From the NCBI GenBank assembly GCA_944376715.1, contig CALWDO010000001.1, forward strand, positions 1 to 64,000: a DNA stretch of 64,000 bases. Direction: 5' to 3'. The translations under genes were made by a program, and so were the position numbers. This document shows, piece after piece, positions 1 to 64,000 of this stretch (position 1 is the stretch's first letter; every line of letters starts with the position of its first letter). The notes beneath the pieces are model-generated. The model searched no databases. It saw only the letters and a program-made list of their open reading frames with translations, and had not been told where the DNA came from. The DNA is from an uncultured Lachnoclostridium sp. (GTDB lineage: Bacteria > Bacillota > Clostridia > Lachnospirales > Lachnospiraceae).

Positions 1-333
1 ACCCGCATGAGTAGCGCCAATCTTTACGTTCAGATGCGGATAGCCGATGGAGTTGCGGACCTGCTCAAAAGCACGTCCCGACGCGAACATGGCAAAACTG
101 GAAGCGAACGGGATCTTGCCGGTCGTTGCAAGTCCTGCTGCCACGCCCATCATGTTTCCTTCTGCGATACCGCAGTCAATATGTCTGTCCGGGAATGCTT
201 TCTTGAATACGCCCGTCTTCGTAGCACCTGCAAGGTCTGCGTCCAGTACCACGATATTCGGGTACTCTGCACCCAACTCTGCCAATGCATTACCGTAACT
301 CTCTCTTGTTGCGATCTTCTTTACTTCTGACAT
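1..333 (-). CDS. Transketolase, C-terminal subunit (partial)
   Basis: This is the 5' part of the gene; the rest lies beyond the left edge. The 111 visible residues begin [20 protein letters not shown] and contain the pyrimidine-binding domain start, with [11 protein letters not shown] and the conserved [14 protein letters not shown] segment that carries the glutamate activating thiamine diphosphate. Split transketolases, with the N-terminal (PP) and C-terminal (PYR) halves as separate genes, are common in Clostridia. It overlaps the 3' end of the N-terminal subunit gene by 13 bp, so the two are translationally coupled. It acts in the non-oxidative pentose phosphate pathway in the cytosol. Confidence 0.93.
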
Positions 334-1160
334 AACGCTTCACCTACCTTCTCTAAATCTGCCATAGCGACTGCATACTGCTCATCGTTCGGAGCGGTTC
401 CATGCCAGGAAGCCTGGTTCTCCATGAAGGAAACTCCCTTGCCTTTTACTGTTTTCGCGATGATTGCCACCGGTTTGCCTTTCACCGTCTTCGCTTCCTC
501 GAACGCCGCGCGGAGCTGATCCATGTCGTTGCCGTCCGCCACATTAATCACATGGAAATTGAACGCTTCGAATTTCTTGTCGATCGGGTACGGCGAGTTT
601 ACATCCTCAATCTTTCCATCGATCTGAAGACCGTTATTGTCCACAATCACTACCAGGTTGTCCAGATGTCTGTGTCCTGCAAGCATGGAAGCTTCCCATA
701 CCTGTCCTTCCTGAATCTCTCCGTCCCCAAGAAGGGTGTACACACGATAGGACTTCTGATCCATCTTTCCGGCGATAGCCATACCTACTGCCGCGGAGAT
801 TCCCTGTCCCAGAGATCCTGAAGACATGTCCACTCCCGGAAGATGCTGCATACAAGGATGTCCCTGTAAATGAGAACCAACATGGCGAAGAGTCACCAGG
901 TCTTCCACCGGGAAATACCCCCTGTGTGCCATCACACTGTAATAGCCAGGAGCCGTATGACCCTTTGACAGTACAAAACGGTCTCTGTCCGGATCTTTTG
1001 GATTTTTCGGATCGATATTCATCTCCTCAAAATACAGGTAGGTAAAAATGTCAGCTGCGGACAAAGATCCGCCCGGATGGCCTGATTTTGCGCTGTGTAC
1101 GGCAGTCACAATGCCTTTACGGACTTCATTTGCCATTTTCTTCAATTCTAAAGTCTGCAT
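321..1160 (-). CDS. Transketolase, N-terminal (thiamine-diphosphate) subunit
   Basis: A 279-residue protein matching the PP domain of transketolase. It has [16 protein letters not shown] near the N-terminus and the thiamine-diphosphate/metal motif [13 protein letters not shown] in the middle, followed by [10 protein letters not shown]. The open frame extends to an ATG at 1178, but the Shine-Dalgarno run GGAAAGGGAGAG sits 5 nt before the ATG at 1160, so 1160 (MQTLELKK) is the better start. With the downstream overlapping gene it would form the active heterotetramer transferring two-carbon ketol units between sugar phosphates. Confidence 0.93.
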
Positions 1161-1238
1161 GATTCTCTCCCTTTCCATACAAAATTATACATTTTTATCA
1201 TACCACAAATTCCGCACATTTCAAGATCATATCTTACT

Positions 1239-1829
1239 TTACGGACATCCTGCGAGCATTTTTTCCGCCGCTTTGCGCACAACTTCTCCAAACTGGGAAC
1301 CGCAGTGCTCCATCTCTGTCAGCACCAGACGGATCCCCTCGTCGGTATAATACCAGTTTTCTCTGCTGATTCCTTTGGTCACCACCGGAGAGACAAGGAT
1401 CTTCGCCTCCGGAAAACATGCCTGGTAATAAAGGCTTGCTCTTCTTGCGTGATATGCCTGACAGCAGAGAATTGCCTTTCTGACAGACATTCCCGTCGCA
1501 TCTGTCACCTCTCGTGAACGCAGAGCGTTCTCATATGTAAAAGTCGCCTTGTCCTCTCTCCAGATCGCCTCTTCCGCAACTCCCTGCTCTCTGAGCATAT
1601 GATGAAGATACTCCCACTCCGTGCCATAAGCAGGATCACCGGTAAACTTTCCCGTCAACTTCCCGTATCTGCCGGAAGGAAGGATCACCGGAGCATATCC
1701 CTTTTTCCAGAGTTCTGCAGCATGTATGGCAAGCATGCCTTCATCCGAACCGGGGATAAAGATAATATCGGATGGCTCCGGCCTGTCTTCCAGGAATATA
1801 AATTCCGTGAATGCATCCAGAACACTCAT
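1239..1829 (-). CDS. DUF218 / YdcF-like protein
   Basis: A 196-residue protein of the DUF218 (SanA/ElyC/YdcF) family. Typical features are the early strand IIFIPGSDEG, the glycine-rich PVILPSGRYG strand-loop, a central E-x-x-ATFTYENA segment and the VRKAILCCQAYHARRA strand-helix. There is no signal peptide or transmembrane segment, unlike the envelope members SanA and ElyC, so a cytosolic location is likely. The biochemical function of cytosolic members is not established. Its start overlaps the stop of the upstream aminotransferase gene (ATGA), so the two are probably co-translated. Confidence 0.8.
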   Translation of the reverse strand: MSVLDAFTEFIFLEDRPEPSDIIFIPGSDEGMLAIHAAELWKKGYAPVILPSGRYGKLTGKFTGDPAYGTEWEYLHHMLREQGVAEEAIWREDKATFTYENALRSREVTDATGMSVRKAILCCQAYHARRASLYYQACFPEAKILVSPVVTKGISRENWYYTDEGIRLVLTEMEHCGSQFGEVVRKAAEKMLAGCP

Positions 1830-2995
1830 TTTAAAATTCCGCTCTCTGCGACAGCCTTCACAGCTTCCCGGATCGTATCCACCGGATATACCAGCGCCAG
1901 ACGCACGTAACCTTCTCCCAGATCCCCGAAGCTGCTGCCCGGCACCACGATCACTCCGGCTTTTTCCGCCAGATCCATGGCAAATTTCTCGCTGTTGTCA
2001 TAGTTTTTCGGAATCGGAGCCCATACGAACATGGTTCCGTCACAGTCCGGCACTTCCCAGCCGATCTCAGTCAGCCCGCGGCTTAACGCGCGGCTTCTGC
2101 GTTCGTATTCCCTGCACTGATCCTTTACGCTGTCCTGGGGACCTGTCACCGCCGCGATCGCCGCATACTGAACCGGCAGGAACGTACCGTAATCGATCTG
2201 GGAACGCACCTTGCGGAACGCCTCAATCACTTCAGCATTTCCCAGCGCGAAAGAGATACGCATTCCGGTCACATTATAGGATTTGGACAAGGAAAAGAAC
2301 TCGATGCCGGTCTCCATGGCTCCCGGATAAGACAAAAATGATTTTCCGGTCTTTCCGCCGTACACCAGATCCGCATAAGCATTGTCATGAAGCAGGATCA
2401 CATGATATTTCTCCGCGAATGCGATGGCACTCTCATAGAAATCATCTCCCGCCACCGCGCACACCGGATTGGCCGGCGCGGAAATAATCATAAATTTGGC
2501 CTCCCTTGCCGTCTCCTCCGGAATATCGTCAAAGTTCGGCAAAAAATTATTTTCCTTGTACAGAGGATAGGTCACGCTTCTGGCTCCGGCCAGCTCCGGG
2601 CCTATGCCGAATACCGGGTATCCGGGATTGGGCACCAGCACCACGTCTCCGGGATCGCACAGTGCCAGCGCAATATGCGCCATCCCCTCCTGGGATCCGT
2701 ACATGCTCATAATCTGATTGGTTCCAAGCTCTACGCCAAACCGTCTCCGATAAAATCCCTGCATCGCCTCCAACAGCTCCGGACGGTCGGACAGCGCGTA
2801 CTTATAATTTTCCGGATCCTTCGCCGCTTCCAGAAAAGCTTCCATGATGTGGACAGGAGGCCGAAAATCCGGCGTCCCCACTGAGAAATTGTAGACCGTC
2901 CTTCCTTCTTTCAAAAGTTCCTCTTTTTTCTTATTCAACACCGAAAAGATCCCTTCGGGGAAAGCCTGGGATCTTTTGGAAAATTCCATCTTCAT
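1826..2995 (-). CDS. Pyridoxal-phosphate aminotransferase, class I/II
   Basis: A 389-residue fold-type I aminotransferase. The N-terminus has the substrate-loop region VYNFSVGTPDFRPP; the PLP-phosphate region follows SMYGSQEGMAH; a variant of the usual NPxNPT motif reads SAPANPVCAV; the cofactor aspartate and tyrosine lie in LLHDNAYADLVY; the Schiff-base lysine is in FFSLSKSYNVTGMRISFALGN; the carboxylate-binding arginine is near YVRLALV. Closest by eye to the LL-diaminopimelate/aspartate aminotransferase group, but the substrate cannot be fixed from sequence. AAGGAG lies 8-9 nt before the ATG at 2995. Confidence 0.88.
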   Translation of the reverse strand: MKMEFSKRSQAFPEGIFSVLNKKKEELLKEGRTVYNFSVGTPDFRPPVHIMEAFLEAAKDPENYKYALSDRPELLEAMQGFYRRRFGVELGTNQIMSMYGSQEGMAHIALALCDPGDVVLVPNPGYPVFGIGPELAGARSVTYPLYKENNFLPNFDDIPEETAREAKFMIISAPANPVCAVAGDDFYESAIAFAEKYHVILLHDNAYADLVYGGKTGKSFLSYPGAMETGIEFFSLSKSYNVTGMRISFALGNAEVIEAFRKVRSQIDYGTFLPVQYAAIAAVTGPQDSVKDQCREYERRSRALSRGLTEIGWEVPDCDGTMFVWAPIPKNYDNSEKFAMDLAEKAGVIVVPGSSFGDLGEGYVRLALVYPVDTIREAVKAVAESGILK

Positions 2996-3031
2996 CTTAT
3001 CCGCTCCTTGTTCTCTTTATTATTGGCAATA

Positions 3032-3070
3032 GTTCAGGACAGCATATTTTCTTGTCCTGCCGTCCTGAAC
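3032..3070. repeat. Dispersed palindromic repeat, copy A
   Basis: A hairpin element with outer arms GTTCAGGAC and GTCCTGAAC and a T-rich centre. A second copy, in the opposite orientation, is at 28840-28882. Both share the outer arms, the adjoining GC/GCC and a GCATAT segment on one side. It sits in the leader between the aminotransferase gene and the divergent DUF1292 gene. It is not followed by a clear T-run, so a simple terminator role is not obvious. Confidence 0.7.
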
Positions 3071-3127
3071 TTTTACATGTTATTGTACCGGAACCGTACA
3101 GAAAGTCAAGTTTTGCCTTTCAGGCTA

Positions 3128-3156
3128 TTGCAAATAAAAGCATATTCTGCTACATT
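3128..3156 (+). promoter_or_regulatory. Candidate sigma-A promoter for the DUF1292 gene
   Basis: TTGCAA at 3128-3133 and TACATT at 3151-3156 are separated by 17 bp, each matching the consensus at four of six positions. The predicted transcript starts about 40 nt before the ATG at 3202. Confidence 0.5.
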
Positions 3157-3201
3157 GATAGGGATACTTCAGAAAACACAAAGAAATGAGAGGTTTTTTC
3201 T

Positions 3202-3552
3202 ATGTCTAATAACTGTGATGAGACCAAATGCAACGGCGACTGCGCTTCCTGCGGCGGCGAGGGAGTCACGGTCACCCTGACTCTGGATGATGACAGCACG
3301 GTAGAATGCGCCATTGTAGGCATTTTCGATGCAGGAAGCAAAGAATATATCGCCCTGCTTCCTCTGGATGAAAATGGACAGAACGAAGACGGAGAAGTCT
3401 ACCTGTACCGCTATACCGTTGACACAAACGGGCAGCCCAAACTGGACAATATCGAAAGCGACGAAGAATATGAGATCGCTTCCGACGCTTTTGACGAGCT
3501 GCTGGATTCTATGGAATATGACGAACTGGTCTCGGAAGACGAACTGAACTGA
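3202..3552 (+). CDS. DUF1292 family protein
   Basis: A 116-residue acidic protein. It starts with a cysteine-rich tip (CDETKC, CNGDCASCGG) that could bind a metal, followed by the DUF1292 (YrzB-like) core: a beta-rich VTLTLDDDSTVECAIVGIFD, then YIALLPLDENG and VYLYRYTVD, and an acidic helical C-terminus. The family is widespread in Firmicutes and usually accompanies housekeeping genes; its function is unknown. Its own promoter (3128-3156), the GAGAGG ribosome site and a following terminator make it a single-gene unit, one of few plus-strand genes here. Confidence 0.85.
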   Translation: MSNNCDETKCNGDCASCGGEGVTVTLTLDDDSTVECAIVGIFDAGSKEYIALLPLDENGQNEDGEVYLYRYTVDTNGQPKLDNIESDEEYEIASDAFDELLDSMEYDELVSEDELN

Positions 3553-3580
3553 GAGCTTTTATTACATGACACATGGCTGC

Positions 3581-3625
3581 AAAAAAGGAGACACGGCATA
3601 TGGAAATGCCCATGTCTCCTTTTTC
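3581..3625. terminator. Bidirectional Rho-independent terminator
   Basis: The arms AAAAAGGAGACA and TGTCTCCTTTTT flank a GGCAT/ATGCC inner stem. A-runs on one side and T-runs on the other make it work in both directions, serving the convergent DUF1292 and lactate dehydrogenase genes. Confidence 0.85.
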
Positions 3626-3642
3626 TTTCGAAATATAAAAAC

Positions 3643-4590
3643 TTATAACTCAATCTGAGCGATAACTTCTTTCAGTGCGTTTGCGCTTGCCTGAAGTTTT
3701 GCAACTTCCTCATCGTTCAGTTTCATCGGAACTTTACCATGAATTCCGTTCGGGCCTGCAAGAGTCAGCGTGCTGATGCATACATCCTCAATGCCATACT
3801 CTCCGTGCATCATAGAGGACACTGTAATCACAGAATCGGAAGATGCTGTCAGGATAGAGCAGAGCTTGCATACAGAAGCTGCAATTGCATAGAACGTAGC
3901 CCCTTTGTTAGCGATAACGATTCCGCCGGATTTGTGTACGAAATCAACCATGCCGTCCTTATCCAGATCTTCTACCTCTTTGCCGAAGGACTTCATCAAT
4001 GCAGAATATTCATCCAGTTCTACGCCGGATACAGACGCGCAGCTCCACGGAACGAAGGAACTGTCACCATGCTCGCCAAATACATAAGCGTGGATATTGC
4101 CCTGTGCTACCTGGAAATGCTCAGACAGGCTGTTGCGGAGTCTTGCAGTATCCAGAAGAGTACCGGAACCGATGATCTGGTTCTCCGGAATACCGGAAAT
4201 CTTCGTAAACACATAGGTCATGATATCTACCGGGTTGCTTACGATCACATAGAGTGCGTTCGGAGCAACTTTTGCGATCTCCGGAGCGATGCTCTTCATG
4301 ATGTTTACATTCGTCTGGGTAAGCTCGATTCTGGTCTGACCCGGTTTACGCGCGATACCGGAAGTGATGATGACGATATCGGAATCTTTTGCATCCTCGT
4401 ACTCTCCTGCCACCAGGGAGATCGGATCGCGGAAGCAGGTTCCCTGCGCGATATCCATCACTTCTCCTTCTACTTTTTTCTTATTGATATCGATCAGGAC
4501 AATTGTAGATGCGATATCCATCGTTGAGAGGGTATACGCAATAGTGGATCCTACGCTGCCCGCTCCGATAATTGTAACTTTGCTTTTCAT
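3643..4590 (-). CDS. ldh: L-lactate dehydrogenase family protein (LDH/MDH)
   Basis: A 315-residue NAD-dependent 2-hydroxyacid dehydrogenase. It has the Rossmann motif VTIIGAGSVGSTIAY, the cofactor aspartate in IVLIDINKKK, the catalytic aspartate-arginine region GTLLDTARLRNSLSEHF and the catalytic histidine in FGEHGDSSFVPWS. These last two segments are of lactate dehydrogenase type. However, the substrate-specificity loop reads GIARKPGQTR, with arginine where lactate dehydrogenases normally have glutamine, the residue typical of malate dehydrogenase. The start at 4590 (MKSKVTII) is preceded by AGAAAGGAG; an upstream start at 4617 lacks a ribosome site. Probably the fermentative pyruvate-reducing enzyme, but malate/oxaloacetate activity is possible. 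Confidence 0.85.
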   Translation of the reverse strand: MKSKVTIIGAGSVGSTIAYTLSTMDIASTIVLIDINKKKVEGEVMDIAQGTCFRDPISLVAGEYEDAKDSDIVIITSGIARKPGQTRIELTQTNVNIMKSIAPEIAKVAPNALYVIVSNPVDIMTYVFTKISGIPENQIIGSGTLLDTARLRNSLSEHFQVAQGNIHAYVFGEHGDSSFVPWSCASVSGVELDEYSALMKSFGKEVEDLDKDGMVDFVHKSGGIVIANKGATFYAIAASVCKLCSILTASSDSVITVSSMMHGEYGIEDVCISTLTLAGPNGIHGKVPMKLNDEEVAKLQASANALKEVIAQIEL

Positions 4591-4674
4591 ATAAGTAAGC
4601 TCCTTTCTCTCACGCAATCGTCTCTCTTACAGATAACTGCATGGTTCATGAATTGTATAATATCCACAACATAT

Positions 4675-4703
4675 ATCCTAATCTATTGACATTTTTTTGA
4701 CAA
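4675..4703 (-). promoter_or_regulatory. Candidate ldh promoter with Rex-like dyad
   Basis: On the minus strand, TTGTCA (4698-4703) and TAGGAT (4675-4680) are 17 bp apart. The -35 box is one arm of an 18-bp imperfect dyad (4686-4703, TTGACA-N6-TGACAA). This resembles the TTGTTAA-N4-TTAACAA operator of the NADH sensor Rex, matching 10 of the 14 defined positions. Rex control of fermentative dehydrogenases is well known in Clostridia; binding here is an inference. Confidence 0.4.
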
Positions 4704-4752
4704 GTCCTATTTTCATTTTTTTACAATTTTTTTGCGTAACGGTTCGGGACGG

Positions 4753-4781
4753 TTTCTTGTCCGGCCTTGGCCGGCAAGAAA
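4753..4781 (-). terminator. Hairpin downstream of trxB
   Basis: Arms TTTCTTG-CCGGCC and GGCCGG-CAAGAAA form a strong stem just after the trxB stop. The minus-strand T-run is not immediate, so termination may be weak or need a factor. Confidence 0.5.
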
Positions 4782-4791
4782 ATGCGCCATT

Positions 4792-5715
4792 TCATCTGTG
4801 CTCCGCCAGATACTCCTCCGCATAATGAGCGGCCACCGCGCCGTCTGCGGCGGCGGTTACCACCTGCCGCACCGCTTTCGTACGGATATCTCCCACGGCA
4901 AAGACCCCCGGAATATTAGTCCTGGTAGACTCGTCTGCCACAATATACCCGGACGCGTCCGTTTCAAGCACGCCTTTGAACAGTTCCGACGCCGGGACTC
5001 TGCCGACGCTGACAAAGACGCCGTCCACAGGAAGGACGGACCCTTTTCCAGTCTTCTTGTTGTGGATCCGCAGCCCGGTGAGCTTATCGCCATGGAGAAG
5101 TTCCGTCACTTCGCTGTTCCAGATAAATTCCACATTCTCCGCTTTCATAAGCGGTTCATGATAAACTTTGGTAGCGCGTAAAGTATCTCTCCGGTGAATC
5201 AGATAGACTTTTTCACAGATCCGTGACAGCACCAGCGCATCCATCGCCGCGGTATCTCCTCCGCCGACTACAGCCACCGTCTTTCCTTTAAAAAACATGC
5301 CGTCGCATGCCGCGCAGTAGCTGACCCCGCGGCCGATCAGCGCGTCCTCTTCCGGGACTCCCAGCTTCCTGGGAAACGCTCCCGCGGCCAAAACTACGCT
5401 GCGCCCCTGAAAATCTCCTTCGCTGGTATGCACCGTCTTCACCGGGCCTGTCAGATCCGCCCCAAAAACATCCGCCAACTCTGTCTTGGCCCCAAAACGC
5501 TCCGCCTGGGCCTGCATCTTCTCCGCCAGTGTAAAACCATCGATTCCTTCCTCAAATCCGGGATAATTATCGATCTGTGTGCTCAATGCCATCTGTCCTC
5601 CTGCAGACAGTTTTTCCAGCAGGACCGTCTTCAGGCCTGCGCGCACACAGTACAGCGCTGCCGTATATCCGCCCGGGCCTCCGCCGATCACTACTACATC
5701 ATAAATCTCTCTCAT
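4792..5715 (-). CDS. trxB: Thioredoxin reductase
   Basis: A 307-residue FAD/NADPH disulfide reductase. It shows the FAD motif VVVIGGGPGGYTAALY, the redox CxxC in YCAACDGMFF, the second nucleotide motif VAVVGGGDTAAMDAL with the HRRDTLRA NADPH-phosphate segment, and the C-terminal FAD motif GVFAVGDIRTKAVRQVVTAAADG. It reduces thioredoxin in the cytosol. A GTG nine bases upstream (5724) overlaps the trxA stop, but AGGTG is better placed for the ATG at 5715. It forms an operon with trxA. Confidence 0.95.
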   Translation of the reverse strand: MREIYDVVVIGGGPGGYTAALYCVRAGLKTVLLEKLSAGGQMALSTQIDNYPGFEEGIDGFTLAEKMQAQAERFGAKTELADVFGADLTGPVKTVHTSEGDFQGRSVVLAAGAFPRKLGVPEEDALIGRGVSYCAACDGMFFKGKTVAVVGGGDTAAMDALVLSRICEKVYLIHRRDTLRATKVYHEPLMKAENVEFIWNSEVTELLHGDKLTGLRIHNKKTGKGSVLPVDGVFVSVGRVPASELFKGVLETDASGYIVADESTRTNIPGVFAVGDIRTKAVRQVVTAAADGAVAAHYAEEYLAEHR

Positions 5716-5720
5716 ACGTA

Positions 5721-6050
5721 TCACCTGTTATTTCCATATTCTTCTATAAACGCTCCTATTGCCGCCTTGGAATCCGGCGCTACTACCGTTCCCACCGCTT
5801 TCCCGTCTTTGAACAGAATCAGAGTCGGGATTACTTCCACCTGATACTTTCCGGCAAGTTCCGGCTCTTCATCAATATTTACTTTGCCTGCCACGAGTTT
5901 TCCGCGGTATTGATCCGCAATCTTGTCGAAAGCCGGTCCGATTCTCCTGCAGTAAGTACACCAGGGCGCCCAGAAATCCACCAGAACCATTCCTTTGCCT
6001 TCTGCCACATAATCCTGAAAATCATTTTTCGTTATATTTATCGCTGCCAT
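5721..6050 (-). CDS. trxA: Thioredoxin with atypical CTYC active site
   Basis: A 109-residue thioredoxin with the full fold. The active site is WCTYC (residues about 31-35) rather than the standard WCGPC; the cis-proline loop VEVIPTLILFKDG is intact. It begins with AGGAG at good spacing and precedes trxB, its presumed reductase. The tyrosine in place of proline should shift redox potential toward a more oxidising, glutaredoxin- or DsbA-like behaviour (known for CxxC variants in general; inferred here). Confidence 0.92.
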   Translation of the reverse strand: MAAINITKNDFQDYVAEGKGMVLVDFWAPWCTYCRRIGPAFDKIADQYRGKLVAGKVNIDEEPELAGKYQVEVIPTLILFKDGKAVGTVVAPDSKAAIGAFIEEYGNNR

Positions 6051-6126
6051 ATTGATATCTCCTCTCTTGTACCGTTTTCCGGTTGTCTCTTCTGTTCATA
6101 GAATACCCGGGTACTGGAAAATCTTC

Positions 6127-6156
6127 CGTGACATTATCACGAAAATGTCCTATACT
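6127..6156 (+). promoter_or_regulatory. Promoter of the Crp/Fnr regulator with overlapping dyad
   Basis: GTGACA (6128-6133) and TATACT (6151-6156) are 17 bp apart. The perfect dyad CGTGA-N5-TCACG (6127-6141) covers the -35 box. Its half-sites resemble Crp/Fnr-family TGTGA/TCACA half-sites, so negative autoregulation by the adjacent gene product is plausible. Confidence 0.6.
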
Positions 6157-6179
6157 GATCCCATAAAGGAGAGATTACC

Positions 6180-6836
6180 ATGGACATTTCCAATTATTTC
6201 CCGATCTGGGAACAACTGACGCCAAGCGAACAGGAAACGCTTTCCAGTTCCTGTTCCTCCCGTTCCATTTCCAAAGGGACTATGCTCCACAGCGGTTCCG
6301 GTGATTGTATCGGCCTGCTCGTCATACGTACAGGGCGCCTGCGCGCATTCTTATCTTCTGAAGACGGCCGGGAGGTCACTCTGTATCGGCTTTTTCCCCG
6401 GGATATCTGCCTTTTTTCCGCTTCCTGCATCATGCAGAATATTCAATTTGATATCTTTATCGAAGCGGAACAGGACACAGATCTCTGGGTCATTCCCTCC
6501 GGCATCTATAAAAAACTCATGGAGGAATCCGCCGTCCTGGCAAATTATACCAATCAGATCATGGCTTCCAGATTCTCAGAAGTCATGTGGCTGGTCGAAC
6601 AGATCATGTGGAAAAGCATGGACCGGCGCCTGGCGTCTTTTCTGCTGGAAGAAAGCTCTATAGAAGGAAGTCCTGTGCTGAAGATCACACATGAGCGGAT
6701 CGCCTCCCATCTGGGCACCGCCCGGGAGGTCGTCACCCGGATGCTGCGGTATTTCCAGGGCGAGGGATATGTACGCCTTTCACGGGGAACCATTGAAATC
6801 ACAGATACCGGCGCTCTTCAGAAACTTGATATTTAG
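6180..6836 (+). CDS. Crp/Fnr family transcriptional regulator
   Basis: A 218-residue protein. Residues about 20-120 form the cyclic-nucleotide-binding-like beta barrel (GDCIGLLVIRTGRLRAFLSS, REVTLYRLFPRDICLFSASCI). Residues about 150-212 form the winged helix, with recognition region THERIASHLGTAREVVTRMLRYF and wing GYVRLSRGTIEI. There is no N-terminal CxxC...C cluster for an Fe-S centre, so it is not a classical oxygen-sensing Fnr. The cysteines in ICLFSASC might sense redox. It is divergent from trxA, which suggests, but does not prove, a redox role. AAAGGAG precedes the ATG. Its stop overlaps the convergent CmpB-like gene. Confidence 0.88.
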   Translation: MDISNYFPIWEQLTPSEQETLSSSCSSRSISKGTMLHSGSGDCIGLLVIRTGRLRAFLSSEDGREVTLYRLFPRDICLFSASCIMQNIQFDIFIEAEQDTDLWVIPSGIYKKLMEESAVLANYTNQIMASRFSEVMWLVEQIMWKSMDRRLASFLLEESSIEGSPVLKITHERIASHLGTAREVVTRMLRYFQGEGYVRLSRGTIEITDTGALQKLDI

Positions 6837-8137
6837 CGCATCCTCATATTAGGCCAGATTATTTCCACGTATTCATCCGGACACTGATAATCCACATACT
6901 CTTCTACGACGTTTCTCGCGGGAATGCCTTCCTTCCTCTCCACATAACGGAGCAGCGCCATACCGGATATGATCAAATCACAGGCCATCAGCACCATACA
7001 GATCCAGGTCACGATCTTGCCCGTCATGGGCGGGATCTTTTCAATCAGGGCGCTGAGCTTCGGATAGATGATCTTTACCCATACCAGCGCAAGTATTCCC
7101 CAAAAGATGCAGAACAAAAGATTTGTCCGCCCTCCGATATTGAACGGCATATCGCTGTAATCCCAGAATACTGTTCCAAAAAAGACCTCGCTGATCACGC
7201 TGCACATATATTCGTATGTACCTCCCAGGAAGAATCCTCCCAGGAAGATATACCGGTCGTCTTTATTGGACAGTTTATGAAGGAGGATCGTCAAAAGCGC
7301 TCCGCCCGCTCCCCATACGATGCTGAACGGACCGTAAAGCAGGCTGGCCCGGCTCATCCATCTCCCAGTCGTAACCCCGACAAAGACGGTCTCGATCACG
7401 ACTCCGGCTACCGCTGTGATCACAAAGATCCAGAATACCTTATCCAGACAGATTCCTTTCGCGAACACATAATTTTTCCGGTTCTCTTCTTCTCCGTCAT
7501 CTCCCGCCTGCAGCTTGGGATATGCTTTCTTCAAACGGTTCCAGATATGCGCCGTCAGACGGCTTCCCACAGTCTTTTTCTGTACCTGCAGCCCTGCCGC
7601 CAGCGTCCGCACCGTACCTGACTGAAGCTTCTTCCTGGACGCCAGATAGACGGCTGACGCATCTATGATCACCAGCACCAGAAGCACGATGGATACAATC
7701 TGCACCAACAGATCCGGAAGGGCGTGAACCACCAGATACAGGAACGGATGAACCAGCAGTATCACCAGCATGGCGCATACCGCGGCCGCCGCCATATAAA
7801 GGAAGCCTTTTACCCTGCCTGCATAGACTGATTTTTCATCCTGGTTCCACAGCTTTTTCCCTGTCAGACGGTAGGATACTTCTGAAGCCAGCTGCGCCAC
7901 CGCTGAAGTGATCACCATATATGCCACCGGCTGAAAAAGCCAGTGTTCTCTCAGCGTGGGCTGGATCAGAATCAGCAAAACTGCCGCTATCCCATAAGAA
8001 AGGGACAGCGGCAGATTCAGTACGCCGCGGTTGCAGAACCTTCCGGTCCTTACAGCCATGTACAAAACTTCCAGACACCAGCCCAAAAAAGAATAAATGA
8101 ACAGAAAAAACAGCAGCTCAAAAATACTATAGTCCAT
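6833..8137 (-). CDS. CmpB-like ABC transporter permease-family membrane protein (PF06541 type)
   Basis: A 434-residue polytopic membrane protein made of two related halves. Each half opens with the family signature of a short helix, an F-L-G-W/x-E-x-x-x segment and a GRF/GRW-x-x-R-x-x-L-x-x-P motif: FSFLGWCLEVLYMAVRTGRFCNRGVL near the N-terminus is written here only in part as GWCLEVLYMAVRTGRF, and the second half has FVGVTTGRWMSRASLLYGPF. A GGTYEYMCSVISEVFFGT segment and DYSDMPFNIGGRTNLLF follow. The name 'putative ABC transporter permease' is conventional; the transported substrate is unknown and no ATPase is adjacent. GGAAAGG precedes the ATG at 8137. Confidence 0.75.
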   Translation of the reverse strand: MDYSIFELLFFLFIYSFLGWCLEVLYMAVRTGRFCNRGVLNLPLSLSYGIAAVLLILIQPTLREHWLFQPVAYMVITSAVAQLASEVSYRLTGKKLWNQDEKSVYAGRVKGFLYMAAAAVCAMLVILLVHPFLYLVVHALPDLLVQIVSIVLLVLVIIDASAVYLASRKKLQSGTVRTLAAGLQVQKKTVGSRLTAHIWNRLKKAYPKLQAGDDGEEENRKNYVFAKGICLDKVFWIFVITAVAGVVIETVFVGVTTGRWMSRASLLYGPFSIVWGAGGALLTILLHKLSNKDDRYIFLGGFFLGGTYEYMCSVISEVFFGTVFWDYSDMPFNIGGRTNLLFCIFWGILALVWVKIIYPKLSALIEKIPPMTGKIVTWICMVLMACDLIISGMALLRYVERKEGIPARNVVEEYVDYQCPDEYVEIIWPNMRMR

Positions 8138-8193
8138 ATATGTGTTTTCCCTTTCCATATCAATTTCTTATTATTGTACTGGAAATTCTTTTT

Positions 8194-9045
8194 TTATTCA
8201 AGATTTAAATGCCGGGACAGAATATGCACGGTAATCAGGTGCCAGACCACAATCTGCAGGATCGTGACCAGAAGCAAAAACAGCAGATAAAAGGCGCTGA
8301 ACATCCCTGCATTCTCCCCGTTGAAAAAATATACCCACTGGGGCGCAAGCACCGTAACAGCCATCATAAAAATCCCGGAGATCACTGACCAGGCCACGCC
8401 GATACCGATATAGGAGACACACGCCCCTACTACCCGGTGGCCTTCAAAAAGCTGCCCCAGCGCCATGGCCGCATATACACGATAAACACTTTCGGCGATG
8501 CCCGCTATGGAAAGCACTACAAACAGGACTACGCACCAGGACCACCAGAATACGCCTTCCTCTTCCACAATATAACCGATCAGGCTGCCAATCTGCCGCC
8601 ATATATCATCCGCCGCGCCTATGGCGCCTACCGCTATCATCACACAGGACAGCACCGCTGCCAGGGAACTGATGCATCCTACAACCGTGGCGCAGATCCC
8701 TTTTGACAATACCAGCTCCCATGTTTCCACAGGAAGCGTGAACATCAGATAGCCTTCTTCTTTTAAAAGACCGTTCCAGAATCGCTGAATCACAAACAGG
8801 ATCGTCATGACCAGAATCGCTATCATAACTCCAAAAAACACCAGCATGACGATCCCTGCCACAACGGTGCTTCCCTGCATCAGCGCCTGATTTCCCACGG
8901 TATTTTGAACTGCATATCCTGTCGCGCCGATCAGCCACCTTATTGAGCCGCTGAACAGCAGCGCGATCACCGGAGCAAGTATCCAGAGCGGTATCAATGT
9001 CCGGGATATAGATTTCATATCATATTTGATCAGTTTACCTAACAT
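8194..9045 (-). CDS. ABC-2 type transporter membrane subunit
   Basis: A 283-residue protein with six or so hydrophobic segments, the first after a short basic N-terminus (MLGKLIKYDMKSISRTLIPL). It is the membrane partner of the ATPase encoded just upstream, whose gene it overlaps by 11 bp. GGAGGTG sits before the ATG at 9045, which fixes the start inside a longer open frame. With the GntR regulator and ATPase it makes a YtrABC-like export unit; in Bacillus such systems respond to cell-envelope antibiotics. The substrate is not determinable. Confidence 0.82.
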   Translation of the reverse strand: MLGKLIKYDMKSISRTLIPLWILAPVIALLFSGSIRWLIGATGYAVQNTVGNQALMQGSTVVAGIVMLVFFGVMIAILVMTILFVIQRFWNGLLKEEGYLMFTLPVETWELVLSKGICATVVGCISSLAAVLSCVMIAVGAIGAADDIWRQIGSLIGYIVEEEGVFWWSWCVVLFVVLSIAGIAESVYRVYAAMALGQLFEGHRVVGACVSYIGIGVAWSVISGIFMMAVTVLAPQWVYFFNGENAGMFSAFYLLFLLLVTILQIVVWHLITVHILSRHLNLE

Positions 9046-9769
9046 CTGCCGCACCTCCGCCATAGGGCACCGTCCGGAATACTTCCCGGAACAGTTCATC
9101 CACTGATTTTCCTTCCTTTTCGCGGATGTCGTCCACCATTTCCTGACGGACCACCTTGCCATTCTGGATAAAGAGCACTTCGTCCAGCACCCGTTCCACA
9201 TCCGCGATCAGATGGGTGGAAATCAGAACGGTTCCTTCCGGGTTATAATTATTCAAAATCGTCGCCAGTATAAACTCTCTTGCCGCCGGATCCACACCCG
9301 CGATCGGCTCATCCAGAAGATACAGCTTTGCCCTGCGGCTCATGACCAGGATCAGCTGTACTTTTTCTCTGGTACCTTTGGACAAAGTCTTCATCTTCTG
9401 ATTTGTCTGAATCTGAAGCACATCACACATCTGTTCTGCTTTTTCTCTGTCAAAGTCTTCATAAAAATCCTGAAACAGATCAAACATATCGCTGACTTTC
9501 ATCCAGTCCGCGAAATAAGTCTTATCCGGCAGATAACTGACCACAGACTTGGTATAAATTCCCGGCGTCTCCCCGTCGATCAGTACCATTCCTCTCTCTG
9601 GATGCAGAAGACCGTTCAGCACTTTCATCAGAGTCGTCTTTCCTGATCCATTAGGCCCGAGAAGCCCCACGATCCGACCGCTGGACAGTTGAAAATTCAA
9701 GCCGCCGAGAGCCTCTTTTTTTCCATAATATTTCCAGACATCCTGACACTGTATCAATATCTCACCCAT
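9035..9769 (-). CDS. ABC transporter ATP-binding protein
   Basis: A 244-residue ABC ATPase with Walker A GLLGPNGSGKTTLMK, a Q-loop region, a diverged signature region TLSKGTREKVQLIL, Walker B KLYLLDEPIAGVD and the switch histidine in VLISTHLIAD. The LSKGT signature in place of LSGGQ is usual for YtrB/CcmA-like exporters. Its start codon directly follows the stop of the GntR gene, so the three genes form a tight operon. Confidence 0.92.
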   Translation of the reverse strand: MGEILIQCQDVWKYYGKKEALGGLNFQLSSGRIVGLLGPNGSGKTTLMKVLNGLLHPERGMVLIDGETPGIYTKSVVSYLPDKTYFADWMKVSDMFDLFQDFYEDFDREKAEQMCDVLQIQTNQKMKTLSKGTREKVQLILVMSRRAKLYLLDEPIAGVDPAAREFILATILNNYNPEGTVLISTHLIADVERVLDEVLFIQNGKVVRQEMVDDIREKEGKSVDELFREVFRTVPYGGGAADVR

Positions 9770-10129
9770 CTAGCTTCCACTCCTCTTTAACAACTCCAGC
9801 GCCTGTTCCCTGGTATAACCCAGCTGTTCCGCCGCTTCATAAAACTGCCGGATCAGTTCATGCGCCAGTTTTGCCCGCATGCCGTCCAGCACTGAATCGT
9901 CCTCTGTCACTGTCCGGCCCGCAGTGCGGTTCGTTACTGTGAGCCCCTCTGCGTCCAGACCTGCCAACGCACGCTGCATGGTATTGGGATTCACTCCTGC
10001 TTCCGAAGCCAGGTCCCTTACGCTGGGCAGTCTCTCTCCTGCGCGGAACCGGCCGGTAAGAATCATCCTGGTCAGCTGCTCCTGCAGCTGGATCCAGATC
10101 GGGCGGCTGTCATCCAGTTTCCATTCCAT
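9770..10129 (-). CDS. GntR family regulator, YtrA subfamily
   Basis: A 119-residue protein. The N-terminal winged helix covers residues about 5-75 (PIWIQLQEQLTRMILTGRFR, ERLPSVRDLASEAGVNPNTM, then QRALAGLDAEGLT). The C-terminal tail is only a short helical dimerisation segment of about 45 residues, as in the YtrA subfamily that represses adjacent ABC transporter genes. First gene of the operon, so likely an autoregulator. Confidence 0.88.
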   Translation of the reverse strand: MEWKLDDSRPIWIQLQEQLTRMILTGRFRAGERLPSVRDLASEAGVNPNTMQRALAGLDAEGLTVTNRTAGRTVTEDDSVLDGMRAKLAHELIRQFYEAAEQLGYTREQALELLKRSGS

Positions 10130-10212
10130 CTGCTCACTCCTTTGCCGCGTATTATTGTATTATTTGTATAATGCAATAATATTATACCACAGTCCTCTTG
10201 TCAACCCTGTTT

Positions 10213-12273
10213 TTAAAAAACAGCGGACCCAATCTGGAACACCAGAAATGCCATGACCCATGCGACCAAGAGCTGCATACACACCATCACGCCGGTCCAT
10301 TTCCAACTTCTGGTCTCCCGTTTCACCGTAGCGAGCGTTGCCAGACACGGTACATAAAGCAGGCAGAACACCATTAACGCATAAGCATTTACGACGCCGA
10401 ATCCCATACTTTCCAATACGCTTGCCAGGCCGCTCATACCGGAAGCGCCGGTTACATTACCGATTCCAAACAAGACGCTGCAGCTGGAAACTACAACCTC
10501 TTTCTGTGCAATGCCGGCGATCAGCGCCAGTACAATCTGCCAATAGCCAAGCCCAAGCGGAGCAAATACAGGCACAAGCGTTTTCCCAATCAAAGCGCCG
10601 AAACTCTGATCCATGTTTGTCGTAAAGCCCTGAGGTCCTAAATTCATTACAAACCACATAATCATGGAAGCGAGGAAAATAGTGGTTCCCGCTTTTGTCA
10701 GGTAATCTTTTACCTTTTCCCATACATAGACCCAGATCGTATGAGCATTGGGAGTCTTATATTCCGGAAGTTCTATCAGCAGCATGTTGCTGTTTTTGCT
10801 TTTATCTATCATTTTCATAATAAATGCCGCAAGGATCGCCACCACAAGTCCCAGAACATACATGGAAAACGCCGCAACCATGGCCATATCGCCGAAAAAC
10901 ATCTCCGAGAAAAGCACATATATGGGCAGCCGCGCACTGCAGGACATAAACGGCGTAACCAAGATTGTCTTGAGCCGGTCTTTGGGATTTTCCAACACTC
11001 TCGAAGCCATCACCGCCGGCACTGTGCATCCGAATCCCAATATCATTGGAAGAAACGCGCGTCCGGACAGCCCGATCTTTCCCATAATGCCATCCATCAC
11101 ATAGGCTACTCTTGCCATATATCCACTATCTTCCAATATGGCGAGCGCCAAAAACAGAATAAATATATTGGGCAGGAAGGTCAGGATACCGCCTACGCCG
11201 GCAAAGATACCATCGGCAACCAGGGATACCAAAAGTGAATTCGTGTGAATTGCTTCCATACCCGTCCTTACCATTGCCGTCAGGTTGTCCAGCCCGATTT
11301 CAAAATATCCTTTAATCCAGTCTCCCACCGTAAATGTGAGGAAAAATACAAATGCAATAATCAGCAGAAATACCGGCAGCCCCCATACCGGATGGGTCAG
11401 AACGCGGTCAATACGGTCTGTAGATTCCGCTTTCCGGCTCCGGTTTACCACACATTCTGCCATAATTTCTTCAATAAAAGAAAATTTCTGATTGATAATT
11501 TCCTTCTCATAATCCCGCTCCAGGATGCTGTCCCAATCCAACGGATAGGCTTTACGGATTTCCACATCGTTCTCCATGATTTTAATCGCATGCCACCGCA
11601 GGTTATCCACTTTCAGATAGTTCTTCTTCAATAATTCCGAGATCTCGTCAATCTTATCTTCCACATCATCCGAATATACCATAGCGTACATTTTATGATG
11701 TTCTTCCACATCCTTGTGGTGGCTCTCTTTTTCCTCTTCTTCATGGTGATGAATCAGCTTCTCGCCTAAAACCTTGTCCTTGTGATGGGCAACCGCGTGG
11801 ATCAGAATCTCCAGCCCTGTCTTTTTGCGCGCGGATACCGGCACGCAGGGGATTCCCAGCATCTCAGGCAGACGGTGCAGGTCGATCTCCATCCCCCGTT
11901 CCTGGACGATATCCATCATGTTCAGCGCCAGAACCACCGGTTTACCCAATTCTATCAGCTGAAGCGTCAGATAAAGATTTCTCTCCAACGCCGACGCGTC
12001 CGCCACATCAACAATCACATCCACCTCATCGCTCAATATGTACTGCCTTGTCACAGTCTCTTCCATAGTGTAGGAAGTCAGACTGTACGTACCGGGCAGA
12101 TCCACCAGACGAAAGGTATCGTCGTGAAAGCGCATGGCTCCTTCTTTCTTCTCTACCGTTACTCCAGGCCAGTTGGCCACTTTTAAATTCGCGCCTGTAT
12201 AGGCGTTAAACAATGTCGTTTTCCCGCAGTTTGGGTTCCCTACAAATCCAACCGTCAATTCTTTCTTGCTCAT
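10213..12273 (-). CDS. feoB: Ferrous iron transporter FeoB
   Basis: A 686-residue membrane protein. The N-terminal GTPase has G1 GNPNCGKTTLFN, the effector region NWPGVTVEKKEG, G3 DLPGTYSLTSY and G4 LNMMD. A His/Glu-rich insertion follows at about residues 175-198 (HHHEEEEKESHH and EEHHKMY). The membrane part has the Gate motifs FLPMILGFGCTVPAVMA and FMSCSARLPIYV and about eight transmembrane helices. It imports Fe2+ across the cytoplasmic membrane. The ATG overlaps the feoA stop. The histidine-rich linker between G domain and membrane is unusually long and may bind metal. No separate FeoC is seen. Confidence 0.96.
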   Translation of the reverse strand: MSKKELTVGFVGNPNCGKTTLFNAYTGANLKVANWPGVTVEKKEGAMRFHDDTFRLVDLPGTYSLTSYTMEETVTRQYILSDEVDVIVDVADASALERNLYLTLQLIELGKPVVLALNMMDIVQERGMEIDLHRLPEMLGIPCVPVSARKKTGLEILIHAVAHHKDKVLGEKLIHHHEEEEKESHHKDVEEHHKMYAMVYSDDVEDKIDEISELLKKNYLKVDNLRWHAIKIMENDVEIRKAYPLDWDSILERDYEKEIINQKFSFIEEIMAECVVNRSRKAESTDRIDRVLTHPVWGLPVFLLIIAFVFFLTFTVGDWIKGYFEIGLDNLTAMVRTGMEAIHTNSLLVSLVADGIFAGVGGILTFLPNIFILFLALAILEDSGYMARVAYVMDGIMGKIGLSGRAFLPMILGFGCTVPAVMASRVLENPKDRLKTILVTPFMSCSARLPIYVLFSEMFFGDMAMVAAFSMYVLGLVVAILAAFIMKMIDKSKNSNMLLIELPEYKTPNAHTIWVYVWEKVKDYLTKAGTTIFLASMIMWFVMNLGPQGFTTNMDQSFGALIGKTLVPVFAPLGLGYWQIVLALIAGIAQKEVVVSSCSVLFGIGNVTGASGMSGLASVLESMGFGVVNAYALMVFCLLYVPCLATLATVKRETRSWKWTGVMVCMQLLVAWVMAFLVFQIGSAVF

Positions 12274-12491
12274 ACTGGTTCCACCTCGATGTTCTTTGTG
12301 ATCTGTTCTCCTACTGCAAACCGGGTTCCTCGGATCTTGATGATCATCGCCCCTTTTTTCTTTCTGTTCACCACAGAAATCACGGTTCCTTCCAGCATTC
12401 CCAGCACTTCCAGGCGGCGTTCCGTCTGGACGGGAAGATCCATATGCAGCACTTTGAGTCTGCTTCCTTTTGCTCCTTCATTTAATTTCAT
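12270..12491 (-). CDS. feoA: Ferrous iron transport protein FeoA
   Basis: A 73-residue SH3-like protein: LKVLHMDLPVQTERRLEVLG, then ISVVNRKKKGAMIIKIRGTRFAVG (read across the domain), ending in an IEVEPV strand. It is the cytosolic partner of FeoB. GAGGTG precedes the ATG at 12491; a GTG at 12506 has no ribosome site. It is transcribed from the Fur-box promoter just upstream. Confidence 0.93.
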   Translation of the reverse strand: MKLNEGAKGSRLKVLHMDLPVQTERRLEVLGMLEGTVISVVNRKKKGAMIIKIRGTRFAVGEQITKNIEVEPV

Positions 12492-12568
12492 CTGTACACC
12501 TCTCACTCGTCCGCCCCGGTAGATTTACGCTGATACCTGTATCTTTCTGCCGTCCGGGGCACAACAAT

Positions 12569-12627
12569 ATAATGCAGCCGATAATATTTATCAGCTGCAT
12601 TATAGCGAATTTTTATCATTTATGCAA
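12569..12627 (-). promoter_or_regulatory. feoAB promoter with Fur box
   Basis: On the minus strand, TTGCAT (12622-12627) and a perfect TATAAT (12599-12604) are 17 bp apart. Directly downstream, at 12579-12593, lies TGATAAATATTATCG, matching the 7-1-7 Fur consensus TGATAATNATTATCA at 12 of 14 defined positions. It is centred in a larger palindrome (12569-12603) with perfect 10-bp arms ATAATGCAGC/GCTGCATTAT. Iron-bound Fur here would block transcription start. Confidence 0.75.
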
Positions 12628-12637
12628 CCGGGCCCGG

Positions 12638-13336
12638 CTACTCAGCCGCAGTCACAGGGGTAATGGTGATATTGGCCGCTTCGATACCGGTTTTCCGTTT
12701 TACGATATCCTCGATCTGGGCTCGCTCCGCATCGCTGACCTGCGAATTGCTGACTACTACATCCGCCGAAGAGTCATTGATGCTGACCACCACGTCGTTG
12801 AATCCCTGGGCAGACAGCAATGTCTCTGCCGCAAGCTCTTTCTCCGCAATGTCGGTCATCTCCACCATCTCGTCGATGGCCCCCTGCTTCTGTTCGTCCG
12901 TGATATTGGTGCTGTTGATCAGCTCCATAAGAATTTCCTTATTCCTGGAACGAGTCTGTTCTCTGGTCACTTTCGCTTCCGACACCAGGCCCACACCCAC
13001 ACTGCTGCCCACCATCACCGTATCCCCGACTTCTGCTTCCGCCTGTTCCTCCGCCGCAGGCTCTGTCTCTTCCTCTGCATCTGTATCTTCATCCAGACTG
13101 GCGATATCTCCGGTCTCCTCCGTCCCGGTCTGCGCGTAGATATCTTCCGCCGAAATATCTTCAGCCACACTCGCATCCTCTGTGTCTTCGATCGCCGAGC
13201 TGTTGGCGCTCAATAAATCTTCGTCCAGTCCGGTCCCCGAATAATTCAGGTACCCGGCTACTGCGATCATGGCGGCCAGCGCGGTGATAATCATCTGATT
13301 TTTCTTGAATACCGGTTTCTTAAATATCTGCTTCAC
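12638..13336 (-). CDS. spoIIIAH: Stage III sporulation protein AH
   Basis: A 232-residue protein with one N-terminal transmembrane helix (NQMIITALAAMIAVAGYLNY), a long acidic linker of about 90 residues rich in Asp/Glu, and a C-terminal YscJ/FliF-like ring-building domain (VSINDSSADVVVSNSQVSDA, then IVKRKTGIEAANITITPV). In the family it lies in the mother-cell membrane of the engulfed forespore and pairs with forespore SpoIIQ to form the feeding channel. The acidic linker is long. Its start overlaps the spoIIIAG stop by the ATGA arrangement. Confidence 0.92.
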   Translation of the reverse strand: MKQIFKKPVFKKNQMIITALAAMIAVAGYLNYSGTGLDEDLLSANSSAIEDTEDASVAEDISAEDIYAQTGTEETGDIASLDEDTDAEEETEPAAEEQAEAEVGDTVMVGSSVGVGLVSEAKVTREQTRSRNKEILMELINSTNITDEQKQGAIDEMVEMTDIAEKELAAETLLSAQGFNDVVVSINDSSADVVVSNSQVSDAERAQIEDIVKRKTGIEAANITITPVTAAE

Positions 13337-13857
13337 TTGCTTCCCTCCATTTTCATTATTTTAATTTTATGAGCCTCTATGCCAAATAATGCCTGCGCGG
13401 CCTCTATAATCTCCTGTTTCACTTTGCTGGAATCCCCGCCCTCTGCAATCACCAGGACGCCTTCCACTCTTGGATTGGTCTCAGAAGCCACATATGGAAC
13501 CCGGCCGCTGCTTCCATTCTCCTCATATACCGTCTCTTCCTGCGCACTGTCTTCTGTGACCGTCTGATCCTTCTCCACCTGCTTTTCTCCGCTGCCTTCA
13601 AAGGTCAGCATGACTTCTACTTTTCCTACTCCTTCCACCTGGGACAAGAGCGTTTGCAATTTCTGTTCCATGCGGGCTTCATAACCGTCTTCCGCGGCTT
13701 CCTGCTGTATCTCTTCTTCCTCTTCTGCCACCGGTTCCTCTCTGTCTACCGGAATGGCTATTACCGCCAGCAAAAGTCCGAACAGCACCAGGATCAGGAG
13801 CTGGTCTTTTCTCGGCGGCCAGTATTTCTTTTTTATTTCATTCCATTTTACCGGCAC
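13333..13857 (-). CDS. spoIIIAG: Stage III sporulation protein AG
   Basis: A 174-residue protein: a basic N-terminus (MPVKWNEIKKKYWPPRKDQ), one transmembrane helix LLILVLFGLLLAVIAI, and a ring-building domain with LSQVEGVGKVEVMLTFEGSG, VEGVLVIAEGGDSSKVKQ and LFGIEAHKIKIMKM. It forms the large oligomeric ring of the SpoIIIA channel during sporulation. Confidence 0.92.
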   Translation of the reverse strand: MPVKWNEIKKKYWPPRKDQLLILVLFGLLLAVIAIPVDREEPVAEEEEEIQQEAAEDGYEARMEQKLQTLLSQVEGVGKVEVMLTFEGSGEKQVEKDQTVTEDSAQEETVYEENGSSGRVPYVASETNPRVEGVLVIAEGGDSSKVKQEIIEAAQALFGIEAHKIKIMKMEGSK

Positions 13858-13880
13858 AGTCTTTGCCTCCTCTCAGACAT

Positions 13881-14114
13881 CTACCGAAATTCCTCCGCTT
13901 CCTGCACGGTCTCATACACCAATGCATCCGCATCCAGTGTTTCGGTCAGCCGGAAAATCTTTAAAACCGGCTGAAGCAATAACAGTACCAACAGAAGCCC
14001 CAGATAAAACCGTACATATTTTTCATAAGTTTTGCCGGGAAGCAGATTCAACACCGTCTGTTCCAGCAAGTAAAAAACGGCCACGTATCTCACCATATCC
14101 AGAATCTCCTGCAT
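13881..14114 (-). CDS. spoIIIAF: Stage III sporulation protein AF, short form
   Basis: Only 77 residues, against about 200 in Bacillus. Two transmembrane helices (MVRYVAVFYLLEQTVLNLLP and YLGLLLVLLLLQPVLKIF) with the GKTYEKYVRFY loop between them match the N-terminal membrane part of SpoIIIAF. The soluble C-terminal domain is missing. After the TAG stop the sequence runs straight to the spoIIIAG ribosome site, so there is no frameshifted remnant: the domain is truly absent. Position in the operon confirms the identity. Confidence 0.85.
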   Translation of the reverse strand: MQEILDMVRYVAVFYLLEQTVLNLLPGKTYEKYVRFYLGLLLVLLLLQPVLKIFRLTETLDADALVYETVQEAEEFR

Positions 14115-14131
14115 TCCAGCCTCTCCCTTCT

Positions 14132-15160
14132 CTATCCGGACGCCGCCGTCGCCAGAGCAATCGTCAGTAAAAATAACACCAGAACCGTAAAAACAGCCTG
14201 GAACAGCAGACGGACCGCATGCCCCATTCCGGTCAGGCAGTCAGTAATGCGCTCTTCGGACACCGGCTGCAATATGGCTGCCAGGAGATAATACGCTGCC
14301 ATGATCACTCCCAGCTTCGCCAGCGGAACCAGACACAGAAAAATCAGCACCACCAGAGCGGCGGCTCCTACTCCATTCTTGATCAGCATGGCTGAACCAA
14401 GCACCAGATCCGTGATGGAACTGCCTGCATCTCCCACTCCCGGCACCATCTCAATCCCCTTGCTGACCGCGGAAGACCGGAAAGCATCCGCCGCCGGGGT
14501 AATCAGGCCCTGTATCATATGAAATCCCATAACCGCCGCCAGCACCGCCTTCAGGCTCCATCCCACCAGCATTTCCACCAGTTCCGCCAGACGTCCCAGT
14601 CTGGCTTCTCCTGACATCCCGTTGACCAGCGTCAGCAGCACATAGATCTCAATGCAGGGAAGTATGAATACTTCCGCCAGCCAGCGGACAGCCGAGATCA
14701 ACAAGAGAATAAATTCATAATATAATCCTGCCGACGCCACCCGCGCCGATAAGGTCAGGGCGAGGAAATACGCAGGGGCAAGAACCGTCATAAAATCCCG
14801 CATATTCCCCATAACCTGATCCGCGATCCCCATGCTGTTCTGAAATGACGTCAACAGAAGCAGAAAAAGAAGCATATAAATCATGCAGAAGCTGATCTGT
14901 GAAACGCTGCGGTTCTGAAAAACATCGGCAAAATGGACCAGGACCGCCGCCGCGACGGCCAAAACCAGAATATGTACCCACATCTGTCTCTGCTGCAAGA
15001 GTTCTTTTAAAAATACGTCCTGCAGGAAAGCAGCCAGCGACTCCCAGGAAAACAGCCGTCCTCCTTGTGCTCCCTGTTTTACCATATTCCCGAAATCCAG
15101 GCTGTTTCCCAGAAGTTCGTCCAACAGCTGCTGGATCTCCGAAAAATCTATATCCTCCAT
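14132..15160 (-). CDS. spoIIIAE: Stage III sporulation protein AE
   Basis: A 342-residue polytopic membrane protein with the family segments MVKQGAQGGRLFSWESLAAF, LSARVASAGLYYEFILLLIS, GLITPAADAFRSSAVSKGIE and MVPGVGDAGSSITDLVLGS. It is shorter than the Bacillus protein (about 400) because the N-terminal signal peptide and the region after it are missing; GGAGG right before the ATG at 15160 and the adjacent spoIIIAD stop leave no room for it. Part of the sporulation feeding channel; probably a permease-like component. Confidence 0.92.
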   Translation of the reverse strand: MEDIDFSEIQQLLDELLGNSLDFGNMVKQGAQGGRLFSWESLAAFLQDVFLKELLQQRQMWVHILVLAVAAAVLVHFADVFQNRSVSQISFCMIYMLLFLLLLTSFQNSMGIADQVMGNMRDFMTVLAPAYFLALTLSARVASAGLYYEFILLLISAVRWLAEVFILPCIEIYVLLTLVNGMSGEARLGRLAELVEMLVGWSLKAVLAAVMGFHMIQGLITPAADAFRSSAVSKGIEMVPGVGDAGSSITDLVLGSAMLIKNGVGAAALVVLIFLCLVPLAKLGVIMAAYYLLAAILQPVSEERITDCLTGMGHAVRLLFQAVFTVLVLFLLTIALATAASG

Positions 15161-15161
15161 A

Positions 15162-15545
15162 TCAGCCTCCCAGGAATGTGCGCACAGTGTCCAGGAGCGC
15201 TGTCAGAATGGGGATACTGACTGCAAGTACCGATAACTTTCCAAACATCTGAATCTGTCCGGCTACCGCCTGGTATCCCGCGTCTTTGCATAGGTCGGAA
15301 GCAAATTCCGCAATATATGTGATTCCCACAATCTTGATCAGCGTCCGGATATATCCCGCATTCAGCGGCAGACTGTCCTGGATCGCTTCCAGTCCCTCCA
15401 GAATCACTCCCAGCTGCTCTGTCATATACCAGAAGATGAGCACACTGACTCCCAGACACAGATATATGGAATATTCTGACTTTAATGATTTCATCTGGAG
15501 CGCCAGAAGCACACCGGCGATCCCCAGCAAAGCTACCCGGACCAT
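15162..15545 (-). CDS. spoIIIAD: Stage III sporulation protein AD
   Basis: A 127-residue membrane protein with four hydrophobic segments (VALLGIAGVLLALQMKSLKS, IYLCLGVSVLIFWYM, TLIKIVGITYIAEFASDLCK and LAVSIPILTALLDTV). The YIAEFASDLCKDAGY stretch is the family hallmark. It lies between spoIIIAC and spoIIIAE. Confidence 0.93.
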   Translation of the reverse strand: MVRVALLGIAGVLLALQMKSLKSEYSIYLCLGVSVLIFWYMTEQLGVILEGLEAIQDSLPLNAGYIRTLIKIVGITYIAEFASDLCKDAGYQAVAGQIQMFGKLSVLAVSIPILTALLDTVRTFLGG

Positions 15546-15556
15546 CTTTGTCCCTC

Positions 15557-15751
15557 CTATAAAGTAAACAGCCGCTGCATGGTGGTAAACAGCTCATATA
15601 CATAAGGGATGATCCACAGGAGCACCAGGATCAGTCCGGCAAGACTGGTCAGAAATGCCTGTTCCTCCCTCCCGCTGTGCTTCAGTACCTGAGAAAGGAC
15701 CGACACCAGGATACCCACCGCGGCAATCTTGAAAATCATGGTTTCATCCAT
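15557..15751 (-). CDS. spoIIIAC: Stage III sporulation protein AC
   Basis: A 64-residue protein with two transmembrane helices (FKIAAVGILVSVLSQVLKHS and FLTSLAGLILVLLWIIPYVY) joined by a short GREEQ loop, the standard SpoIIIAC layout. An internal ATG four codons in (MIFK) could also be the start. Confidence 0.92.
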   Translation of the reverse strand: MDETMIFKIAAVGILVSVLSQVLKHSGREEQAFLTSLAGLILVLLWIIPYVYELFTTMQRLFTL

Positions 15752-15776
15752 CTTTCTTCCGTTTCCCGTCCTTCCT

Positions 15777-16295
15777 TTATATGATCAGAACCACCAGCGC
15801 CGCGCCGCTTAAAATACCCAGATACCGATACAGTTTTCTGCGGCTTCCTGCTGCCTGCTCCGCCTGCCCGGCGGACTGTCTCAACTGTTCCAGATAATAA
15901 TCCAGCGTGCTCACCTGCATCTCCACGTCCAGACAACCGAGCATGCTTCCCAGCTTTTCCAGCTCTGTCAGCTCCTGCCTGGTAATATGCAGACCCGAAA
16001 AATATTTCTGCAGATTCCGCGTCCAGATCTCTTCCGCCGTTTGTCCGCTCCGGTTCTGCAGTTCCAGAGAGGTCTGACGGAAGAAATCGGAAAAAGGAGG
16101 CGACGTACTGCCGGACAGATTAAAAAAAGCCTCCGGAAGGGTCCGGTGCATATACCGGATCTCGCCTCTCAGCCGCAGCATCAGTTTCTGGAGCTGCAGC
16201 AATTCTTCGATCCGCAGTTCCAGCTCTCTCGCCATGGACATACCCAGCCCTGTACTGCCCGCCAGAATACACAGGATTCCCACTGCTTTCAGCAT
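15777..16295 (-). CDS. spoIIIAB: Stage III sporulation protein AB
   Basis: A 172-residue protein bounded by an N-terminal and a C-terminal membrane helix (VGILCILAGSTGLGMSMARE and LGILSGAALVVLII). Between them is an all-alpha domain with LQKLMLRLRGEIRYMHRTLP and GSMLGCLDVEMQVSTLDYY. This topology matches SpoIIIAB, which resembles the GspF-type platform proteins of secretion systems. It overlaps the end of spoIIIAA by 7 bp. Confidence 0.92.
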   Translation of the reverse strand: MLKAVGILCILAGSTGLGMSMARELELRIEELLQLQKLMLRLRGEIRYMHRTLPEAFFNLSGSTSPPFSDFFRQTSLELQNRSGQTAEEIWTRNLQKYFSGLHITRQELTELEKLGSMLGCLDVEMQVSTLDYYLEQLRQSAGQAEQAAGSRRKLYRYLGILSGAALVVLII

Positions 16296-17203
16296 ACTCT
16301 CTCCCCCTGTCTGTCCAGGATCTGCCCGATTCTGCCGGGAACCTTCCCTGCTTCCAGAAACACATACCGTTCAAACATTTTCTGCTCTATGATCTCTCTC
16401 AATACAGGTTTCAGCAAAAGCTCTTCCATACAGCTTCCGTGAACCGTGGCAAGCAGGACGCATCCGCAGTTCATGGCATAGCGGAGCGCTCCTGCGTCTT
16501 CTTTACTGCCGATCTCATCCACCGCCACCACGTCCGGCGCCATGGACCGGATCAGCATCATCATGCCATCCGCTTTCGGGCAGCCGTCCAGCACATCCGT
16601 ACGCATCCCCACATCGTTTCCCGGCACTCCCCGAAAGCATCCGGCGATCTCTGAACGCTCGTCCACAACACCGACCGTCTTGCCCGGCCATAGTCCGGAT
16701 CCGTCGGAAATCTGGCGGATACAGTCCCGGAGCAAAGTCGTCTTGCCTCTGCCCGGCGGAGAAACGATCAGTGTATGCAGCAGTCTTACTCCATCCCATA
16801 TATACGGCATCAGAGGATCTGCGCAGCCCCTGATCTGATGGGCAAACCGGATATTCAGCGAAGAGATCTCCCCCAATGTCTTCACCCGTCTGGCTTCCAT
16901 CACTGCTTTTCCGGAAAGTCCCACCCTGTGTCCTCCTGGAAGGGACAAAAAGCCCTGCCGTATCTCATCCTCATAGGCATAGAGCGAATAACTTCCCAGA
17001 TACGACAGAATCTCGGCCACCTGATCCCGGCTCACCGTCCTGCCCGTCACCAGTTCCCTGTTCCGGTACCGGATCAGTACCGGGCGCTCCGCCCGGATCC
17101 GGATCTCCTGCAGGCCCTCCGAAGACAGATGAAGAGACTGTATCAGATCCCGGATCTCCCTTGGAAATATGGATAATACTTCGTCACACTGCATGTTTCC
17201 CAC
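16289..17203 (-). CDS. spoIIIAA: Stage III sporulation protein AA (ATPase)
   Basis: A 304-residue cytosolic ATPase with Walker A VSPPGRGKTTLLRDCIRQIS, Walker B DVVAVDEIGSKEDAGAL and a sensor histidine in ATVHGSCMEELL. The N-terminus has the family segment LQEIRIRAERPVLIRYRNRE. It powers assembly or transport by the SpoIIIA channel and is the first gene of the operon, read from a candidate sigma-E promoter about 10-40 bp upstream. Confidence 0.95.
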   Translation of the reverse strand: MGNMQCDEVLSIFPREIRDLIQSLHLSSEGLQEIRIRAERPVLIRYRNRELVTGRTVSRDQVAEILSYLGSYSLYAYEDEIRQGFLSLPGGHRVGLSGKAVMEARRVKTLGEISSLNIRFAHQIRGCADPLMPYIWDGVRLLHTLIVSPPGRGKTTLLRDCIRQISDGSGLWPGKTVGVVDERSEIAGCFRGVPGNDVGMRTDVLDGCPKADGMMMLIRSMAPDVVAVDEIGSKEDAGALRYAMNCGCVLLATVHGSCMEELLLKPVLREIIEQKMFERYVFLEAGKVPGRIGQILDRQGERVC

Positions 17204-17213
17204 TCCTTACCCA

Positions 17214-17242
17214 AATATATGAGGCCGGGACAGGTTTTATGC
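17214..17242 (-). promoter_or_regulatory. Candidate sigma-E promoter of the spoIIIA operon
   Basis: On the minus strand GCATAAA (17236-17242) and CATATATT (17214-17221) are 14 bp apart. This fits the sigma-E pattern of an ATA-containing -35 and CATAnAnT -10. The family's operon is controlled by sigma-E in Bacillus. Confidence 0.42.
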
Positions 17243-17298
17243 TTTATACGTCAAAGAGCCAATGGAACAAATCCATCAGCTCTCCTGATTGATATCAA

Positions 17299-18726
17299 TT
17301 ATAAATTCTCGAACATTTTTTTCACTAATGTTTTCTTATCGCTTACAGTCCTGGGCATATATCTGCGGATCACCTGCTGAGGAGAAGCAAATCCCATCAG
17401 TTCCGCAATCGCGTCCGAACTGGCTCCTGCCTTCACCGCATGAATCGCATAAGTATCTCTCAACATTCTGGGAGTCACATTTCCCAGGCCGCAGGCGTTG
17501 GCTCTGCGCATCAACGCCGCCCGCATCCGGTCCATGCGTACAGGTTCTTTTTCTGATTTACGCAGAACAAATTCTTCAGGTTGTCCCTGATACTGCCGCC
17601 GCGTTTCCTCCAGTTCTTTTAACAATAATTCAGGCACCGGTATCGTACGCTTCTTTCTTCCGGTCAGCTGCTCCAATTCATACCTGCGGTTCTCTCCGGG
17701 AGCGGTATCTCTTCTTACCGCCAGAAAGTATTCCAGATGGAATTCGCCATTTTCAAAATCTACCTCTTTCCAGCGTAAAGCCGCCGCTTCGCTCAACGTC
17801 ATTCCGGTATACAGGATCAGTTGAAATCCCAGCCCCAACGGGTAACCATCTTCATCTTTGTATCCAAACAAGGATGGCTTCAAGATATCCAGCCGAGCAT
17901 CATCCAGCCAGTTCTTTTCTTCCCAGATATTTTTTCCTTTCAGTGTCCATGCCGGATCTGTACAAGGATTCTTCTCTATCAGGCCGGCTTTCTGGGCGTC
18001 ACGCATACAGCCGCTTAAAACCGATAAAGTATTTCTTAGCGTTCCTTCTGTCATATAACCGCCCTTTGTTCCTGAAATCGGCGTATCCTGCAGTTGTTTC
18101 ACCCATTGTCCAACAACTTCTTCTGTCATGTCTGTCAGCTTCTCTTCACCCAGATACGGAAGAATATGCCGCTCCATTATCTCCGCGTACATACATATGG
18201 TCGTCTCTTTTACAGCGTTAGGCAATATGCTTTGAAGCCAGATATATGCCCATTCTTCCAAAGTTTCAGCGGCATTCGAATCTCCCTGGCGAAATGCTTT
18301 TTTCTTTTCTTCCAGCTTTTCATCTGTCCGCTGTCCCCATTTTTTACTAATTGCAGACCTGTCGCATCCACAGCTTTTTACATGACCGTTTTTCAGGTCC
18401 CTGGTGGCAACGCTTTTTTCTCTCCCGCAGTCGCACCGGCAAATGACTTTCTGCAGTGTCGTATGATTATCTAAATCCTCTCCTATTACGGTCAATTTCC
18501 CGAACCGCCTGCCAATCATCTGCTCCGGTGTAGAACGAATACAGCCGCAGCTTTTCCTGCGGCCGCTTTTCAGCAAATATCCTGGCGCAACACAAATGTT
18601 GCCGCAATCACACTGGCAGTTCCACAGAGAAATCCTCTGTCTGCCAGTCTGGCCGTAACCGGCAAATCCGGTTACGACCAGTTTTCCAAACCGTTGTCCT
18701 GTAATATCTTTAACGGTTCTTGGCAT
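17299..18726 (-). CDS. Tyrosine-recombinase-like protein with two zinc-ribbon modules and altered catalytic residues
   Basis: A 475-residue protein. Residues about 8-62 and 69-121 are two copies of a GxRFGKLxV...CxCDCG...KSCGC module, probably zinc-binding DNA-recognition ribbons as found in phage and mobile-element proteins. A core-binding domain (from about 152) and a tyrosine-recombinase catalytic domain follow. The conserved boxes are recognisable but changed: the first arginine is lost (TGMTLSEAAALRW instead of TGLRxxE), box II reads TPRMLRDTYA (canonical HxLRHT), and the GH box reads MGFASPQQ. The nucleophile tyrosine in IRRYMPR and the box-II arginine remain. It is probably inactive or strongly altered as a recombinase. 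It lies 21 bp behind the adhesin gene with an AAAGGAAG ribosome site, so it is likely co-transcribed with it. Confidence 0.8.
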   Translation of the reverse strand: MPRTVKDITGQRFGKLVVTGFAGYGQTGRQRISLWNCQCDCGNICVAPGYLLKSGRRKSCGCIRSTPEQMIGRRFGKLTVIGEDLDNHTTLQKVICRCDCGREKSVATRDLKNGHVKSCGCDRSAISKKWGQRTDEKLEEKKKAFRQGDSNAAETLEEWAYIWLQSILPNAVKETTICMYAEIMERHILPYLGEEKLTDMTEEVVGQWVKQLQDTPISGTKGGYMTEGTLRNTLSVLSGCMRDAQKAGLIEKNPCTDPAWTLKGKNIWEEKNWLDDARLDILKPSLFGYKDEDGYPLGLGFQLILYTGMTLSEAAALRWKEVDFENGEFHLEYFLAVRRDTAPGENRRYELEQLTGRKKRTIPVPELLLKELEETRRQYQGQPEEFVLRKSEKEPVRMDRMRAALMRRANACGLGNVTPRMLRDTYAIHAVKAGASSDAIAELMGFASPQQVIRRYMPRTVSDKKTLVKKMFENL

Positions 18727-18747
18727 TTTTCTTACTTCCTTTGTATT

Positions 18748-21700
18748 TTATTTCGTAAGTTTCCTCTTTTTGTATATAACAGCTCCGCACGCGGCCAGAG
18801 CAATCACTGCAACCGCCGCAAGAACGACATACAGCGTAATATTTCCGGTATCTCCTGTTTTAGCAGTGCCAACCTGCTGCGGCGTTGATGCTGCGCTGCC
18901 TGTACCGTTATCGCTGCTTCCACCGCTTCCGCTGCCCGAGTGGCTTCCGCTTCCGGACTTCACCTGCTGATTGGTGATCACAATATCCGCCGTATCGGCA
19001 GTCTTGGATACTGCCACCTGGCTTCCTTTCACATCAATCTGGTAGCCAAAGTCTTTTCCGCTGCTTACCACATTTCCGTCTTTATCCGTCTCCATTACAT
19101 AGTAAGTACGGCTGCTTCCGTCCGCGGGCGTTTCCACGTTTATTTTTACCGTTACTTCGCTGGCGTCTGTCAGTTTCAGCTCAATGACATCACCGTAACG
19201 GTTCTGGTATTTGTTGTCCGTAAAGATAGATGCATAGAAGGACGTACTTACCTTCTTGGCAGCGCCCTTATTCGTCTGTACCTTCTTAGTGATGTTCAGT
19301 GTGGCGGTTCCGGCTGTCGGCTCTTCGGGTACGGGAGTCTCGGGTACGGTGTAGCTGACGGTGGGCTTCGGGAAGGTCTTGCTTCCGATATCTCCTTCTG
19401 TCGTTTTATATTCCAGAATCGCCGATTCGTTGGTCTGGATGCTCTCGTATCCCTTGCTTCCATCCCTGTCATACTGACCGTATGTACCTGCCTCGCTGCT
19501 CTTATTGACCAGCTTCAGCACATAGGACAATGTGAGATCGTTGGCATTTTCCACCGGAACATTGATTGTCCATACAAAGTGTTCTTCACCGGCTGCCCCC
19601 GGTACGTATTCCACTGTATATGGATAAACTCCACTCTCATCTGCAGTTCCGAAGTTCACCAGGTTCGCATTGGAAGAATCTTTCGTTCCTGTTACTTCTG
19701 TTCCTCCGACAGTCAGTCTAAAAGTATCTACATTTTTCAGGTCAAAGTCATTGCCGATCACGTCTGTTACGGTTCCGCTATTGATTGCGTAAAGGATCTG
19801 GTTCTCAATACCCTGAAATACCGTCTTCGCTGTACTATCGCTGATCTCCCCGCTTCCGGCATCAGACTGGCTAATCAGATAGTCCATCAGCTGTTCTCCA
19901 TATGGATATTGTCCCCAATGATTTTCATCCATTTTTAATGCGAAAGCATAATCAACTTCATCAACCAAATCCCGGTAAACTGCTGCGCTCTTATAAATGG
20001 CAATTTCTGTGCCAATCAAAAAGTCATCTGCCGTTTTTCCATTATCAGTCCAATCAGGCTGGAAACTTATATATTTGTTGTTTTCACATGACGCAGTTGT
20101 CCCATCCGAATTATAGTAAGAAGCAAAATAAGGTTTTGTTGCTTCGTACTTTTTTAATATATCATTGCTGCCATTTACTAATGCTTCAAAAATAGTATTG
20201 GGGATTTCAGCGCTGCTTCCCGGCAGTTCACCTGGATATTTCATTTCTACTACGCTGTTTCCATTCTGAATGCTGTATTCACCATTCGATCCCTGCTGAT
20301 ACCAGACGCTCAGTGTATCCCCAGTGTCTTCATCTGTCCACAAATACGTAAGGCCATCACTGATTGTAATCAAATATGTCGTATAACCATCAATCTCGTC
20401 CGAAGCCAGAAGCTCCTGCGCGGACAGAAGTCCTGCATGATAGTTAGTTCCTCCGGTCTGAGTCTGTGACAACAAACTGTTTACATCTGTCTCCGGAGTT
20501 ATGGTTGTCCACTCTCCTGAATCTGCATCTGCCCAGTAGTTGATTACTCCAACCTTTACATCCGTTTTGTCTTTCGATGCAAGTTCTTCCAACATAGCTG
20601 CAGCTTCATCACGAACATTTACGCTGGTAGAATAGTCAAGTACAAACAGTACGGCAACTTTGTTCTGGTTTTCCGTACTTCCAATGCCAAGCTGTACCGT
20701 CGTTTCATCATCTGCATTCAGTTCTTCTGCTTTTTTCGTAATATTGACATCGAAGCCGTCCGGATTTACATCCGGGGCATAACTCCTGTTCCACTTTGCG
20801 TATGCTACAGTCCAGTTAGCAGTCAATGGCTCGCTGAAATCAAACGCCTGTGTGCATTCCGGATCCGTATACCAGCCCGCAAATACATAGTTGTACTGCT
20901 CACTTCCGCTCTCACGCACCGGGACTGAATCAGGTCTTGTGCCAACCCCTTCATATGCAATCTGTGTCTGAGATTCTGGCATATTAGTCACGGAATCCGT
21001 GGTATTTGCATCAAACGTAAGCCCTACTAACGGTGCATAAACATAAGTTCCTATGCAGTCAAAACTATTTGAGTGCTCTGCTGCATGATCAAGATAATCT
21101 GCACAGGTATCTGTACATGAATAGCGAATTACACCGTAAGTATTTTCTGTAGCGTTATCAGTGATCTCTCCATTTTCCCAATCGTATTTGTGGTGAGCCA
21201 GTTGTGCTTCTGTCAAGCTGCCAATCTTCGCATTATCTTTGCCGATAATATCCGATCTGTCTGCAACATGATCATCATCGAACAAATCCGCATCATTATT
21301 GCTTGCCTTATTCTCTGCATTTCCACGGGCATAATCAGATTCCATGAATGGATTCAGGAATAAGATATGTGAAGCTACCTCCAACACATTCGCATCTTCT
21401 AAAACCGGTTCTGTGTTGCTCTTTAAATTGTCAGTGCTATTATCATTTAAATCATATGCTACAACGCTACTGCTTCCAATTGTTTCAATATCAGAATCTG
21501 TCGTTTGAACACTTCCCATCCTTCCAACAGCCCCCAACCATGCTGAGCCTGGCTGCGCTTCAGAAGTACAGTTATTTATACTCAGAGTATATCTTTGATA
21601 TATTCCGCTTGACAATCTACCTGTCCAAGTATCTCCGGCACTATAACTTAATAACTTTTCTCCATTACAACGAATATCTACCGTACAATTCGTCAACGAA

Positions 21701-23205
21701 GAATCTTTGGACTGAATATACACTCCTGCATATCCGTTATGTAAAACTTCCAATTTGGAATCCATCATATCAAAGCCAATACAAGACAGGCCATGACCGC
21801 CGCGGTTCCCATTAATAGTAATTTCTGAACCATTTGATACATACCAATATCCCGTATTGCATCCATTACCTAAATTGTTATTCACAGTTACTTTAGAATT
21901 ATCAATATAGATATTGGATTCATTAATAACAAATCCGCCTGCTCCGTTATCGCTAAAATTAATAGTAGAATTATTTAAGTAAACTGCATCCCATACTTCT
22001 TTTCTTCCATCACCTTTAGAGCCAACATAAAACACATTTATATTCCTTATACTAGGATCCGTTATTATTGATCCTGTTGATGCCATAGAAGAATTATTCA
22101 GTTTTATCACGGAGTCACCGTATAAAGCATAGCTCCAACCGTTTTTGTTTCCAACTGTGGAGATATTACTGTTGTTAAATGTAACAGTACTTCCCGCTTT
22201 ACCATATAAACCAAGAAACTGTCCATTATAACCCTCAGCTTTTAATGTACATTCATTTAAGTTGATGTCACCACTATAAAAATAAATCGCCGCATCGTTG
22301 CCTGCGCCATTTGTTTTTGTAGCACCTTCTGTAGTTTCAAACGTACAGTTAACAAATTGAACATTACCGCCAATCCACAATTTTGTTACAGCAGCATTAT
22401 CATGTGTCACCCCTGAAATATTTCCTCGAATAGGAACTGTTCCACCAGATAAAATAAATTTACAGTTTTCAAACACAATTGGATTTTCAGCAGAGGCACC
22501 CTGTCCCGAAATTACTAATGCCTTACCTTCAGCAATATTATAATTTACATCTGCAGCACCTTCTGTAAGAATAGTGACACCTTCATTCAACACACCATCC
22601 GCCAAAGCATCAACACCTTCATCGGCAAGAAGGTCAATTTCTAATGCATTTAAGGTATTATCCGCCGGAAGCTCATTTGTAACAGGTGTCGGCACTTCCA
22701 CTCCTTCTACCTTCGTTGGATCTTGGACTTCTTCATCCTTTTTATCTGTTTCCTCAGTTTCAACTATGGAAGTTTTCTCTTCTTCCCTTTCCATTTCAGA
22801 TAGTGCTTTATCTTCGTCTACAGAACCAGGGATTTCCTGATCCGTATTATTTTCATCTGCATCCCCTGAATTTACGTTATCATTCTGTACAATATCCTGC
22901 GTTTCATCAACCGGTGAATCATTGCCCTCTTCCGTGTCAGTCACAACAAGCATATCCTCAGTCTCTGAATCGCTTTCTTCTGCTGGTTCTTCCGTAACCG
23001 GTGTTTTCACATCAGATAATGACTCGTCCTTTGTTTCATCGTTCACATCGACTACTTCAGACTGTTCGCTGTTTTCTGAATCTTCACTTACTACAGTAAT
23101 CTGATCCGCAGCCCCTGTGTCTTCTGTTGCAAACGTCATAAATCCGCTCTGTGCAACAAGAACAACAGCCAACAGCATTGCCATGAACTTTTTCATCCCG
23201 TTCAT
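18748..23205 (-). CDS. Giant cell-wall-anchored adhesin (beta-helix, InlB B-repeat, VWA, pilin-like domains)
   Basis: A 1,485-residue surface protein. In order: a signal peptide (MKKFMAMLLAVVLVAQSGF ending near TFA); a Glu/Asp/Thr/Ser-rich stalk to about residue 215; a region of short Asn-rich repeats that looks like a right-handed beta-helix, about 220-620; an InlB B-repeat about 725-807 (VFAGWYTDPECTQAFDF, AYAKWN); a von Willebrand factor A domain about 850-1095 with metal-site variant DYSTS; pilin-type Ig-like domains about 1148-1288 and 1300-1413 (TATLNITKKVQTN, YYVMETDKDGN); a Ser/Gly linker; the sorting signal TAKTGD; a membrane helix and the KKRKLTK tail. It should be bound to the wall by a sortase. 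AAGGAGG precedes the ATG at 23205; an upstream ATG at 23247 has no such site. The middle is more AT-rich than the flanking genes. Confidence 0.88.
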   Translation of the reverse strand: MNGMKKFMAMLLAVVLVAQSGFMTFATEDTGAADQITVVSEDSENSEQSEVVDVNDETKDESLSDVKTPVTEEPAEESDSETEDMLVVTDTEEGNDSPVDETQDIVQNDNVNSGDADENNTDQEIPGSVDEDKALSEMEREEEKTSIVETEETDKKDEEVQDPTKVEGVEVPTPVTNELPADNTLNALEIDLLADEGVDALADGVLNEGVTILTEGAADVNYNIAEGKALVISGQGASAENPIVFENCKFILSGGTVPIRGNISGVTHDNAAVTKLWIGGNVQFVNCTFETTEGATKTNGAGNDAAIYFYSGDINLNECTLKAEGYNGQFLGLYGKAGSTVTFNNSNISTVGNKNGWSYALYGDSVIKLNNSSMASTGSIITDPSIRNINVFYVGSKGDGRKEVWDAVYLNNSTINFSDNGAGGFVINESNIYIDNSKVTVNNNLGNGCNTGYWYVSNGSEITINGNRGGHGLSCIGFDMMDSKLEVLHNGYAGVYIQSKDSSLTNCTVDIRCNGEKLLSYSAGDTWTGRLSSGIYQRYTLSINNCTSEAQPGSAWLGAVGRMGSVQTTDSDIETIGSSSVVAYDLNDNSTDNLKSNTEPVLEDANVLEVASHILFLNPFMESDYARGNAENKASNNDADLFDDDHVADRSDIIGKDNAKIGSLTEAQLAHHKYDWENGEITDNATENTYGVIRYSCTDTCADYLDHAAEHSNSFDCIGTYVYAPLVGLTFDANTTDSVTNMPESQTQIAYEGVGTRPDSVPVRESGSEQYNYVFAGWYTDPECTQAFDFSEPLTANWTVAYAKWNRSYAPDVNPDGFDVNITKKAEELNADDETTVQLGIGSTENQNKVAVLFVLDYSTSVNVRDEAAAMLEELASKDKTDVKVGVINYWADADSGEWTTITPETDVNSLLSQTQTGGTNYHAGLLSAQELLASDEIDGYTTYLITISDGLTYLWTDEDTGDTLSVWYQQGSNGEYSIQNGNSVVEMKYPGELPGSSAEIPNTIFEALVNGSNDILKKYEATKPYFASYYNSDGTTASCENNKYISFQPDWTDNGKTADDFLIGTEIAIYKSAAVYRDLVDEVDYAFALKMDENHWGQYPYGEQLMDYLISQSDAGSGEISDSTAKTVFQGIENQILYAINSGTVTDVIGNDFDLKNVDTFRLTVGGTEVTGTKDSSNANLVNFGTADESGVYPYTVEYVPGAAGEEHFVWTINVPVENANDLTLSYVLKLVNKSSEAGTYGQYDRDGSKGYESIQTNESAILEYKTTEGDIGSKTFPKPTVSYTVPETPVPEEPTAGTATLNITKKVQTNKGAAKKVSTSFYASIFTDNKYQNRYGDVIELKLTDASEVTVKINVETPADGSSRTYYVMETDKDGNVVSSGKDFGYQIDVKGSQVAVSKTADTADIVITNQQVKSGSGSHSGSGSGGSSDNGTGSAASTPQQVGTAKTGDTGNITLYVVLAAVAVIALAACGAVIYKKRKLTK

Positions 23206-23273
23206 TTTTTCCTCCTTCATAAACTCTTTCTCTCTGGAGGAATTCATAGGATTTTGGTATACTTTTATGAAAA

Positions 23274-23300
23274 TTTCATAGAATACCTAATACTATGAAA
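23274..23300 (-). repeat. Inverted recombination site, left copy
   Basis: A 27-bp site with perfect 8-bp internal arms TTTCATAG/CTATGAAA and an 11-bp spacer. Read on the minus strand it matches the right copy (24345-24371) at 23 of 27 positions, including the core ATTAGGTATTC. Additional half-sites (TTATGAAA at 23266, TTCATAGG at 23243) lie beside it. Confidence 0.8.
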
Positions 23301-23310
23301 ACCCTACTAA

Positions 23311-23339
23311 ATAGTACACCAAAAAGTGGAAAAAATCAA
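23311..23339 (-). promoter_or_regulatory. Candidate adhesin promoter inside the invertible segment
   Basis: On the minus strand TTGATT (23334-23339) and TACTAT (23311-23316) are 17 bp apart. The predicted start, near 23304, is just before the left inverted site, giving an adhesin leader of about 100 nt. The -10 box is part of the palindrome TACTAAATAGTA (23305-23316), which could also be an operator. Confidence 0.6.
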
Positions 23340-23404
23340 TGGAAAAATAGGGTGTTTCTAACCAATATAAGGTATTTTCCAGGGCATATTGAAAGGAGAA
23401 GACA

Positions 23405-24358
23405 ATGAACGAGAACAGAAAAATATCAGGACTTGTAAATGAGTGGTTGGCTTCTGTGGAGTCTAGAATTGCCAGATCAACATATGTAAAGTATGAGCAG
23501 TTGGCCAGAAATTATATTGTGCCATATTTTGACACAATGACATGCAAAGAATTAGATAATAATCAACTGCATCGTTTTTGCAATATAATCCACCAAAAAG
23601 AAAGTACTTCAAGAAAAACTTTGTCCGTCGGAAATCAAAGGACAATTTTTATGATTATGAATAATACACTGGATTATGCATATGATTCCCGTATACTGGA
23701 CCAAAGGTATTATATACGCCCAAGATTAACACGTCCAAGAAGAGTAGTACAGGTCTTTTCACAGGAACACCAAAAAAGAATTGAAGATTATGTACTTCAC
23801 CATAATGATGAATGTTCTCTGGCGGTGATGCTGGCTTTATTCACTGGATTGAGACTCGGTGAAATCTGCGCGCTGCAATGGGAAGACATCAGCTTTGAAA
23901 CAAATTCACTGTATGTCAATAAAACTGTACAGCGTTTGAAAAGGATAGATGAAAGCGGAAAGGCAAAGACAGAACTGCTGGTTTCACATCCTAAAAGTGC
24001 AGCGTCAAACCGATTGATTCCTCTGCCGGACTTCCTTATGAAATATCTGAAGCAGTTTTCCCATAAAGCAGAACATGCATATATTTTGAACAATGAAATA
24101 TATACGCCTATGGAGCCTCGGACGCTTCAGTATCATTATCAGAAAATGCTGCAAAAAATAGGTGTCCCATATTTGAATTTCCATTGTCTGCGACATACTT
24201 TCGCGACCAGGTGCGTGACGCTTGGGTGGGATATGAAGACTCTGAGCGAAGTGCTGGGACATTTTGATATTAAGATTACAATGGAGTACTATTTCCACTC
24301 TTCATTTGAATATAAGCAGATACAGATGAATAAGATCATCCCTCTTTCACAGAATTAG
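23405..24358 (+). CDS. Tyrosine recombinase (phase-variation type), intact
   Basis: A 317-residue site-specific recombinase. Residues about 5-110 form the SAM-like core-binding domain (NEWLASVESRIARSTYVKYE, NRTI-like helix). The catalytic domain keeps all key residues: arginine in FTGLRLGEICALQW (about 147), a beta-hairpin lysine region SHPKSAASNRLIPL, HCLRHTFATR (about 260), LGHFDIKIT (about 285) and nucleophile tyrosine in MEYYFHS (about 294). GAAAGGAG precedes the ATG. The gene is AT-rich and divergent from the adhesin gene. Its last codons and stop lie within the right inverted site, which fits a recombinase acting on its own flanks. Confidence 0.9.
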   Translation: MNENRKISGLVNEWLASVESRIARSTYVKYEQLARNYIVPYFDTMTCKELDNNQLHRFCNIIHQKESTSRKTLSVGNQRTIFMIMNNTLDYAYDSRILDQRYYIRPRLTRPRRVVQVFSQEHQKRIEDYVLHHNDECSLAVMLALFTGLRLGEICALQWEDISFETNSLYVNKTVQRLKRIDESGKAKTELLVSHPKSAASNRLIPLPDFLMKYLKQFSHKAEHAYILNNEIYTPMEPRTLQYHYQKMLQKIGVPYLNFHCLRHTFATRCVTLGWDMKTLSEVLGHFDIKITMEYYFHSSFEYKQIQMNKIIPLSQN

Positions 24359-24371
24359 GTATTCCACGAAA
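24345..24371 (+). repeat. Inverted recombination site, right copy
   Basis: A 27-bp site whose core ATTAGGTATTC and outer TTTCA/GAAA arms match the left copy in inverted orientation, 23 of 27 positions; three of the four differences are transitions. Its own internal dyad is weaker (TTTCACAG/CCACGAAA). It covers the recombinase stop codon. Confidence 0.8.
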
Positions 24372-24404
24372 CAGTTTCCGGGTTTGGAAACTGTCTTTTA
24401 TTTT
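24371..24404 (+). terminator. Rho-independent terminator after the recombinase
   Basis: Perfect arms ACAGTTTCC and GGAAACTGT with a 6-nt loop, then CTTTTATTTT. It lies immediately outside the invertible segment, so it would stop the recombinase transcript in this orientation and the turned-away adhesin promoter after inversion. Confidence 0.88.
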
Positions 24405-24440
24405 AACTGCATAGAAAAAGAAAAATGACAAATTAACGTC

Positions 24441-24480
24441 AAAAAGGGCTTCCGCAGATTTCAGTCTCTGCGGAAGCCCT
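24441..24480 (-). terminator. pnp terminator
   Basis: Arms AGGGCTTCCGCAGA and TCTGCGGAAGCCCT followed on the minus strand by TTTTTGACG. Strong Rho-independent terminator for the rpsO-pnp unit. Confidence 0.9.
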
Positions 24481-24502
24481 GCTTCTTTATATTATGATGA
24501 TA

Positions 24503-26590
24503 TTACTGTTTGCAGTCCTTGATAGAGAAGCTTACGCGTCCCATCTTGTCTTTGCCAAGGCATACTACCTTCACCACATCGCCCAGAGTCAGCACATCTT
24601 CCACGCGGTTGATTCTCTCTTTCGCGATCTTGGAGATATGAACCATACCTTCCTTGCCCGGAGCGAACTCCAGGAATGCGCCGAATTCTTTGATGCTGAC
24701 CACTTTACCGGTGAGCACCTGGCCTTCCTCGAAATCAGTCACGATGATCTCGATCAGCTCTTTCGCCTTGTCCATCATTGCCTGATCGGTGCCGCAGATG
24801 GATACGGCTCCGTCGTCGTCGATATCAATCTTCACGCCGGTCTGCTCGATGATGGCATTGATGGTCTTTCCTCTCTGACCTACCACATCGCCGATCTTCT
24901 GCGGATCGATCGTCATCTGGATGATCTTCGGCGCGTACGGTCCAACCTGCGGACGCGGTTCGGCAATGGCTTTCTTCATGCAGTTTTCCATGATGAAGAG
25001 TCTTGCCTCACGGCATCTGGCAATGGCGCCCTCCACGATCGGACGGGTCAGTCCATGGATCTTGATATCCATCTGGATCGCCGTGATACCGTCGGTGGTA
25101 CCCGTTACCTTGAAGTCCATGTCTCCGAAGAAATCCTCCAGTCCCTGGATATCCGTCAGAAGGACAAAGTCGTCGTCTGTCTCGCCGGTCACCAGACCGC
25201 AGGAGATACCTGCCACCATCTTCTTGATCGGCACGCCTGCCGCCATCAGAGACATGCAGGAAGCACAGGTGGACGCCATAGACGTAGATCCGTTGGACTC
25301 GAAAGTCTCGGATACGGTACGGATCGCATACGGGAACTCTGCCTCACTGGGAAGTACCGGAATCAATGCTCTCTCTGCCAGAGCGCCATGTCCGATCTCG
25401 CGGCGTCCCGGTCCCCTGGACGGTTTTGTCTCACCTACCGAATAGCTCGGGAAATTATAATGATGCATATATCTCTTGCTGACTTCATTCTCATCCAGTC
25501 CGTCCAGTCTCTGCTGTTCGGAAAGGGGTGCCAGCGTACACACGTTGCAGATCTGGGTCTGTCCGCGGGTAAACATGGCGGAACCATGTACACGCGGGAT
25601 AATATCCACTTCTGCCGCCAACGGACGGATCTGCGTGATCTCACGGCCGTCCGGACGCTTATGATCCTTCAGGATCATCTTACGGACTGTCTTCTTCTCA
25701 TACTGATAGATAGCCTCATCCAGAACTGCCAGCCACTCTTCATTCTCGGCGAACGCCTCCTCAAGCTTCTCGGTCAGAGCGCGGATATTGCCTTCCCGGG
25801 TCTGTTTATCATCCGTGAATACGGCTTCCTCCATCTCTGCCGGAGGAACGATCTCTTTGATCGCCGCGAACAGCTCTTCCGGAATCGCGCAGCTTTCATA
25901 GGTGTGTTTTTCCTTTCCTACTTCCGCCACGATCTGGTCGATGAATTTAATGATCGTCTGGTTGACGTCATGCGCCAGATAGATGGCCTCGATCATCTTC
26001 TCCTCCGGAATCTCATTGGCTCCGGCCTCGATCATGATCACCTTTTCCCTTGTGGAAGCCACAGTCAGGTTCAGGTCTCCCTCTTTCCATTGACGCTGGG
26101 ACGGATTGATAACGAACTCTCCGTCAATCATTCCCACCTGGGTCATAGCGCAGGGGCCGTCAAAAGGAATATCTGAAATACTGGTCGCGATGGCGGCGCC
26201 AAGCATGGCTACCAGCTCCGGACGGCACTCCGGATCCACGCTCATAACCATATTGTTCAGCGTCACGTCATTGCGGTAGTCCTTCGGAAACAGCGGTCTC
26301 ATGGGACGGTCGATCACACGGGAAGTCAGGATCGCGTTCTCGGACGCTTTCCCTTCACGCTTGTTGAATCCTCCCGGGATCTTTCCTACCGCGTACATTT
26401 TCTCTTCATAATCTACGCTGAGAGGGAAGAAATCGATGCCCTCTCTCGGTTTTTCAGAGGCGGTGGCCGTAGACAGCACTACCGTATCCCCGTAATGCAT
26501 GAAAGCCGCGCCGTTTGCCTGGGCAGCCACACGGCCGATATCCACTCTCAGTGTTCTGCCTGCCAGTTCCATTGTGTAACTTTTGTACAT
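24503..26590 (-). CDS. pnp: Polyribonucleotide nucleotidyltransferase (PNPase)
   Basis: A 695-residue exoribonuclease of the usual length. It has two RNase PH domains (GRTLRVDIGRVAAQANGAAF at the start; the catalytic second domain with HHYNFPSYSVGETKPSRGPG and NGSTSMASTCASCMSLMAAG), a KH domain (IGDVVGQRGKTINAIIEQTG) and a C-terminal S1 domain (GQVLTGKVVSIKEFGAFLEF, FSIKDCKQ). It degrades RNA 3'-to-5' using phosphate. It follows rpsO, the classic arrangement, behind a long leader hairpin. Confidence 0.97.
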   Translation of the reverse strand: MYKSYTMELAGRTLRVDIGRVAAQANGAAFMHYGDTVVLSTATASEKPREGIDFFPLSVDYEEKMYAVGKIPGGFNKREGKASENAILTSRVIDRPMRPLFPKDYRNDVTLNNMVMSVDPECRPELVAMLGAAIATSISDIPFDGPCAMTQVGMIDGEFVINPSQRQWKEGDLNLTVASTREKVIMIEAGANEIPEEKMIEAIYLAHDVNQTIIKFIDQIVAEVGKEKHTYESCAIPEELFAAIKEIVPPAEMEEAVFTDDKQTREGNIRALTEKLEEAFAENEEWLAVLDEAIYQYEKKTVRKMILKDHKRPDGREITQIRPLAAEVDIIPRVHGSAMFTRGQTQICNVCTLAPLSEQQRLDGLDENEVSKRYMHHYNFPSYSVGETKPSRGPGRREIGHGALAERALIPVLPSEAEFPYAIRTVSETFESNGSTSMASTCASCMSLMAAGVPIKKMVAGISCGLVTGETDDDFVLLTDIQGLEDFFGDMDFKVTGTTDGITAIQMDIKIHGLTRPIVEGAIARCREARLFIMENCMKKAIAEPRPQVGPYAPKIIQMTIDPQKIGDVVGQRGKTINAIIEQTGVKIDIDDDGAVSICGTDQAMMDKAKELIEIIVTDFEEGQVLTGKVVSIKEFGAFLEFAPGKEGMVHISKIAKERINRVEDVLTLGDVVKVVCLGKDKMGRVSFSIKDCKQ

Positions 26591-26624
26591 ACTAGCTGTA
26601 TCTCCTTTCTTTGTGCCTATCTGT

Positions 26625-26699
26625 AGAAGATACCGAAACTACTGAAAAATGCAAAACAGCGTCTTTTGCGCTTTTCAGTGGTCTCGGAGTTTATCTTCT
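26625..26699 (-). ncRNA. Long leader hairpin upstream of pnp
   Basis: Outer arms AGAAGATA/TATCTTCT, middle CACTGAAAA paired with TTTTCAGT, and inner GCAAAA/TTTTGC form a nearly continuous stem of about 30 base pairs with a 4-nt bulge. It lies 35 nt before the pnp start. In enteric bacteria a comparable double-stranded leader is cut by RNase III and degraded by PNPase as autoregulation; the same role is inferred here. Confidence 0.7.
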
Positions 26700-26723
26700 G
26701 CCAGATAATATTAAATTTCCACG

Positions 26724-26750
26724 AAAACAGGGCGGAGGAACCCTCCGCCC
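26724..26750 (-). terminator. rpsO terminator / rpsO-pnp attenuator
   Basis: Stem GGGCGGAGG/CCTCCGCCC with a 3-nt loop followed on the minus strand by TGTTTTCG. It would end part of the rpsO transcripts and let others read into pnp. Confidence 0.82.
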
Positions 26751-26759
26751 TTATGACTG

Positions 26760-27026
26760 TTATTTTCTCAGTCCAAGTTTTGCGATCAGCGCACGGTATC
26801 TCTCGATATCGATCTTCTTCAGATATGCAAGCATACCACGTCTCTGACCTACCATCTTCAGAAGACCTCTTCTGGAGTGATGATCCTTCGGGTTTGCTTT
26901 CAGGTGCTCGGTCAGCTCCTGGATCCTTGCGGTCAGGATGGCAACCTGTACTTCCGGTGAACCGGTGTCACCCTCGGTGCGTCCGTATTCTGCGATAATC
27001 GCCTGTTTCTTCTCTTTGGAAATCAT
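26760..27026 (-). CDS. rpsO: 30S ribosomal protein S15
   Basis: An 88-residue protein with the complete S15 fold and its RNA-binding residues: [39 protein letters not shown] and [26 protein letters not shown] is 8 nt before the ATG at 27026; an in-frame upstream ATG (27062) would add 12 residues not found in S15. Confidence 0.97.
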
Positions 27027-27053
27027 GTGTTTCTCCTCCTTTTTCTCCTTAAC

Positions 27054-27100
27054 GCCAGTCATTAAGAACCGGTCGGAGTATCCTGATCCTGAATGACGGC
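27054..27100 (-). promoter_or_regulatory. Possible S15 autoregulatory leader stem
   Basis: In the rpsO leader, GCCGTCATT and AATGACTGGC pair with one bulged base, closing a loop that holds GGATACTCC and CCGACCGG. The stem ends close to the ribosome-binding site. S15 is known to bind its own leader in several bacteria, but this structure is only a candidate. Confidence 0.3.
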
Positions 27101-27157
27101 TGAATTCATACTTTATAACAATAGCATAAACCCTATATTTTGTAAAGTCGTTTTTTC

Positions 27158-27730
27158 CTACTTCCAGCAGGGCGGCAGCTTCGGATTCTGTACACGTACA
27201 GGCTCCGGATATGTTTTTCCGAAAAGCTCAACCTCCACATGATCGATCACCTGCGGTTCCACAGGACGGTTCACTTCCACGCCTTCAATGGGGAAATCCG
27301 TCACCGGAACCGTCTCTACTTTTTCCAGCCGGTAAAGCTCGTCCATGCCTTCCAGGACTTTTCCGAATACCGGATAGATCCCTTTATGTTCCGGGCAGTC
27401 CCGCAGCGGGAAGAAAAATTCACAGCTGGCAAGTCCTGCTTCTCCATAACCGCCCATGCAGACTGCGCCCGGATGAGAATCCAGCGGTTCGATCTCCGGA
27501 TGCAGTTCAAACTCATTGGGAATCAGATAACGGCAGGCTTCCTGCCCGAAGGCCGTATAGCTCACATCGATCCAGTCGCCCGGTACGATTCTCTCGATGG
27601 CATGATGATCCATATAACCTCCCAGCGCCGCGAACAGGAAACTGTTCACAGTATTGGGTGCCGCATCCGGCAAAAGTTCCATCACGATCTTCGAACCATT
27701 GGCCATATGCAAAGTTACTCTCGGATTCAC
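27158..27730 (-). CDS. Cyclophilin-type peptidyl-prolyl isomerase
   Basis: A 190-residue cyclophilin. It has [38 protein letters not shown], the [14 protein letters not shown] strand, the core [20 protein letters not shown] (in place of the usual GxxSMA and SQFF) and [20 protein letters not shown]. The first catalytic arginine appears in [10 protein letters not shown]. No signal peptide, so cytosolic. Its start overlaps the stop of the M24 peptidase gene (ATGA). Confidence 0.85.
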
Positions 27731-28803
27731 CCGATCACCTCCAGATCTTTGGAATAGTGGTTCAGTACTTCGCAGCCGTCTTCTGTCACCAGAACCAGAT
27801 CCTCTACCCGTACTCCGGTATCGCCGGACAGGTAGATTCCCGGTTCGATCGAGAAGATCATGCCCGGTTCCGCCTTCCAGTCATTGGCGGAAGACACGTC
27901 TCCGTACTCATGCTCGGCAAGGCCGATGAAATGTCCCAGCCGGTGTGTGAAATATTCGCCGTATCCGGCTTCCGTAATCAGATCACGGGCTGCTTTGTCC
28001 AGCTCGCAGAGCAGCACGCCGGGTTTGATTCTGGAGATCGCCTTCTCATTGGCGCTGCGCACGATGTCGTAGATCTTCCGGTGCTCCCCACTCACTTCTT
28101 TATAATAAAAGGTTCTCGTCATATCCGAGCAATATCCGTCTTTGATGCATCCCACATCAAACAATACGCAGTCTCCCGGCTTTACAGCCGTGTCGTCCGG
28201 CGCGTGATGGGGATCTGCCGCATTGGCGCCAAAAGCCACCAGCGGCTCAAAAGAGAATCCGTCGGCTCCCAGATCCTGATAGATCTTCAGCATCTGATCC
28301 GCCGCCTCTTTCTCTGTCACGCCGTCATGGATCAGTGTCTTGAACTGCGCCATCGCCCGGTCGTTGATCAGGGAAGCCGTCCTCATCAGTTCCTGCTCTT
28401 CCGCGTCTTTCACGCCTCTGGTACGGTCTACTGCAATAGATGCGTTTACGAACCCTGCCGCCGCCTTCCGGTCGATCAGCGGCAGGAGGAAGGAAGCGCG
28501 AAGATCTTTATCTACGCCCAGAGGCGTATCTTTATCCAGTCTCCCGGCGATCAGATCTGTCACCGGATCGGTATCGGAGTACCATACCTTTTCAATTCCC
28601 ACATCCTCCGGCACATGGAAGAGACGATTCAGGAAATAGACATGCTTTCCGTCCGCTCTCAGATAGAGCCCGTAAAAACGCTCAAACGGCGCTATATAGA
28701 CGCCCGTCAGATAATAGATGGACATGGGATCCACAATCAGCATCTGGGATAATCCCATGTCTCCAAGCGCTTTCAGCACACGATTCACTCTGTTCTGTTT
28801 CAT
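27727..28803 (-). CDS. M24 family aminopeptidase (Xaa-Pro type)
   Basis: A 358-residue pita-bread metallopeptidase. The N-terminal creatinase-like domain (LLIVDPMSIYYLTGVYIAP-type segment) is followed by the catalytic domain with the metal ligands in DCVLFDVGCIKDGYCSDMTR, THRLGHFIGLAEHE, MIFSIEPGIYL and TGVRVEDLVLVTEDG. It probably removes N-terminal residues before proline in the cytosol. The ATG at 28803 has AGGAG at about 11 nt; an ATG at 28815 has it too close. Confidence 0.9.
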   Translation of the reverse strand: MKQNRVNRVLKALGDMGLSQMLIVDPMSIYYLTGVYIAPFERFYGLYLRADGKHVYFLNRLFHVPEDVGIEKVWYSDTDPVTDLIAGRLDKDTPLGVDKDLRASFLLPLIDRKAAAGFVNASIAVDRTRGVKDAEEQELMRTASLINDRAMAQFKTLIHDGVTEKEAADQMLKIYQDLGADGFSFEPLVAFGANAADPHHAPDDTAVKPGDCVLFDVGCIKDGYCSDMTRTFYYKEVSGEHRKIYDIVRSANEKAISRIKPGVLLCELDKAARDLITEAGYGEYFTHRLGHFIGLAEHEYGDVSSANDWKAEPGMIFSIEPGIYLSGDTGVRVEDLVLVTEDGCEVLNHYSKDLEVIG

Positions 28804-28839
28804 AAATATACGCATCTCCTTTTATATCTAAAATAGGCA

Positions 28840-28882
28840 ACAGTTCAGGACGGCGGAAAAACGATATGCCGTCCTGAACTGT
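28840..28882. repeat. Dispersed palindromic repeat, copy B
   Basis: Arms AACAGTTCAGGACGGC and GCCGTCCTGAACTGTT, perfect over 16 bp, with an 11-nt centre. It is the same element as copy A at 3032-3070, inverted. It lies between the ABC transporter operon and the M24 peptidase gene and may act as a terminator or transcript-stabilising hairpin. Confidence 0.75.
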
Positions 28883-28884
28883 TA

Positions 28885-29721
28885 TTAGAATTGTTTTCTA
28901 AGTTTCGGGTCCAGAAGATCCCGAAGTCCGTCGCCGATGAAGTTCGCGCCCACGGCCATGGTGAAGATCGCCAGTCCCGGGAATCCGGCTACCCAGAATT
29001 TATTGAAATAGTCCACGCCGTCGGACACCATCATACCCCATTCCGGCGTAGGCGGAGCGCTTCCCAGACCCAGGAAGCTCAAGGTAGAGAACATCAGAAT
29101 CTGATTGCCGATATCCGTAGTTGCCATGATCAGCACTGAACTGATACTGTTCGGGATGATCTCCTTGACCAGAATGCGGAGCTTTGACGCTCCCAGGGCT
29201 TCAGACGCCGTCACATATTCATTTTCTTTCACGCTCAGCACTACGCTTCGCATCAGGCGGGCATATGTAGGCCACGCCACGATAACCAGCGCAAACATAG
29301 TGTTAAACAGGTTGGAACCCATCACCGCATTGATGATCATAGCCAGGATCAGGGACGGGAAAGAGAGAATCATCTCGGAGATTCTCATCATCACATTATC
29401 CGTCGTGCCGCCCACATATCCGGCGATAGCTCCGTAAAATGTACCGATGATGCCGGCGATCACCACAGTCAGGCATCCTGCCAGCAGAGAGTACCGTCCG
29501 CCGTAGATCACGCGGCTGAAAATATCCTGTCCGAAGGAATCCGTTCCGAACCAGTGCTCCGGAGACGGGGGCTGGAGACGAAGGGTGATGTCCTGCGCAA
29601 TCGGATCATAAGGGGCGATAAACGGTGCGAAAACAGCCGCCAGGATCCAGGCCAGACAGATAATCACACCCAAAGTAAACAGGTAGTTGGATTTAAACAG
29701 TTTTTTTATCGCATGCAGCAT
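28885..29721 (-). CDS. Peptide ABC transporter permease (DppC/OppC type)
   Basis: A 278-residue permease with an N-terminal helix (YLFTLGVIICLAWILAAVFA), the OppC-like segment PPSPEHWFGTDSFGQDIFSR and the ATPase-contact EAA loop VTASEALGASKLRILVKEII. About six transmembrane helices. It overlaps the preceding permease gene by one base. Together the two permeases form the membrane channel for peptides. Confidence 0.93.
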   Translation of the reverse strand: MLHAIKKLFKSNYLFTLGVIICLAWILAAVFAPFIAPYDPIAQDITLRLQPPSPEHWFGTDSFGQDIFSRVIYGGRYSLLAGCLTVVIAGIIGTFYGAIAGYVGGTTDNVMMRISEMILSFPSLILAMIINAVMGSNLFNTMFALVIVAWPTYARLMRSVVLSVKENEYVTASEALGASKLRILVKEIIPNSISSVLIMATTDIGNQILMFSTLSFLGLGSAPPTPEWGMMVSDGVDYFNKFWVAGFPGLAIFTMAVGANFIGDGLRDLLDPKLRKQF

Positions 29722-30740
29722 TACTTACACCTCACTCTCGGGTCGATCAGTCCATACAAGATGTCTACAATCGTATTGATCACCATATAATTCAGCGCGA
29801 TCAGCAGTGCCACACCGATGATCGAAGGATAATCCGCCGACATAACCGATTCATAGGCAAACTGTCCCACTCCGGGCCAGTTAAAGATAGTTTCCACAAG
29901 AACCATGCCGCCCAGCAGATTGCCCAGGCCCAGACCGATTACCGTCAGGACAGGGATCAACGCATTGCCCAGCGCATGGCGAAGGATCAGTTTCGCCCTT
30001 CCCAGACCTTTCGCTTTCGCCGTGCGGATATAATCTGTGGACATAACGTCCAGCAGATTAGAACGGGTCGTCCTGGTGATCAGGCCCATCGTAAACATGG
30101 CCAGCACCAGCGCCGGCAGAAACAGATGGCTGAGCGCATCCAGCGCTTTCGCGGGATTGCCCTCCAGAAGACTGTCAATCACATACATGCCTGTCACAGT
30201 GGCAGGGGCGGAGAAAGAATTGCTCAGACGCCCCGGTCCCGGGAAAATATGCAGTTTATAATAGAAAAAGTACAGCATCAGCAGCGCAAACCAGAAACTG
30301 GGAATGCTGACGCCCGTAACCGAGATCGCACGCACGATCTGATCCAGGATACTGTTCCTGCGGATCGCGGAGATAACGCCAAACAAAATACCCAGAAGAG
30401 CCGCGATAATGATGGCGAACAAAGCCAGCTCAATCGTGGCCGGATAACAACGCATCAGTTCCTGCAGCACCGGATTGTTGGTGCGGATCGAAGTCCCCAG
30501 GTCCAGCTGGAGAAGATTCCTGATATACAGGAAATACTGAACTATGTACGGTTTGTCCAGTCCGTATCTGGCACGGTACGCCGCCACGATCTCCGGATCG
30601 CTCAGCGCCCTCTGGCTTAAATTGGCCACCGTGGGATCGCCCGGTATCATTTTCGTCAGGATAAATACCAGCGTGGCCACTCCCAGAAGCATAATCACCA
30701 GGTAGACCAGCCTTTTTCCTATGAATTTCAACTGTTCCAT
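29721..30740 (-). CDS. Peptide ABC transporter permease (DppB/OppB type)
   Basis: A 339-residue permease with MEQLKFIGKRLVYLVIMLLG at the start, the periplasmic-type IPGDPTVANLSQRALSDPE segment, and the EAA loop DYIRTAKAKGLGRAKLILRH. About six transmembrane helices. GAGAGGTG precedes the ATG at 30740; the longer open frame above it has no ribosome site. Confidence 0.93.
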   Translation of the reverse strand: MEQLKFIGKRLVYLVIMLLGVATLVFILTKMIPGDPTVANLSQRALSDPEIVAAYRARYGLDKPYIVQYFLYIRNLLQLDLGTSIRTNNPVLQELMRCYPATIELALFAIIIAALLGILFGVISAIRRNSILDQIVRAISVTGVSIPSFWFALLMLYFFYYKLHIFPGPGRLSNSFSAPATVTGMYVIDSLLEGNPAKALDALSHLFLPALVLAMFTMGLITRTTRSNLLDVMSTDYIRTAKAKGLGRAKLILRHALGNALIPVLTVIGLGLGNLLGGMVLVETIFNWPGVGQFAYESVMSADYPSIIGVALLIALNYMVINTIVDILYGLIDPRVRCK

Positions 30741-30843
30741 ACAGCACCTCTCTTTTTCTTTTGAAAATCTGTCAAGCCGGATCTTTCCGTCAGCGCAGGG
30801 AACCCCTGCATTCACGGCAGGATCCGCCGTCATCCGCCTTATA

Positions 30844-30870
30844 TGCGGAGAACCAAAAAGGTTCTCCGCA
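30844..30870 (-). other. Intercistronic hairpin between binding-protein and permease genes
   Basis: Perfect 11-bp arms TGCGGAGAACC/GGTTCTCCGCA with an AAAAA loop (TTTTT in the transcript) and no T-run behind it. Placed after the binding-protein gene it may protect that part of the transcript from 3' decay and give more binding protein than permease. Confidence 0.6.
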
Positions 30871-30899
30871 CGACGGCAAAATATTTTTCTTCAGAAAAA

Positions 30900-32543
30900 T
30901 TATTCTACGATATTGATCAGCGTCAGATCCAGTGAATACGGATCGGAATTCGTAACGCCTTCCAGTCTCGTGTTATACGCGATATGCGCGGGAGCCTGGG
31001 CTACCATAATAAACGGGCCGTTTTCGTAAGTATCATCCTGGATCTGTTCCAGCACTGCGATACGCGCGTCATTATCCGTAGCAGCCATAGCCTCGTCATA
31101 CAGTGCGGACAGTTCCGGATCCATCTCCTCAGTCCATCCTGCACGCAGACCTACCGTCTTGCCCGGCAGGAACTCCAGCTGTACGTTCGGGTCATTATAG
31201 TCCGTTGCCCAATACATAACTGTAAATCCAAGGGTACCGTCACGGTATGCGTCTCCATAACCTGCCGCCCAAGGTTCAGATACGATATTGACATTGATGC
31301 CGATCTGCGCCAGGTCGGACTTGATCAGCTGTGCCAGATCTGTCAGCGGAACACCTTCCATATCCAGGTCCGTTACGGTCATATCGATGTCGAATCCATC
31401 CGGATATCCCGCATCTGCCAGAATCTGTTTTGCTTCTTCCACGTTGGTGTAATCTGCAGCTTTCTCGCCCTTGCTGCCCATGAATCCCACCTGGATGATG
31501 GAATACGGAGTGGTTGTACCTTCGCCGCAGATCGTTTTGAAGTTCTCATAATTCAGGGCTTTGCGGATTGCCAGCTGTACCTGAGGATCAGATACCGGTC
31601 CGCCATACTCTTCATTCATGTTCATCATCACGAAACCTACCGTCTTCGTAGGTGCGTTGATAAGAGCTACATTCTCCTGTCCTTCCAGCTCTGCCATCGT
31701 ATCGTCCGTCATGTTCATGGCGATATCGATATCACCGGTAGACAGCGTCATCATCTGGGTATTGGAATCCGGCTGGATCTGCAGGATATATTTATCCACA
31801 TTGGTTGCTTCTCCCCAGTAATTCGGATTCTTCTCCAGCACTACTTCCTGATCCGGAATATAGCTGGTCATGACATACATACCGGAACCTGCGCTGGTGG
31901 TATTCAGATAATCCTGAGCGGTATCTGTGGTAGACGCATCCTCTGCATCCGTTCCGCCGTTTGCTTTTACTACTTCGCTGTCCAGCACGGCCAGAGAACT
32001 GTAGGTCAGCTTAGACAGAATCGCGCTGTCCTGCTGGGTCAGATGGAATACTACCGTGTAGTCATCCGGAGTCTCAATGCTCTCAATGGTATCGCAGATG
32101 AAGGACGGATTTCCCTGCAGGTTCTTGCAGCGGTTGATGCTGAACGCCACATCCGCGGACGTCATGGGATTGCCGCTGGCAAAGGTAACATCCTGTTTCA
32201 GATTCACCGTAAGAGTCAGACCGTCTTCAGAAAACTCGTAAGTATCTGCCAGACACGGTTCCGGAGCCCCGTCGTTGGTATAGAATTTGAACAGATTCTC
32301 ATAGCACGCATTGATAACCAGAGGCGGATATTTCTCATATACATATCCCGGGTCCAGCGTAGAGAAACCGGAACCCATAGCAACTACTACCGTATTGGAT
32401 CCGGATTCACCGGAAGAAGCAGTATCTCCCGTCGTCTGATCTGCCGACGATTCCGTGCTGTCTGTCGTATTGCTGCTTCCGCATGCGACAGTAGTGAGGG
32501 CCATAGCCAGGCACAACACTGCAGCCAACAGTTTCTTTTTCAT
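30900..32543 (-). CDS. Peptide ABC transporter substrate-binding lipoprotein (family 5)
   Basis: A 547-residue extracellular solute-binding protein of the DppA/OppA family. It has a lipoprotein signal with lipobox LTTVACGSS (Cys at about 21), a Ser/Thr/Asp-rich linker, and the family 5 core: TYEFSEDGLTLTVNLKQDVT, FASGNPMTSADVAFSINRCK, YVMTSYIPDQEVVLEKNPNY and QLAIRKALNYENFK. It is anchored outside the membrane and delivers oligopeptides, or possibly other substrates, to the permeases. It is preceded by the two ATPase genes. Confidence 0.93.
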   Translation of the reverse strand: MKKKLLAAVLCLAMALTTVACGSSNTTDSTESSADQTTGDTASSGESGSNTVVVAMGSGFSTLDPGYVYEKYPPLVINACYENLFKFYTNDGAPEPCLADTYEFSEDGLTLTVNLKQDVTFASGNPMTSADVAFSINRCKNLQGNPSFICDTIESIETPDDYTVVFHLTQQDSAILSKLTYSSLAVLDSEVVKANGGTDAEDASTTDTAQDYLNTTSAGSGMYVMTSYIPDQEVVLEKNPNYWGEATNVDKYILQIQPDSNTQMMTLSTGDIDIAMNMTDDTMAELEGQENVALINAPTKTVGFVMMNMNEEYGGPVSDPQVQLAIRKALNYENFKTICGEGTTTPYSIIQVGFMGSKGEKAADYTNVEEAKQILADAGYPDGFDIDMTVTDLDMEGVPLTDLAQLIKSDLAQIGINVNIVSEPWAAGYGDAYRDGTLGFTVMYWATDYNDPNVQLEFLPGKTVGLRAGWTEEMDPELSALYDEAMAATDNDARIAVLEQIQDDTYENGPFIMVAQAPAHIAYNTRLEGVTNSDPYSLDLTLINIVE

Positions 32544-32595
32544 AACAAAACCTCCTTAAATCTATTGAGACGCCAGTGTATCTGGCAATATCTCC

Positions 32596-33567
32596 TTATT
32601 TATCATACAAATGACAGGCAACCAGATGTCCCGGCGCCACTTCCCTGAGTGCCGGTTCTTCTGTCCGGCAGCGGTCACAGGCCTTCGGACAGCGGGTGTG
32701 GAACCTGCATCCGGATGGCGGATTTGTAGGACTTGGAACTTCTCCTTCCAGATGGATCCGCGCCTTCTGGTCCTCCTGATTTACCTGAGGGATAGCGGAA
32801 AGAAGCGCTTCTGTATACGGATGATAACGTTTCTCATACAATTTATCATAATCTGCAATTTCCACCATTTTTCCCAGATACATCACGCCTACCCGGTCGC
32901 TGACCTGATAAACCACATTCAGATTATGGGAAATAAAGAAATAGGTCAGACCCAGTTTCTTTTTCAGGTCCTGAAGCAGGTTGAGCACCTGAGCCTGCAC
33001 GGATACGTCCAGAGCGGAAACAGCTTCGTCGCACACGATCAGATCCGGCTTCAGCGCCAGAGCTCTGGCGATCCCTATCCTCTGTTTCTGTCCTCCCGAC
33101 AGCTCATGGGGATAACGGCTCAGATGGTAAGAATCCAGTCCCACCAGCTGCAGCAGCTCCATAATCCGTTCTTCCACATTCTCTCCCTTATCCATCTTGT
33201 GAATCTCAAAGGGTTCCATCAGGATCTGCCGTACCGTTCTCCTGGGGTTCAGGCAGGCCGAAGGATCCTGAAAGATAATCTGCATTTTCCGGCGCATGTT
33301 TTTCAGCTCCGCGCCTTTCAGAGCGGAGATATCCTCTCCGTTCAGATAAATATGTCCCTCCGTGGGATCGATCAGGCGGATCAGCGTCCGTCCCAGCGTA
33401 CTCTTGCCGCAGCCGCTCTCGCCAACCACGCCGAAGGTCTCGCCTTTCCGGATATCCAGGCTTATATCGTCTACTGCCTTGACCGTTCCGTCTTTCCGGC
33501 TCTTTCCTTTAAAATATACTTTTACATGATCCGCCCGCAAAAGCGTTTCTTTCTCATTTTCCGCCAT
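32596..33567 (-). CDS. Peptide ABC transporter ATPase (DppF/OppF type)
   Basis: A 323-residue ATPase with Walker [21 protein letters not shown], signature [17 protein letters not shown], Walker [16 protein letters not shown], switch histidine [10 protein letters not shown], and the C-terminal OppF extension with cysteines [15 protein letters not shown] that bind an Fe-S cluster in related proteins. AGGAGG before the ATG at 33567 fixes the start, which overlaps the DppD-like gene by 14 bp. Confidence 0.94.
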
Positions 33568-34567
33568 TGTCCGGACCTCCTGTCTTCTCTTCTTCTGCAT
33601 ACATCCAGCATCTGACCAGACGCTCCTCGCCCATGCGCACTACCGGAGGCTCCTGTTTCTTACATTTCTCCGATGCATGGGGACATCTGGGCCAGAAACT
33701 GCATCCCTCGATCTTTTCCGTAGGATTCGGCACCATGCCCTCGATAGTCTGCAGGGGTTTTCTCTCTTTTGTGATCGTCGGAATCGCGTTCATAAGACCC
33801 ACTGTATACGGATGTTTCGGATCCTTGAACAGATCTCTGACCGGAGCCTGTTCTACAATATGGCCCGTGTACATAACGATTACCGTATCGCACAGCTCGC
33901 TGACCACCCCCAGGTCGTGGGTGATGAAGAGCACTGCCGTATTCATCTCCTTGTTCAGATCACGGATCAGATCCAGAATCTGTGCCTGAATCGTCACATC
34001 CAGCGCTGTCGTAGGCTCGTCCGCGATCAGGATCTGCGGCTGACAGGCCAGCGCCATGGCAATCATCACACGCTGACGCATACCGCCGGACATCTGATGA
34101 GGATATTCATGGGCGCGCACTTCCGGATTCGCGATTCCCACGGCCTTCATCATATTCACAGCCTCCTGCATGGCTTCTTTTTTATTCATACCCCGATGAA
34201 GTCTCAAAGACTCCGCGATCTGTTTTCCGCACTGGATAATGGGATTCAGCGAGGTCATAGGCTCCTGAAAGATCATGGAGATCTCATTTCCCCGCAGCTT
34301 CTGCATCTCCTTTTCAGAGAGCTTAACCAGATCCTTTCCTTTGTACAGGATCTCCCCTCCTGTCACCCGTCCGGGCGGATTGGGGATCAGCTGCAGGACT
34401 GCCAGGGAAGATACGCTCTTGCCGCTTCCGCTCTCTCCTACGATCCCCAGCTTCTCTCCTTTATGTAAGGTGTAGTTCAGATGATCGACTGCATGTACCT
34501 TGCCTTCCACCGTCTGAAATTCCACACACAGATCTTTGATTTCCAATACTGTCTCCGACTGCTTCAT
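33554..34567 (-). CDS. Peptide ABC transporter ATPase (DppD/OppD type)
   Basis: A 337-residue ATPase with Walker A GIVGESGSGKSVSSLAVLQL, signature YPHQMSGGMRQRVMIAMALA, Walker B ILIADEPTTALDVT and FITHDLGVVSELCD. The C-terminal extension EGCSFWPRCPHASEKCKKQE is the OppD/DppD cysteine motif. It is the first gene of the operon (D-F-A-B-C), with GAGAGG before the ATG at 34567. Confidence 0.94.
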   Translation of the reverse strand: MKQSETVLEIKDLCVEFQTVEGKVHAVDHLNYTLHKGEKLGIVGESGSGKSVSSLAVLQLIPNPPGRVTGGEILYKGKDLVKLSEKEMQKLRGNEISMIFQEPMTSLNPIIQCGKQIAESLRLHRGMNKKEAMQEAVNMMKAVGIANPEVRAHEYPHQMSGGMRQRVMIAMALACQPQILIADEPTTALDVTIQAQILDLIRDLNKEMNTAVLFITHDLGVVSELCDTVIVMYTGHIVEQAPVRDLFKDPKHPYTVGLMNAIPTITKERKPLQTIEGMVPNPTEKIEGCSFWPRCPHASEKCKKQEPPVVRMGEERLVRCWMYAEEEKTGGPDNGGK

Positions 34568-34872
34568 GATTTCCTCTCGTTCTTTTCCACTGTACTTCTG
34601 TATGGCCTGACCATTGGACTTCGCTATCACTTTATCAATTTAAATTAATAGCACATTCAATGTATAAAGCCGTGAATTCTTTCAACATAGATACAAAGAT
34701 ATCACATTTTCCTTCACAATTCAATACACAGATTTTCAAGTTCTCTTAAAAGAGGACGATTGCCAAAAATTTTCTGTGCAAACAAAAACCTGCGGCAGTT
34801 CCGGCTTTTTACAAAAATAACGCCGAAATAACTTCTGCCGCAGGGTATTTTTTTCTGTAACTATAATAGCAG
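34568..34872. other. Intergenic region upstream of the peptide transporter operon
   Basis: An AT-rich stretch of 305 bp with no gene. It holds the terminator of the NlpC/P60 gene (34789-34844). The remainder should include the operon promoter; TTGAAT near 34658 is followed by TGATAA about 17 bp on, but this match is too weak for a firm call. Confidence 0.6.
34789..34844 (-). terminator. Terminator of the NlpC/P60 gene
   Basis: Outer arms CCTGCGGCAG/CTGCCGCAGG and inner GCCG/CGGC-type pairing; on the minus strand it is followed by TTTTTGTTTG. Confidence 0.85.
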
Positions 34873-35928
34873 TTAATCCTGAATCAGTCTGACTGCCTTC
34901 ACCGGAGTTCTGTAGTTCACGCTGGAGATCGTGATGCCCACACGCGCGTTGCTGGCGTGCACCACCTGGCCGCCGCCCACATAGATAGCCACGTGGTTGA
35001 TACCGGAACCATTCCCATAGAATACCAGATCGCCCGGGAGCAATTCACTGGTACTGATCCTCGTACCGCAGTTCGCCTGTGCTCTGGAAGAATGCGGCAG
35101 GCTGATGCCGTAATGGCTGAAGATAGAAAGTACGAATCCGGAACAGTCAGCGCCTTTCGTCAGGCTGGTACCACCCCATACGTACGGATTGCCGATAAAC
35201 TGTTTCGCGTAATCGGAAATCGCCACACGCACATTCGATACGCCTTCGCCGTAAAGCAGTTCAGAAATCGTCAGCGCTTCATCCAGCTGGGAACCCACGT
35301 CTACATAATCTGTGGAAAGGTATCCGGTCTCGCCGTCCAGATCGATGCGGACCCATCCGTCCAGCTCTTCCAGCACGTCAAAGGTCTGTCCGGATCCAAC
35401 CATATCCAGGATCTCACAGTCGGTGTTCGGCTCTGTTCTCACTTTCAGCCCATCGGTGGTTACTTTCGCCACTTTTTTCAGCAGCGTAGAAGCCTGCTGC
35501 AGCGCGTCCGTACCGGTAAGCACATACTCTGTCTTAATATAGCCTTCCACTTCTCCGGACCTGACATGGAGCCAGTCGCCTTCCTGACCAAGCACATCGC
35601 ACCCCGCATCTTTTCCGATCTTCCCGACAATCTTGCCGTCTGTGGAAGGAGTTTCACGAATATTGACCTTTCCTTCGGAAACTGTCACAATTCCAAGATT
35701 GGAATAACCTTCCAGGTTAAACTCGGAGATTACAATATCGTTCATGGCGCCTTCCAGAACGGAAGTATCTTCTACTGCTTCCAGGTCTGCGGATATACCG
35801 ATCTGGCTGCTGCTGCCCAGCGCGCCGGACGCCTGCGCATCCATCGGTGCGCATATGACGGCTGCCCCCATAAGGACTGCTCCCATACTCCCAATCCATT
35901 TTTTATTTCGATTATTAATTATAAACAT
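34873..35928 (-). CDS. Secreted SH3-domain NlpC/P60 cell-wall hydrolase
   Basis: A 351-residue exported peptidoglycan hydrolase. Signal peptide MFIINNRNKKWIGSMGAVLM ending near DAQA; a linker; two bacterial SH3 domains (VNIRETPSTDGKIVGKIG and LKVRTEPNTDCEILDMVG with their partner strands); and a C-terminal NlpC/P60 domain of about 110 residues with catalytic cysteine in TKGADCSGFVLSIF, histidine in GINHVAIYVGGG and polar third residue in VVHASN. It cleaves stem peptides in the wall. AGGAG is 7 nt before the ATG at 35928. The promoter carries a WalR-type box, in line with wall-hydrolase control. Confidence 0.93.
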   Translation of the reverse strand: MFIINNRNKKWIGSMGAVLMGAAVICAPMDAQASGALGSSSQIGISADLEAVEDTSVLEGAMNDIVISEFNLEGYSNLGIVTVSEGKVNIRETPSTDGKIVGKIGKDAGCDVLGQEGDWLHVRSGEVEGYIKTEYVLTGTDALQQASTLLKKVAKVTTDGLKVRTEPNTDCEILDMVGSGQTFDVLEELDGWVRIDLDGETGYLSTDYVDVGSQLDEALTISELLYGEGVSNVRVAISDYAKQFIGNPYVWGGTSLTKGADCSGFVLSIFSHYGISLPHSSRAQANCGTRISTSELLPGDLVFYGNGSGINHVAIYVGGGQVVHASNARVGITISSVNYRTPVKAVRLIQD

Positions 35929-35946
35929 AGACAAACTCCTATAGTT

Positions 35947-36012
35947 GTTACAGAATTATTACATTTATTACATTTCGAATACAATTCTATAACACATAGG
36001 AGTTTTTGTCAA
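35947..36012 (-). promoter_or_regulatory. Promoter of the NlpC/P60 gene with WalR-type box
   Basis: On the minus strand a consensus TTGACA (36007-36012) and TAGAAT (35984-35989) are 17 bp apart. Downstream, at 35947-35963, is TGTAAT-AATTC-TGTAAC, an exact fit to the WalR consensus TGTWAH-N5-TGTWAH. A third TGTAAT lies 3 bp upstream of it. The box lies about 15-30 bp after the predicted start, where binding would usually repress. Confidence 0.65.
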
Positions 36013-36039
36013 TGTCTGATTCTATTTTTCTGCTTCATT

Positions 36040-36303
36040 CTACTTCGTGAGCTTATCTACCACCGCCATCAGCTCGTCGATCTTCTCGTCTCCATTGCCT
36101 TCCAGGATAGCTTCTTTTACACACCCCTTCATATGGGCACGGATAATCTCATTATTTACCTTGCGCAAGATAGCGTCTGTAGCCATGACCTGAGCTGAAA
36201 TATCCATACAGTACCGGTCTTCCTCCACCATACGGAGTATCCCGTCGATCTGCCCTTTGGCGGTTTTTAACAGACGCTCAATCTTTTTACGGTCTGCCTG
36301 CAT
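36040..36303 (-). CDS. csoR: CsoR family copper-sensing repressor
   Basis: An 87-residue all-alpha regulator. The copper ligands of the family are present: cysteine in EEDRYCMDISAQ and His/Cys in RAHMKGCVKEAI. KKIERLLKTAKGQIDGILRM is the DNA-binding face. It lies 10 bp behind copA in one operon, and a matching operator precedes copA, so copper should release repression of both. Confidence 0.92.
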   Translation of the reverse strand: MQADRKKIERLLKTAKGQIDGILRMVEEDRYCMDISAQVMATDAILRKVNNEIIRAHMKGCVKEAILEGNGDEKIDELMAVVDKLTK

Positions 36304-36313
36304 GCTTTTCTCC

Positions 36314-36520
36314 TTACGCGATGTCCACGACCTGATAGCCTTCGTCTTCCACTGCTTTTTTCAGTGTGTCGTCGCTGACGTCTCCATCGATAGTCACATA
36401 AGCCGCCTTGTCTTCCAGGCTGACCTCAGCCTGTACGCCTTCCAGCGCGTTCAGCGCTTTCTCCACTCTGCCGGTGCAGTGTCCGCACATCATACCTTCA
36501 ATCTTCATGGTCTTCTTCAT
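36314..36520 (-). CDS. copZ: Possible stand-alone copper chaperone (CopZ) from an internal start of copA
   Basis: The last 68 codons of copA encode a full HMA domain ([15 protein letters not shown] to [11 protein letters not shown]). An ideal Shine-Dalgarno, AAGGAGG (36529-36535), lies 8 nt before the in-frame ATG at 36520. Separate CopZ genes are usual in Firmicutes, so a former copZ joined in frame, with its own initiation kept, is likely. Translation from here is inferred. Confidence 0.55.
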
Positions 36521-38908
36521 TTTCTTTTCCTCCTTATATTCTGCGTTGTTTTCCAGTTCTGTATCCGGAGCCTCGGCCTCAGCTTTCATTGCAGGGACCG
36601 GGCATGCCGTCAGTTCTTTTTTCTTCCGGAAGGAAGGACGGAATCCCTTCAGCCGCAGCGCGTTCGATACTACAAACACGGAGCTGAAGCTCATGGCCGC
36701 GCTTCCGAACATGGGACTCAACTGCCATCCCAGAAGCGGATAGAAGACGCCAGCCGCCAGCGGGATACCCAGTGCATTATAAAAGAACGCCCAGAACAGA
36801 TTCTCTTTGATATTCTTAATCACCGCCCGGCTGAGCTGGATGGCTGCCGCCGCATCCAGCAGGTCGCTCTTCATCAGCACTATGTCTGCCGACTCGATCG
36901 CCACATCCGTACCCGCGCCGATGGCGATACCCACATCTGCTCTGGCAAGGGCCGGCGCATCGTTGATGCCGTCGCCTACCATCGCTACCTTATGGCCTTC
37001 TTCCTGCAGTCTGCGCACTTCCCTTTCTTTATCCTGGGGAAGCACTTCTGCCACAACCCGGCTGATGCCCAGCTGCTTCTGGATCGCCTTCGCCGTCCGT
37101 TCATTGTCTCCGGTGAGCATGACCACCGAAAGCCCCATCTTTTCCATCTCGCGGATCGCCTGGGCGCTGGTCTTCTTCACCTGGTCAGCCGCGGCCACAA
37201 GTCCCAGCAGCGCGCCGTCCGCTGCAATATAGAGCGCCGTCTTTCCCTCTTCCGCCAGACGGCCGGCCGCTTCCTCCAGGCTGTCAGCAGAGATGCCGTT
37301 TTCTTCCATCATCTTCCGGTTTCCGGCCAGTACTTTCCTGCCCTGGACAGTCCCCAACACGCCCTGACCGGCGACAGCGGAAAAATCTTCCACTTTTTCC
37401 AGAGATATTCCGCGTTTTTTCGCGCCTTCCACAATGGCTTCCGCCAATGGATGCTCCGACGCCTGTTCCAACGAGCCTGCCAGCATCAGAAGATCTTGTT
37501 CCCGGACGCCTTCCGCAGTCCGGATATCCGTCAGTTCCGGACGTCCCTGGGTAACGGTTCCTGTCTTGTCCAGGACAACGGTGTCAACCAGATGAGCCGT
37601 CTCCAGGCTCTCTCCGGACTTGATCAGGATACCCTGTTCTGCTCCTCGTCCGGTTCCCACCATGATCGCCGTAGGCGTCGCCAAGCCGAGAGCGCACGGG
37701 CACGAGATCACAAGTACGGCGATTCCGGACGCCAGCGCAAAACTGAAGCTCTGACCTGCCAGCAGCCAGACCGCGATGGTGATCAGCGCTATCGTGATCA
37801 CTACCGGCACGAAGACGCCGCTCACTTTATCTGCCAGTTTGGCGATGGGCGCTTTAGATCCACCTGCCTCTTCCACCAGCCGGATAATCTGGGAAAGCGT
37901 CGTATCTTCGCCCACCCGGTCTGCCTTCATATGGAAATATCCGGCCCGGTTCACAGTCGCCCCGGTCACCCGGTCTCCGGCTTTCTTCTCTACCGGAATA
38001 CTCTCGCCGGTAATCGCTGATTCATCGACGGTACCGGTTCCTTCTATAAGAATACCATCCACCGGAATCGACTGTCCCGGCTTTACAATAACCGTCTCCC
38101 CCAGCTGCACTTCCTCGGAAGGGATCTCCATCTCCTTCCCGTCCCGGAGAACCAGAGCCGTCTTAGGCGCCAGATCCATCAGCCTGGTCAATGCATCGGA
38201 GGTGTGGCTCTTGGAGCGGCTCTCCATGTATTTCCCTATGGTCACCAGCGCCAGGATCATGGCAGCCGACTCAAAGTACAGATTCATGGCGCTCATATGC
38301 GCCGCTTCCAGATTTCCTCTTCCAAGCTGGTATGCCATGACAAAAAGCTGGGCAACGCTGTATCCTGCCGCCGCCGTAGACCCCATCGCTACCAGAGTAT
38401 CCATATTGGGAGCGCCATGGAGCAGCGACCGGAAACCATTTTCAAAATATTTCCGATTCAGGTACATAACCGGAAGCGTCAGGAATAGCTGGGTCAGAGC
38501 AAATATCATCACATTTTTTTCTCCCAGCAGTATACCCGGCAGCGGCCACCCGAACATGTGTCCCATGGATACATACATCAGTACAACCAGAAAAACGATC
38601 GACCATACCAGACGATGCTTCATTTTCCGGGCCTCATCCGCGGTCTTTTTCTGAAGCTCATTCTTTTCTTTTGTCTGGTCTTTCTTTCCTCCGCGCACAG
38701 AAGCTCCGTATCCTGCCTCCTGTACGGCGTTTATAATTTTATCTGCGTCTGTAGCTCCCTGCTCATATTCCACTTCCATGGTATTCTGGAGCAGATTGAC
38801 CTGAACGCGGTCCACACCCGGCACTTTGCTGACTGCCTTCTCCACATGGGCGCTGCAGGCACTGCAGCTCATGCCGGTCACATCAAACTTTTGTTTCACC
38901 TGTGCCAT
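36314..38908 (-). CDS. copA: Copper-exporting P1B-ATPase with fused C-terminal CopZ domain
   Basis: An 864-residue P-type ATPase. The N-terminal metal-binding domain has [14 protein letters not shown]; the transmembrane ion site is [13 protein letters not shown]; the phosphorylation site [12 protein letters not shown]; the TGES loop [11 protein letters not shown]; the hinge [13 protein letters not shown]; the nucleotide site [11 protein letters not shown]. It exports Cu+ from the cytosol. Unusually, a second complete metal-binding domain ([20 protein letters not shown]) is fused to the C-terminus after an acidic linker. A strong ribosome site inside the linker suggests this part is also made alone. 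The ATG at 38908 has AGGAG directly adjoining; a GTG at 38899 is better spaced and may be the real start. Confidence 0.95.
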
Positions 38909-38918
38909 CTCCTTTCAT

Positions 38919-38935
38919 ATACCCCACCGGGGTAT
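38919..38935 (-). promoter_or_regulatory. CsoR operator
   Basis: Perfect dyad ATACCCC-N3-GGGGTAT, matching the CsoR operator core TACCCC-N3-GGGGTA, directly before the copA ribosome site. The csoR gene is in the same operon. Confidence 0.85.
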
Positions 38936-38942
38936 CCTGTTA

Positions 38943-38973
38943 TTAATATGGCACAGTTCCCTGTCTTTGTCAA
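38943..38973 (-). promoter_or_regulatory. copA-csoR promoter
   Basis: A consensus TTGACA (38968-38973) is followed after 18-19 bp by ATATTA/TATTAA (38943-38949). The CsoR operator is just downstream, at the expected start of transcription. Confidence 0.65.
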
Positions 38974-38989
38974 GATCGGTTTGTGTTTT

Positions 38990-39916
38990 TTATTTTTCGT
39001 TTTTAAGGACGTTCTTTCCCCAATGGACGTCGGACAATATCTGTGTTTTCAGTTCATCCAGCGATCCGAATTTCCGCTCCGGGCGCCGGAATTCCAGAAA
39101 TTCCACTTTTAAAAATCTTCCATACAGGTCCCCGCTGTAATCAAAGAGGTAGGTTTCCACGCCTTTTCTCGTCTCTCCTCCTACGGTGGGCTTATACCCT
39201 ACGTTGGTAATGCCGCAGAAATCTCCCTCTTCCAGAACGGTTCTGGTCAGGTACACCCCGTTGGGGGGTAAGAGCTTATCCGGCGGCGGCAGAAGATTTG
39301 TGGTCGGAAGCCCCAGCGTCCTGCCGATCTGATGGCCGTGAAGTACCTCTCCGCTGACAAAATACGGATATCCCAGCAATTCATTTGCCAGAGGAATATT
39401 GCCTTCGTGAAGTGCCTCCCGGATATAACTGCTGCTGATATCCTGTCCATGACTCTGCTCCTTCGGAACAATTTCCGTCTGAAATCCGTATTCTTTGCCC
39501 AGACCGGCCAGCATTGCGCTGTCTCCCCGTCTCCGATATCCAAAGCCGCAGTCTTTTCCCACGGCCACATAAGCGGCCTTCATCTGATGCACCAATATTT
39601 CTTTCACAAAGTCTTCCGGTTCCATGTGAGAGATCTCCGGAACAAAAGGACATTCCAGAAGGCAGTCTATTCCTGCCTCTTCCAGCATCTCCCGGCGTTC
39701 TTCGTTGGTCAGGATATTTTTCCCCGACAGGCCGGATAAAAGCCTGGTGGGATTCTTTTCAAAAGTAAAGATCACAGCCTGAAGCCCCTTCTTTTTTTGT
39801 TCCAGCAGCCGGCCGATCAGCTTCTGGTGCCCGCGGTGCAGACCATCAAATTTCCCGATACTGACCGCGGAGGGTCCTTCTATATAAAATTCTGTCTTTC
39901 CTGTCTGATAGATCAT
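38990..39916 (-). CDS. ribF: Bifunctional riboflavin kinase / FAD synthetase
   Basis: A 308-residue enzyme. The N-terminal adenylyltransferase has SIGKFDGLHRGHQKLIGRL, FVKEILVHQMKAAYVAVGKD and ISSSYIREALHEGNI. The C-terminal kinase has GHQIGRTLGLPTTNLLPPPD, NGVYLTRT and KGVETYLFDYSGDLYGRFLK. It makes FMN and FAD from riboflavin. It ends the translation-factor operon, overlapping truB by 4 bp. Confidence 0.95.
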   Translation of the reverse strand: MIYQTGKTEFYIEGPSAVSIGKFDGLHRGHQKLIGRLLEQKKKGLQAVIFTFEKNPTRLLSGLSGKNILTNEERREMLEEAGIDCLLECPFVPEISHMEPEDFVKEILVHQMKAAYVAVGKDCGFGYRRRGDSAMLAGLGKEYGFQTEIVPKEQSHGQDISSSYIREALHEGNIPLANELLGYPYFVSGEVLHGHQIGRTLGLPTTNLLPPPDKLLPPNGVYLTRTVLEEGDFCGITNVGYKPTVGGETRKGVETYLFDYSGDLYGRFLKVEFLEFRRPERKFGSLDELKTQILSDVHWGKNVLKNEK

Positions 39917-40821
39917 GACATCTCCTGCTTTTCATAAAACATTTTCACCGGATAAAACAGATGTTTTTCCTGCCGGTATTCATACAGACCGATGAAAATC
40001 CCCGATTGATCATAGACACGAACCTGTCCTTTCGCATCCGCGCCTTTTTCCAGATCCGCGGCGGAAAAAGGATTTCCATTATATCCCAGCCTCTCAGATC
40101 CTTTGCGCAGCACTGTCTCCGGGCAGGACGCAAACACCTGATCCACCGGAAGGATAATCTCATCCAGCCTTCCTTCATCTCTCAGCTCTTCCACCTGCGT
40201 CAGGCGGTAACTGTCCTTCAGGGCGAACCGGCCTACCTTTGTCCGCACCAGACTCTCCATACAGCCATGGCATCCCAGTTTTTCTCCGATGTCATGGCAC
40301 AATGTACGGATATAGGTCCCCTTGGAACAGGACACTTCCATCCGGACCCTGGGCAGTTGAATTTCCAGGATACGGATCCCGTAGATCTCCACACGGCGGG
40401 GTTTCCTTTCGACCTCCTTGCCTTCCCGTGCCAGATCGCAGAGCTTTTTCCCTCCTACCTTCAATGCCGAATACATAGGCGGCACCTGGTCGTAATCCCC
40501 TACAAACTCGGCGATGACATCGCGCACCTGGCCTTCGGATACCCGTACTTCTGCCTGAGCCAGCACGGTCCCTGATACATCCTGCGTATCGGTAGACCGG
40601 CCTAAAAGGAGCACCGCTTCATATGTCTTGTCGTGGTCTGTAAGCAATTCACACAGTTTCGTCCCTTTTCCCAGACATACAGGAAGAACTCCCTCCGCAT
40701 CCGGATCGAGAGTTCCTGTGTGTCCTATCTTTTTCTGTTTTAAAATTCCGCGCAGCTTCGCCACCACATCGTGGGAAGTAAAGCCGCGCTCCTTATAAAT
40801 ATTAATAATTCCGTTTTTCAC
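39913..40821 (-). CDS. truB: tRNA pseudouridine-55 synthase
   Basis: A 302-residue enzyme with GIINIYKERGFTSHDVVAKL, the catalytic aspartate in KIGHTGTLDPDAEGVLPVCL, YEAVLLLGRSTDTQDVSG and CSKGTYIRTLCHDIGEKLGC. It modifies U55 in tRNA. The start overlaps the nrnA stop. Confidence 0.96.
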   Translation of the reverse strand: MKNGIINIYKERGFTSHDVVAKLRGILKQKKIGHTGTLDPDAEGVLPVCLGKGTKLCELLTDHDKTYEAVLLLGRSTDTQDVSGTVLAQAEVRVSEGQVRDVIAEFVGDYDQVPPMYSALKVGGKKLCDLAREGKEVERKPRRVEIYGIRILEIQLPRVRMEVSCSKGTYIRTLCHDIGEKLGCHGCMESLVRTKVGRFALKDSYRLTQVEELRDEGRLDEIILPVDQVFASCPETVLRKGSERLGYNGNPFSAADLEKGADAKGQVRVYDQSGIFIGLYEYRQEKHLFYPVKMFYEKQEMS

Positions 40822-41783
40822 TCTGTCTCCTGCTCTGCCAGCTGACGTTCAATATGCAGCGTCAGATTATTGACAATGTCATGGAAGGTTCCCTGCATAG
40901 TCACTCCTGCCGCGCGCACATGGCCGCCTCCTCCAAAATAAGAAGCGATCTCGCTCACATCCACCAGCTCTTTGGACCTGAGGGACACCTTATATTCATG
41001 GTTGCCGATCTCATAGAGATAGATCGCCACTTCCACGCCTTCTGTAAGCCTGAGCTGGCTGACGATTCCTTCCAGGTCAGCCGGTCCCACGCCGAAAAAT
41101 TCCATGTCTTTTTTTCTGGTTGCGCTGACAATACATTTTCCATCCAGGAGAAGCATGCTCTCCAGCAGCGCTCTTCCCAGGACCTGATTCTGAAGATAGG
41201 TCTTTTTATAAAAGGTTTCTTCCAGTATTTTAGAATAGGGAATCCCTTTCTCCATCAGAACCGCCGCGATACGCATGGTATCCGGCGAAGTGCAGCTGTA
41301 CTGGAATACTCCCGTATCGTGAGCAATTCCCATGTAAACAGCAGTCGCCGCCGCCCGGGATATCTGCTCCGGCTCCATCATGCGGAAAAGCACCTCACAG
41401 GTGGAGCTGGCATCAGGGATGATCACATTCTCATCCGCGAACCCCTTATTACTGATATGATGGTCGACACAAAGCGTCTTTTTTGCATTTTCAAAATACG
41501 GAAGCGCGCTTCCCAGACGTTTCAGATCGGCAGCATCCAATGATATAAACAGGTCATACTTCCGGTCCTGCCCGTCCGGCTGCTGGATCTTATCATATCC
41601 TTCCAGAATAGAAAATTTAGAGTCAGGCTGTTCCAGCCAGATATCCGCTTGAATCTGGGGATAATTGTCATTGATATAATTCCAGAGTCCCACACATGCT
41701 CCTACACTGTCTCCGTCCGGGCGTATATGTCCGGCCAGCCCCACAGTCTGTACGTCCTGCAATATCATTTCCAGCCGTATCAT
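40818..41783 (-). CDS. nrnA: DHH/DHHA1 phosphoesterase (NrnA-type oligoribonuclease)
   Basis: A 321-residue protein with metal-binding motifs GHIRPDGDSVGACVGL, FISLDAADLKR, CVDHHISNKGFADENVI and MGIAHDTGVFQYSCT, and the C-terminal DHHA1 motif YFGGGGHVRAAGVTM. It degrades nano-RNA and 3'-phosphoadenosine-5'-phosphate in the family. Between rbfA and truB as is standard in Firmicutes. Confidence 0.93.
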   Translation of the reverse strand: MIRLEMILQDVQTVGLAGHIRPDGDSVGACVGLWNYINDNYPQIQADIWLEQPDSKFSILEGYDKIQQPDGQDRKYDLFISLDAADLKRLGSALPYFENAKKTLCVDHHISNKGFADENVIIPDASSTCEVLFRMMEPEQISRAAATAVYMGIAHDTGVFQYSCTSPDTMRIAAVLMEKGIPYSKILEETFYKKTYLQNQVLGRALLESMLLLDGKCIVSATRKKDMEFFGVGPADLEGIVSQLRLTEGVEVAIYLYEIGNHEYKVSLRSKELVDVSEIASYFGGGGHVRAAGVTMQGTFHDIVNNLTLHIERQLAEQETE

Positions 41784-42157
41784 TCTTCTTTATCCTCCAT
41801 ATCCATATCCCTGGTCACTTCATCGATCAGTTTGGACATACTGACTCCATAGGCAATCGACTGATCCATAATAAATGTGATCTCAGGTGTGTTGCGCAGG
41901 TTCAGTTCATGGGCCAGCTGACGGCGGATATAACCCTCCGCGCTCTTCAGCCCCTTCAGCGTATCTTCGCGGGCTTTTTCATCCCCCAATACGCTGACAT
42001 AGACCTTGCAGGTCTTCAGATCCGGAGCCACTTCCACCGCCACAACGGAAGTCATGGGATGGATACGCGGATCCTTGATCTCTCCCCGGATAATCCCGGC
42101 CAGCACCTTCTGTACTTCACCGTTAATCCGGGTATTTTTTATACTGTTTTTTCTCAT
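41780..42157 (-). CDS. rbfA: Ribosome-binding factor A
   Basis: A 125-residue KH-type protein: TRINGEVQKVLAGIIRGEIK, DPRIHPMTSVVAVEVAPDLK, CKVYVSVLGDEK and ELNLRNTPEITFIMDQSIAY. It matures the 16S rRNA 5' end. It follows infB by one base. Confidence 0.95.
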   Translation of the reverse strand: MRKNSIKNTRINGEVQKVLAGIIRGEIKDPRIHPMTSVVAVEVAPDLKTCKVYVSVLGDEKAREDTLKGLKSAEGYIRRQLAHELNLRNTPEITFIMDQSIAYGVSMSKLIDEVTRDMDMEDKEE

Positions 42158-42158
42158 T

Positions 42159-44825
42159 CTATCTTGGCACCTCTACCATTATATAGGCCTCGACGATGTC
42201 CAGCTCCTGGATATCATTGAATTTCTCAAACACCAGTCCGCATTCGAAGCCTGCTTTTACTTCTTTTACATCATCTTTAAAACGTTTCAGGGAAGCAAGC
42301 TCGCCTTCGTAAATCTGTTTACCTTCTCTGCTGATCCGGATCTTGCATCCTCTCTGGAATACACCGTCCAGCACATAGGAACCGGCGATATTGCCCACGC
42401 CGGACGCCTTGAAGATCTGACGGATCTCCGCATGGCCGATTACCTTTTCCTCGTATACCGGATCCAGCATGCCCTTCATAGCCCGCTCCACATCGGCAAT
42501 CGCGTCATAAATGACACGGTACAGATGAATATCTACTTTCTCGCGCTCTGCCGTATCCTTCGCCGCAGCATCCGGTTTCACATTGAAACCAATAATCACC
42601 GCGTTGGAAGCGCTGGCCAGAGTCACATCAGACTCATTGATGGCTCCGACTGCTCCATGGATACATTTTACCACAACCTCTTCATTGGAAAGTTTCAACA
42701 GAGACTGTTTCACCGCTTCCACAGAACCGGCCACATCCGCCTTGATGATCAGGTTCAGTTCTTTCAGATTGCCGGTCTGGATCTGGGAATACAGATCGTC
42801 CAGGGACATCTTCATCTTGGTGTCCTCCAGCATCTTCTCACGGCTCTCCTTGATGAAGGTCTCCGCGAAGTTTCTCGCCTCTTTATCTGTCTCCGGAGAT
42901 ACGAAGATCTCGCCTGCCATAGGCACATCGGAGAGTCCGAGGATTTCCACCGGAGTAGAAGGTCCTGCTTCTTTCACACGGCGTCCTTTATCATCCATCA
43001 TAGCCCGGACTTTTCCATAGGAAGCGCCTGCCGCGATGAAGTCGCCCACATGCAGCGTACCTTTCTGTACCAGGACCGTCGCCACCGGGCCTTTTCCTTT
43101 ATCCAGCTCTGCCTCTACCACAAGACCTCTCGCCTGCCGTTTTGGGTTAGCCTTCAGTTCCAGTACGTCGGCGGTCAGAAGTACCATCTCCAGAAGATCG
43201 CCAATACCTTCTCCTGTCTTCGCGGATACCGGAACACAGATTGTGCTGCCGCCCCAGTCCTCCGCAACCAGGCCGTACTCTGTCAGCTCCTGTTTCACCC
43301 TGTCCACGCTGGCTCCCGGTTTGTCGATCTTGTTGATCGCCACGATAATCTCTACCTCCGCGGCTTTCGCGTGGTTGATCGCCTCTATCGTCTGCGGTTT
43401 AACTCCATCGTCCGCGGCCACTACCAGGATGGCAATATCCGTGGCGTTGGCGCCGCGCATACGCATGGCTGTAAACGCCTCATGACCCGGCGTATCCAGG
43501 AAGGTAATCTGTCTTCCGCTCACGGTCACCGTGTAAGCGCCGATATGCTGAGTGATACCTCCTGCCTCCCGGTCCGTCACATTGGTATGGCGGATCTTGT
43601 CAAGCAGAGAGGTCTTTCCATGGTCTACATGGCCCATGACGCAGACTACCGGCGGCCGCGGCTTCAGGGACTCTTCCGGATCTTCCTGATCCTCCAGCAT
43701 CTTTCCGATCACGTCTTCCTTCTCTTCCGGTTCCGGATCGAAATTATATTCCAGTGCAATCTCGCCTGCCGCCTCAAAATCCAGTTCAGAATTGACAGTC
43801 AGCATCTTCCCTTCTAGGAACAGCTTTTTGATAATGACAGACGGCTGAATCTTCATACGTTCTGCCAGATCCGAAATACTGATAGTCTCCGGAAGCGGCA
43901 GCTTCTTCGGTTCCGTATTCTCTTTCTTAGGCTGAGGCTTCGTCTCCGGTTTAATAAAACGCCCCGGACGGTTCTTCAGCTTGCTGATGTCCTCGTCTTT
44001 ATACTGCTTCTCCTGCTTCTGATGGTTCCGGTTGTCATACCTTCTGTTTTCCGGTTTGGTCTCCACCGGAGTATCAAAAGCTTTGTTCATCTGACGGCCC
44101 AGAGTGTTTCTTCCTCCCTGTCCGCCGCGTCCGCCCTGCGGACGGTCTGAACGGTTGTTTCTGTCTCCCTGGGGACGGTCAGAGCGGTTGTTTCTGTCTC
44201 CCTGAGGACGTCCATAGCCGCCTCTCTCTCCCTGAGGACGATCGGAACGGCTGTAGTTCCCGCGCTCGCCCTGAGGACGGCCGGAACGGTTGTTTCTGTC
44301 TCCCTGGGGACGGTCTGAACGGTTGTTTCTGTCTCCCTGAGGGCGATCAGAACGGTTATTTCTGTCTCCCTGGGGACGGTCGCCGGCGGCCGGTCTGGCC
44401 GGACGGTTCCCCTGTCTGTTCTCCTCCGGAGCCTTTTTAGGCTCCGCCTTTGCTTCTGCCTTGGGCTCCGCTTTTGCCGCCGCTTCTTTCTTCGGAGGCT
44501 GCGGGCGGCTCTGTTTCACCGGAATTCTTCTCTCAGGACTCTTTTTATCCCTGCTGTTTTCCGGATTGTGCACCACAATAAATTTCTTTTTCTTGGGTGC
44601 AGGCTTTGCTTCCTGAGAACCTTCGGCTGCCTGTGCGGGCTTCGCCTCTTTCTCAGTTTTCTTTCCGCCCAGTTCCGCGCGGAGCATTTCTGCCTGCTTA
44701 TCATCCAATGTTGCCATATGTGTCTTCACCTCAATATTTTTCTCTGCCAGTACGGCCATGACTTCTTTGCTCGTTTTATTCAGTTCCTTCGCGAGTTCAT
44801 ACACGCGGATATGCTTATTCGCCAT
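42159..44825 (-). CDS. infB: Translation initiation factor IF-2
   Basis: An 888-residue GTPase. N-terminal IF2_N ([20 protein letters not shown]), a long basic/acidic linker with about seven near-identical [11 protein letters not shown]-type repeats, a second IF2_N, then the G domain ([52 protein letters not shown]), domains II-III and the fMet-tRNA-binding C-terminal domain. GGAGG before the ATG at 44825 fixes the start. The arginine-glycine-rich repeat linker is unusual for IF-2. Confidence 0.96.
44135..44385 (-). repeat. Tandem coding repeat in IF-2 linker
   Basis: About seven imperfect copies of a unit near 33-36 bp, encoding [11 protein letters not shown] and variants such as [11 protein letters not shown]. 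The copies are close in DNA sequence, which suggests recent expansion and possible length variation between strains. Confidence 0.85.
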
Positions 44826-45153
44826 ACTTACTACCTCCGATATTAGGTTCCTGCTCCAGCTGGCCGGCTGCCGCCTTTGCCAGTCCTTCGTCCTCAATTG
44901 CTGCCAGCATGCGGAATTCTTTTCCTAAAGTCTTCCCCAGCTCATCGCTGGTTCCAAAAATATATAACGGCACTTTATAGTAAGTACATAAATCCCGAAA
45001 CGTCTTTTTCGTGTTCTCGGAAGCTTCCTGTGACACGATCACCAGTTTTGCACGCCTGCGGCGTACTGACCGTTCCACGCAAAAACTCCCGCTCACTGCC
45101 TTGCCTGCTCTGGCGGCAAGTCCGAGATAGCCCCACACCTTACGGTTCTGCAA
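44815..45153 (-). CDS. ylxQ: L7Ae-family ribosomal/K-turn protein YlxQ
   Basis: A 112-residue L7Ae-like protein: [60 protein letters not shown]. Its place between ylxR and infB is standard. The start is uncertain: a TTG at 45153 with AAGGAG upstream fits family length, while an ATG at 45183 would add ten residues. The gene overlaps ylxR at its 5' end and infB at its 3' end. Confidence 0.85.
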
Positions 45154-45418
45154 ACTGCCCCATCTCCTTCGCCAGATTCTCATATACCTCTTCCGGAACC
45201 GCCGTCTTCAGCGACCGTTCCAGACCTTTGGACTTCATCGCCTTTTCAAGGCAGTCCGGGTTCTTACAGAGATAAGCGCCCCGGCCGTTTTTTCTGCCTG
45301 TAGCATCCAGCACGATGTCGCCTTCCGTCGTCTTTAAAACGCGTATCATCTCTTTTTTGCTCTTCATCTCACCGCATCCGATGCATTGACGCATCGGGAT
45401 CTTTTTCACTGCGCTCAA
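45140..45418 (-). CDS. ylxR: YlxR family RNA-binding protein
   Basis: A 92-residue protein with RQCIGCGEMKSKKEMIRVLK and the hallmark GRKNGRGAYLCKNPDCLEKA. Members bind nucleic acid, and some act as RNase P modulators or regulators. In the nusA-infB operon. Confidence 0.93.
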   Translation of the reverse strand: MSAVKKIPMRQCIGCGEMKSKKEMIRVLKTTEGDIVLDATGRKNGRGAYLCKNPDCLEKAMKSKGLERSLKTAVPEEVYENLAKEMGQFAEP

Positions 45419-45435
45419 TCTATCACTCCTGCTCT

Positions 45436-46575
45436 TTATGACTCCTCCGGATCTGTCTCGCCGTCTTCGTACTCTCCCTCGTATTCTATCTCATAATCTT
45501 CGTCGTCATCGTAGAATCCTTCATAGAATCCTTCGATGGCGTTTGCCTGGCTCTCACTCTTGATATCGATCTTGAAACCGGTCAGCCTTGCGGCCAGTCT
45601 CGCGTTCTGTCCCTCTTTACCGATTGCTAAAGAAAGCTGATAATCCGGAACCACCACTTTCGCGGTTTTTTCCTCCGGATCTGCCAGTACCACGACTACC
45701 TTCGCCGGGCTCAGGGCATTCTCGATCAACAGAGCCGGATTTTCATTCCAGTTAATGATATCGATCTTCTCGCCTCTCAGCTCGTTGACGATAGAATTCA
45801 CTCTGGCGCCGTTCAGTCCCACGCATGCGCCCACCGGATCCACATCCGGATCATTGGACCAAACGGCAATCTTGGTACGTGACCCCGCCTCTCTGGCAAT
45901 GCTCTTAATCTCTACGATACCGTCGCGGACCTCGGTTACTTCGGACTCAAACAGCCGTTTCACCAGTTCCGGGTGTGTCCTGGACACCAGAATTCTCGGC
46001 CCTTTCGGCGTATCCTTGACCTCCAGAATGTAAACTTTGATACGCTCCGTAGGCTTGTAAACCTCGCCCTTTACCATCTCGTTCTCATTCAGGATCGCAT
46101 CCACCTTGCCCAGATTCACGCTTACATTCTTTCCAATATAACGCTGCACCACACCGGTGACAACGTCTTTCTCCTTCGCATAGTACTGGTTAAATAATAC
46201 TTTGCGTTCCTCTTCACGGATCTTCTGCAGAATCACATTTCTCGCATTCTGAGTCGTAATTCTGCCAAACTCCTTTGACTTCACTTCTTCGCGGACAATA
46301 TCGCCGATCTCGTATTTACTGTCCAGAAGTTTCGCATCCGCCAGGCTGATCTCTGTCACGTCATTCTCTACCTGTTCCACCACAGTTTTCTCCACATACA
46401 CATGGAAATCATAGGTGTCACGGTCGATTTCCACGCGGAAATTATCCGTATCCTTTCCAAAATGGCCTTTGCATGCGGTAATCAGTGAATTCTCAATGGC
46501 TTCCAGCATGACGTCTTTGCTGATATCCTTTTCTTTCTCCAGCGTCTCCAGAGCCATCTTTAATTCTGTGTTCAT
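45436..46575 (-). CDS. nusA: Transcription termination/antitermination factor NusA
   Basis: A 379-residue protein: N-terminal polymerase-binding domain, S1 domain (KDVVTGVVQRYIGKNVSVNL), KH1/KH2 (ISRTHPELVKRLFESEVTEV, VGACVGLNGARVNSIVNELR, AIGKEGQNARLAARLTGFKI). It ends in a short acidic tail of Asp/Glu/Tyr; no C-terminal AR repeats, as usual in Firmicutes. Confidence 0.96.
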   Translation of the reverse strand: MNTELKMALETLEKEKDISKDVMLEAIENSLITACKGHFGKDTDNFRVEIDRDTYDFHVYVEKTVVEQVENDVTEISLADAKLLDSKYEIGDIVREEVKSKEFGRITTQNARNVILQKIREEERKVLFNQYYAKEKDVVTGVVQRYIGKNVSVNLGKVDAILNENEMVKGEVYKPTERIKVYILEVKDTPKGPRILVSRTHPELVKRLFESEVTEVRDGIVEIKSIAREAGSRTKIAVWSNDPDVDPVGACVGLNGARVNSIVNELRGEKIDIINWNENPALLIENALSPAKVVVVLADPEEKTAKVVVPDYQLSLAIGKEGQNARLAARLTGFKIDIKSESQANAIEGFYEGFYDDDEDYEIEYEGEYEDGETDPEES

Positions 46576-46592
46576 TTTCTGTTTTTTCCTCC

Positions 46593-47060
46593 TTAAAAAT
46601 CAAATGCCAGACGGATCAGGGCTATATTGTCCCTGTCTATGTCCAGAACAGCTTCATCCTCAAATTCCAGAGTCACAGTCTCTTTATCCCAGGCTTTTAA
46701 AATACCTGTAAATTCTTTCTGCCGGTCAAGCGCCCGGTACAGACGCACTTCCACGGACTCTCCCAGGCTTCTCTCAAAATCCCGGTCCTTTTTCAGGGGT
46801 CTTCCCAGTCCCGGAGAACTGACTTCCAGGATATAGGTTTCCTCGATAAAATCCTTTTCATCCAGCAGATCCGACAGGGCCCTGCTGACCAGTTCGCAGT
46901 CGTCGATGGTGATTCCTCCGGGCTTATCAATATAAGCGCGCAGGAACCAGGTTCCGGCTTCTTTTACAAACTCCACGTCAACCAGTTCAAACTGGTGCTC
47001 GTCAAGAAGCGGCGCAAGAAGCGCTTCTGTTTTCTGTTCGTAAATCTCTTTCTTCGTCAA
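46593..47060 (-). CDS. rimP: Ribosome maturation factor RimP
   Basis: A 155-residue protein: FELVDVEFVKEAGTWFLRAY, IDKPGGITIDDCELVSRALS and LEVSSPGLGRPLKKDRDFER. The start is TTG at 47060, placed 7 nt after AAAGGAGG; an ATG at 47102 would add unrelated residues and ignore this ribosome site. First gene of the operon, behind a structured leader. Confidence 0.93.
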   Translation of the reverse strand: MTKKEIYEQKTEALLAPLLDEHQFELVDVEFVKEAGTWFLRAYIDKPGGITIDDCELVSRALSDLLDEKDFIEETYILEVSSPGLGRPLKKDRDFERSLGESVEVRLYRALDRQKEFTGILKAWDKETVTLEFEDEAVLDIDRDNIALIRLAFDF

Positions 47061-47077
47061 TTGCGGTCCTCCTTTAT

Positions 47078-47155
47078 ACTCCTTCTTATGTAAAAGAATC
47101 ATAAAAACCCGCTTACATAAGAAGGAGTGGACTTTTCGTCCACCCCTTTCTTCAG
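47078..47155 (-). promoter_or_regulatory. Structured leader of the rimP-nusA-infB operon
   Basis: Perfect 16-bp arms at 47078-47093 and 47113-47128 (ACTCCTTCTTATGTAA and its complement) end a few bases before the rimP ribosome site. A second hairpin (GGTGGAC/GTCCACC type, 47124-47147) shares bases with the first, so the two may be alternatives. A cis-regulatory or attenuator role is inferred. Confidence 0.6.
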
Positions 47156-47176
47156 TCTACATATCATGCTTTTTCC

Positions 47177-47204
47177 AGTATAGCACAACTTGCGGCAAAT
47201 GCAA
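47177..47204 (-). promoter_or_regulatory. Candidate promoter of the translation-factor operon
   Basis: On the minus strand TTGCAT (47199-47204) and TATACT (47177-47182) are 16 bp apart, about 120 nt before rimP. Confidence 0.45.
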
Positions 47205-47234
47205 GCACAAAATCAAAGGTTTTTTAAAGGTTTT

Positions 47235-47804
47235 TTAAAAAAACAGCGCCGCTACCGCCACATCGTACTCCGGAAGGCCCCCGGCCGCCCACAAAAGGGG
47301 AAATCCGAAGACTTCTTCCAGAATTTTTCCAAAATCCAGGCCGAAACCTGTAATAGAATACCGCCTCAGTTCCGGATGCCTGCAGGGTTTTCCTTCCTCT
47401 CTGGTACAGTGTTCACAGAGAATGCATCGCCCCGCCCCCAAAGTCTTGCTTCCCGGGATCTCTTTCTCCAGTTTCAGGAGCTTCTTCAGCAGTTCCCGCT
47501 TGGCGGATTCATACAGCTCTTCGCGGACCTGATCCGCATATTCCGTATCTTCCTTCGCCTTTCTGCGCGTTTCCTGTGAATAGCTCACTTTCAGCGCCAC
47601 CAGACAAAGATTTTGATACTTCTCCAGATAACTGTAAGCATGAGGCAGTCCGGGCGGACAGGACCAGCGTTTTCCATAATAAGGACACAGCCTGCAGTCT
47701 TCTTCCGAACCATCCTTGCGGACATAACGGTTCAGGAAATAATCTTTTTCCAGATATCTGGACAGGATCTCAATCTGTCCCGTTCCTGCACCTGCTTTTA
47801 TCAT
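47235..47804 (-). CDS. DUF2284 metal-binding protein
   Basis: A 189-residue protein with cysteine motifs CRLCPYYGKRWSCPPG in the first half and GAGRCILCEHCTREEGKPCR in the second, plus SITGFGLDFGKILEEVFGFP. DUF2284 proteins are predicted cysteine-rich metal or Fe-S proteins of unknown role. GAGGTG suggests a start at 47804 rather than at the longer 47858, which would overlap the upstream GNAT gene. It may be the last gene of the eut transcript; no clear terminator follows. Confidence 0.82.
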   Translation of the reverse strand: MIKAGAGTGQIEILSRYLEKDYFLNRYVRKDGSEEDCRLCPYYGKRWSCPPGLPHAYSYLEKYQNLCLVALKVSYSQETRRKAKEDTEYADQVREELYESAKRELLKKLLKLEKEIPGSKTLGAGRCILCEHCTREEGKPCRHPELRRYSITGFGLDFGKILEEVFGFPLLWAAGGLPEYDVAVAALFF

Positions 47805-47821
47805 CCGCATCACCTCTTCCA

Positions 47822-49054
47822 TCAGAAATAAGTATAGTTCTTCGGCTTCTGGCTCCATCCAATGGCATTCTGGATATCCTGCTCGTAGCTTCTGTCACTG
47901 CATGTCATCCTTCCGGTCCAGAGAAACGCACTGAGCGGAATCGCCCCCATCACAAGGGAGGAAAGATCCGCAATGTTTGTCTGCAGAACCACATCTGCCC
48001 GGGGACCGTCCGTCAGTTCCACCCGGTCGTCTTTCACATGGAGATACAGCTCTCCGCTGTTTTCCACTACGAAATTGTCATCCACCTTAAGTTCCAGCGT
48101 AAACTCCCGGCTGGCCGGCCGTTCGCAGTGATCCTGCTGACGGAAATATTCTTTTATGTCAAAGATCCGGAACATGTAACCCATGTTCTTCCTTCCCACT
48201 TCCTGAATCGCCCCGTCGAAGGCGCGGTTCTCGCCGCTGTCCGGATTGGTGAACAGCATGTGGAAATTTTCTTCATAGGTATAGATCCTTACCCGGTCGA
48301 TCTGATCCACCTGGGAAGCGAAAAAGGTCAGAAACTGTTTCATGGTCTCCATGTCCTCGCATACGATTTCGCGGACTGCCAGATCATGATACATGTCTGT
48401 ATAGTGATCCACTTCCACAAATTCAAAAGTCAGATAACCGGTGATCCTGCCGTTCCTGCGGCACACCACCACGTAAGGCATATCGAAAATCCTGTGTTTA
48501 TCCATATAAGGATGTATGGTGGCACCGTGTGTTTTCGCGGCATAATTCCGGTAGAACTTAAGAATCTCCTCCTCATCCTCCGGTCCGGCATATGCCAGAC
48601 CGGATTTATCTCCGTAGGAACGGATATATTGAGGTTTCGGAGAATACATCACAGATTCATTACAGTATCCAAATCCCATCTTTCCGTAAAATGCCGGATT
48701 GAAAGGATGCAGCGCCCCTACCGGGGTGCCTGTTTTCGCAAAGACGCCGATGCCCACACGGATCATATTTCTGGCGATGTGTTCCTTCTTATGAAGGAAA
48801 CTGGTGGACACATAGGCAGTGCCTCCCATCTTCATCAGCTTTCCCCGCACGTTCATCTGGAAATCCATCAGAAGCGTAGAGCCGATCAGCGTACCGTCAT
48901 CGTCGAAGCAGCCCAGGTAACGGCCTTCGTCAGGCTTAACCAGTTCGCTTCCCATGTTGTTTAAGAGAGACTCGGGTGTCTTGGAAGGAAAAGCCGTCAG
49001 CACATTTCTTGCCAGCTGCGCTTCCTCCTCCGGTCTTACAAAACGAATCTCCAT
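47822..49054 (-). CDS. GNAT acetyltransferase, Eis-like
   Basis: A 410-residue protein in three parts, as in Eis: an N-terminal GNAT domain (MEIRFVRPEEEAQLARNVLT, GGTAYVSTSFLHKKEHIARN, HPFNPAFYGKMGFGYCNESV), a second GNAT-like domain (VVVCRRNGRITGYLTFEFVE) and a C-terminal SCP2-like domain (LELKVDDNFVVENSGELYLH, DLSSLVMGAIPLSAFLWTG). The substrate is unknown. It lies 40 bp behind eutQ on the same strand, so it may be co-transcribed with eut, but has no known role there. Confidence 0.87.
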   Translation of the reverse strand: MEIRFVRPEEEAQLARNVLTAFPSKTPESLLNNMGSELVKPDEGRYLGCFDDDGTLIGSTLLMDFQMNVRGKLMKMGGTAYVSTSFLHKKEHIARNMIRVGIGVFAKTGTPVGALHPFNPAFYGKMGFGYCNESVMYSPKPQYIRSYGDKSGLAYAGPEDEEEILKFYRNYAAKTHGATIHPYMDKHRIFDMPYVVVCRRNGRITGYLTFEFVEVDHYTDMYHDLAVREIVCEDMETMKQFLTFFASQVDQIDRVRIYTYEENFHMLFTNPDSGENRAFDGAIQEVGRKNMGYMFRIFDIKEYFRQQDHCERPASREFTLELKVDDNFVVENSGELYLHVKDDRVELTDGPRADVVLQTNIADLSSLVMGAIPLSAFLWTGRMTCSDRSYEQDIQNAIGWSQKPKNYTYF

Positions 49055-49094
49055 CTCTCCTGCACCTTCTCTCTCTGATATTTAAGTCCCTGTT

Positions 49095-49529
49095 TTACTG
49101 CCAGTCTGCCGGATATACAAAATACGCGTATCTTGTCTTAGACGGAGTCTGGAAGTGGATATGGGAATTCTTTGGAATATAGATGATATCCCCCGGATTT
49201 CCGGTCAGTACCCGGCCGTCAATCTCAATCTCCAGCACGCCGTCGATGACCATGTCATATTCGTCATAGGTCAGCGTCCACTCAAAACTGGTATGATCCA
49301 GTTCCATGATACCGCATCCCATACGCGGAGCTTCTTCCAGCGTAACCACATCTTTCAGCGTTACGCCGTCCTGTTTGAACGGCTCGCACTTTACAGTGCT
49401 TGTCTGAATCTTGATAATACCGCTGGGATCTTTTTCTTTTACAAAATCTTCCTTGGGGGAATCCGCTTTCGCGGACTCCTCCAGGATCCGCTTTACTACC
49501 TCGCGGATCAGTTCTTCACTAACGTTCAT
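49095..49529 (-). CDS. eutQ: Ethanolamine utilization protein EutQ (cupin)
   Basis: A 144-residue protein: an N-terminal amphipathic helix (SEELIREVVKRILEE) of the encapsulation-signal type, a charged linker, and a C-terminal cupin barrel (MGCGIMELDHTSFEWTLTYD, VIDGVLEIEIDGRVLTGNPG, IYIPKNSHIHFQTP). EutQ has acetate kinase activity in enteric bacteria, so it may form ATP from acetyl phosphate in the compartment. Confidence 0.92.
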   Translation of the reverse strand: MNVSEELIREVVKRILEESAKADSPKEDFVKEKDPSGIIKIQTSTVKCEPFKQDGVTLKDVVTLEEAPRMGCGIMELDHTSFEWTLTYDEYDMVIDGVLEIEIDGRVLTGNPGDIIYIPKNSHIHFQTPSKTRYAYFVYPADWQ

Positions 49530-49573
49530 ATCTTTTCCTTTCTTTCAAGGGCAGTTCTACGTCCGTCTGATTC

Positions 49574-50815
49574 TCAGCCTTCCTTTTCCTGTGCTTTCAG
49601 GCTCTCGTCCACCTTCTCAAGCAGCTTGCCGGACAGGGCGTTGGCTACGATGAATGCAGTAATACCTGCAACCAGTTTGCCGATGATCATCGGAAGGATC
49701 ATATCCTGGTTCACGCCTGCGGTGAATCCCAGATGATCGCCGAATACGAATGCCGCGCTGACTGCGAATGCCACGTTGAGCAGTTTTCCTTTCGGGTTCA
49801 TGTTGCCCATGATATTGAACATAGCAATGTTGTTTGCCAGAGTCGCCACCAGACCTGCAGAGCTCTCTTCATTCATGCCGAACTTCTTGCCCAGAGCTTT
49901 CAGAGCGCCGCCGAAGGTACGGGTGATCCACTCAACCATCGGGAACGCGCCGATCAGTACGATGGAGATAATACCGCAGGTCAGAAGACCATTTTCCAGA
50001 GGAACTACGCCGTCTGCATCTGCTTCAACCATGATGTTGAGCAGCGGGAATTTGATACCGGTCTCATATTCAAATACAGCGATTGCGGTAAAGACAGTAA
50101 TGACAATCGTAACGCCTGTACCGAATTTGCTGAATCCGTTAATCATCTTAAGCGGAGCTACCCACAGGCCCACAACGATCAGGGCAGCGATGATGATAAC
50201 CGGAATCAGGTTCTGGATGATCGTAAGGATACTCAGTTTGTAAGGAGTCAGATTCATTACCAGACCGCCGACGATACAGCCGATCGGGATGGTAATCATA
50301 CCTGCGAAAATACCAGCGCCAAGATACGGTCTGTCTTCTTTCTTAATAATGGAAAGAGCAACCGGGATCGTGAACACCAGGGTCGGGCCCATCATGGTTC
50401 CCAGGATCAGGCCTGCGAAGTTACCAATTGCCGCGTTATCGCCTGCCAGCTGAATTGCCAGCGGATAACCGCCCATATCGCACGCCAGCAGCGTGGTTGC
50501 AAACATAGAAGCGTCCGCGCCGAACAAACCATAAATCGGCACAATAATTGGCTTCAGGATGATTGCAAGCACAGGAGCAGCCGCCACAACGCCGGCCATG
50601 GATGCTGCCAGAGGTCCCATGGCATTGAATCCTTCGTCAAATTTTTCTCCATATCCCAGCTTGTTTCCGCGGATCTTGTCAATAGCGCCCACCAGCATGA
50701 AAATCATCATAATCAGGATGATCACAGAGTTGATGGAAATATTGCTGATCCATTCTGAAATACTGTCCGTAAATACACTCACGTTCGTAATGTTGTCAAT
50801 TAATTCCTGAAACAT
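49574..50815 (-). CDS. eutH: Ethanolamine permease EutH
   Basis: A 413-residue membrane protein with about ten hydrophobic helices and conserved segments GYGEKFDEGFNAMGPLAASM, GADASMFATTLLACDMGGYP and LGFTAGVNQDMILPMIIGKL. It brings ethanolamine into the cell at low concentration or pH. GGAGG before the ATG at 50815 sets the start. Confidence 0.95.
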   Translation of the reverse strand: MFQELIDNITNVSVFTDSISEWISNISINSVIILIMMIFMLVGAIDKIRGNKLGYGEKFDEGFNAMGPLAASMAGVVAAAPVLAIILKPIIVPIYGLFGADASMFATTLLACDMGGYPLAIQLAGDNAAIGNFAGLILGTMMGPTLVFTIPVALSIIKKEDRPYLGAGIFAGMITIPIGCIVGGLVMNLTPYKLSILTIIQNLIPVIIIAALIVVGLWVAPLKMINGFSKFGTGVTIVITVFTAIAVFEYETGIKFPLLNIMVEADADGVVPLENGLLTCGIISIVLIGAFPMVEWITRTFGGALKALGKKFGMNEESSAGLVATLANNIAMFNIMGNMNPKGKLLNVAFAVSAAFVFGDHLGFTAGVNQDMILPMIIGKLVAGITAFIVANALSGKLLEKVDESLKAQEKEG

Positions 50816-50879
50816 ACTTTCCTCCTCTCGCCGTCCGCCCGGACGGCCCATTGTTGTCTTTGAAGTGTGTCTCTATTCC

Positions 50880-51419
50880 CTACAGCAGGGACTGGAAGAC
50901 CTGCGGCGACGGCCTTGGAATTACCGTGCTTGCCACATAGAGATCCTTATCCTGTTTTGCAGCCGCTATTGCAGCTCTGACTGCTCCCACATCTCCTGTA
51001 AGGGTTACAAATCCTTTTCCGCCGATCGCATATCCCATACGTACTTCGATCAACGTAATATTCGCTGCTTTGGCTGCCTCGTCCGCCGCCAGTATAGCAG
51101 AAGCAATGGAGTAGAATTCTATCACCCCTACTGCTCCCGGGTTCTCCACCGAAACCGTTCCGGTCAGCGCCGGGATCAGCTGCTCATGTACATTTGAGAT
51201 GATAAGTGAATCAACTACATACTCTGCGCCTCTCTCCATGCCTTCTTTCATGGATGCCTTTACGTCTCCGGTATCACCTCCCACAATCACCACATATTTT
51301 CCGGGGCAGACTGTGGATGAGCGTATCAAGTCTACCTGAGCAGCTTTTACCATGTAATCACTGGTTTCAATTCCTTTTGCAATGCTGGACAATTCAACCA
51401 TGCCAATCGCTTTGCTCAT
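50880..51419 (-). CDS. pduT: PduT-type trimeric shell protein with Fe-S cysteine
   Basis: A 179-residue tandem BMC-domain protein: AIGMVELSSIAKGIETSDYM and, in the second domain, GAVGVIEFYSIASAILAADE. The cysteine in SSTVCPGKYVV is at the position that holds the 4Fe-4S cluster at the PduT trimer pore. It directly precedes pduS in transcription of the redox pair (4 bp gap). It may conduct electrons across the shell to the cobalamin reductase. Confidence 0.88.
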   Translation of the reverse strand: MSKAIGMVELSSIAKGIETSDYMVKAAQVDLIRSSTVCPGKYVVIVGGDTGDVKASMKEGMERGAEYVVDSLIISNVHEQLIPALTGTVSVENPGAVGVIEFYSIASAILAADEAAKAANITLIEVRMGYAIGGKGFVTLTGDVGAVRAAIAAAKQDKDLYVASTVIPRPSPQVFQSLL

Positions 51420-51422
51420 CGT

Positions 51423-52772
51423 TTATTCCTCCTCTCCACAGATTCTGATCCCTTTGTCCGTGACCTCAGCCACAGTGCCGCTCATTCCTGTATGGATATT
51501 TACAGACAGCCCCTCGGCCGCTGCAGCCACCAGAGCCCCTTTCTCCACATGATCCCCCGCTTTCACCACAGGCAAAGCAGGTTTTCCGATATGCTGGGAC
51601 AACGGTATCATACATTCTTTTACCTTCACCTCTGTAAACTGAGGCAGGTCGTGCGTCACGTACCGGGAAAGGTCCAGTCTGGCGATCAGCCTCTCGGTAG
51701 GAATCTTCCGATACTCGACCGCTTCTCTGGCTGCCGGATGCATATTGCGTTCCGGGTTGATTCCTCTCTCCTTCAGGAGCTTCTTGGCGTACTCGTTCAT
51801 CTTTCTCGGCGACAGGCCCATAGGACAGGCGAACATCTCGCAGACGCCGCAGCTGCAGCAGTTGACCGCGCTGCCAAATGCCTTTTCAAACTCCTCGTTG
51901 GAGCTGATGCTCTTCTCCCTCCACAGATTTCTCATAATCATATTGGGCCGTACCTCATGTCCGATCATAAAACGCGGACACATATCGGTGCACATCCTGC
52001 ACTGAATGCAGGCCGTCGCCGCCCGATGAATCATCTGTTCCTCCGTCAGCTCGGATCTTCTCACCAGATAGTGATCCGCGGGCAGTACCAGCAGATTGCC
52101 TGTGGTCTTCGTAACCACTGCCTGCTGGATCGCTTCTTTATCCTTCAGCATGCGTCCCATCATGGGGCCGCCCACAATCACCGCATAGTCATGCTCCGTG
52201 ATCTCTGCTTCTTTCAGGATCTCTGTGATCGGAGTGCCAAGAGGCACATGGAACATCCGGGTCTTACTTACAGCGCCTGTCACTGACAGGAACTTTTCCG
52301 ACACCGGTTTTCCTTCCAGGGCGTCCGCGATGGCAAGGACCGTGCCCACGTTGTCCACAACGCATCCCACATCCAAAGGCAGTCCGCGTTCCGGTACCAC
52401 CCGGCCCGTCACCTGCTGAACCAAAGTCTGCTCATCGCCTGCCGGATAAAATGTCCGAAGTCCGAACAATTCCACCGGCGCCCCGCTTTTGTCGATCGCC
52501 CCCTGCAGGGCTTCCATCTCCCGCTGGTACTTTGCTTTCAGCGCAATCACCGCGTGGGAAGCCCCCAGATGTCCGGCAATCGTCTTCACCGTCTCCACGA
52601 TCCGGTCCGGATAGGTACGGCAAAGATATTTGTCTGTTTCAATCAGCGGCTCGCATTCCGCCGCGTTGACCAGGAACCATTCCGCTTTCGCGTTCAGCTT
52701 TACATGAGTGGGAAATCCCGCTCCGCCGGCTCCTACCACGCCCGCCGCTTTTACTGCTTCTACAAAATCCAT
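51423..52772 (-). CDS. pduS: Cobalamin reductase, PduS / RnfC-like
   Basis: A 449-residue flavo-iron-sulfur protein: VGAGGAGFPTHVKLNAKAEW, NAAECEPLIETDKYL (NADH/FMN fold as in RnfC), two 4Fe-4S motifs CIQCRMCTDMCP and CCSCGVCEMFACP, and a C-terminal biotinyl-like barrel (VVKAGDHVEKGALVAAAAEG). It reduces cob(II)alamin for EutT. Its presence in a eut operon is characteristic of some Clostridial loci rather than the enteric one. Confidence 0.92.
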   Translation of the reverse strand: MDFVEAVKAAGVVGAGGAGFPTHVKLNAKAEWFLVNAAECEPLIETDKYLCRTYPDRIVETVKTIAGHLGASHAVIALKAKYQREMEALQGAIDKSGAPVELFGLRTFYPAGDEQTLVQQVTGRVVPERGLPLDVGCVVDNVGTVLAIADALEGKPVSEKFLSVTGAVSKTRMFHVPLGTPITEILKEAEITEHDYAVIVGGPMMGRMLKDKEAIQQAVVTKTTGNLLVLPADHYLVRRSELTEEQMIHRAATACIQCRMCTDMCPRFMIGHEVRPNMIMRNLWREKSISSNEEFEKAFGSAVNCCSCGVCEMFACPMGLSPRKMNEYAKKLLKERGINPERNMHPAAREAVEYRKIPTERLIARLDLSRYVTHDLPQFTEVKVKECMIPLSQHIGKPALPVVKAGDHVEKGALVAAAAEGLSVNIHTGMSGTVAEVTDKGIRICGEEE

Positions 52773-52776
52773 AGCA

Positions 52777-53070
52777 TCACCGCTTTCCGTTTATCAGGCT
52801 TGCGTCTATCTCCTGGTCGTCCACGATACCTACGATCGTCGCATCTACCGGGATCTCTCTGCTGCCGGCGGCGCTCCTCGCGGAGCTGCCGCCTACATAG
52901 ATCACTTTCTCTCCTGCCCCGGCTCCGATGATATCCGCCGCCACAATGGGCGCGTCCACCGGGCTGTCATCCAGCAGGCTGATCGGCTGTACCACCAGCA
53001 GTTTCAGACCAGACAGATTGTCTGCCTTTCTCGTTGCCCAGATATTTCCGATGACTCTTCCTGTCTTCAT
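52777..53070 (-). CDS. eutN: Shell vertex protein EutN/CcmL
   Basis: A 97-residue pentamer-forming protein: MKTGRVIGNIWATRKADNLS, GLKLLVVQPI, AADIIGAGAGEKVIYVGGSS and IPVDATIVGIVDD. It caps the corners of the microcompartment. Overlaps the upstream gene by 4 bp. Confidence 0.95.
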   Translation of the reverse strand: MKTGRVIGNIWATRKADNLSGLKLLVVQPISLLDDSPVDAPIVAADIIGAGAGEKVIYVGGSSARSAAGSREIPVDATIVGIVDDQEIDASLINGKR

Positions 53071-53819
53071 AGGCTATGCCCCTTTCCTGAAGAGGTACCC
53101 CTGCGCAGAACGGTAATCCGGTGCTTCGAGGCATATTCCCTCGCCAGGTCTGTCAGAATCGCCTTCTCACCTACGGTTACTTTCCGAACCCTGTTATTGC
53201 CCAGGTCTATCATATCCTTCTCTGTAATCACCTTTTTGTCCAGCACCGCCTCTTTCACACTGCTTTCATCCTTTTTCGGGACTTCACAGTCTTTGGACGG
53301 TCCCTCCGGCTTCACGCCTTCTTCCGGTTCTCCATGAAGGATCAGGTCGGGGATCTGCGACTGGGACGCTATGGTTACTCCGCTGTTTTTCAACATCTCC
53401 AGACTGGCTTCCAGGCATCCGTAATATGCCTTCGGCGCAGTATCTTTGTAACGATACAGTTCGATTTCTTCTTCCACAAGATAGATCTTCTTTCCTGCCA
53501 GAAGCGATTGTCCGAACAGCCTGGTATAACCGCTGTCAAAGATTCCATACGCGATCTTTCCCAGCGCCTCGTTGCTCATGCCGTAGGCAATCACCGCTTC
53601 ATAATCCGCAGGCGAACACTGGTACTCTTTCAAAAGCGCACATTCTGTCCGGTAACACTCTGCCAGTTTCTCATCCTCCAACATTTCATGGCAGACTGTG
53701 CCATGGTCCGGAGTCAGGATTAAGATAGCCGGCTTCGTATCTTCGGCCTTCGCTTCCAGCGCCTGGATCTTCTGCTGCACTCTGCGGCAGATCTCGTCAA
53801 TCAAAGCATCCATATCCAC
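53067..53819 (-). CDS. Eut-associated protein of unknown function, 250 aa
   Basis: I recognise it only as a family conserved in Firmicute eut loci. The N-terminal MDALIDEICRRVQQKIQ is an amphipathic helix like encapsulation signals. The middle (ILILTPDHGTVCHEMLEDEK, DYEAVIAYGMSNEALGKIAY, RLFGQSLLAGKKIYLVEEEI) resembles a flavoprotein/Rossmann-like alpha-beta fold. A Pro/Lys/Glu linker follows, then a C-terminal module VITEKDMIDL...AILTDLAREYASKHRITVL similar to the N-terminus of EutT. It may be an assembly or cargo-linking protein; no catalytic motif is evident. Confidence 0.75.
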   Translation of the reverse strand: MDMDALIDEICRRVQQKIQALEAKAEDTKPAILILTPDHGTVCHEMLEDEKLAECYRTECALLKEYQCSPADYEAVIAYGMSNEALGKIAYGIFDSGYTRLFGQSLLAGKKIYLVEEEIELYRYKDTAPKAYYGCLEASLEMLKNSGVTIASQSQIPDLILHGEPEEGVKPEGPSKDCEVPKKDESSVKEAVLDKKVITEKDMIDLGNNRVRKVTVGEKAILTDLAREYASKHRITVLRRGTSSGKGHSL

Positions 53820-53857
53820 GTCAGTTCCCTCCTTCCTTTTTATATAATTTTGTCTTA

Positions 53858-54670
53858 TCAGACCTTGCAGTTCATCGCAATGCCCGTGGGGGTCACAAGG
53901 AACGGGTTCGCCGGTTTGATCGTCCTGATCCCCGTCTCCTTCTGTATGATCTGCTCAATCCCTGTAAGACAGCAGGTACCGCCGCACAGATAAATGGTAT
54001 CCACATCGCCGGGTTTGATATAGCGGTTGATGATGGAGGCAATCTTCTCCACCGTCGCTTTTACCACCGGCAAGATCTCTTTGTGACGGCTGTAATCCTG
54101 CTTGATTGCTTCTGCTTCCGCGAATGATATATGGTAGTTTCCCGCCAATACCAGAGTCAGGTGGGTTCCTCCTGTGGGTTCGTCTTCAATCTCTACTACC
54201 TTTCCGCCCTTCAGAAGCGCCAGGCCGGTCGTTCCGCCTCCGATATCCACGATCACGCCGTCTTCGATCTGATAGACGGCATTGGCGGAGGAAGGTTCAT
54301 CCAATATGGCGGTCACTTCAAATCCTGCGCCTTCCGCCACATACTGATGGGTCTTAACGCTGCCTTCCGTCCCAGCCGGCATGGCGATCGCACAGTTCAC
54401 CAGTTCCTGTCCGATCCTCGCCTCCAGCTTCTCTTTCAGTTCACTGACGATCCGGAGCGCTCCGGTATAATCGACCACCACACCGTCCCTCAGCACGCTG
54501 GCAGCCTGTTTTTCACATGCCACCGGATGATTTTCCTCATCCAATACTACAAGCACGATATAGGCGGTTCCCAGGTCTACTCCGACCTTCAGCTTCCCGG
54601 TAAACGGAAAAGTCTTCGTCTCCGACTCTTCCACAAGTTTCATAAATTCTTCCACACGTCTGATATCCAT
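53858..54670 (-). CDS. eutJ: EutJ, Hsp70-like protein
   Basis: A 270-residue ASKHA-fold ATPase: phosphate-1 KVGVDLGTAYIVLVVLDEEN, the central DEPSSANAVYQIEDGVIVDI, GGGTTGLALLKGG and the phosphate-2 IYLCGGTCCLTGIEQIIQKE. It lacks the substrate-binding domain of DnaK. Its function is poorly known; a chaperone role in compartment assembly is proposed for the family. Confidence 0.92.
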   Translation of the reverse strand: MDIRRVEEFMKLVEESETKTFPFTGKLKVGVDLGTAYIVLVVLDEENHPVACEKQAASVLRDGVVVDYTGALRIVSELKEKLEARIGQELVNCAIAMPAGTEGSVKTHQYVAEGAGFEVTAILDEPSSANAVYQIEDGVIVDIGGGTTGLALLKGGKVVEIEDEPTGGTHLTLVLAGNYHISFAEAEAIKQDYSRHKEILPVVKATVEKIASIINRYIKPGDVDTIYLCGGTCCLTGIEQIIQKETGIRTIKPANPFLVTPTGIAMNCKV

Positions 54671-54695
54671 CCGCTGTCTGCTCCTTAAGCTACTT

Positions 54696-55319
54696 TTATT
54701 CTTTTCCGTGGGTTATGATCTTCCCCAGAGTAAATCCACTGACGGACGCCGCATTGGCCTCGTCGAAATCAATGTGCATTCTGAAAGTAAACGCATCGCT
54801 GACCCGGATAATTACATCTTCAAAAGTAACCGGCCGCTCGCTTAAGATCTTCACACTTACATGTTCTTTATCTTTCAGATTCAGGATACGCGCCACGTCT
54901 GTGGGTACATGGATATGATTGTGGGCCACTATTGTGCCCTGAGTGATGGAGAGGCTTCCTGCCGGTCCCTCAATCGTGATCGGTCCCGAGCCTTCCACGT
55001 CTCCGGATTCCCGAAGCGGCGCTTTCACTCCCAGAGCCACACAATCGCTTACGGACAACTCCACCTGTGTAGCGCTGCGGACCGGTCCCAGGACAGCCAC
55101 GCGCTCTTTCTTACCCTTCGGTCCGATCAGAGTCACCCGTTCTTCGCTGAGATATTGTCCCTTCTGGGAAAGCGGCCGTTTTTCATGGAGCACCGCTCCC
55201 TTTCCGAACAGGACTTCCACATCCTGGTCCGTCAGATGTACGTGTCTGGCCGATACTTCCACCTGTACCAGTCCGGCTTTCGTCATCGTATCCATCACTT
55301 GTTCTATCAGCTGTTCCAT
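54696..55319 (-). CDS. pduL: Phosphate acyltransferase, PduL type (EutD role)
   Basis: A 207-residue PduL-fold enzyme: the metal-binding histidines lie in SARHVHLTDQDVEVLFG and IVAHNHIHVPTDVARILNL, with TFRMHIDFDEANAASVSGF near the end. The N-terminus MEQLIEQVMDTMTKAG is a likely encapsulation helix. It converts acetyl-CoA to acetyl phosphate in the compartment, replacing the unrelated Pta-type EutD. GGGAGG favours the ATG at 55319 over 55349. Confidence 0.93.
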   Translation of the reverse strand: MEQLIEQVMDTMTKAGLVQVEVSARHVHLTDQDVEVLFGKGAVLHEKRPLSQKGQYLSEERVTLIGPKGKKERVAVLGPVRSATQVELSVSDCVALGVKAPLRESGDVEGSGPITIEGPAGSLSITQGTIVAHNHIHVPTDVARILNLKDKEHVSVKILSERPVTFEDVIIRVSDAFTFRMHIDFDEANAASVSGFTLGKIITHGKE

Positions 55320-55345
55320 AGTTCCTCCCATGCCCGTTCCTTCGG

Positions 55346-56176
55346 TCAATCTTTCTTATATTCCCCTGCCAGATACTTGCACATAACAATGTGCATGGCA
55401 CTGGACATCCGGTTCAGCTCTTCGATGATGTCTTCCCTGGTATAGGTTTTTCCTTCATGGAAAGCAGCGGCCGCAGCCACTTCCGTCTCACGGATCGCCG
55501 CGCGCAGCTGGTTCAGGAGAGCGTATGCCTTGCCCAGTGTATAATCCGGAAGCACCATCTGTTTCACGTTATAATATTTCATAGGATTATGGGAATGTTC
55601 TCTGAGCTCTTTATGGCTGAGCCCGATGAGAAACTCTCTGCGGAACGGCTCTTCCAGCACGTCGCAGCGCATCATCTCTCTTAAACTTCCCACAATATCC
55701 TGCAGATCTTCGATCAGTTTCTCCGATTCTCCCATCTCCAGAAGGATCGACTGGTTCAGAACAAACAGAGCCTCCAGGCTGTCCAGTTTGCCGCGGAACA
55801 GGATCCTTTTGTGATCCTTCGGCACCAGCGTATTGCCGTACAAATGCGTCATATGCTCCGGCTTCTCGTAATAATACGCTCCGGTCTCATAATCCACATA
55901 TTTAGGCTTTGCCTCTTTTTCCACCTGCACTTCCGGCATAGGCGGAACTTCTGTCGCCACTACCTTGGCCTGCTGCTCGCCGCCTGGCTCTTCCCGGGAA
56001 GCCTCTTCCTGTTTCCTGGGGCCCGAACGGCTTTTTCCGTCATCGATCCGTATCTTGCACTGCTGGAGATATTCTCTTGCCGCCGGAGAAAGGATCTTCC
56101 CTTCCGGCACTTTGTAGCATTCCGGAGTGGACGCCCGCAGCTCGCTGCGCAGTATCGCTTCTGTGATTACCTTCAT
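55346..56176 (-). CDS. eutT: Cobalamin adenosyltransferase EutT
   Basis: A 276-residue enzyme: N-terminal module KVITEAILRSELR...ILSPAAREYLQQCKIRI, a Glu/Lys/Pro linker (about 50-85), and an all-alpha adenosyltransferase domain (TLVPKDHKRILFRGKLDSLE, LFVLNQSILLEMGESEKLIE, SHKELREHSHNPMKYYNVKQ, EDIIEELNRMSSAMHIVMCK). It lacks the CCxxC metal site of the Salmonella enzyme. It makes adenosylcobalamin for EutBC. Confidence 0.9.
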   Translation of the reverse strand: MKVITEAILRSELRASTPECYKVPEGKILSPAAREYLQQCKIRIDDGKSRSGPRKQEEASREEPGGEQQAKVVATEVPPMPEVQVEKEAKPKYVDYETGAYYYEKPEHMTHLYGNTLVPKDHKRILFRGKLDSLEALFVLNQSILLEMGESEKLIEDLQDIVGSLREMMRCDVLEEPFRREFLIGLSHKELREHSHNPMKYYNVKQMVLPDYTLGKAYALLNQLRAAIRETEVAAAAAFHEGKTYTREDIIEELNRMSSAMHIVMCKYLAGEYKKD

Positions 56177-56261
56177 ATCCGGTAAGCCACCTCCTTATGT
56201 CGCCGTGAAAATCTGTGCCGCCGCCGGGATACCCGGCGGAAGCACTTCTTTCTTACGGATC

Positions 56262-56546
56262 TTATTTGTCAAGAGAAGGCAGAATGGATTCCACTTCCTC
56301 GTGCGGTCTCGGAATCACATGGATAGATACCAGTTCTCCGACTCTCTCTGCTGCCGCTGCTCCCGCGTCCGTAGCCGCCTTTACTGCTCCTACGTCGCCT
56401 CTTACCATAACGGTCACCAGGCCGCCGCCTACATGTACTTTTCCGATCAACGTTACATTCGCTGCCTTTACCATTGCATCCGCCGCTTCGATGGATGCCA
56501 CCAGTCCTTTGGTCTCAATCATTCCAAGTGCCTGCTGTGCTGCCAT
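56262..56546 (-). CDS. eutM: Hexameric shell protein EutM, copy 2
   Basis: A 94-residue BMC-domain protein ([60 protein letters not shown]). It differs from copy 1 at only four residues: Q5, V37, S87 and D93 here. The pore-side residue differs (KVHVGGG against KEHVGGG), which may change pore charge. Confidence 0.95.
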
Positions 56547-56577
56547 AATCTATTCCTCCTTGATCTTTGCTGATTAA

Positions 56578-56862
56578 TTATTTGGCGAGAGAAGGAAGAA
56601 TCGCTTCTACTTCCTCATGCGGTCTCGGAATCACATGGATAGATACCAGTTCTCCGACTCTCTCTGCTGCCGCTGCTCCCGCGTCCGTAGCCGCCTTTAC
56701 TGCTCCTACGTCGCCTCTTACCATAACGGTCACCAGGCCGCCGCCTACATGCTCTTTTCCGATCAGCGTTACGTTCGCTGCCTTTACCATTGCATCCGCC
56801 GCTTCGATGGATGCTACCAGTCCTTTGGTCTCAATCATTCCCAACGCCAGCTGTGCTGCCAT
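56578..56862 (-). CDS. eutM: Hexameric shell protein EutM, copy 1
   Basis: A 94-residue BMC-domain protein forming the flat hexamers of the shell. It is 31 bp upstream of copy 2 and nearly identical in DNA as well as protein, so the pair is a recent tandem duplication. Glutamate at position 37 near the pore (KEHVGGG). Confidence 0.95.
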
Positions 56863-56878
56863 AATTTATTCCTCCTTA

Positions 56879-58357
56879 TTAACTGTTCTGAAGTCTCTTA
56901 ATGATCTCACGGACTACTTCATCAATATTGATGTCATCATACTTCCTCTGAGCTCTGCATACTCCGTCGGAGCAATCCGGAAGCGCCGCTTTGATGTCTT
57001 CCAGTTCGGAAACGCCTTCCGCCACATAACGCATGTTCAGAAGCTGCATCGGTCCTACATTTTCGGAAGTCGCGCTTCCGCCTACGGCGCCGCAGCCCAG
57101 GGTAAGGGCCGGCTGAAGTTTCGTGGTGCCGCCGATACCGCCCAATGCGCTCGGTGTATTCACAATAATTCTGGATGCCGGAACTCTCTTTGCAAAGTAG
57201 TCCACCATCTTCTCGTCCTTCGTATGCATGGAAAACGTATGTCCTGCTCCTTCATAATGAAGAAGTTCCTGACAAAGTTCGCATACCTCCACATAAGACG
57301 GGGCCGTATAGAACGCCAGAATCGGCGCCAGTTTCTCGTTGGAATATGGATGGCCTCTTCCGATGCCGGTTTCCTGTGCCACCAGGATCTTGGTCCCTGC
57401 CGGGATCTCGATGCCTGCCAGATCCGCAATCACCTGCGCGCTCTTACCCACGATCATAGGATTCATGGTTCCGTTCGCCCTGAGGATAAACTTACCCAGT
57501 TTTGCGACCTGTTCCGGACTCAGGAAATAAGCTCCCTGACGCTCCATTTCCTTCTGAACGGCTTCTTTCATATTGTCATCGCATACCACCGACTGCTCGG
57601 AGGCACAGATCGTACCGTTGTCGAAAGTCTTGGAATCTACGATCCTCTTCACTGCCAGCGGAATATCCGCTGTCTTCTCGATATATGCCGGTCCGTTTCC
57701 GGGACCTACGCCGATAGCCGGCGTACCGGATGAATATGCCGCCCTCACCATGGCGGAACCGCCTGTTGCCAGGATCATGGCTACGTCCGGATGTTTCATC
57801 AGATTATCTGTAGCCTGCATGGTCGGAATCGTGATACAGGATACCAGATCCTCGTTTCCTCCCACTTCTGCAATTGCCTGGCGCACCACTTTCACCGTCT
57901 CCAGGATGCAGTTTCTTGCATTCGGATGCGGGGAAAATACAATGGCATTTCCTGCTTTAATGGCAATCTCTGATTTATAGAGTACTGTGGACGTAGGGTT
58001 CGTGGATGGGATCAATCCTGCGATTACGCCTACAGGAACCGCGATCTTGCGGATCTTGTTCACATCGTCTCTCTCCACTTCCCCAACGGTCTTCATATCT
58101 TTAATATGTTCGTACACGCCCTCACTGGCGAATACATTTTTAATTACTTTGTCAGACTCTACGCCGAACCCGGTCTCTTCATGAGCCAGCTTCGCCAGCC
58201 GTCCTGCGTTTCTAACTCCTGCTTCCGCGATAGACTGAACGATCCGGTCCACTTCTTTCTGGCTTTTCGTGCTGAGCTCTTCCTGAGCAGCCTTTGCCTT
58301 TTCTACCAGCTCGCGTACTTCCTGGACTGACAAAAGATCTTTATCATATAACTGCAT
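56879..58357 (-). CDS. eutE: CoA-acylating acetaldehyde dehydrogenase EutE
   Basis: A 492-residue aldehyde dehydrogenase. The catalytic cysteine is in NGTICASEQSVVCD; NAD region IPSTNPTSTVLYKSEIAIKA; GVGPGNGPAYIEKTADI and AGHTFSMHTKDEKMVDYFAK are typical. The C-terminus CRAQRKYDDI-NIDEVVREIIKRLQNS carries an amphipathic helix after a linker, which looks like an encapsulation signal; in enteric EutE the signal is at the N-terminus. It converts acetaldehyde to acetyl-CoA. Confidence 0.95.
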   Translation of the reverse strand: MQLYDKDLLSVQEVRELVEKAKAAQEELSTKSQKEVDRIVQSIAEAGVRNAGRLAKLAHEETGFGVESDKVIKNVFASEGVYEHIKDMKTVGEVERDDVNKIRKIAVPVGVIAGLIPSTNPTSTVLYKSEIAIKAGNAIVFSPHPNARNCILETVKVVRQAIAEVGGNEDLVSCITIPTMQATDNLMKHPDVAMILATGGSAMVRAAYSSGTPAIGVGPGNGPAYIEKTADIPLAVKRIVDSKTFDNGTICASEQSVVCDDNMKEAVQKEMERQGAYFLSPEQVAKLGKFILRANGTMNPMIVGKSAQVIADLAGIEIPAGTKILVAQETGIGRGHPYSNEKLAPILAFYTAPSYVEVCELCQELLHYEGAGHTFSMHTKDEKMVDYFAKRVPASRIIVNTPSALGGIGGTTKLQPALTLGCGAVGGSATSENVGPMQLLNMRYVAEGVSELEDIKAALPDCSDGVCRAQRKYDDINIDEVVREIIKRLQNS

Positions 58358-58360
58358 GCC

Positions 58361-58960
58361 CTACCTCTCCTGTCCAGTAAATATTGTGATTGCATGAATC
58401 AGCTCCTGCTTTTTGGCAAAGCGGATTTCCTGCGGCGTCATGTTGGTGATCTTCAGTTTTCTGGCAAGCGTTCTCAGACTCACCACTGTCATCTTTTCCA
58501 ACTGTTCCACTGTGGGAATCTCCGGCTCTTCATGCTCTTCCGACTGCGGTGCTTCCGGTGTTTCGCCACCGTTTTCCTCTGTCACGGATGTTTCCGCCTC
58601 TGCTTCATCTTCAGAGGATCCGTCTGCCGGTCCATCCGGTTCCTGATCCGTTTCTGGATCCGGAGCTTCCGGCGGCTGTCCCGGCCCATCCGGATGTCTT
58701 GTCAGCATTTTCCAGACATCCTGCGCGGGTCTGGGGATCACATGTACGCTTACCACTGTGCCCACCCTTTCCGCCGCGGCGGCGGAGGCGTCTATAGCCG
58801 CTTTCACTGCGCCCACATCGCCTTCCACCATCACGGTCACCAGTCCGCCTTTTACTTTTGTCACATCTACCAGAGATACATTTGCCGCTTTCAGTGCACT
58901 GTCCAGAGCTTCAACTGCTGCAAGGTAGCCATAAGTTTCTATCATTCCCAATGCATTCAT
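58361..58960 (-). CDS. EutK-like shell protein with nucleic-acid-binding-type tail
   Basis: A 199-residue protein. Residues about 1-95 are a BMC domain ([40 protein letters not shown]). A 60-residue Pro/Glu/Asp-rich disordered linker follows. The last 40 residues ([20 protein letters not shown] then [17 protein letters not shown]) resemble the Rho N-terminal/SAP-like helical domain that binds nucleic acid. Enteric EutK also has a C-terminal nucleic-acid-binding domain, but of a different (winged-helix) kind. GGAGG before the ATG at 58960 sets the start. Confidence 0.82.
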
Positions 58961-58990
58961 GCACAATCCTCCGCTCTGCGAGTCTGGATA

Positions 58991-59644
58991 TTATTCTTCT
59001 TTCGGGTTGTCTGCAACAAATTCTACCGCAGCTGCAAACGCGTCGCATGCGGCCTTGCATGCAGACTGGCTTCCGGTGAGCAGCGCTCCACCGAAGTTGG
59101 TCTCCGAAGGCGGAGCATACAGTACGCACATTTTCACGTCTGCTGCCTTCAGGGCTGCATCTACGCCATACATTGCCTCCAGAGGCGGCGCGATCAGGTA
59201 TGCCAGCGCTTCGCCTTCCTGGATGCCCGCGCCCTCGGACAGGTAAGAACCTGTACGGGAAATGCAGTGTGCATAGTAAATAATAGTATCGTCTTCATTT
59301 GCAGATACAAAATATGCCTGGTTCTCGATCACATCCACAGCTGCTTCCAGTCCGCTTCTGACCTCCGCCGGGTTGGGGCCTGCCAGAATACCGATGATTT
59401 CACCGGCCAGCTTGGTGTTGGCGTTTGCAGCGCCTGCGTAAAAGCTCTTTGCATATACAACTTTTACGTCTGCTTTCTTTGTCGCCTCATCCAGGGCGGT
59501 ATAGGTCACATCATCGCTGTCGGCGGTGATCAGTGCCAGTGATTTCATGCTCGGATCAAGATTAAACTCTTTCGCCATATCCGGGCTGACATTGGGGATG
59601 ATTTTGGTTGCAAGAACTGATGCTCTCACTGGATCTCGTTTCAT
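58991..59644 (-). CDS. eutL: Trimeric shell protein EutL
   Basis: A 217-residue tandem BMC protein of circularly permuted type: RASVLATKIIPNVSPDMAKE, KVVYAKSFYAGAANANTKLA, GEIIGILAGPNPAEVRSGLE, YAHCISRTGSYLSEGAGIQE, LAYLIAPPLEAMYGVDAALK. EutL trimers have a gated central pore large enough for cofactors. Confidence 0.95.
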   Translation of the reverse strand: MKRDPVRASVLATKIIPNVSPDMAKEFNLDPSMKSLALITADSDDVTYTALDEATKKADVKVVYAKSFYAGAANANTKLAGEIIGILAGPNPAEVRSGLEAAVDVIENQAYFVSANEDDTIIYYAHCISRTGSYLSEGAGIQEGEALAYLIAPPLEAMYGVDAALKAADVKMCVLYAPPSETNFGGALLTGSQSACKAACDAFAAAVEFVADNPKEE

Positions 59645-59680
59645 GGATATCCTCCTCTTTATCTTTTCTTTCTACGGTTT

Positions 59681-60577
59681 TTACAGTTTCAGGTCTGTTC
59701 CGCTGGCCTTGTTGTCAAGAATCTTCTTGATGATATCGGCGATATGAGCGCCTGCCTCAGCCGGAATCGTTCCTGCCTTATGAATGTTGGAAACCACGGT
59801 TCTGCGCGCCTCCGGCATACCTACGGTTGCCTTGTAAGCGATATATGCAGACATGGATTCAGCGGTGATCAGACCCGGACGTTCTCCGATCAGTACACAG
59901 GTAACCTGTGCTCCGGTGATCTCGGAGATCTGGTCCATGGCGCCCACACGTCCGTATTTTACGAAGAACGGGGTGCCGTAATCGATGCCGTAGCTCTTCA
60001 GGCCCTGCTCAATAGCCGGAAGCACATCTCCTACGTTTGCCGCGATTGCCGCGGAGCTTAAACCGTCGGATACGTAGATCTGAACTGTCGGATTCATGCG
60101 GCATTTCTCTTTGATCGTCTTCACTGCCTCGTCGCTCAGCTTACGTCCCAGATCCGGTCTGGTCAGATATGTATCTTTGCTGTCGCACTGAGTCTGTACA
60201 GAGAACAGTCCCATCTTATCGATAAAGTCCTGATCCACATCAGAGAATACAGCGTCCTGAGCTGCAGAGTGAGCTGCGCGGAACTGCAGGACCGGATCGG
60301 TCTTATATCTTGCGCCTGCTTTGCCGATACCCAGACGGCACGGAGCGTACTGTTTCAGATCGTAGTATGCTTCGCCGTTTACCGGGTTCTCTACCAGGTA
60401 CTGTTTGCGGATATCCACTTCGGTTACGTCCGGGATGCAACCATCTTCGATCACCGGCTCATTGCTGCATGCAGCACATCCGGAAGTTTCCGCTTCTTTC
60501 GTATCTTCTTTCTGATCCAGGTTCATCTCGGAAAGAACCTGCGCGATAATTGTCCTTAAATCGTTTTCGTTTACCAA
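59681..60577 (-). CDS. eutC: Ethanolamine ammonia-lyase small subunit
   Basis: A 298-residue protein: an N-terminal helix (NENDLRTIIAQVLSEMNLD) that targets EutBC into the compartment, a linker with an unusual cysteine cluster (GCAACSNEPVIEDGC), and the conserved core ARYKTDPVLQFRAAHSAAQD, YVSDGLSSAAIAANVGD, GRVGAMDQISEITGA, IGERPGLITAESMSAYIAYK. The start is TTG with GGAGG 9 nt upstream. Confidence 0.95.
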   Translation of the reverse strand: MVNENDLRTIIAQVLSEMNLDQKEDTKEAETSGCAACSNEPVIEDGCIPDVTEVDIRKQYLVENPVNGEAYYDLKQYAPCRLGIGKAGARYKTDPVLQFRAAHSAAQDAVFSDVDQDFIDKMGLFSVQTQCDSKDTYLTRPDLGRKLSDEAVKTIKEKCRMNPTVQIYVSDGLSSAAIAANVGDVLPAIEQGLKSYGIDYGTPFFVKYGRVGAMDQISEITGAQVTCVLIGERPGLITAESMSAYIAYKATVGMPEARRTVVSNIHKAGTIPAEAGAHIADIIKKILDNKASGTDLKL

Positions 60578-60590
60578 GATCCGCTACCTC

Positions 60591-61958
60591 CTATTTACAA
60601 AATACAGATGCATCGCCTGCAAGCGGTGTCAGTTTGCCGTCTTTGGAGAATCCCATCTTTTCCAGCCACTGATCAAATTCTTTGATCGGACGAAGTCCGA
60701 ATACTTCACGCAGGCTGGCTGCTTCATGATATCCGGTACACTGATACATCAGCATACAGTCGTCGCCCTGCGGAACGCCCATGATGTAGTTGCATCCTGC
60801 CGCTACCAGAAGAGTTGCCAGATTCTCAATATCGTTCTGGTCTGCTTTCATATGATTGGTATAGCATGCGTCACAGCCCATCGGGATACCGGTCAGTTTG
60901 CCCATGAAATGGTCTTCCAGACCTGCACGGGTTACCTGCTTGGAATCATACAGATACTCCGGTCCGATGAATCCTACTACGGTATTTACCAGGAACGGCT
61001 GATATCTCTTTGCGAATCCGTAGCATCTTGCTTCCATGGTTACCTGGTCCCATCCGTTGTGTGCGTCGGAAGAAAGCTCGGAACCCTGTCCGGTCTCGAA
61101 ATACATTACGTTCGGGCCGGTGCTGGTCGCGCGGTGGAGCATCAGATCGCGTCCTTCATCCAGCATAGATGCGGTAAGTCCGAATGCCTCGTTTCCTTTC
61201 TGGGAACCGGCGATGGACTGGAACATCAGGTCGCACGGCGCGTTCATCTTCTCGATTGCTTCCATCTGGGTCGTCACATGCGCCAGAACGCTGATCTGGG
61301 TCGGTACTTCCCATTTATTCTTGAACTCATCAAAGCTCTTCAGGATTCTTGTAACGCTCTCTACAGAGTCGTCTACCGGGTTCAGACCGATTACAGCGTC
61401 GCCGCATCCAAGGCTTAAGCCTTCCATAACGGAAGCCATAATACCCTTCGGATCGTCGGTGGTATGGTTCGGCTGCAGACGGGATGAGAAGGTTCCCTCA
61501 AGACCGATCGTAGTATTACAATGTGCAGAGATACGAATCTTCTTTGCAGCATAGATCAGGTCCAGGTTGGTCATCAGTTTGCAGACAGCCGCTACCATCT
61601 CGCTGGTAAGGCCTCTGGAAGCTCTCTTGATCATGTCTCCGGTGGTACTGATATCCAGCATCCACTCTCTGAATTCTGCCACCGTCATATTTTTGATTTC
61701 GTTGTAAATAGTTTCATTTACGCCGTCCTGGATGATCCTGGTCACTTCGTCCTCTTCATAAGGAACTGCAGGATTATTTCTCAGGTCTGCCAGCGTAATA
61801 TGGGAGAGTACTACCTTTGCCGCAACTCTCTCTTCCGCAGATTCTGCGGCAATGCCTGCCAGCTTGTCGCCGGACTTCTCTTCATTGGCTTTTGCCATTA
61901 CTTCGCGAAGAGATTTAAATTCATAAACTTTGCCGAATAATTTTGTTTTGAGAATCAA
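60591..61958 (-). CDS. eutB: Ethanolamine ammonia-lyase large subunit
   Basis: A 455-residue TIM-barrel subunit: KVYEFKSLREVMAKANEEKS, GDAVIGLNPVDDSVESVTRI, CDLMFQSIAGSQKGNEAFGL, ETGQGSELSSDAHNGWDQVT, DACYTNHMKADQND and MGVPQGDDCMLMYQCTGYHE, all near-invariant in EutB. With EutC and adenosylcobalamin it converts ethanolamine to acetaldehyde and ammonia. Confidence 0.97.
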   Translation of the reverse strand: MILKTKLFGKVYEFKSLREVMAKANEEKSGDKLAGIAAESAEERVAAKVVLSHITLADLRNNPAVPYEEDEVTRIIQDGVNETIYNEIKNMTVAEFREWMLDISTTGDMIKRASRGLTSEMVAAVCKLMTNLDLIYAAKKIRISAHCNTTIGLEGTFSSRLQPNHTTDDPKGIMASVMEGLSLGCGDAVIGLNPVDDSVESVTRILKSFDEFKNKWEVPTQISVLAHVTTQMEAIEKMNAPCDLMFQSIAGSQKGNEAFGLTASMLDEGRDLMLHRATSTGPNVMYFETGQGSELSSDAHNGWDQVTMEARCYGFAKRYQPFLVNTVVGFIGPEYLYDSKQVTRAGLEDHFMGKLTGIPMGCDACYTNHMKADQNDIENLATLLVAAGCNYIMGVPQGDDCMLMYQCTGYHEAASLREVFGLRPIKEFDQWLEKMGFSKDGKLTPLAGDASVFCK

Positions 61959-62012
61959 ATTGTCTCACCTCTCCTTTTCTGTAATCTTTCATTACCGGAT
62001 GTCTTTTCTCCG

Positions 62013-63440
62013 TCATGAATTGAAGATCAGCGTTTTTGTCACCACCGGCACCACATGGCCTTCCGCCACCGGCTCGCCGATGTCAATGTAATCGCCGTTA
62101 CGGGTATGGATTCCGTCTATACAGATCACATCCTTTTTCCCTTCCAGCAGAACACGAATGGCGTTGCCAAGCACTTTCGCTATATCATTTTCGATGACCA
62201 GGATCAACGGATATGGCCCCCGTATGATACTGTCGGCCCCCTCCACCACCAGGCGCGCAAGCTCCTGGATCTGAGAGAACGAAGTATGGTATCTGCCTGA
62301 AAATGCAATGGCAATCTGTTCTGTATCGCCCTGCGACTCGTAAAGGGATATCCCCCTGCGGATCGCTGTCTTCATCTCCTCTCCATCGGACTCTTCCTCC
62401 TCGGTTAATTTCATGACCGGAATATTTTTGATTGGAAGCTTATCTCTGGAATAACTGATCGTGCTTCCGCTGACATCCGTGGTGTGCGTTCCGGCTCCCA
62501 CCACGGTAGCCCGGATCGTCTCCGCCGCCGGATAGATCTTTACCTTCCGGAATGCGCTGCAGCGGTTGACCGCTCTCGCCAGCAGTACACCGATATCCCC
62601 ATACCGGAACACATCTCCTTCTTCGTGAAGCATGCATTCCGCAACGCCTCCGGAGAATGTTACCGCCTGGACCTTCGGCTCCCTCGCCAGAGGTTTGCCC
62701 TGGTTGGTGTACAGTCTGCTGTGGAATTCATCGGGTTCCTCGATATACAGAGCCATCGCCAGCTGCTGCGCCATATACTCGCAGACACGGTACAGAACAT
62801 TTTCGTCCGCCCGGTCTCCGACCCGGATCCGGATCTGGTGCCTGTCGGCCAGTTCCTGGATCGACGGGAAGATATAGCTGATCTTTCCATTTTCCACCTT
62901 GATCAGTCTGCCGCCGATGTCCAGGCAGCAGGTACCTTTCAGGTTGCCTTTCTGGAAAAACGCAATGTTGCTGGTGCCTCCTCCGATATCCAGGTTGGCT
63001 ACCACCTCCCTCTTCTCTTCCGAGATTTTGTCTGCCCCGGCTCCTTTCGCCGAGAGCACGGACTCCAGATCCGGTCCCGCAGTCGCCACCACAAAATCTC
63101 CGGCCATATCGCTCAGGCTTTCCAAAACTGTGTTGGCGTTCTGTTTCCTTGCCGTCTCACCTGTAATGATGACGGCTCCCGTCTGGAGATCTTCCGGCTT
63201 AATGCCTGCTCGCCGGTATTCGTCCCTGATAATGTCTTTCACCTTCACCGCATCGATCTCCGTCTGGGATTTCAGAGGAGTAAAATGAATGCCGCTCCGG
63301 TAAATCACTTCTTTGTTTACAATGCTGATGCGGGGTACCGTGTAATTGCTCGCCAGATTTTCTATGGTCAGCCTGCTGAAAATCAGCTGGGTCGTGGAAG
63401 TCCCAATATCAATCCCCACGCTTAAAATCGTTTCCTGCAA
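62013..63440 (-). CDS. eutA: Ethanolamine ammonia-lyase reactivating factor EutA
   Basis: A 475-residue ASKHA-fold protein: SVGIDIGTSTTQLIFSRLTI, GAVIITGETARKQNANTVLE, VVANLDIGGGTSNIAFFQKG, VTFSGGVAECMLHEEGDVFR. It exchanges damaged cobalamin from EutBC at the expense of ATP. It lies between eutW and eutB. Confidence 0.95.
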   Translation of the reverse strand: MQETILSVGIDIGTSTTQLIFSRLTIENLASNYTVPRISIVNKEVIYRSGIHFTPLKSQTEIDAVKVKDIIRDEYRRAGIKPEDLQTGAVIITGETARKQNANTVLESLSDMAGDFVVATAGPDLESVLSAKGAGADKISEEKREVVANLDIGGGTSNIAFFQKGNLKGTCCLDIGGRLIKVENGKISYIFPSIQELADRHQIRIRVGDRADENVLYRVCEYMAQQLAMALYIEEPDEFHSRLYTNQGKPLAREPKVQAVTFSGGVAECMLHEEGDVFRYGDIGVLLARAVNRCSAFRKVKIYPAAETIRATVVGAGTHTTDVSGSTISYSRDKLPIKNIPVMKLTEEEESDGEEMKTAIRRGISLYESQGDTEQIAIAFSGRYHTSFSQIQELARLVVEGADSIIRGPYPLILVIENDIAKVLGNAIRVLLEGKKDVICIDGIHTRNGDYIDIGEPVAEGHVVPVVTKTLIFNS

Positions 63441-63464
63441 AGGCTATCACTTCCTTCCCGCCGC

Positions 63465-64000
63465 TTATTCCGAAACGCTTACAAAATCAGCTGTTTCGTT
63501 GATAAAATCAAAGCTCACGCTGGTTCCTGACTCTCCGGAACGAATCCGGAGCTTACCATGCAGTTTATCCTGCACTACCGATCTGACTATATCCAGTCCC
63601 AGGCTCCCTGTCCGGGTGCTTTCCGGGTCAAATCCGGTTCCGTCATCTCGTATCGTAAGTTTGGAATACGCGTTGCCTCTCTCCACAATAATAAAAATCG
63701 TGCCTTCTCTTCTTCCGTCGAATGCGTGCCTCATAGAATTCTGAAGCAGTTCGTTGACCGTCAGCGCCACTGAACTGGCAATGTCCGTATCCACGATAAT
63801 ATCATCCCCCTGGAGTTCCAGGTTCAATTTTAATTCCGGCTTCAGAAAAGGCTGAATCGCGTTGTTTTTTACTGTCCGCAGGACTTCCATCAGGCTTACG
63901 CTTTCCTCTCCCGTCTGGGAAAGGAGCTGGTGCGTCACCGATATGGACAAGATCCTGCTGATCGTCTCATTCAGGACTTTCTTTGTTTCCTCATTGTCCA
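63465..64000 (-). CDS. eutW: Sensor histidine kinase EutW (partial)
   Basis: The C-terminal part of a histidine kinase; the gene continues past the right edge with no in-window start (residues DNEETKKVLNETISRILSIS read through to the edge). The phospho-acceptor region ISVTHQLLSQTGEE is of HisKA_2 type. The ATP-binding domain has ALTVNELLQNSMRHAFDGRR (N box), LTIRDDGTGFDPESTRTGSL (G1) and LGLDIVRSVVQ (G2). In Firmicutes EutW senses ethanolamine and phosphorylates the ANTAR antiterminator EutV, whose gene should lie just outside. Confidence 0.88.
   Translation of the reverse strand, partial: DNEETKKVLNETISRILSISVTHQLLSQTGEESVSLMEVLRTVKNNAIQPFLKPELKLNLELQGDDIIVDTDIASSVALTVNELLQNSMRHAFDGRREGTIFIIVERGNAYSKLTIRDDGTGFDPESTRTGSLGLDIVRSVVQDKLHGKLRIRSGESGTSVSFDFINETADFVSVSE

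Follow-up and report, generated by a model that had tools for sequence, protein, structure and literature searches.

A candidate self-contained invertible promoter switch, with its own tyrosine recombinase, upstream of a surface-protein gene in Lachnoclostridium and its relatives

Background

The H segment of Salmonella has its target promoter inside the invertible block and is served by Hin, a serine recombinase with hix sites. The recombinase gene lies inside this block of 966 bp (PMC5903667; for the placement of Hin also PMC2784873). In Escherichia coli, fimS with FimB-FimE and ipuS with IpuA are systems in which tyrosine recombinases invert a promoter that serves surface structures; one of the ipuS repeats is within the end of the recombinase coding sequence and inversion truncates IpuA (excerpt of PMC6083910). 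The cwpV/RecV system of Clostridioides difficile concerns a clostridial surface protein and combines 21-bp imperfect repeats with a tyrosine recombinase. According to the cited portions of PMC2784873 and PMC5903667, the cwpV promoter is outside the 195-bp element and a terminator in the OFF transcript has been proposed as the control, while recV is unlinked to cwpV and acts on several sites. Finally, the hCom2 inverton group 139 and invertase group 35 represent clostridial invertons that are statistically linked to nearby tyrosine recombinases, and one group-139 example spans 257 bp (excerpt of PMC11892184).

We report the analysis of a 64-kb stretch of DNA, hereafter the window, from an uncultured Lachnoclostridium sp. 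(positions 1-64,000 of contig CALWDO010000001.1, assembly GCA_944376715.1), in which a tyrosine recombinase gene and a predicted promoter for an adjacent surface-protein (adhesin) gene are located between two inverted sites. In carrying its own recombinase this cassette is closest to the Salmonella Hin segment: in both, the recombinase gene and the target promoter are inside the block. However, the enzyme class differs, since Hin is a serine recombinase whereas the domain search identified a tyrosine recombinase here; the cassette is therefore not a member of the Hin family and, unlike the Hin arrangement, its promoter is at the 5' end of the recombinase gene and diverges from it.

The fimS and ipuS elements measure 260-314 bp and contain no more of the recombinase gene than its end, if any of it, as described in the excerpt of PMC6083910, whereas the present block holds the whole gene; moreover, while inversion truncates IpuA, the enzyme considered here would be identical in both states because its gene terminates within the invariant core. 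The layout given for cwpV/RecV in the cited portions, i.e. promoter outside and recombinase unlinked, also differs from that of the window, where both are inside the block. For group 139 the excerpt of PMC11892184 contains no description of a recombinase within the inverted block; invertase group 35 and the window recombinase possibly belong to one enzyme superfamily. Among the literature matches listed, judged by title and the start of the abstract, none describes this cassette.

Methods

Relatives of the window recombinase were searched for in the genus and in parts of the larger groups (397 genomes of the family, 392 of the order and 391 of the class), in the latter with at most five candidates scored per genome; more cassettes may therefore exist. 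The loci L001 and L002, identified in a scan of genome contigs, were analysed as L043 and L042, respectively, in wider sequence fetches. Terminators were scored by script for L043, L042, L038, L039 and L040, and by eye, with longer loops, for L035 and L036. For the promoters of the more distant cassettes the opposite cassette end was used as control. Pairwise dN/dS values were calculated according to NG86.

Results

Anatomy of the cassette

The first-pass annotation had described two inverted 27-bp sites with 23 of 27 matches, and these are present at the positions it gave (Table 1), at the two ends of a 1098-bp block; the left site has the described dyad of perfect 8-bp arms, TTTCATAG and CTATGAAA, around an 11-base spacer. 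With up to three mismatches, a 21-base site pattern matched twice in the 64 kb, at these two sites, where shuffled sequences would give 0.03 matches; with up to two mismatches the same two sites were the only matches in the whole assembly (2.9 Mb, completeness rating 88%). Among 17 genomes of the genus, the window site pattern was found at cassettes only, and a backward control pattern gave one match in each of two genomes; solo target sites for action in trans that match the window site were not found in these 17 genomes.

Table 1. Positions of the features discussed (window coordinates unless a locus is named)
Feature	Coordinates	Strand	Basis or remark
Recombinase-like protein P0004, 475 aa; Arg-I, Lys, His-II and His-III replaced	17299..18726	-	Domain search and alignment
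Surface protein (target), 1485 aa; signal peptide, VWA, GBS104-like Ig domain, C-terminal sortase-type tail	18748..23205	-	Pfam; signal peptide and tail by eye
Adhesin leader, conserved across genera	23206..23273	-	TTCCTCC can pair with Shine-Dalgarno GGAGG
Left recombination site, adhesin side, TTTCATAG-AATACCTAATA-CTATGAAA	23274..23300	+	Outer arm TTTCATAG remains at adhesin flank in L043 and L042
Predicted outward promoter TTGATT-17-TACTAT, toward adhesin across left site	23311..23339	-	Sequence and conservation
Tyrosine recombinase, 317 aa, within invertible block	23405..24358	+	Phage_int_SAM_3 and Phage_integrase domains
Right recombination site, pnp side, inverted copy	24345..24371	-	Outer arm TTTCGTGG remains at pnp flank in L043 and L042
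Terminator directly outside right site	24371..24394	+	Terminator/hairpin scan; stem kept, loop changed in L043 and L042
pnp (polynucleotide phosphorylase), fixed flank	24503..26590	-	Domain search and blastn
Second opposite-orientation pair	L081 8626-10000; L078 7925-9321		blastn

The right site holds the last codons of the recombinase gene and its TAG stop, the latter within the site core. That the recombinase is intact, as had been claimed, is confirmed by the presence of all catalytic residues (R150, K197, H260, R263, H286 and Y296) and by the Pfam Phage_integrase match (2e-25), and the full R-K-H-R-H-Y set is present in all nine aligned cassette enzymes. By sequence, its nearest solved relative is the 'Int protein' 6en0, which we take to be the Tn1549 integrase. 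For the recombinase gene, dN/dS ranged between 0.035 and 0.123 (five sequences, computable for 7 of 10 pairs) and for the P0004 gene between 0.063 and 0.108 (five sequences, 8 of 10 pairs), values that are rough because dS mostly exceeded 1; for pnp the range was 0.015-0.024 (three sequences, all three pairs). Both the recombinase and the P0004 gene are, on these rough values, kept by purifying selection. A strong promoter for the recombinase was not evident when the sequence was inspected by eye, and Rfam returned two matches over positions 23150-24500, each far under the gathering score. The site hairpin was considered as a state-specific terminator and ruled out, since in either state the transcript includes a weak hairpin.

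Reversed orthologues in two related species

The two closest recombinases are those of Lachnoclostridium sp. An196 (L043; 91% identical) and of an uncultured Lachnoclostridium MAG (L042; 82% identical). The gene order pnp, cassette, adhesin and second recombinase-like gene is common to both loci; in L042 an additional ORF of 540 aa separates pnp from the cassette. Aligned by blastn, the window matched L043 in the minus orientation over 24345-28000 (query end; 92.7%) and 23098-23300 (93.6%), and in the plus orientation over 23274-24371 (83.8%). The corresponding matches in L042 were minus over 24345-24407, 24469-27993 and 23107-23300, and plus over 23274-24371 (76.5%). In both species the reversed block is bounded exactly by the sites. 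Specifically, the outer arms are fixed to their flanks (Table 1) and the block takes its inner arms, ACTATGAAA and TCTGTGAAA, along with it, which places strand exchange inside AATACCTAAT. The first-pass annotation had proposed inversion and a comparison of orientation in related genomes; the orientation opposite to that of the window in L043 and L042, with exact exchange of half-sites, supports its reading. Both orientations thus occur, as seen between species with one genome per species; a single old inversion would also explain this. The window alone among the three orthologous loci is in the state where the promoter is directed toward the adhesin (state A).

Promoters and terminators

On the minus strand of the window a promoter-like sequence reads out across the left site, as had been proposed. 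It matches the sigma-70 consensus at 8 of 12 positions and is therefore absent from the list of a generic scan that requires nine; that scan gave four hits compared to a shuffle mean of 4.9, i.e. no excess. What argues for a promoter here is conservation and not the consensus score: TTGAT[T/C]-17-TAnnAT is present at the recombinase-5' site, pointing outward, in all ten site-bearing cassettes of the close enzyme group (window included). In nine of nine cassettes the promoter end is 10-19 nt from the core of that site and the recombinase 3' end has no such motif (0/9), and the placement in the tenth cassette (L074) agrees with the others. Markov shuffles of each 89-nt stretch contained the motif in 2-12 of 5000 cases. 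The strong terminator claimed to lie beyond the right site was also found, and a second one is present at 24445-24480. Moreover, seven of the eight relatives examined have a terminator outside the promoter-side site, the exception being L037 with a weak outward hairpin (-7.4 kcal/mol).

Distribution of related cassettes

Searches of the genus, family and order gave eight further close relatives, 45-74% identical to the window recombinase (L035, L036, L037, L038, L039, L040, L041 and L074), of which L035 is a second copy in the genome of the MAG carrying L042. The order search added L074 (49% identical) and found L041 again, and no further cassette was detected in the 391 class genomes sampled. 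Inverted sites surround the recombinase in seven of these eight; the conservation of the sites where the recombinase is present, one of two points on which the first-pass annotation had staked its reading, thus extends to 10 of 11 close recombinases when the window, L043 and L042 are included, with L041 (45% identical), where no qualifying site pair was found, as the exception. Judged from the ORFs on either side, the recombinase gene is directed toward the apparent target in eight of the ten cassettes (L043, L042, L035, L036, L038 and L039, together with L037 and L040, for which the flanks are short); L074, with outward genes on both sides, is ambiguous, and the window has the reverse arrangement. 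Among the cassettes compared, the promoter faces the target in the window only. Outside cellular genomes, 14 pattern stretches in viral contigs yielded no confirmed close relative, and phage records (1775) and plasmid records (best 5000) gave matches under 60% only.

The arrangement is not confined to the window or its close relatives and recurs across a family of recombinases. Within the genus, 18 further recombinases are 31-37% identical to that of the window and 13 of these are enclosed by clear inverted repeats, whose dyad sequence is in most cases distinct to the cassette. The remaining five lack a clear repeat pair: that of L017 is weak, and none was found for L024 and L028, nor for L010 and L014 with less than 470 nt of upstream sequence. 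A sigma-70-like match, defined by a looser pattern than in the close group, points outward at the recombinase 5' end in all 13 distant cassettes, and at the other cassette end in one (L011). Comparing L081 with L078 gave a second pair of opposite orientation (Table 1), in which the target-side flank has the same sense (71%) and the recombinase block is reversed (67.8%). The two loci share the target-side flank only, their other flanks differ, and a 396-aa gene, 78% identical, is found beyond the reversed block; reversed relatives are consequently known in two enzyme groups.

Two observations concern individual distant loci. In L075 and L076, from two genomes, the recombinases point at large EssC-looking genes with small WXG100-like ORFs close by (ORFs judged by eye), which suggests a switchable type VII secretion locus. 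In L018 the downstream site occurs twice within a short distance (1539-1785), which could provide two alternative inversion end points.

The adhesin, its leader and P0004

The adhesin start was placed at 23205 and not at the mechanical ORF start (23247) on the basis of a Shine-Dalgarno sequence and a signal peptide, both identified by eye. TTCCTCC and GGAGG are both present in five of five adhesin loci, and translational control of the adhesin through their pairing is possible. The fold of the window leader is of unexceptional stability (z -1.15; 25 of 200 shuffles fold equally well), and for this reason we note the anti-Shine-Dalgarno pairing alone; in the best fold of the L043 leader the Shine-Dalgarno sequence pairs with another upstream stretch, not with TTCCTCC. 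The leader, the signal peptide and the C-terminal part match the DNA of L043 while the long middle does not, as if the passenger region had been swapped; L042 still matches the window over much of the adhesin middle.

The gene for P0004 begins 21 bases downstream of the adhesin gene. An alignment of 13 homologues, among them P0004 itself, shows the same catalytic positions replaced in every one: Thr or Ser stands in place of Arg-I, Arg in place of His-II, and Phe or Tyr in place of His-III. Arg-II and Tyr are kept; the Lys column, which is less surely aligned, has Leu, Ala or Val in all 13. Two cysteine-rich CxC...CGC repeats are present in the N-terminal part, a match to a phage HNH-endonuclease family covers residues 1-65, and no solved structure matched at E 0.001. 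P0004 thus probably binds DNA but lacks recombinase activity. By eye, and for some of them with Pfam, 11 of the 13 homologues were placed beside a predicted surface protein or a pilin-like cluster, L060 and L061 being without such neighbours, and five of the 13 adjoin a recombinase related to that of the window (P0001).

Discussion

Our data suggest that the cassette is a self-contained invertible promoter switch, in which the recombinase flips its own block with the adhesin promoter inside it, and we put the probability of this reading at roughly 0.86. We infer that this recombinase would bind both 27-bp sites and recombine within the core, turning the block round, and that it would do so reversibly within a strain. 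In state A, the outward promoter would read across the left site into the adhesin gene and the recombinase-like gene behind it (ON), while the terminator outside the right site would end the recombinase transcript; with its promoter facing the adhesin, the window is probably in the ON state. In state B, the orientation seen in the two related species, the promoter would run into the pnp-side terminator, while the recombinase gene would be aimed at the adhesin, which would receive read-through at most. The first-pass annotation had cautioned that such read-through might give partial expression, and the reversed loci bear this caution out: the only hairpin between the recombinase and adhesin genes in L043 and L042 is weak (-5.7 kcal/mol), so some read-through is possible and, with no strong block predicted there, the OFF state may be leaky.

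Taken further, the same observations raise the tentative and somewhat unlikely alternative of two modes of expression, from the outward promoter in state A and by co-transcription of recombinase and adhesin, at a lower level or with different timing, in state B. The distance from recombinase stop to adhesin start codon is 75-82 nt in four state-B adhesin loci, the intervening site hairpin is weak also in L036 (-3.8 kcal/mol), and the recombinase is aimed at the apparent target in most cassettes, two of these judged from short flanks. However, the recombinase has no strong promoter evident by inspection, and the promoter-side terminators suggest that silencing of the outward promoter matters.

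Phage_int_SAM_3 and Phage_integrase domains are common in integrases and the nearest solved relative is an 'Int protein', so that the cassette might be read as the remnant of an integrative element, i.e. an integrase with attachment sites whose reversed orthologues reflect one old inversion. This is improbable, since the sites are inverted and not direct, there is no cargo, the recombinase is under purifying selection, the promoter is fixed at one cassette end and a second reversed pair exists in the distant group. A chance inverted repeat without recombination would fit the weak promoter match and the generic scan, but can be dismissed given the expected 0.03 occurrences of the site pattern and the reversed orthologues bounded by the sites.

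For the family as a whole we offer a more speculative picture, rather doubtful in its entirety: modular one-gene flip cassettes, each with its own recombinase, site pair and divergent outward promoter, would be set before adhesins, polysaccharide clusters, regulators and genes for secretion in gut Lachnospiraceae, and in the adhesin version the degenerate recombinase, co-transcribed when the switch is ON, would bind DNA and exert feedback, either on the switch itself or at sister surface loci. If so, P0004 would represent a testable feedback partner, and the layout, in which the promoter is divergent and the stop codon is embedded in the crossover core, would give the Hin arrangement a counterpart built on a tyrosine recombinase, so that self-contained inversion switches would have been reached by a second route. 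The state of such a switch would be readable from half-site junctions in an assembly or read set, and orientation in metagenomes would directly reveal the surface proteins that are switched on in vivo. Portable single-gene switches would then set surface display in these gut commensals.
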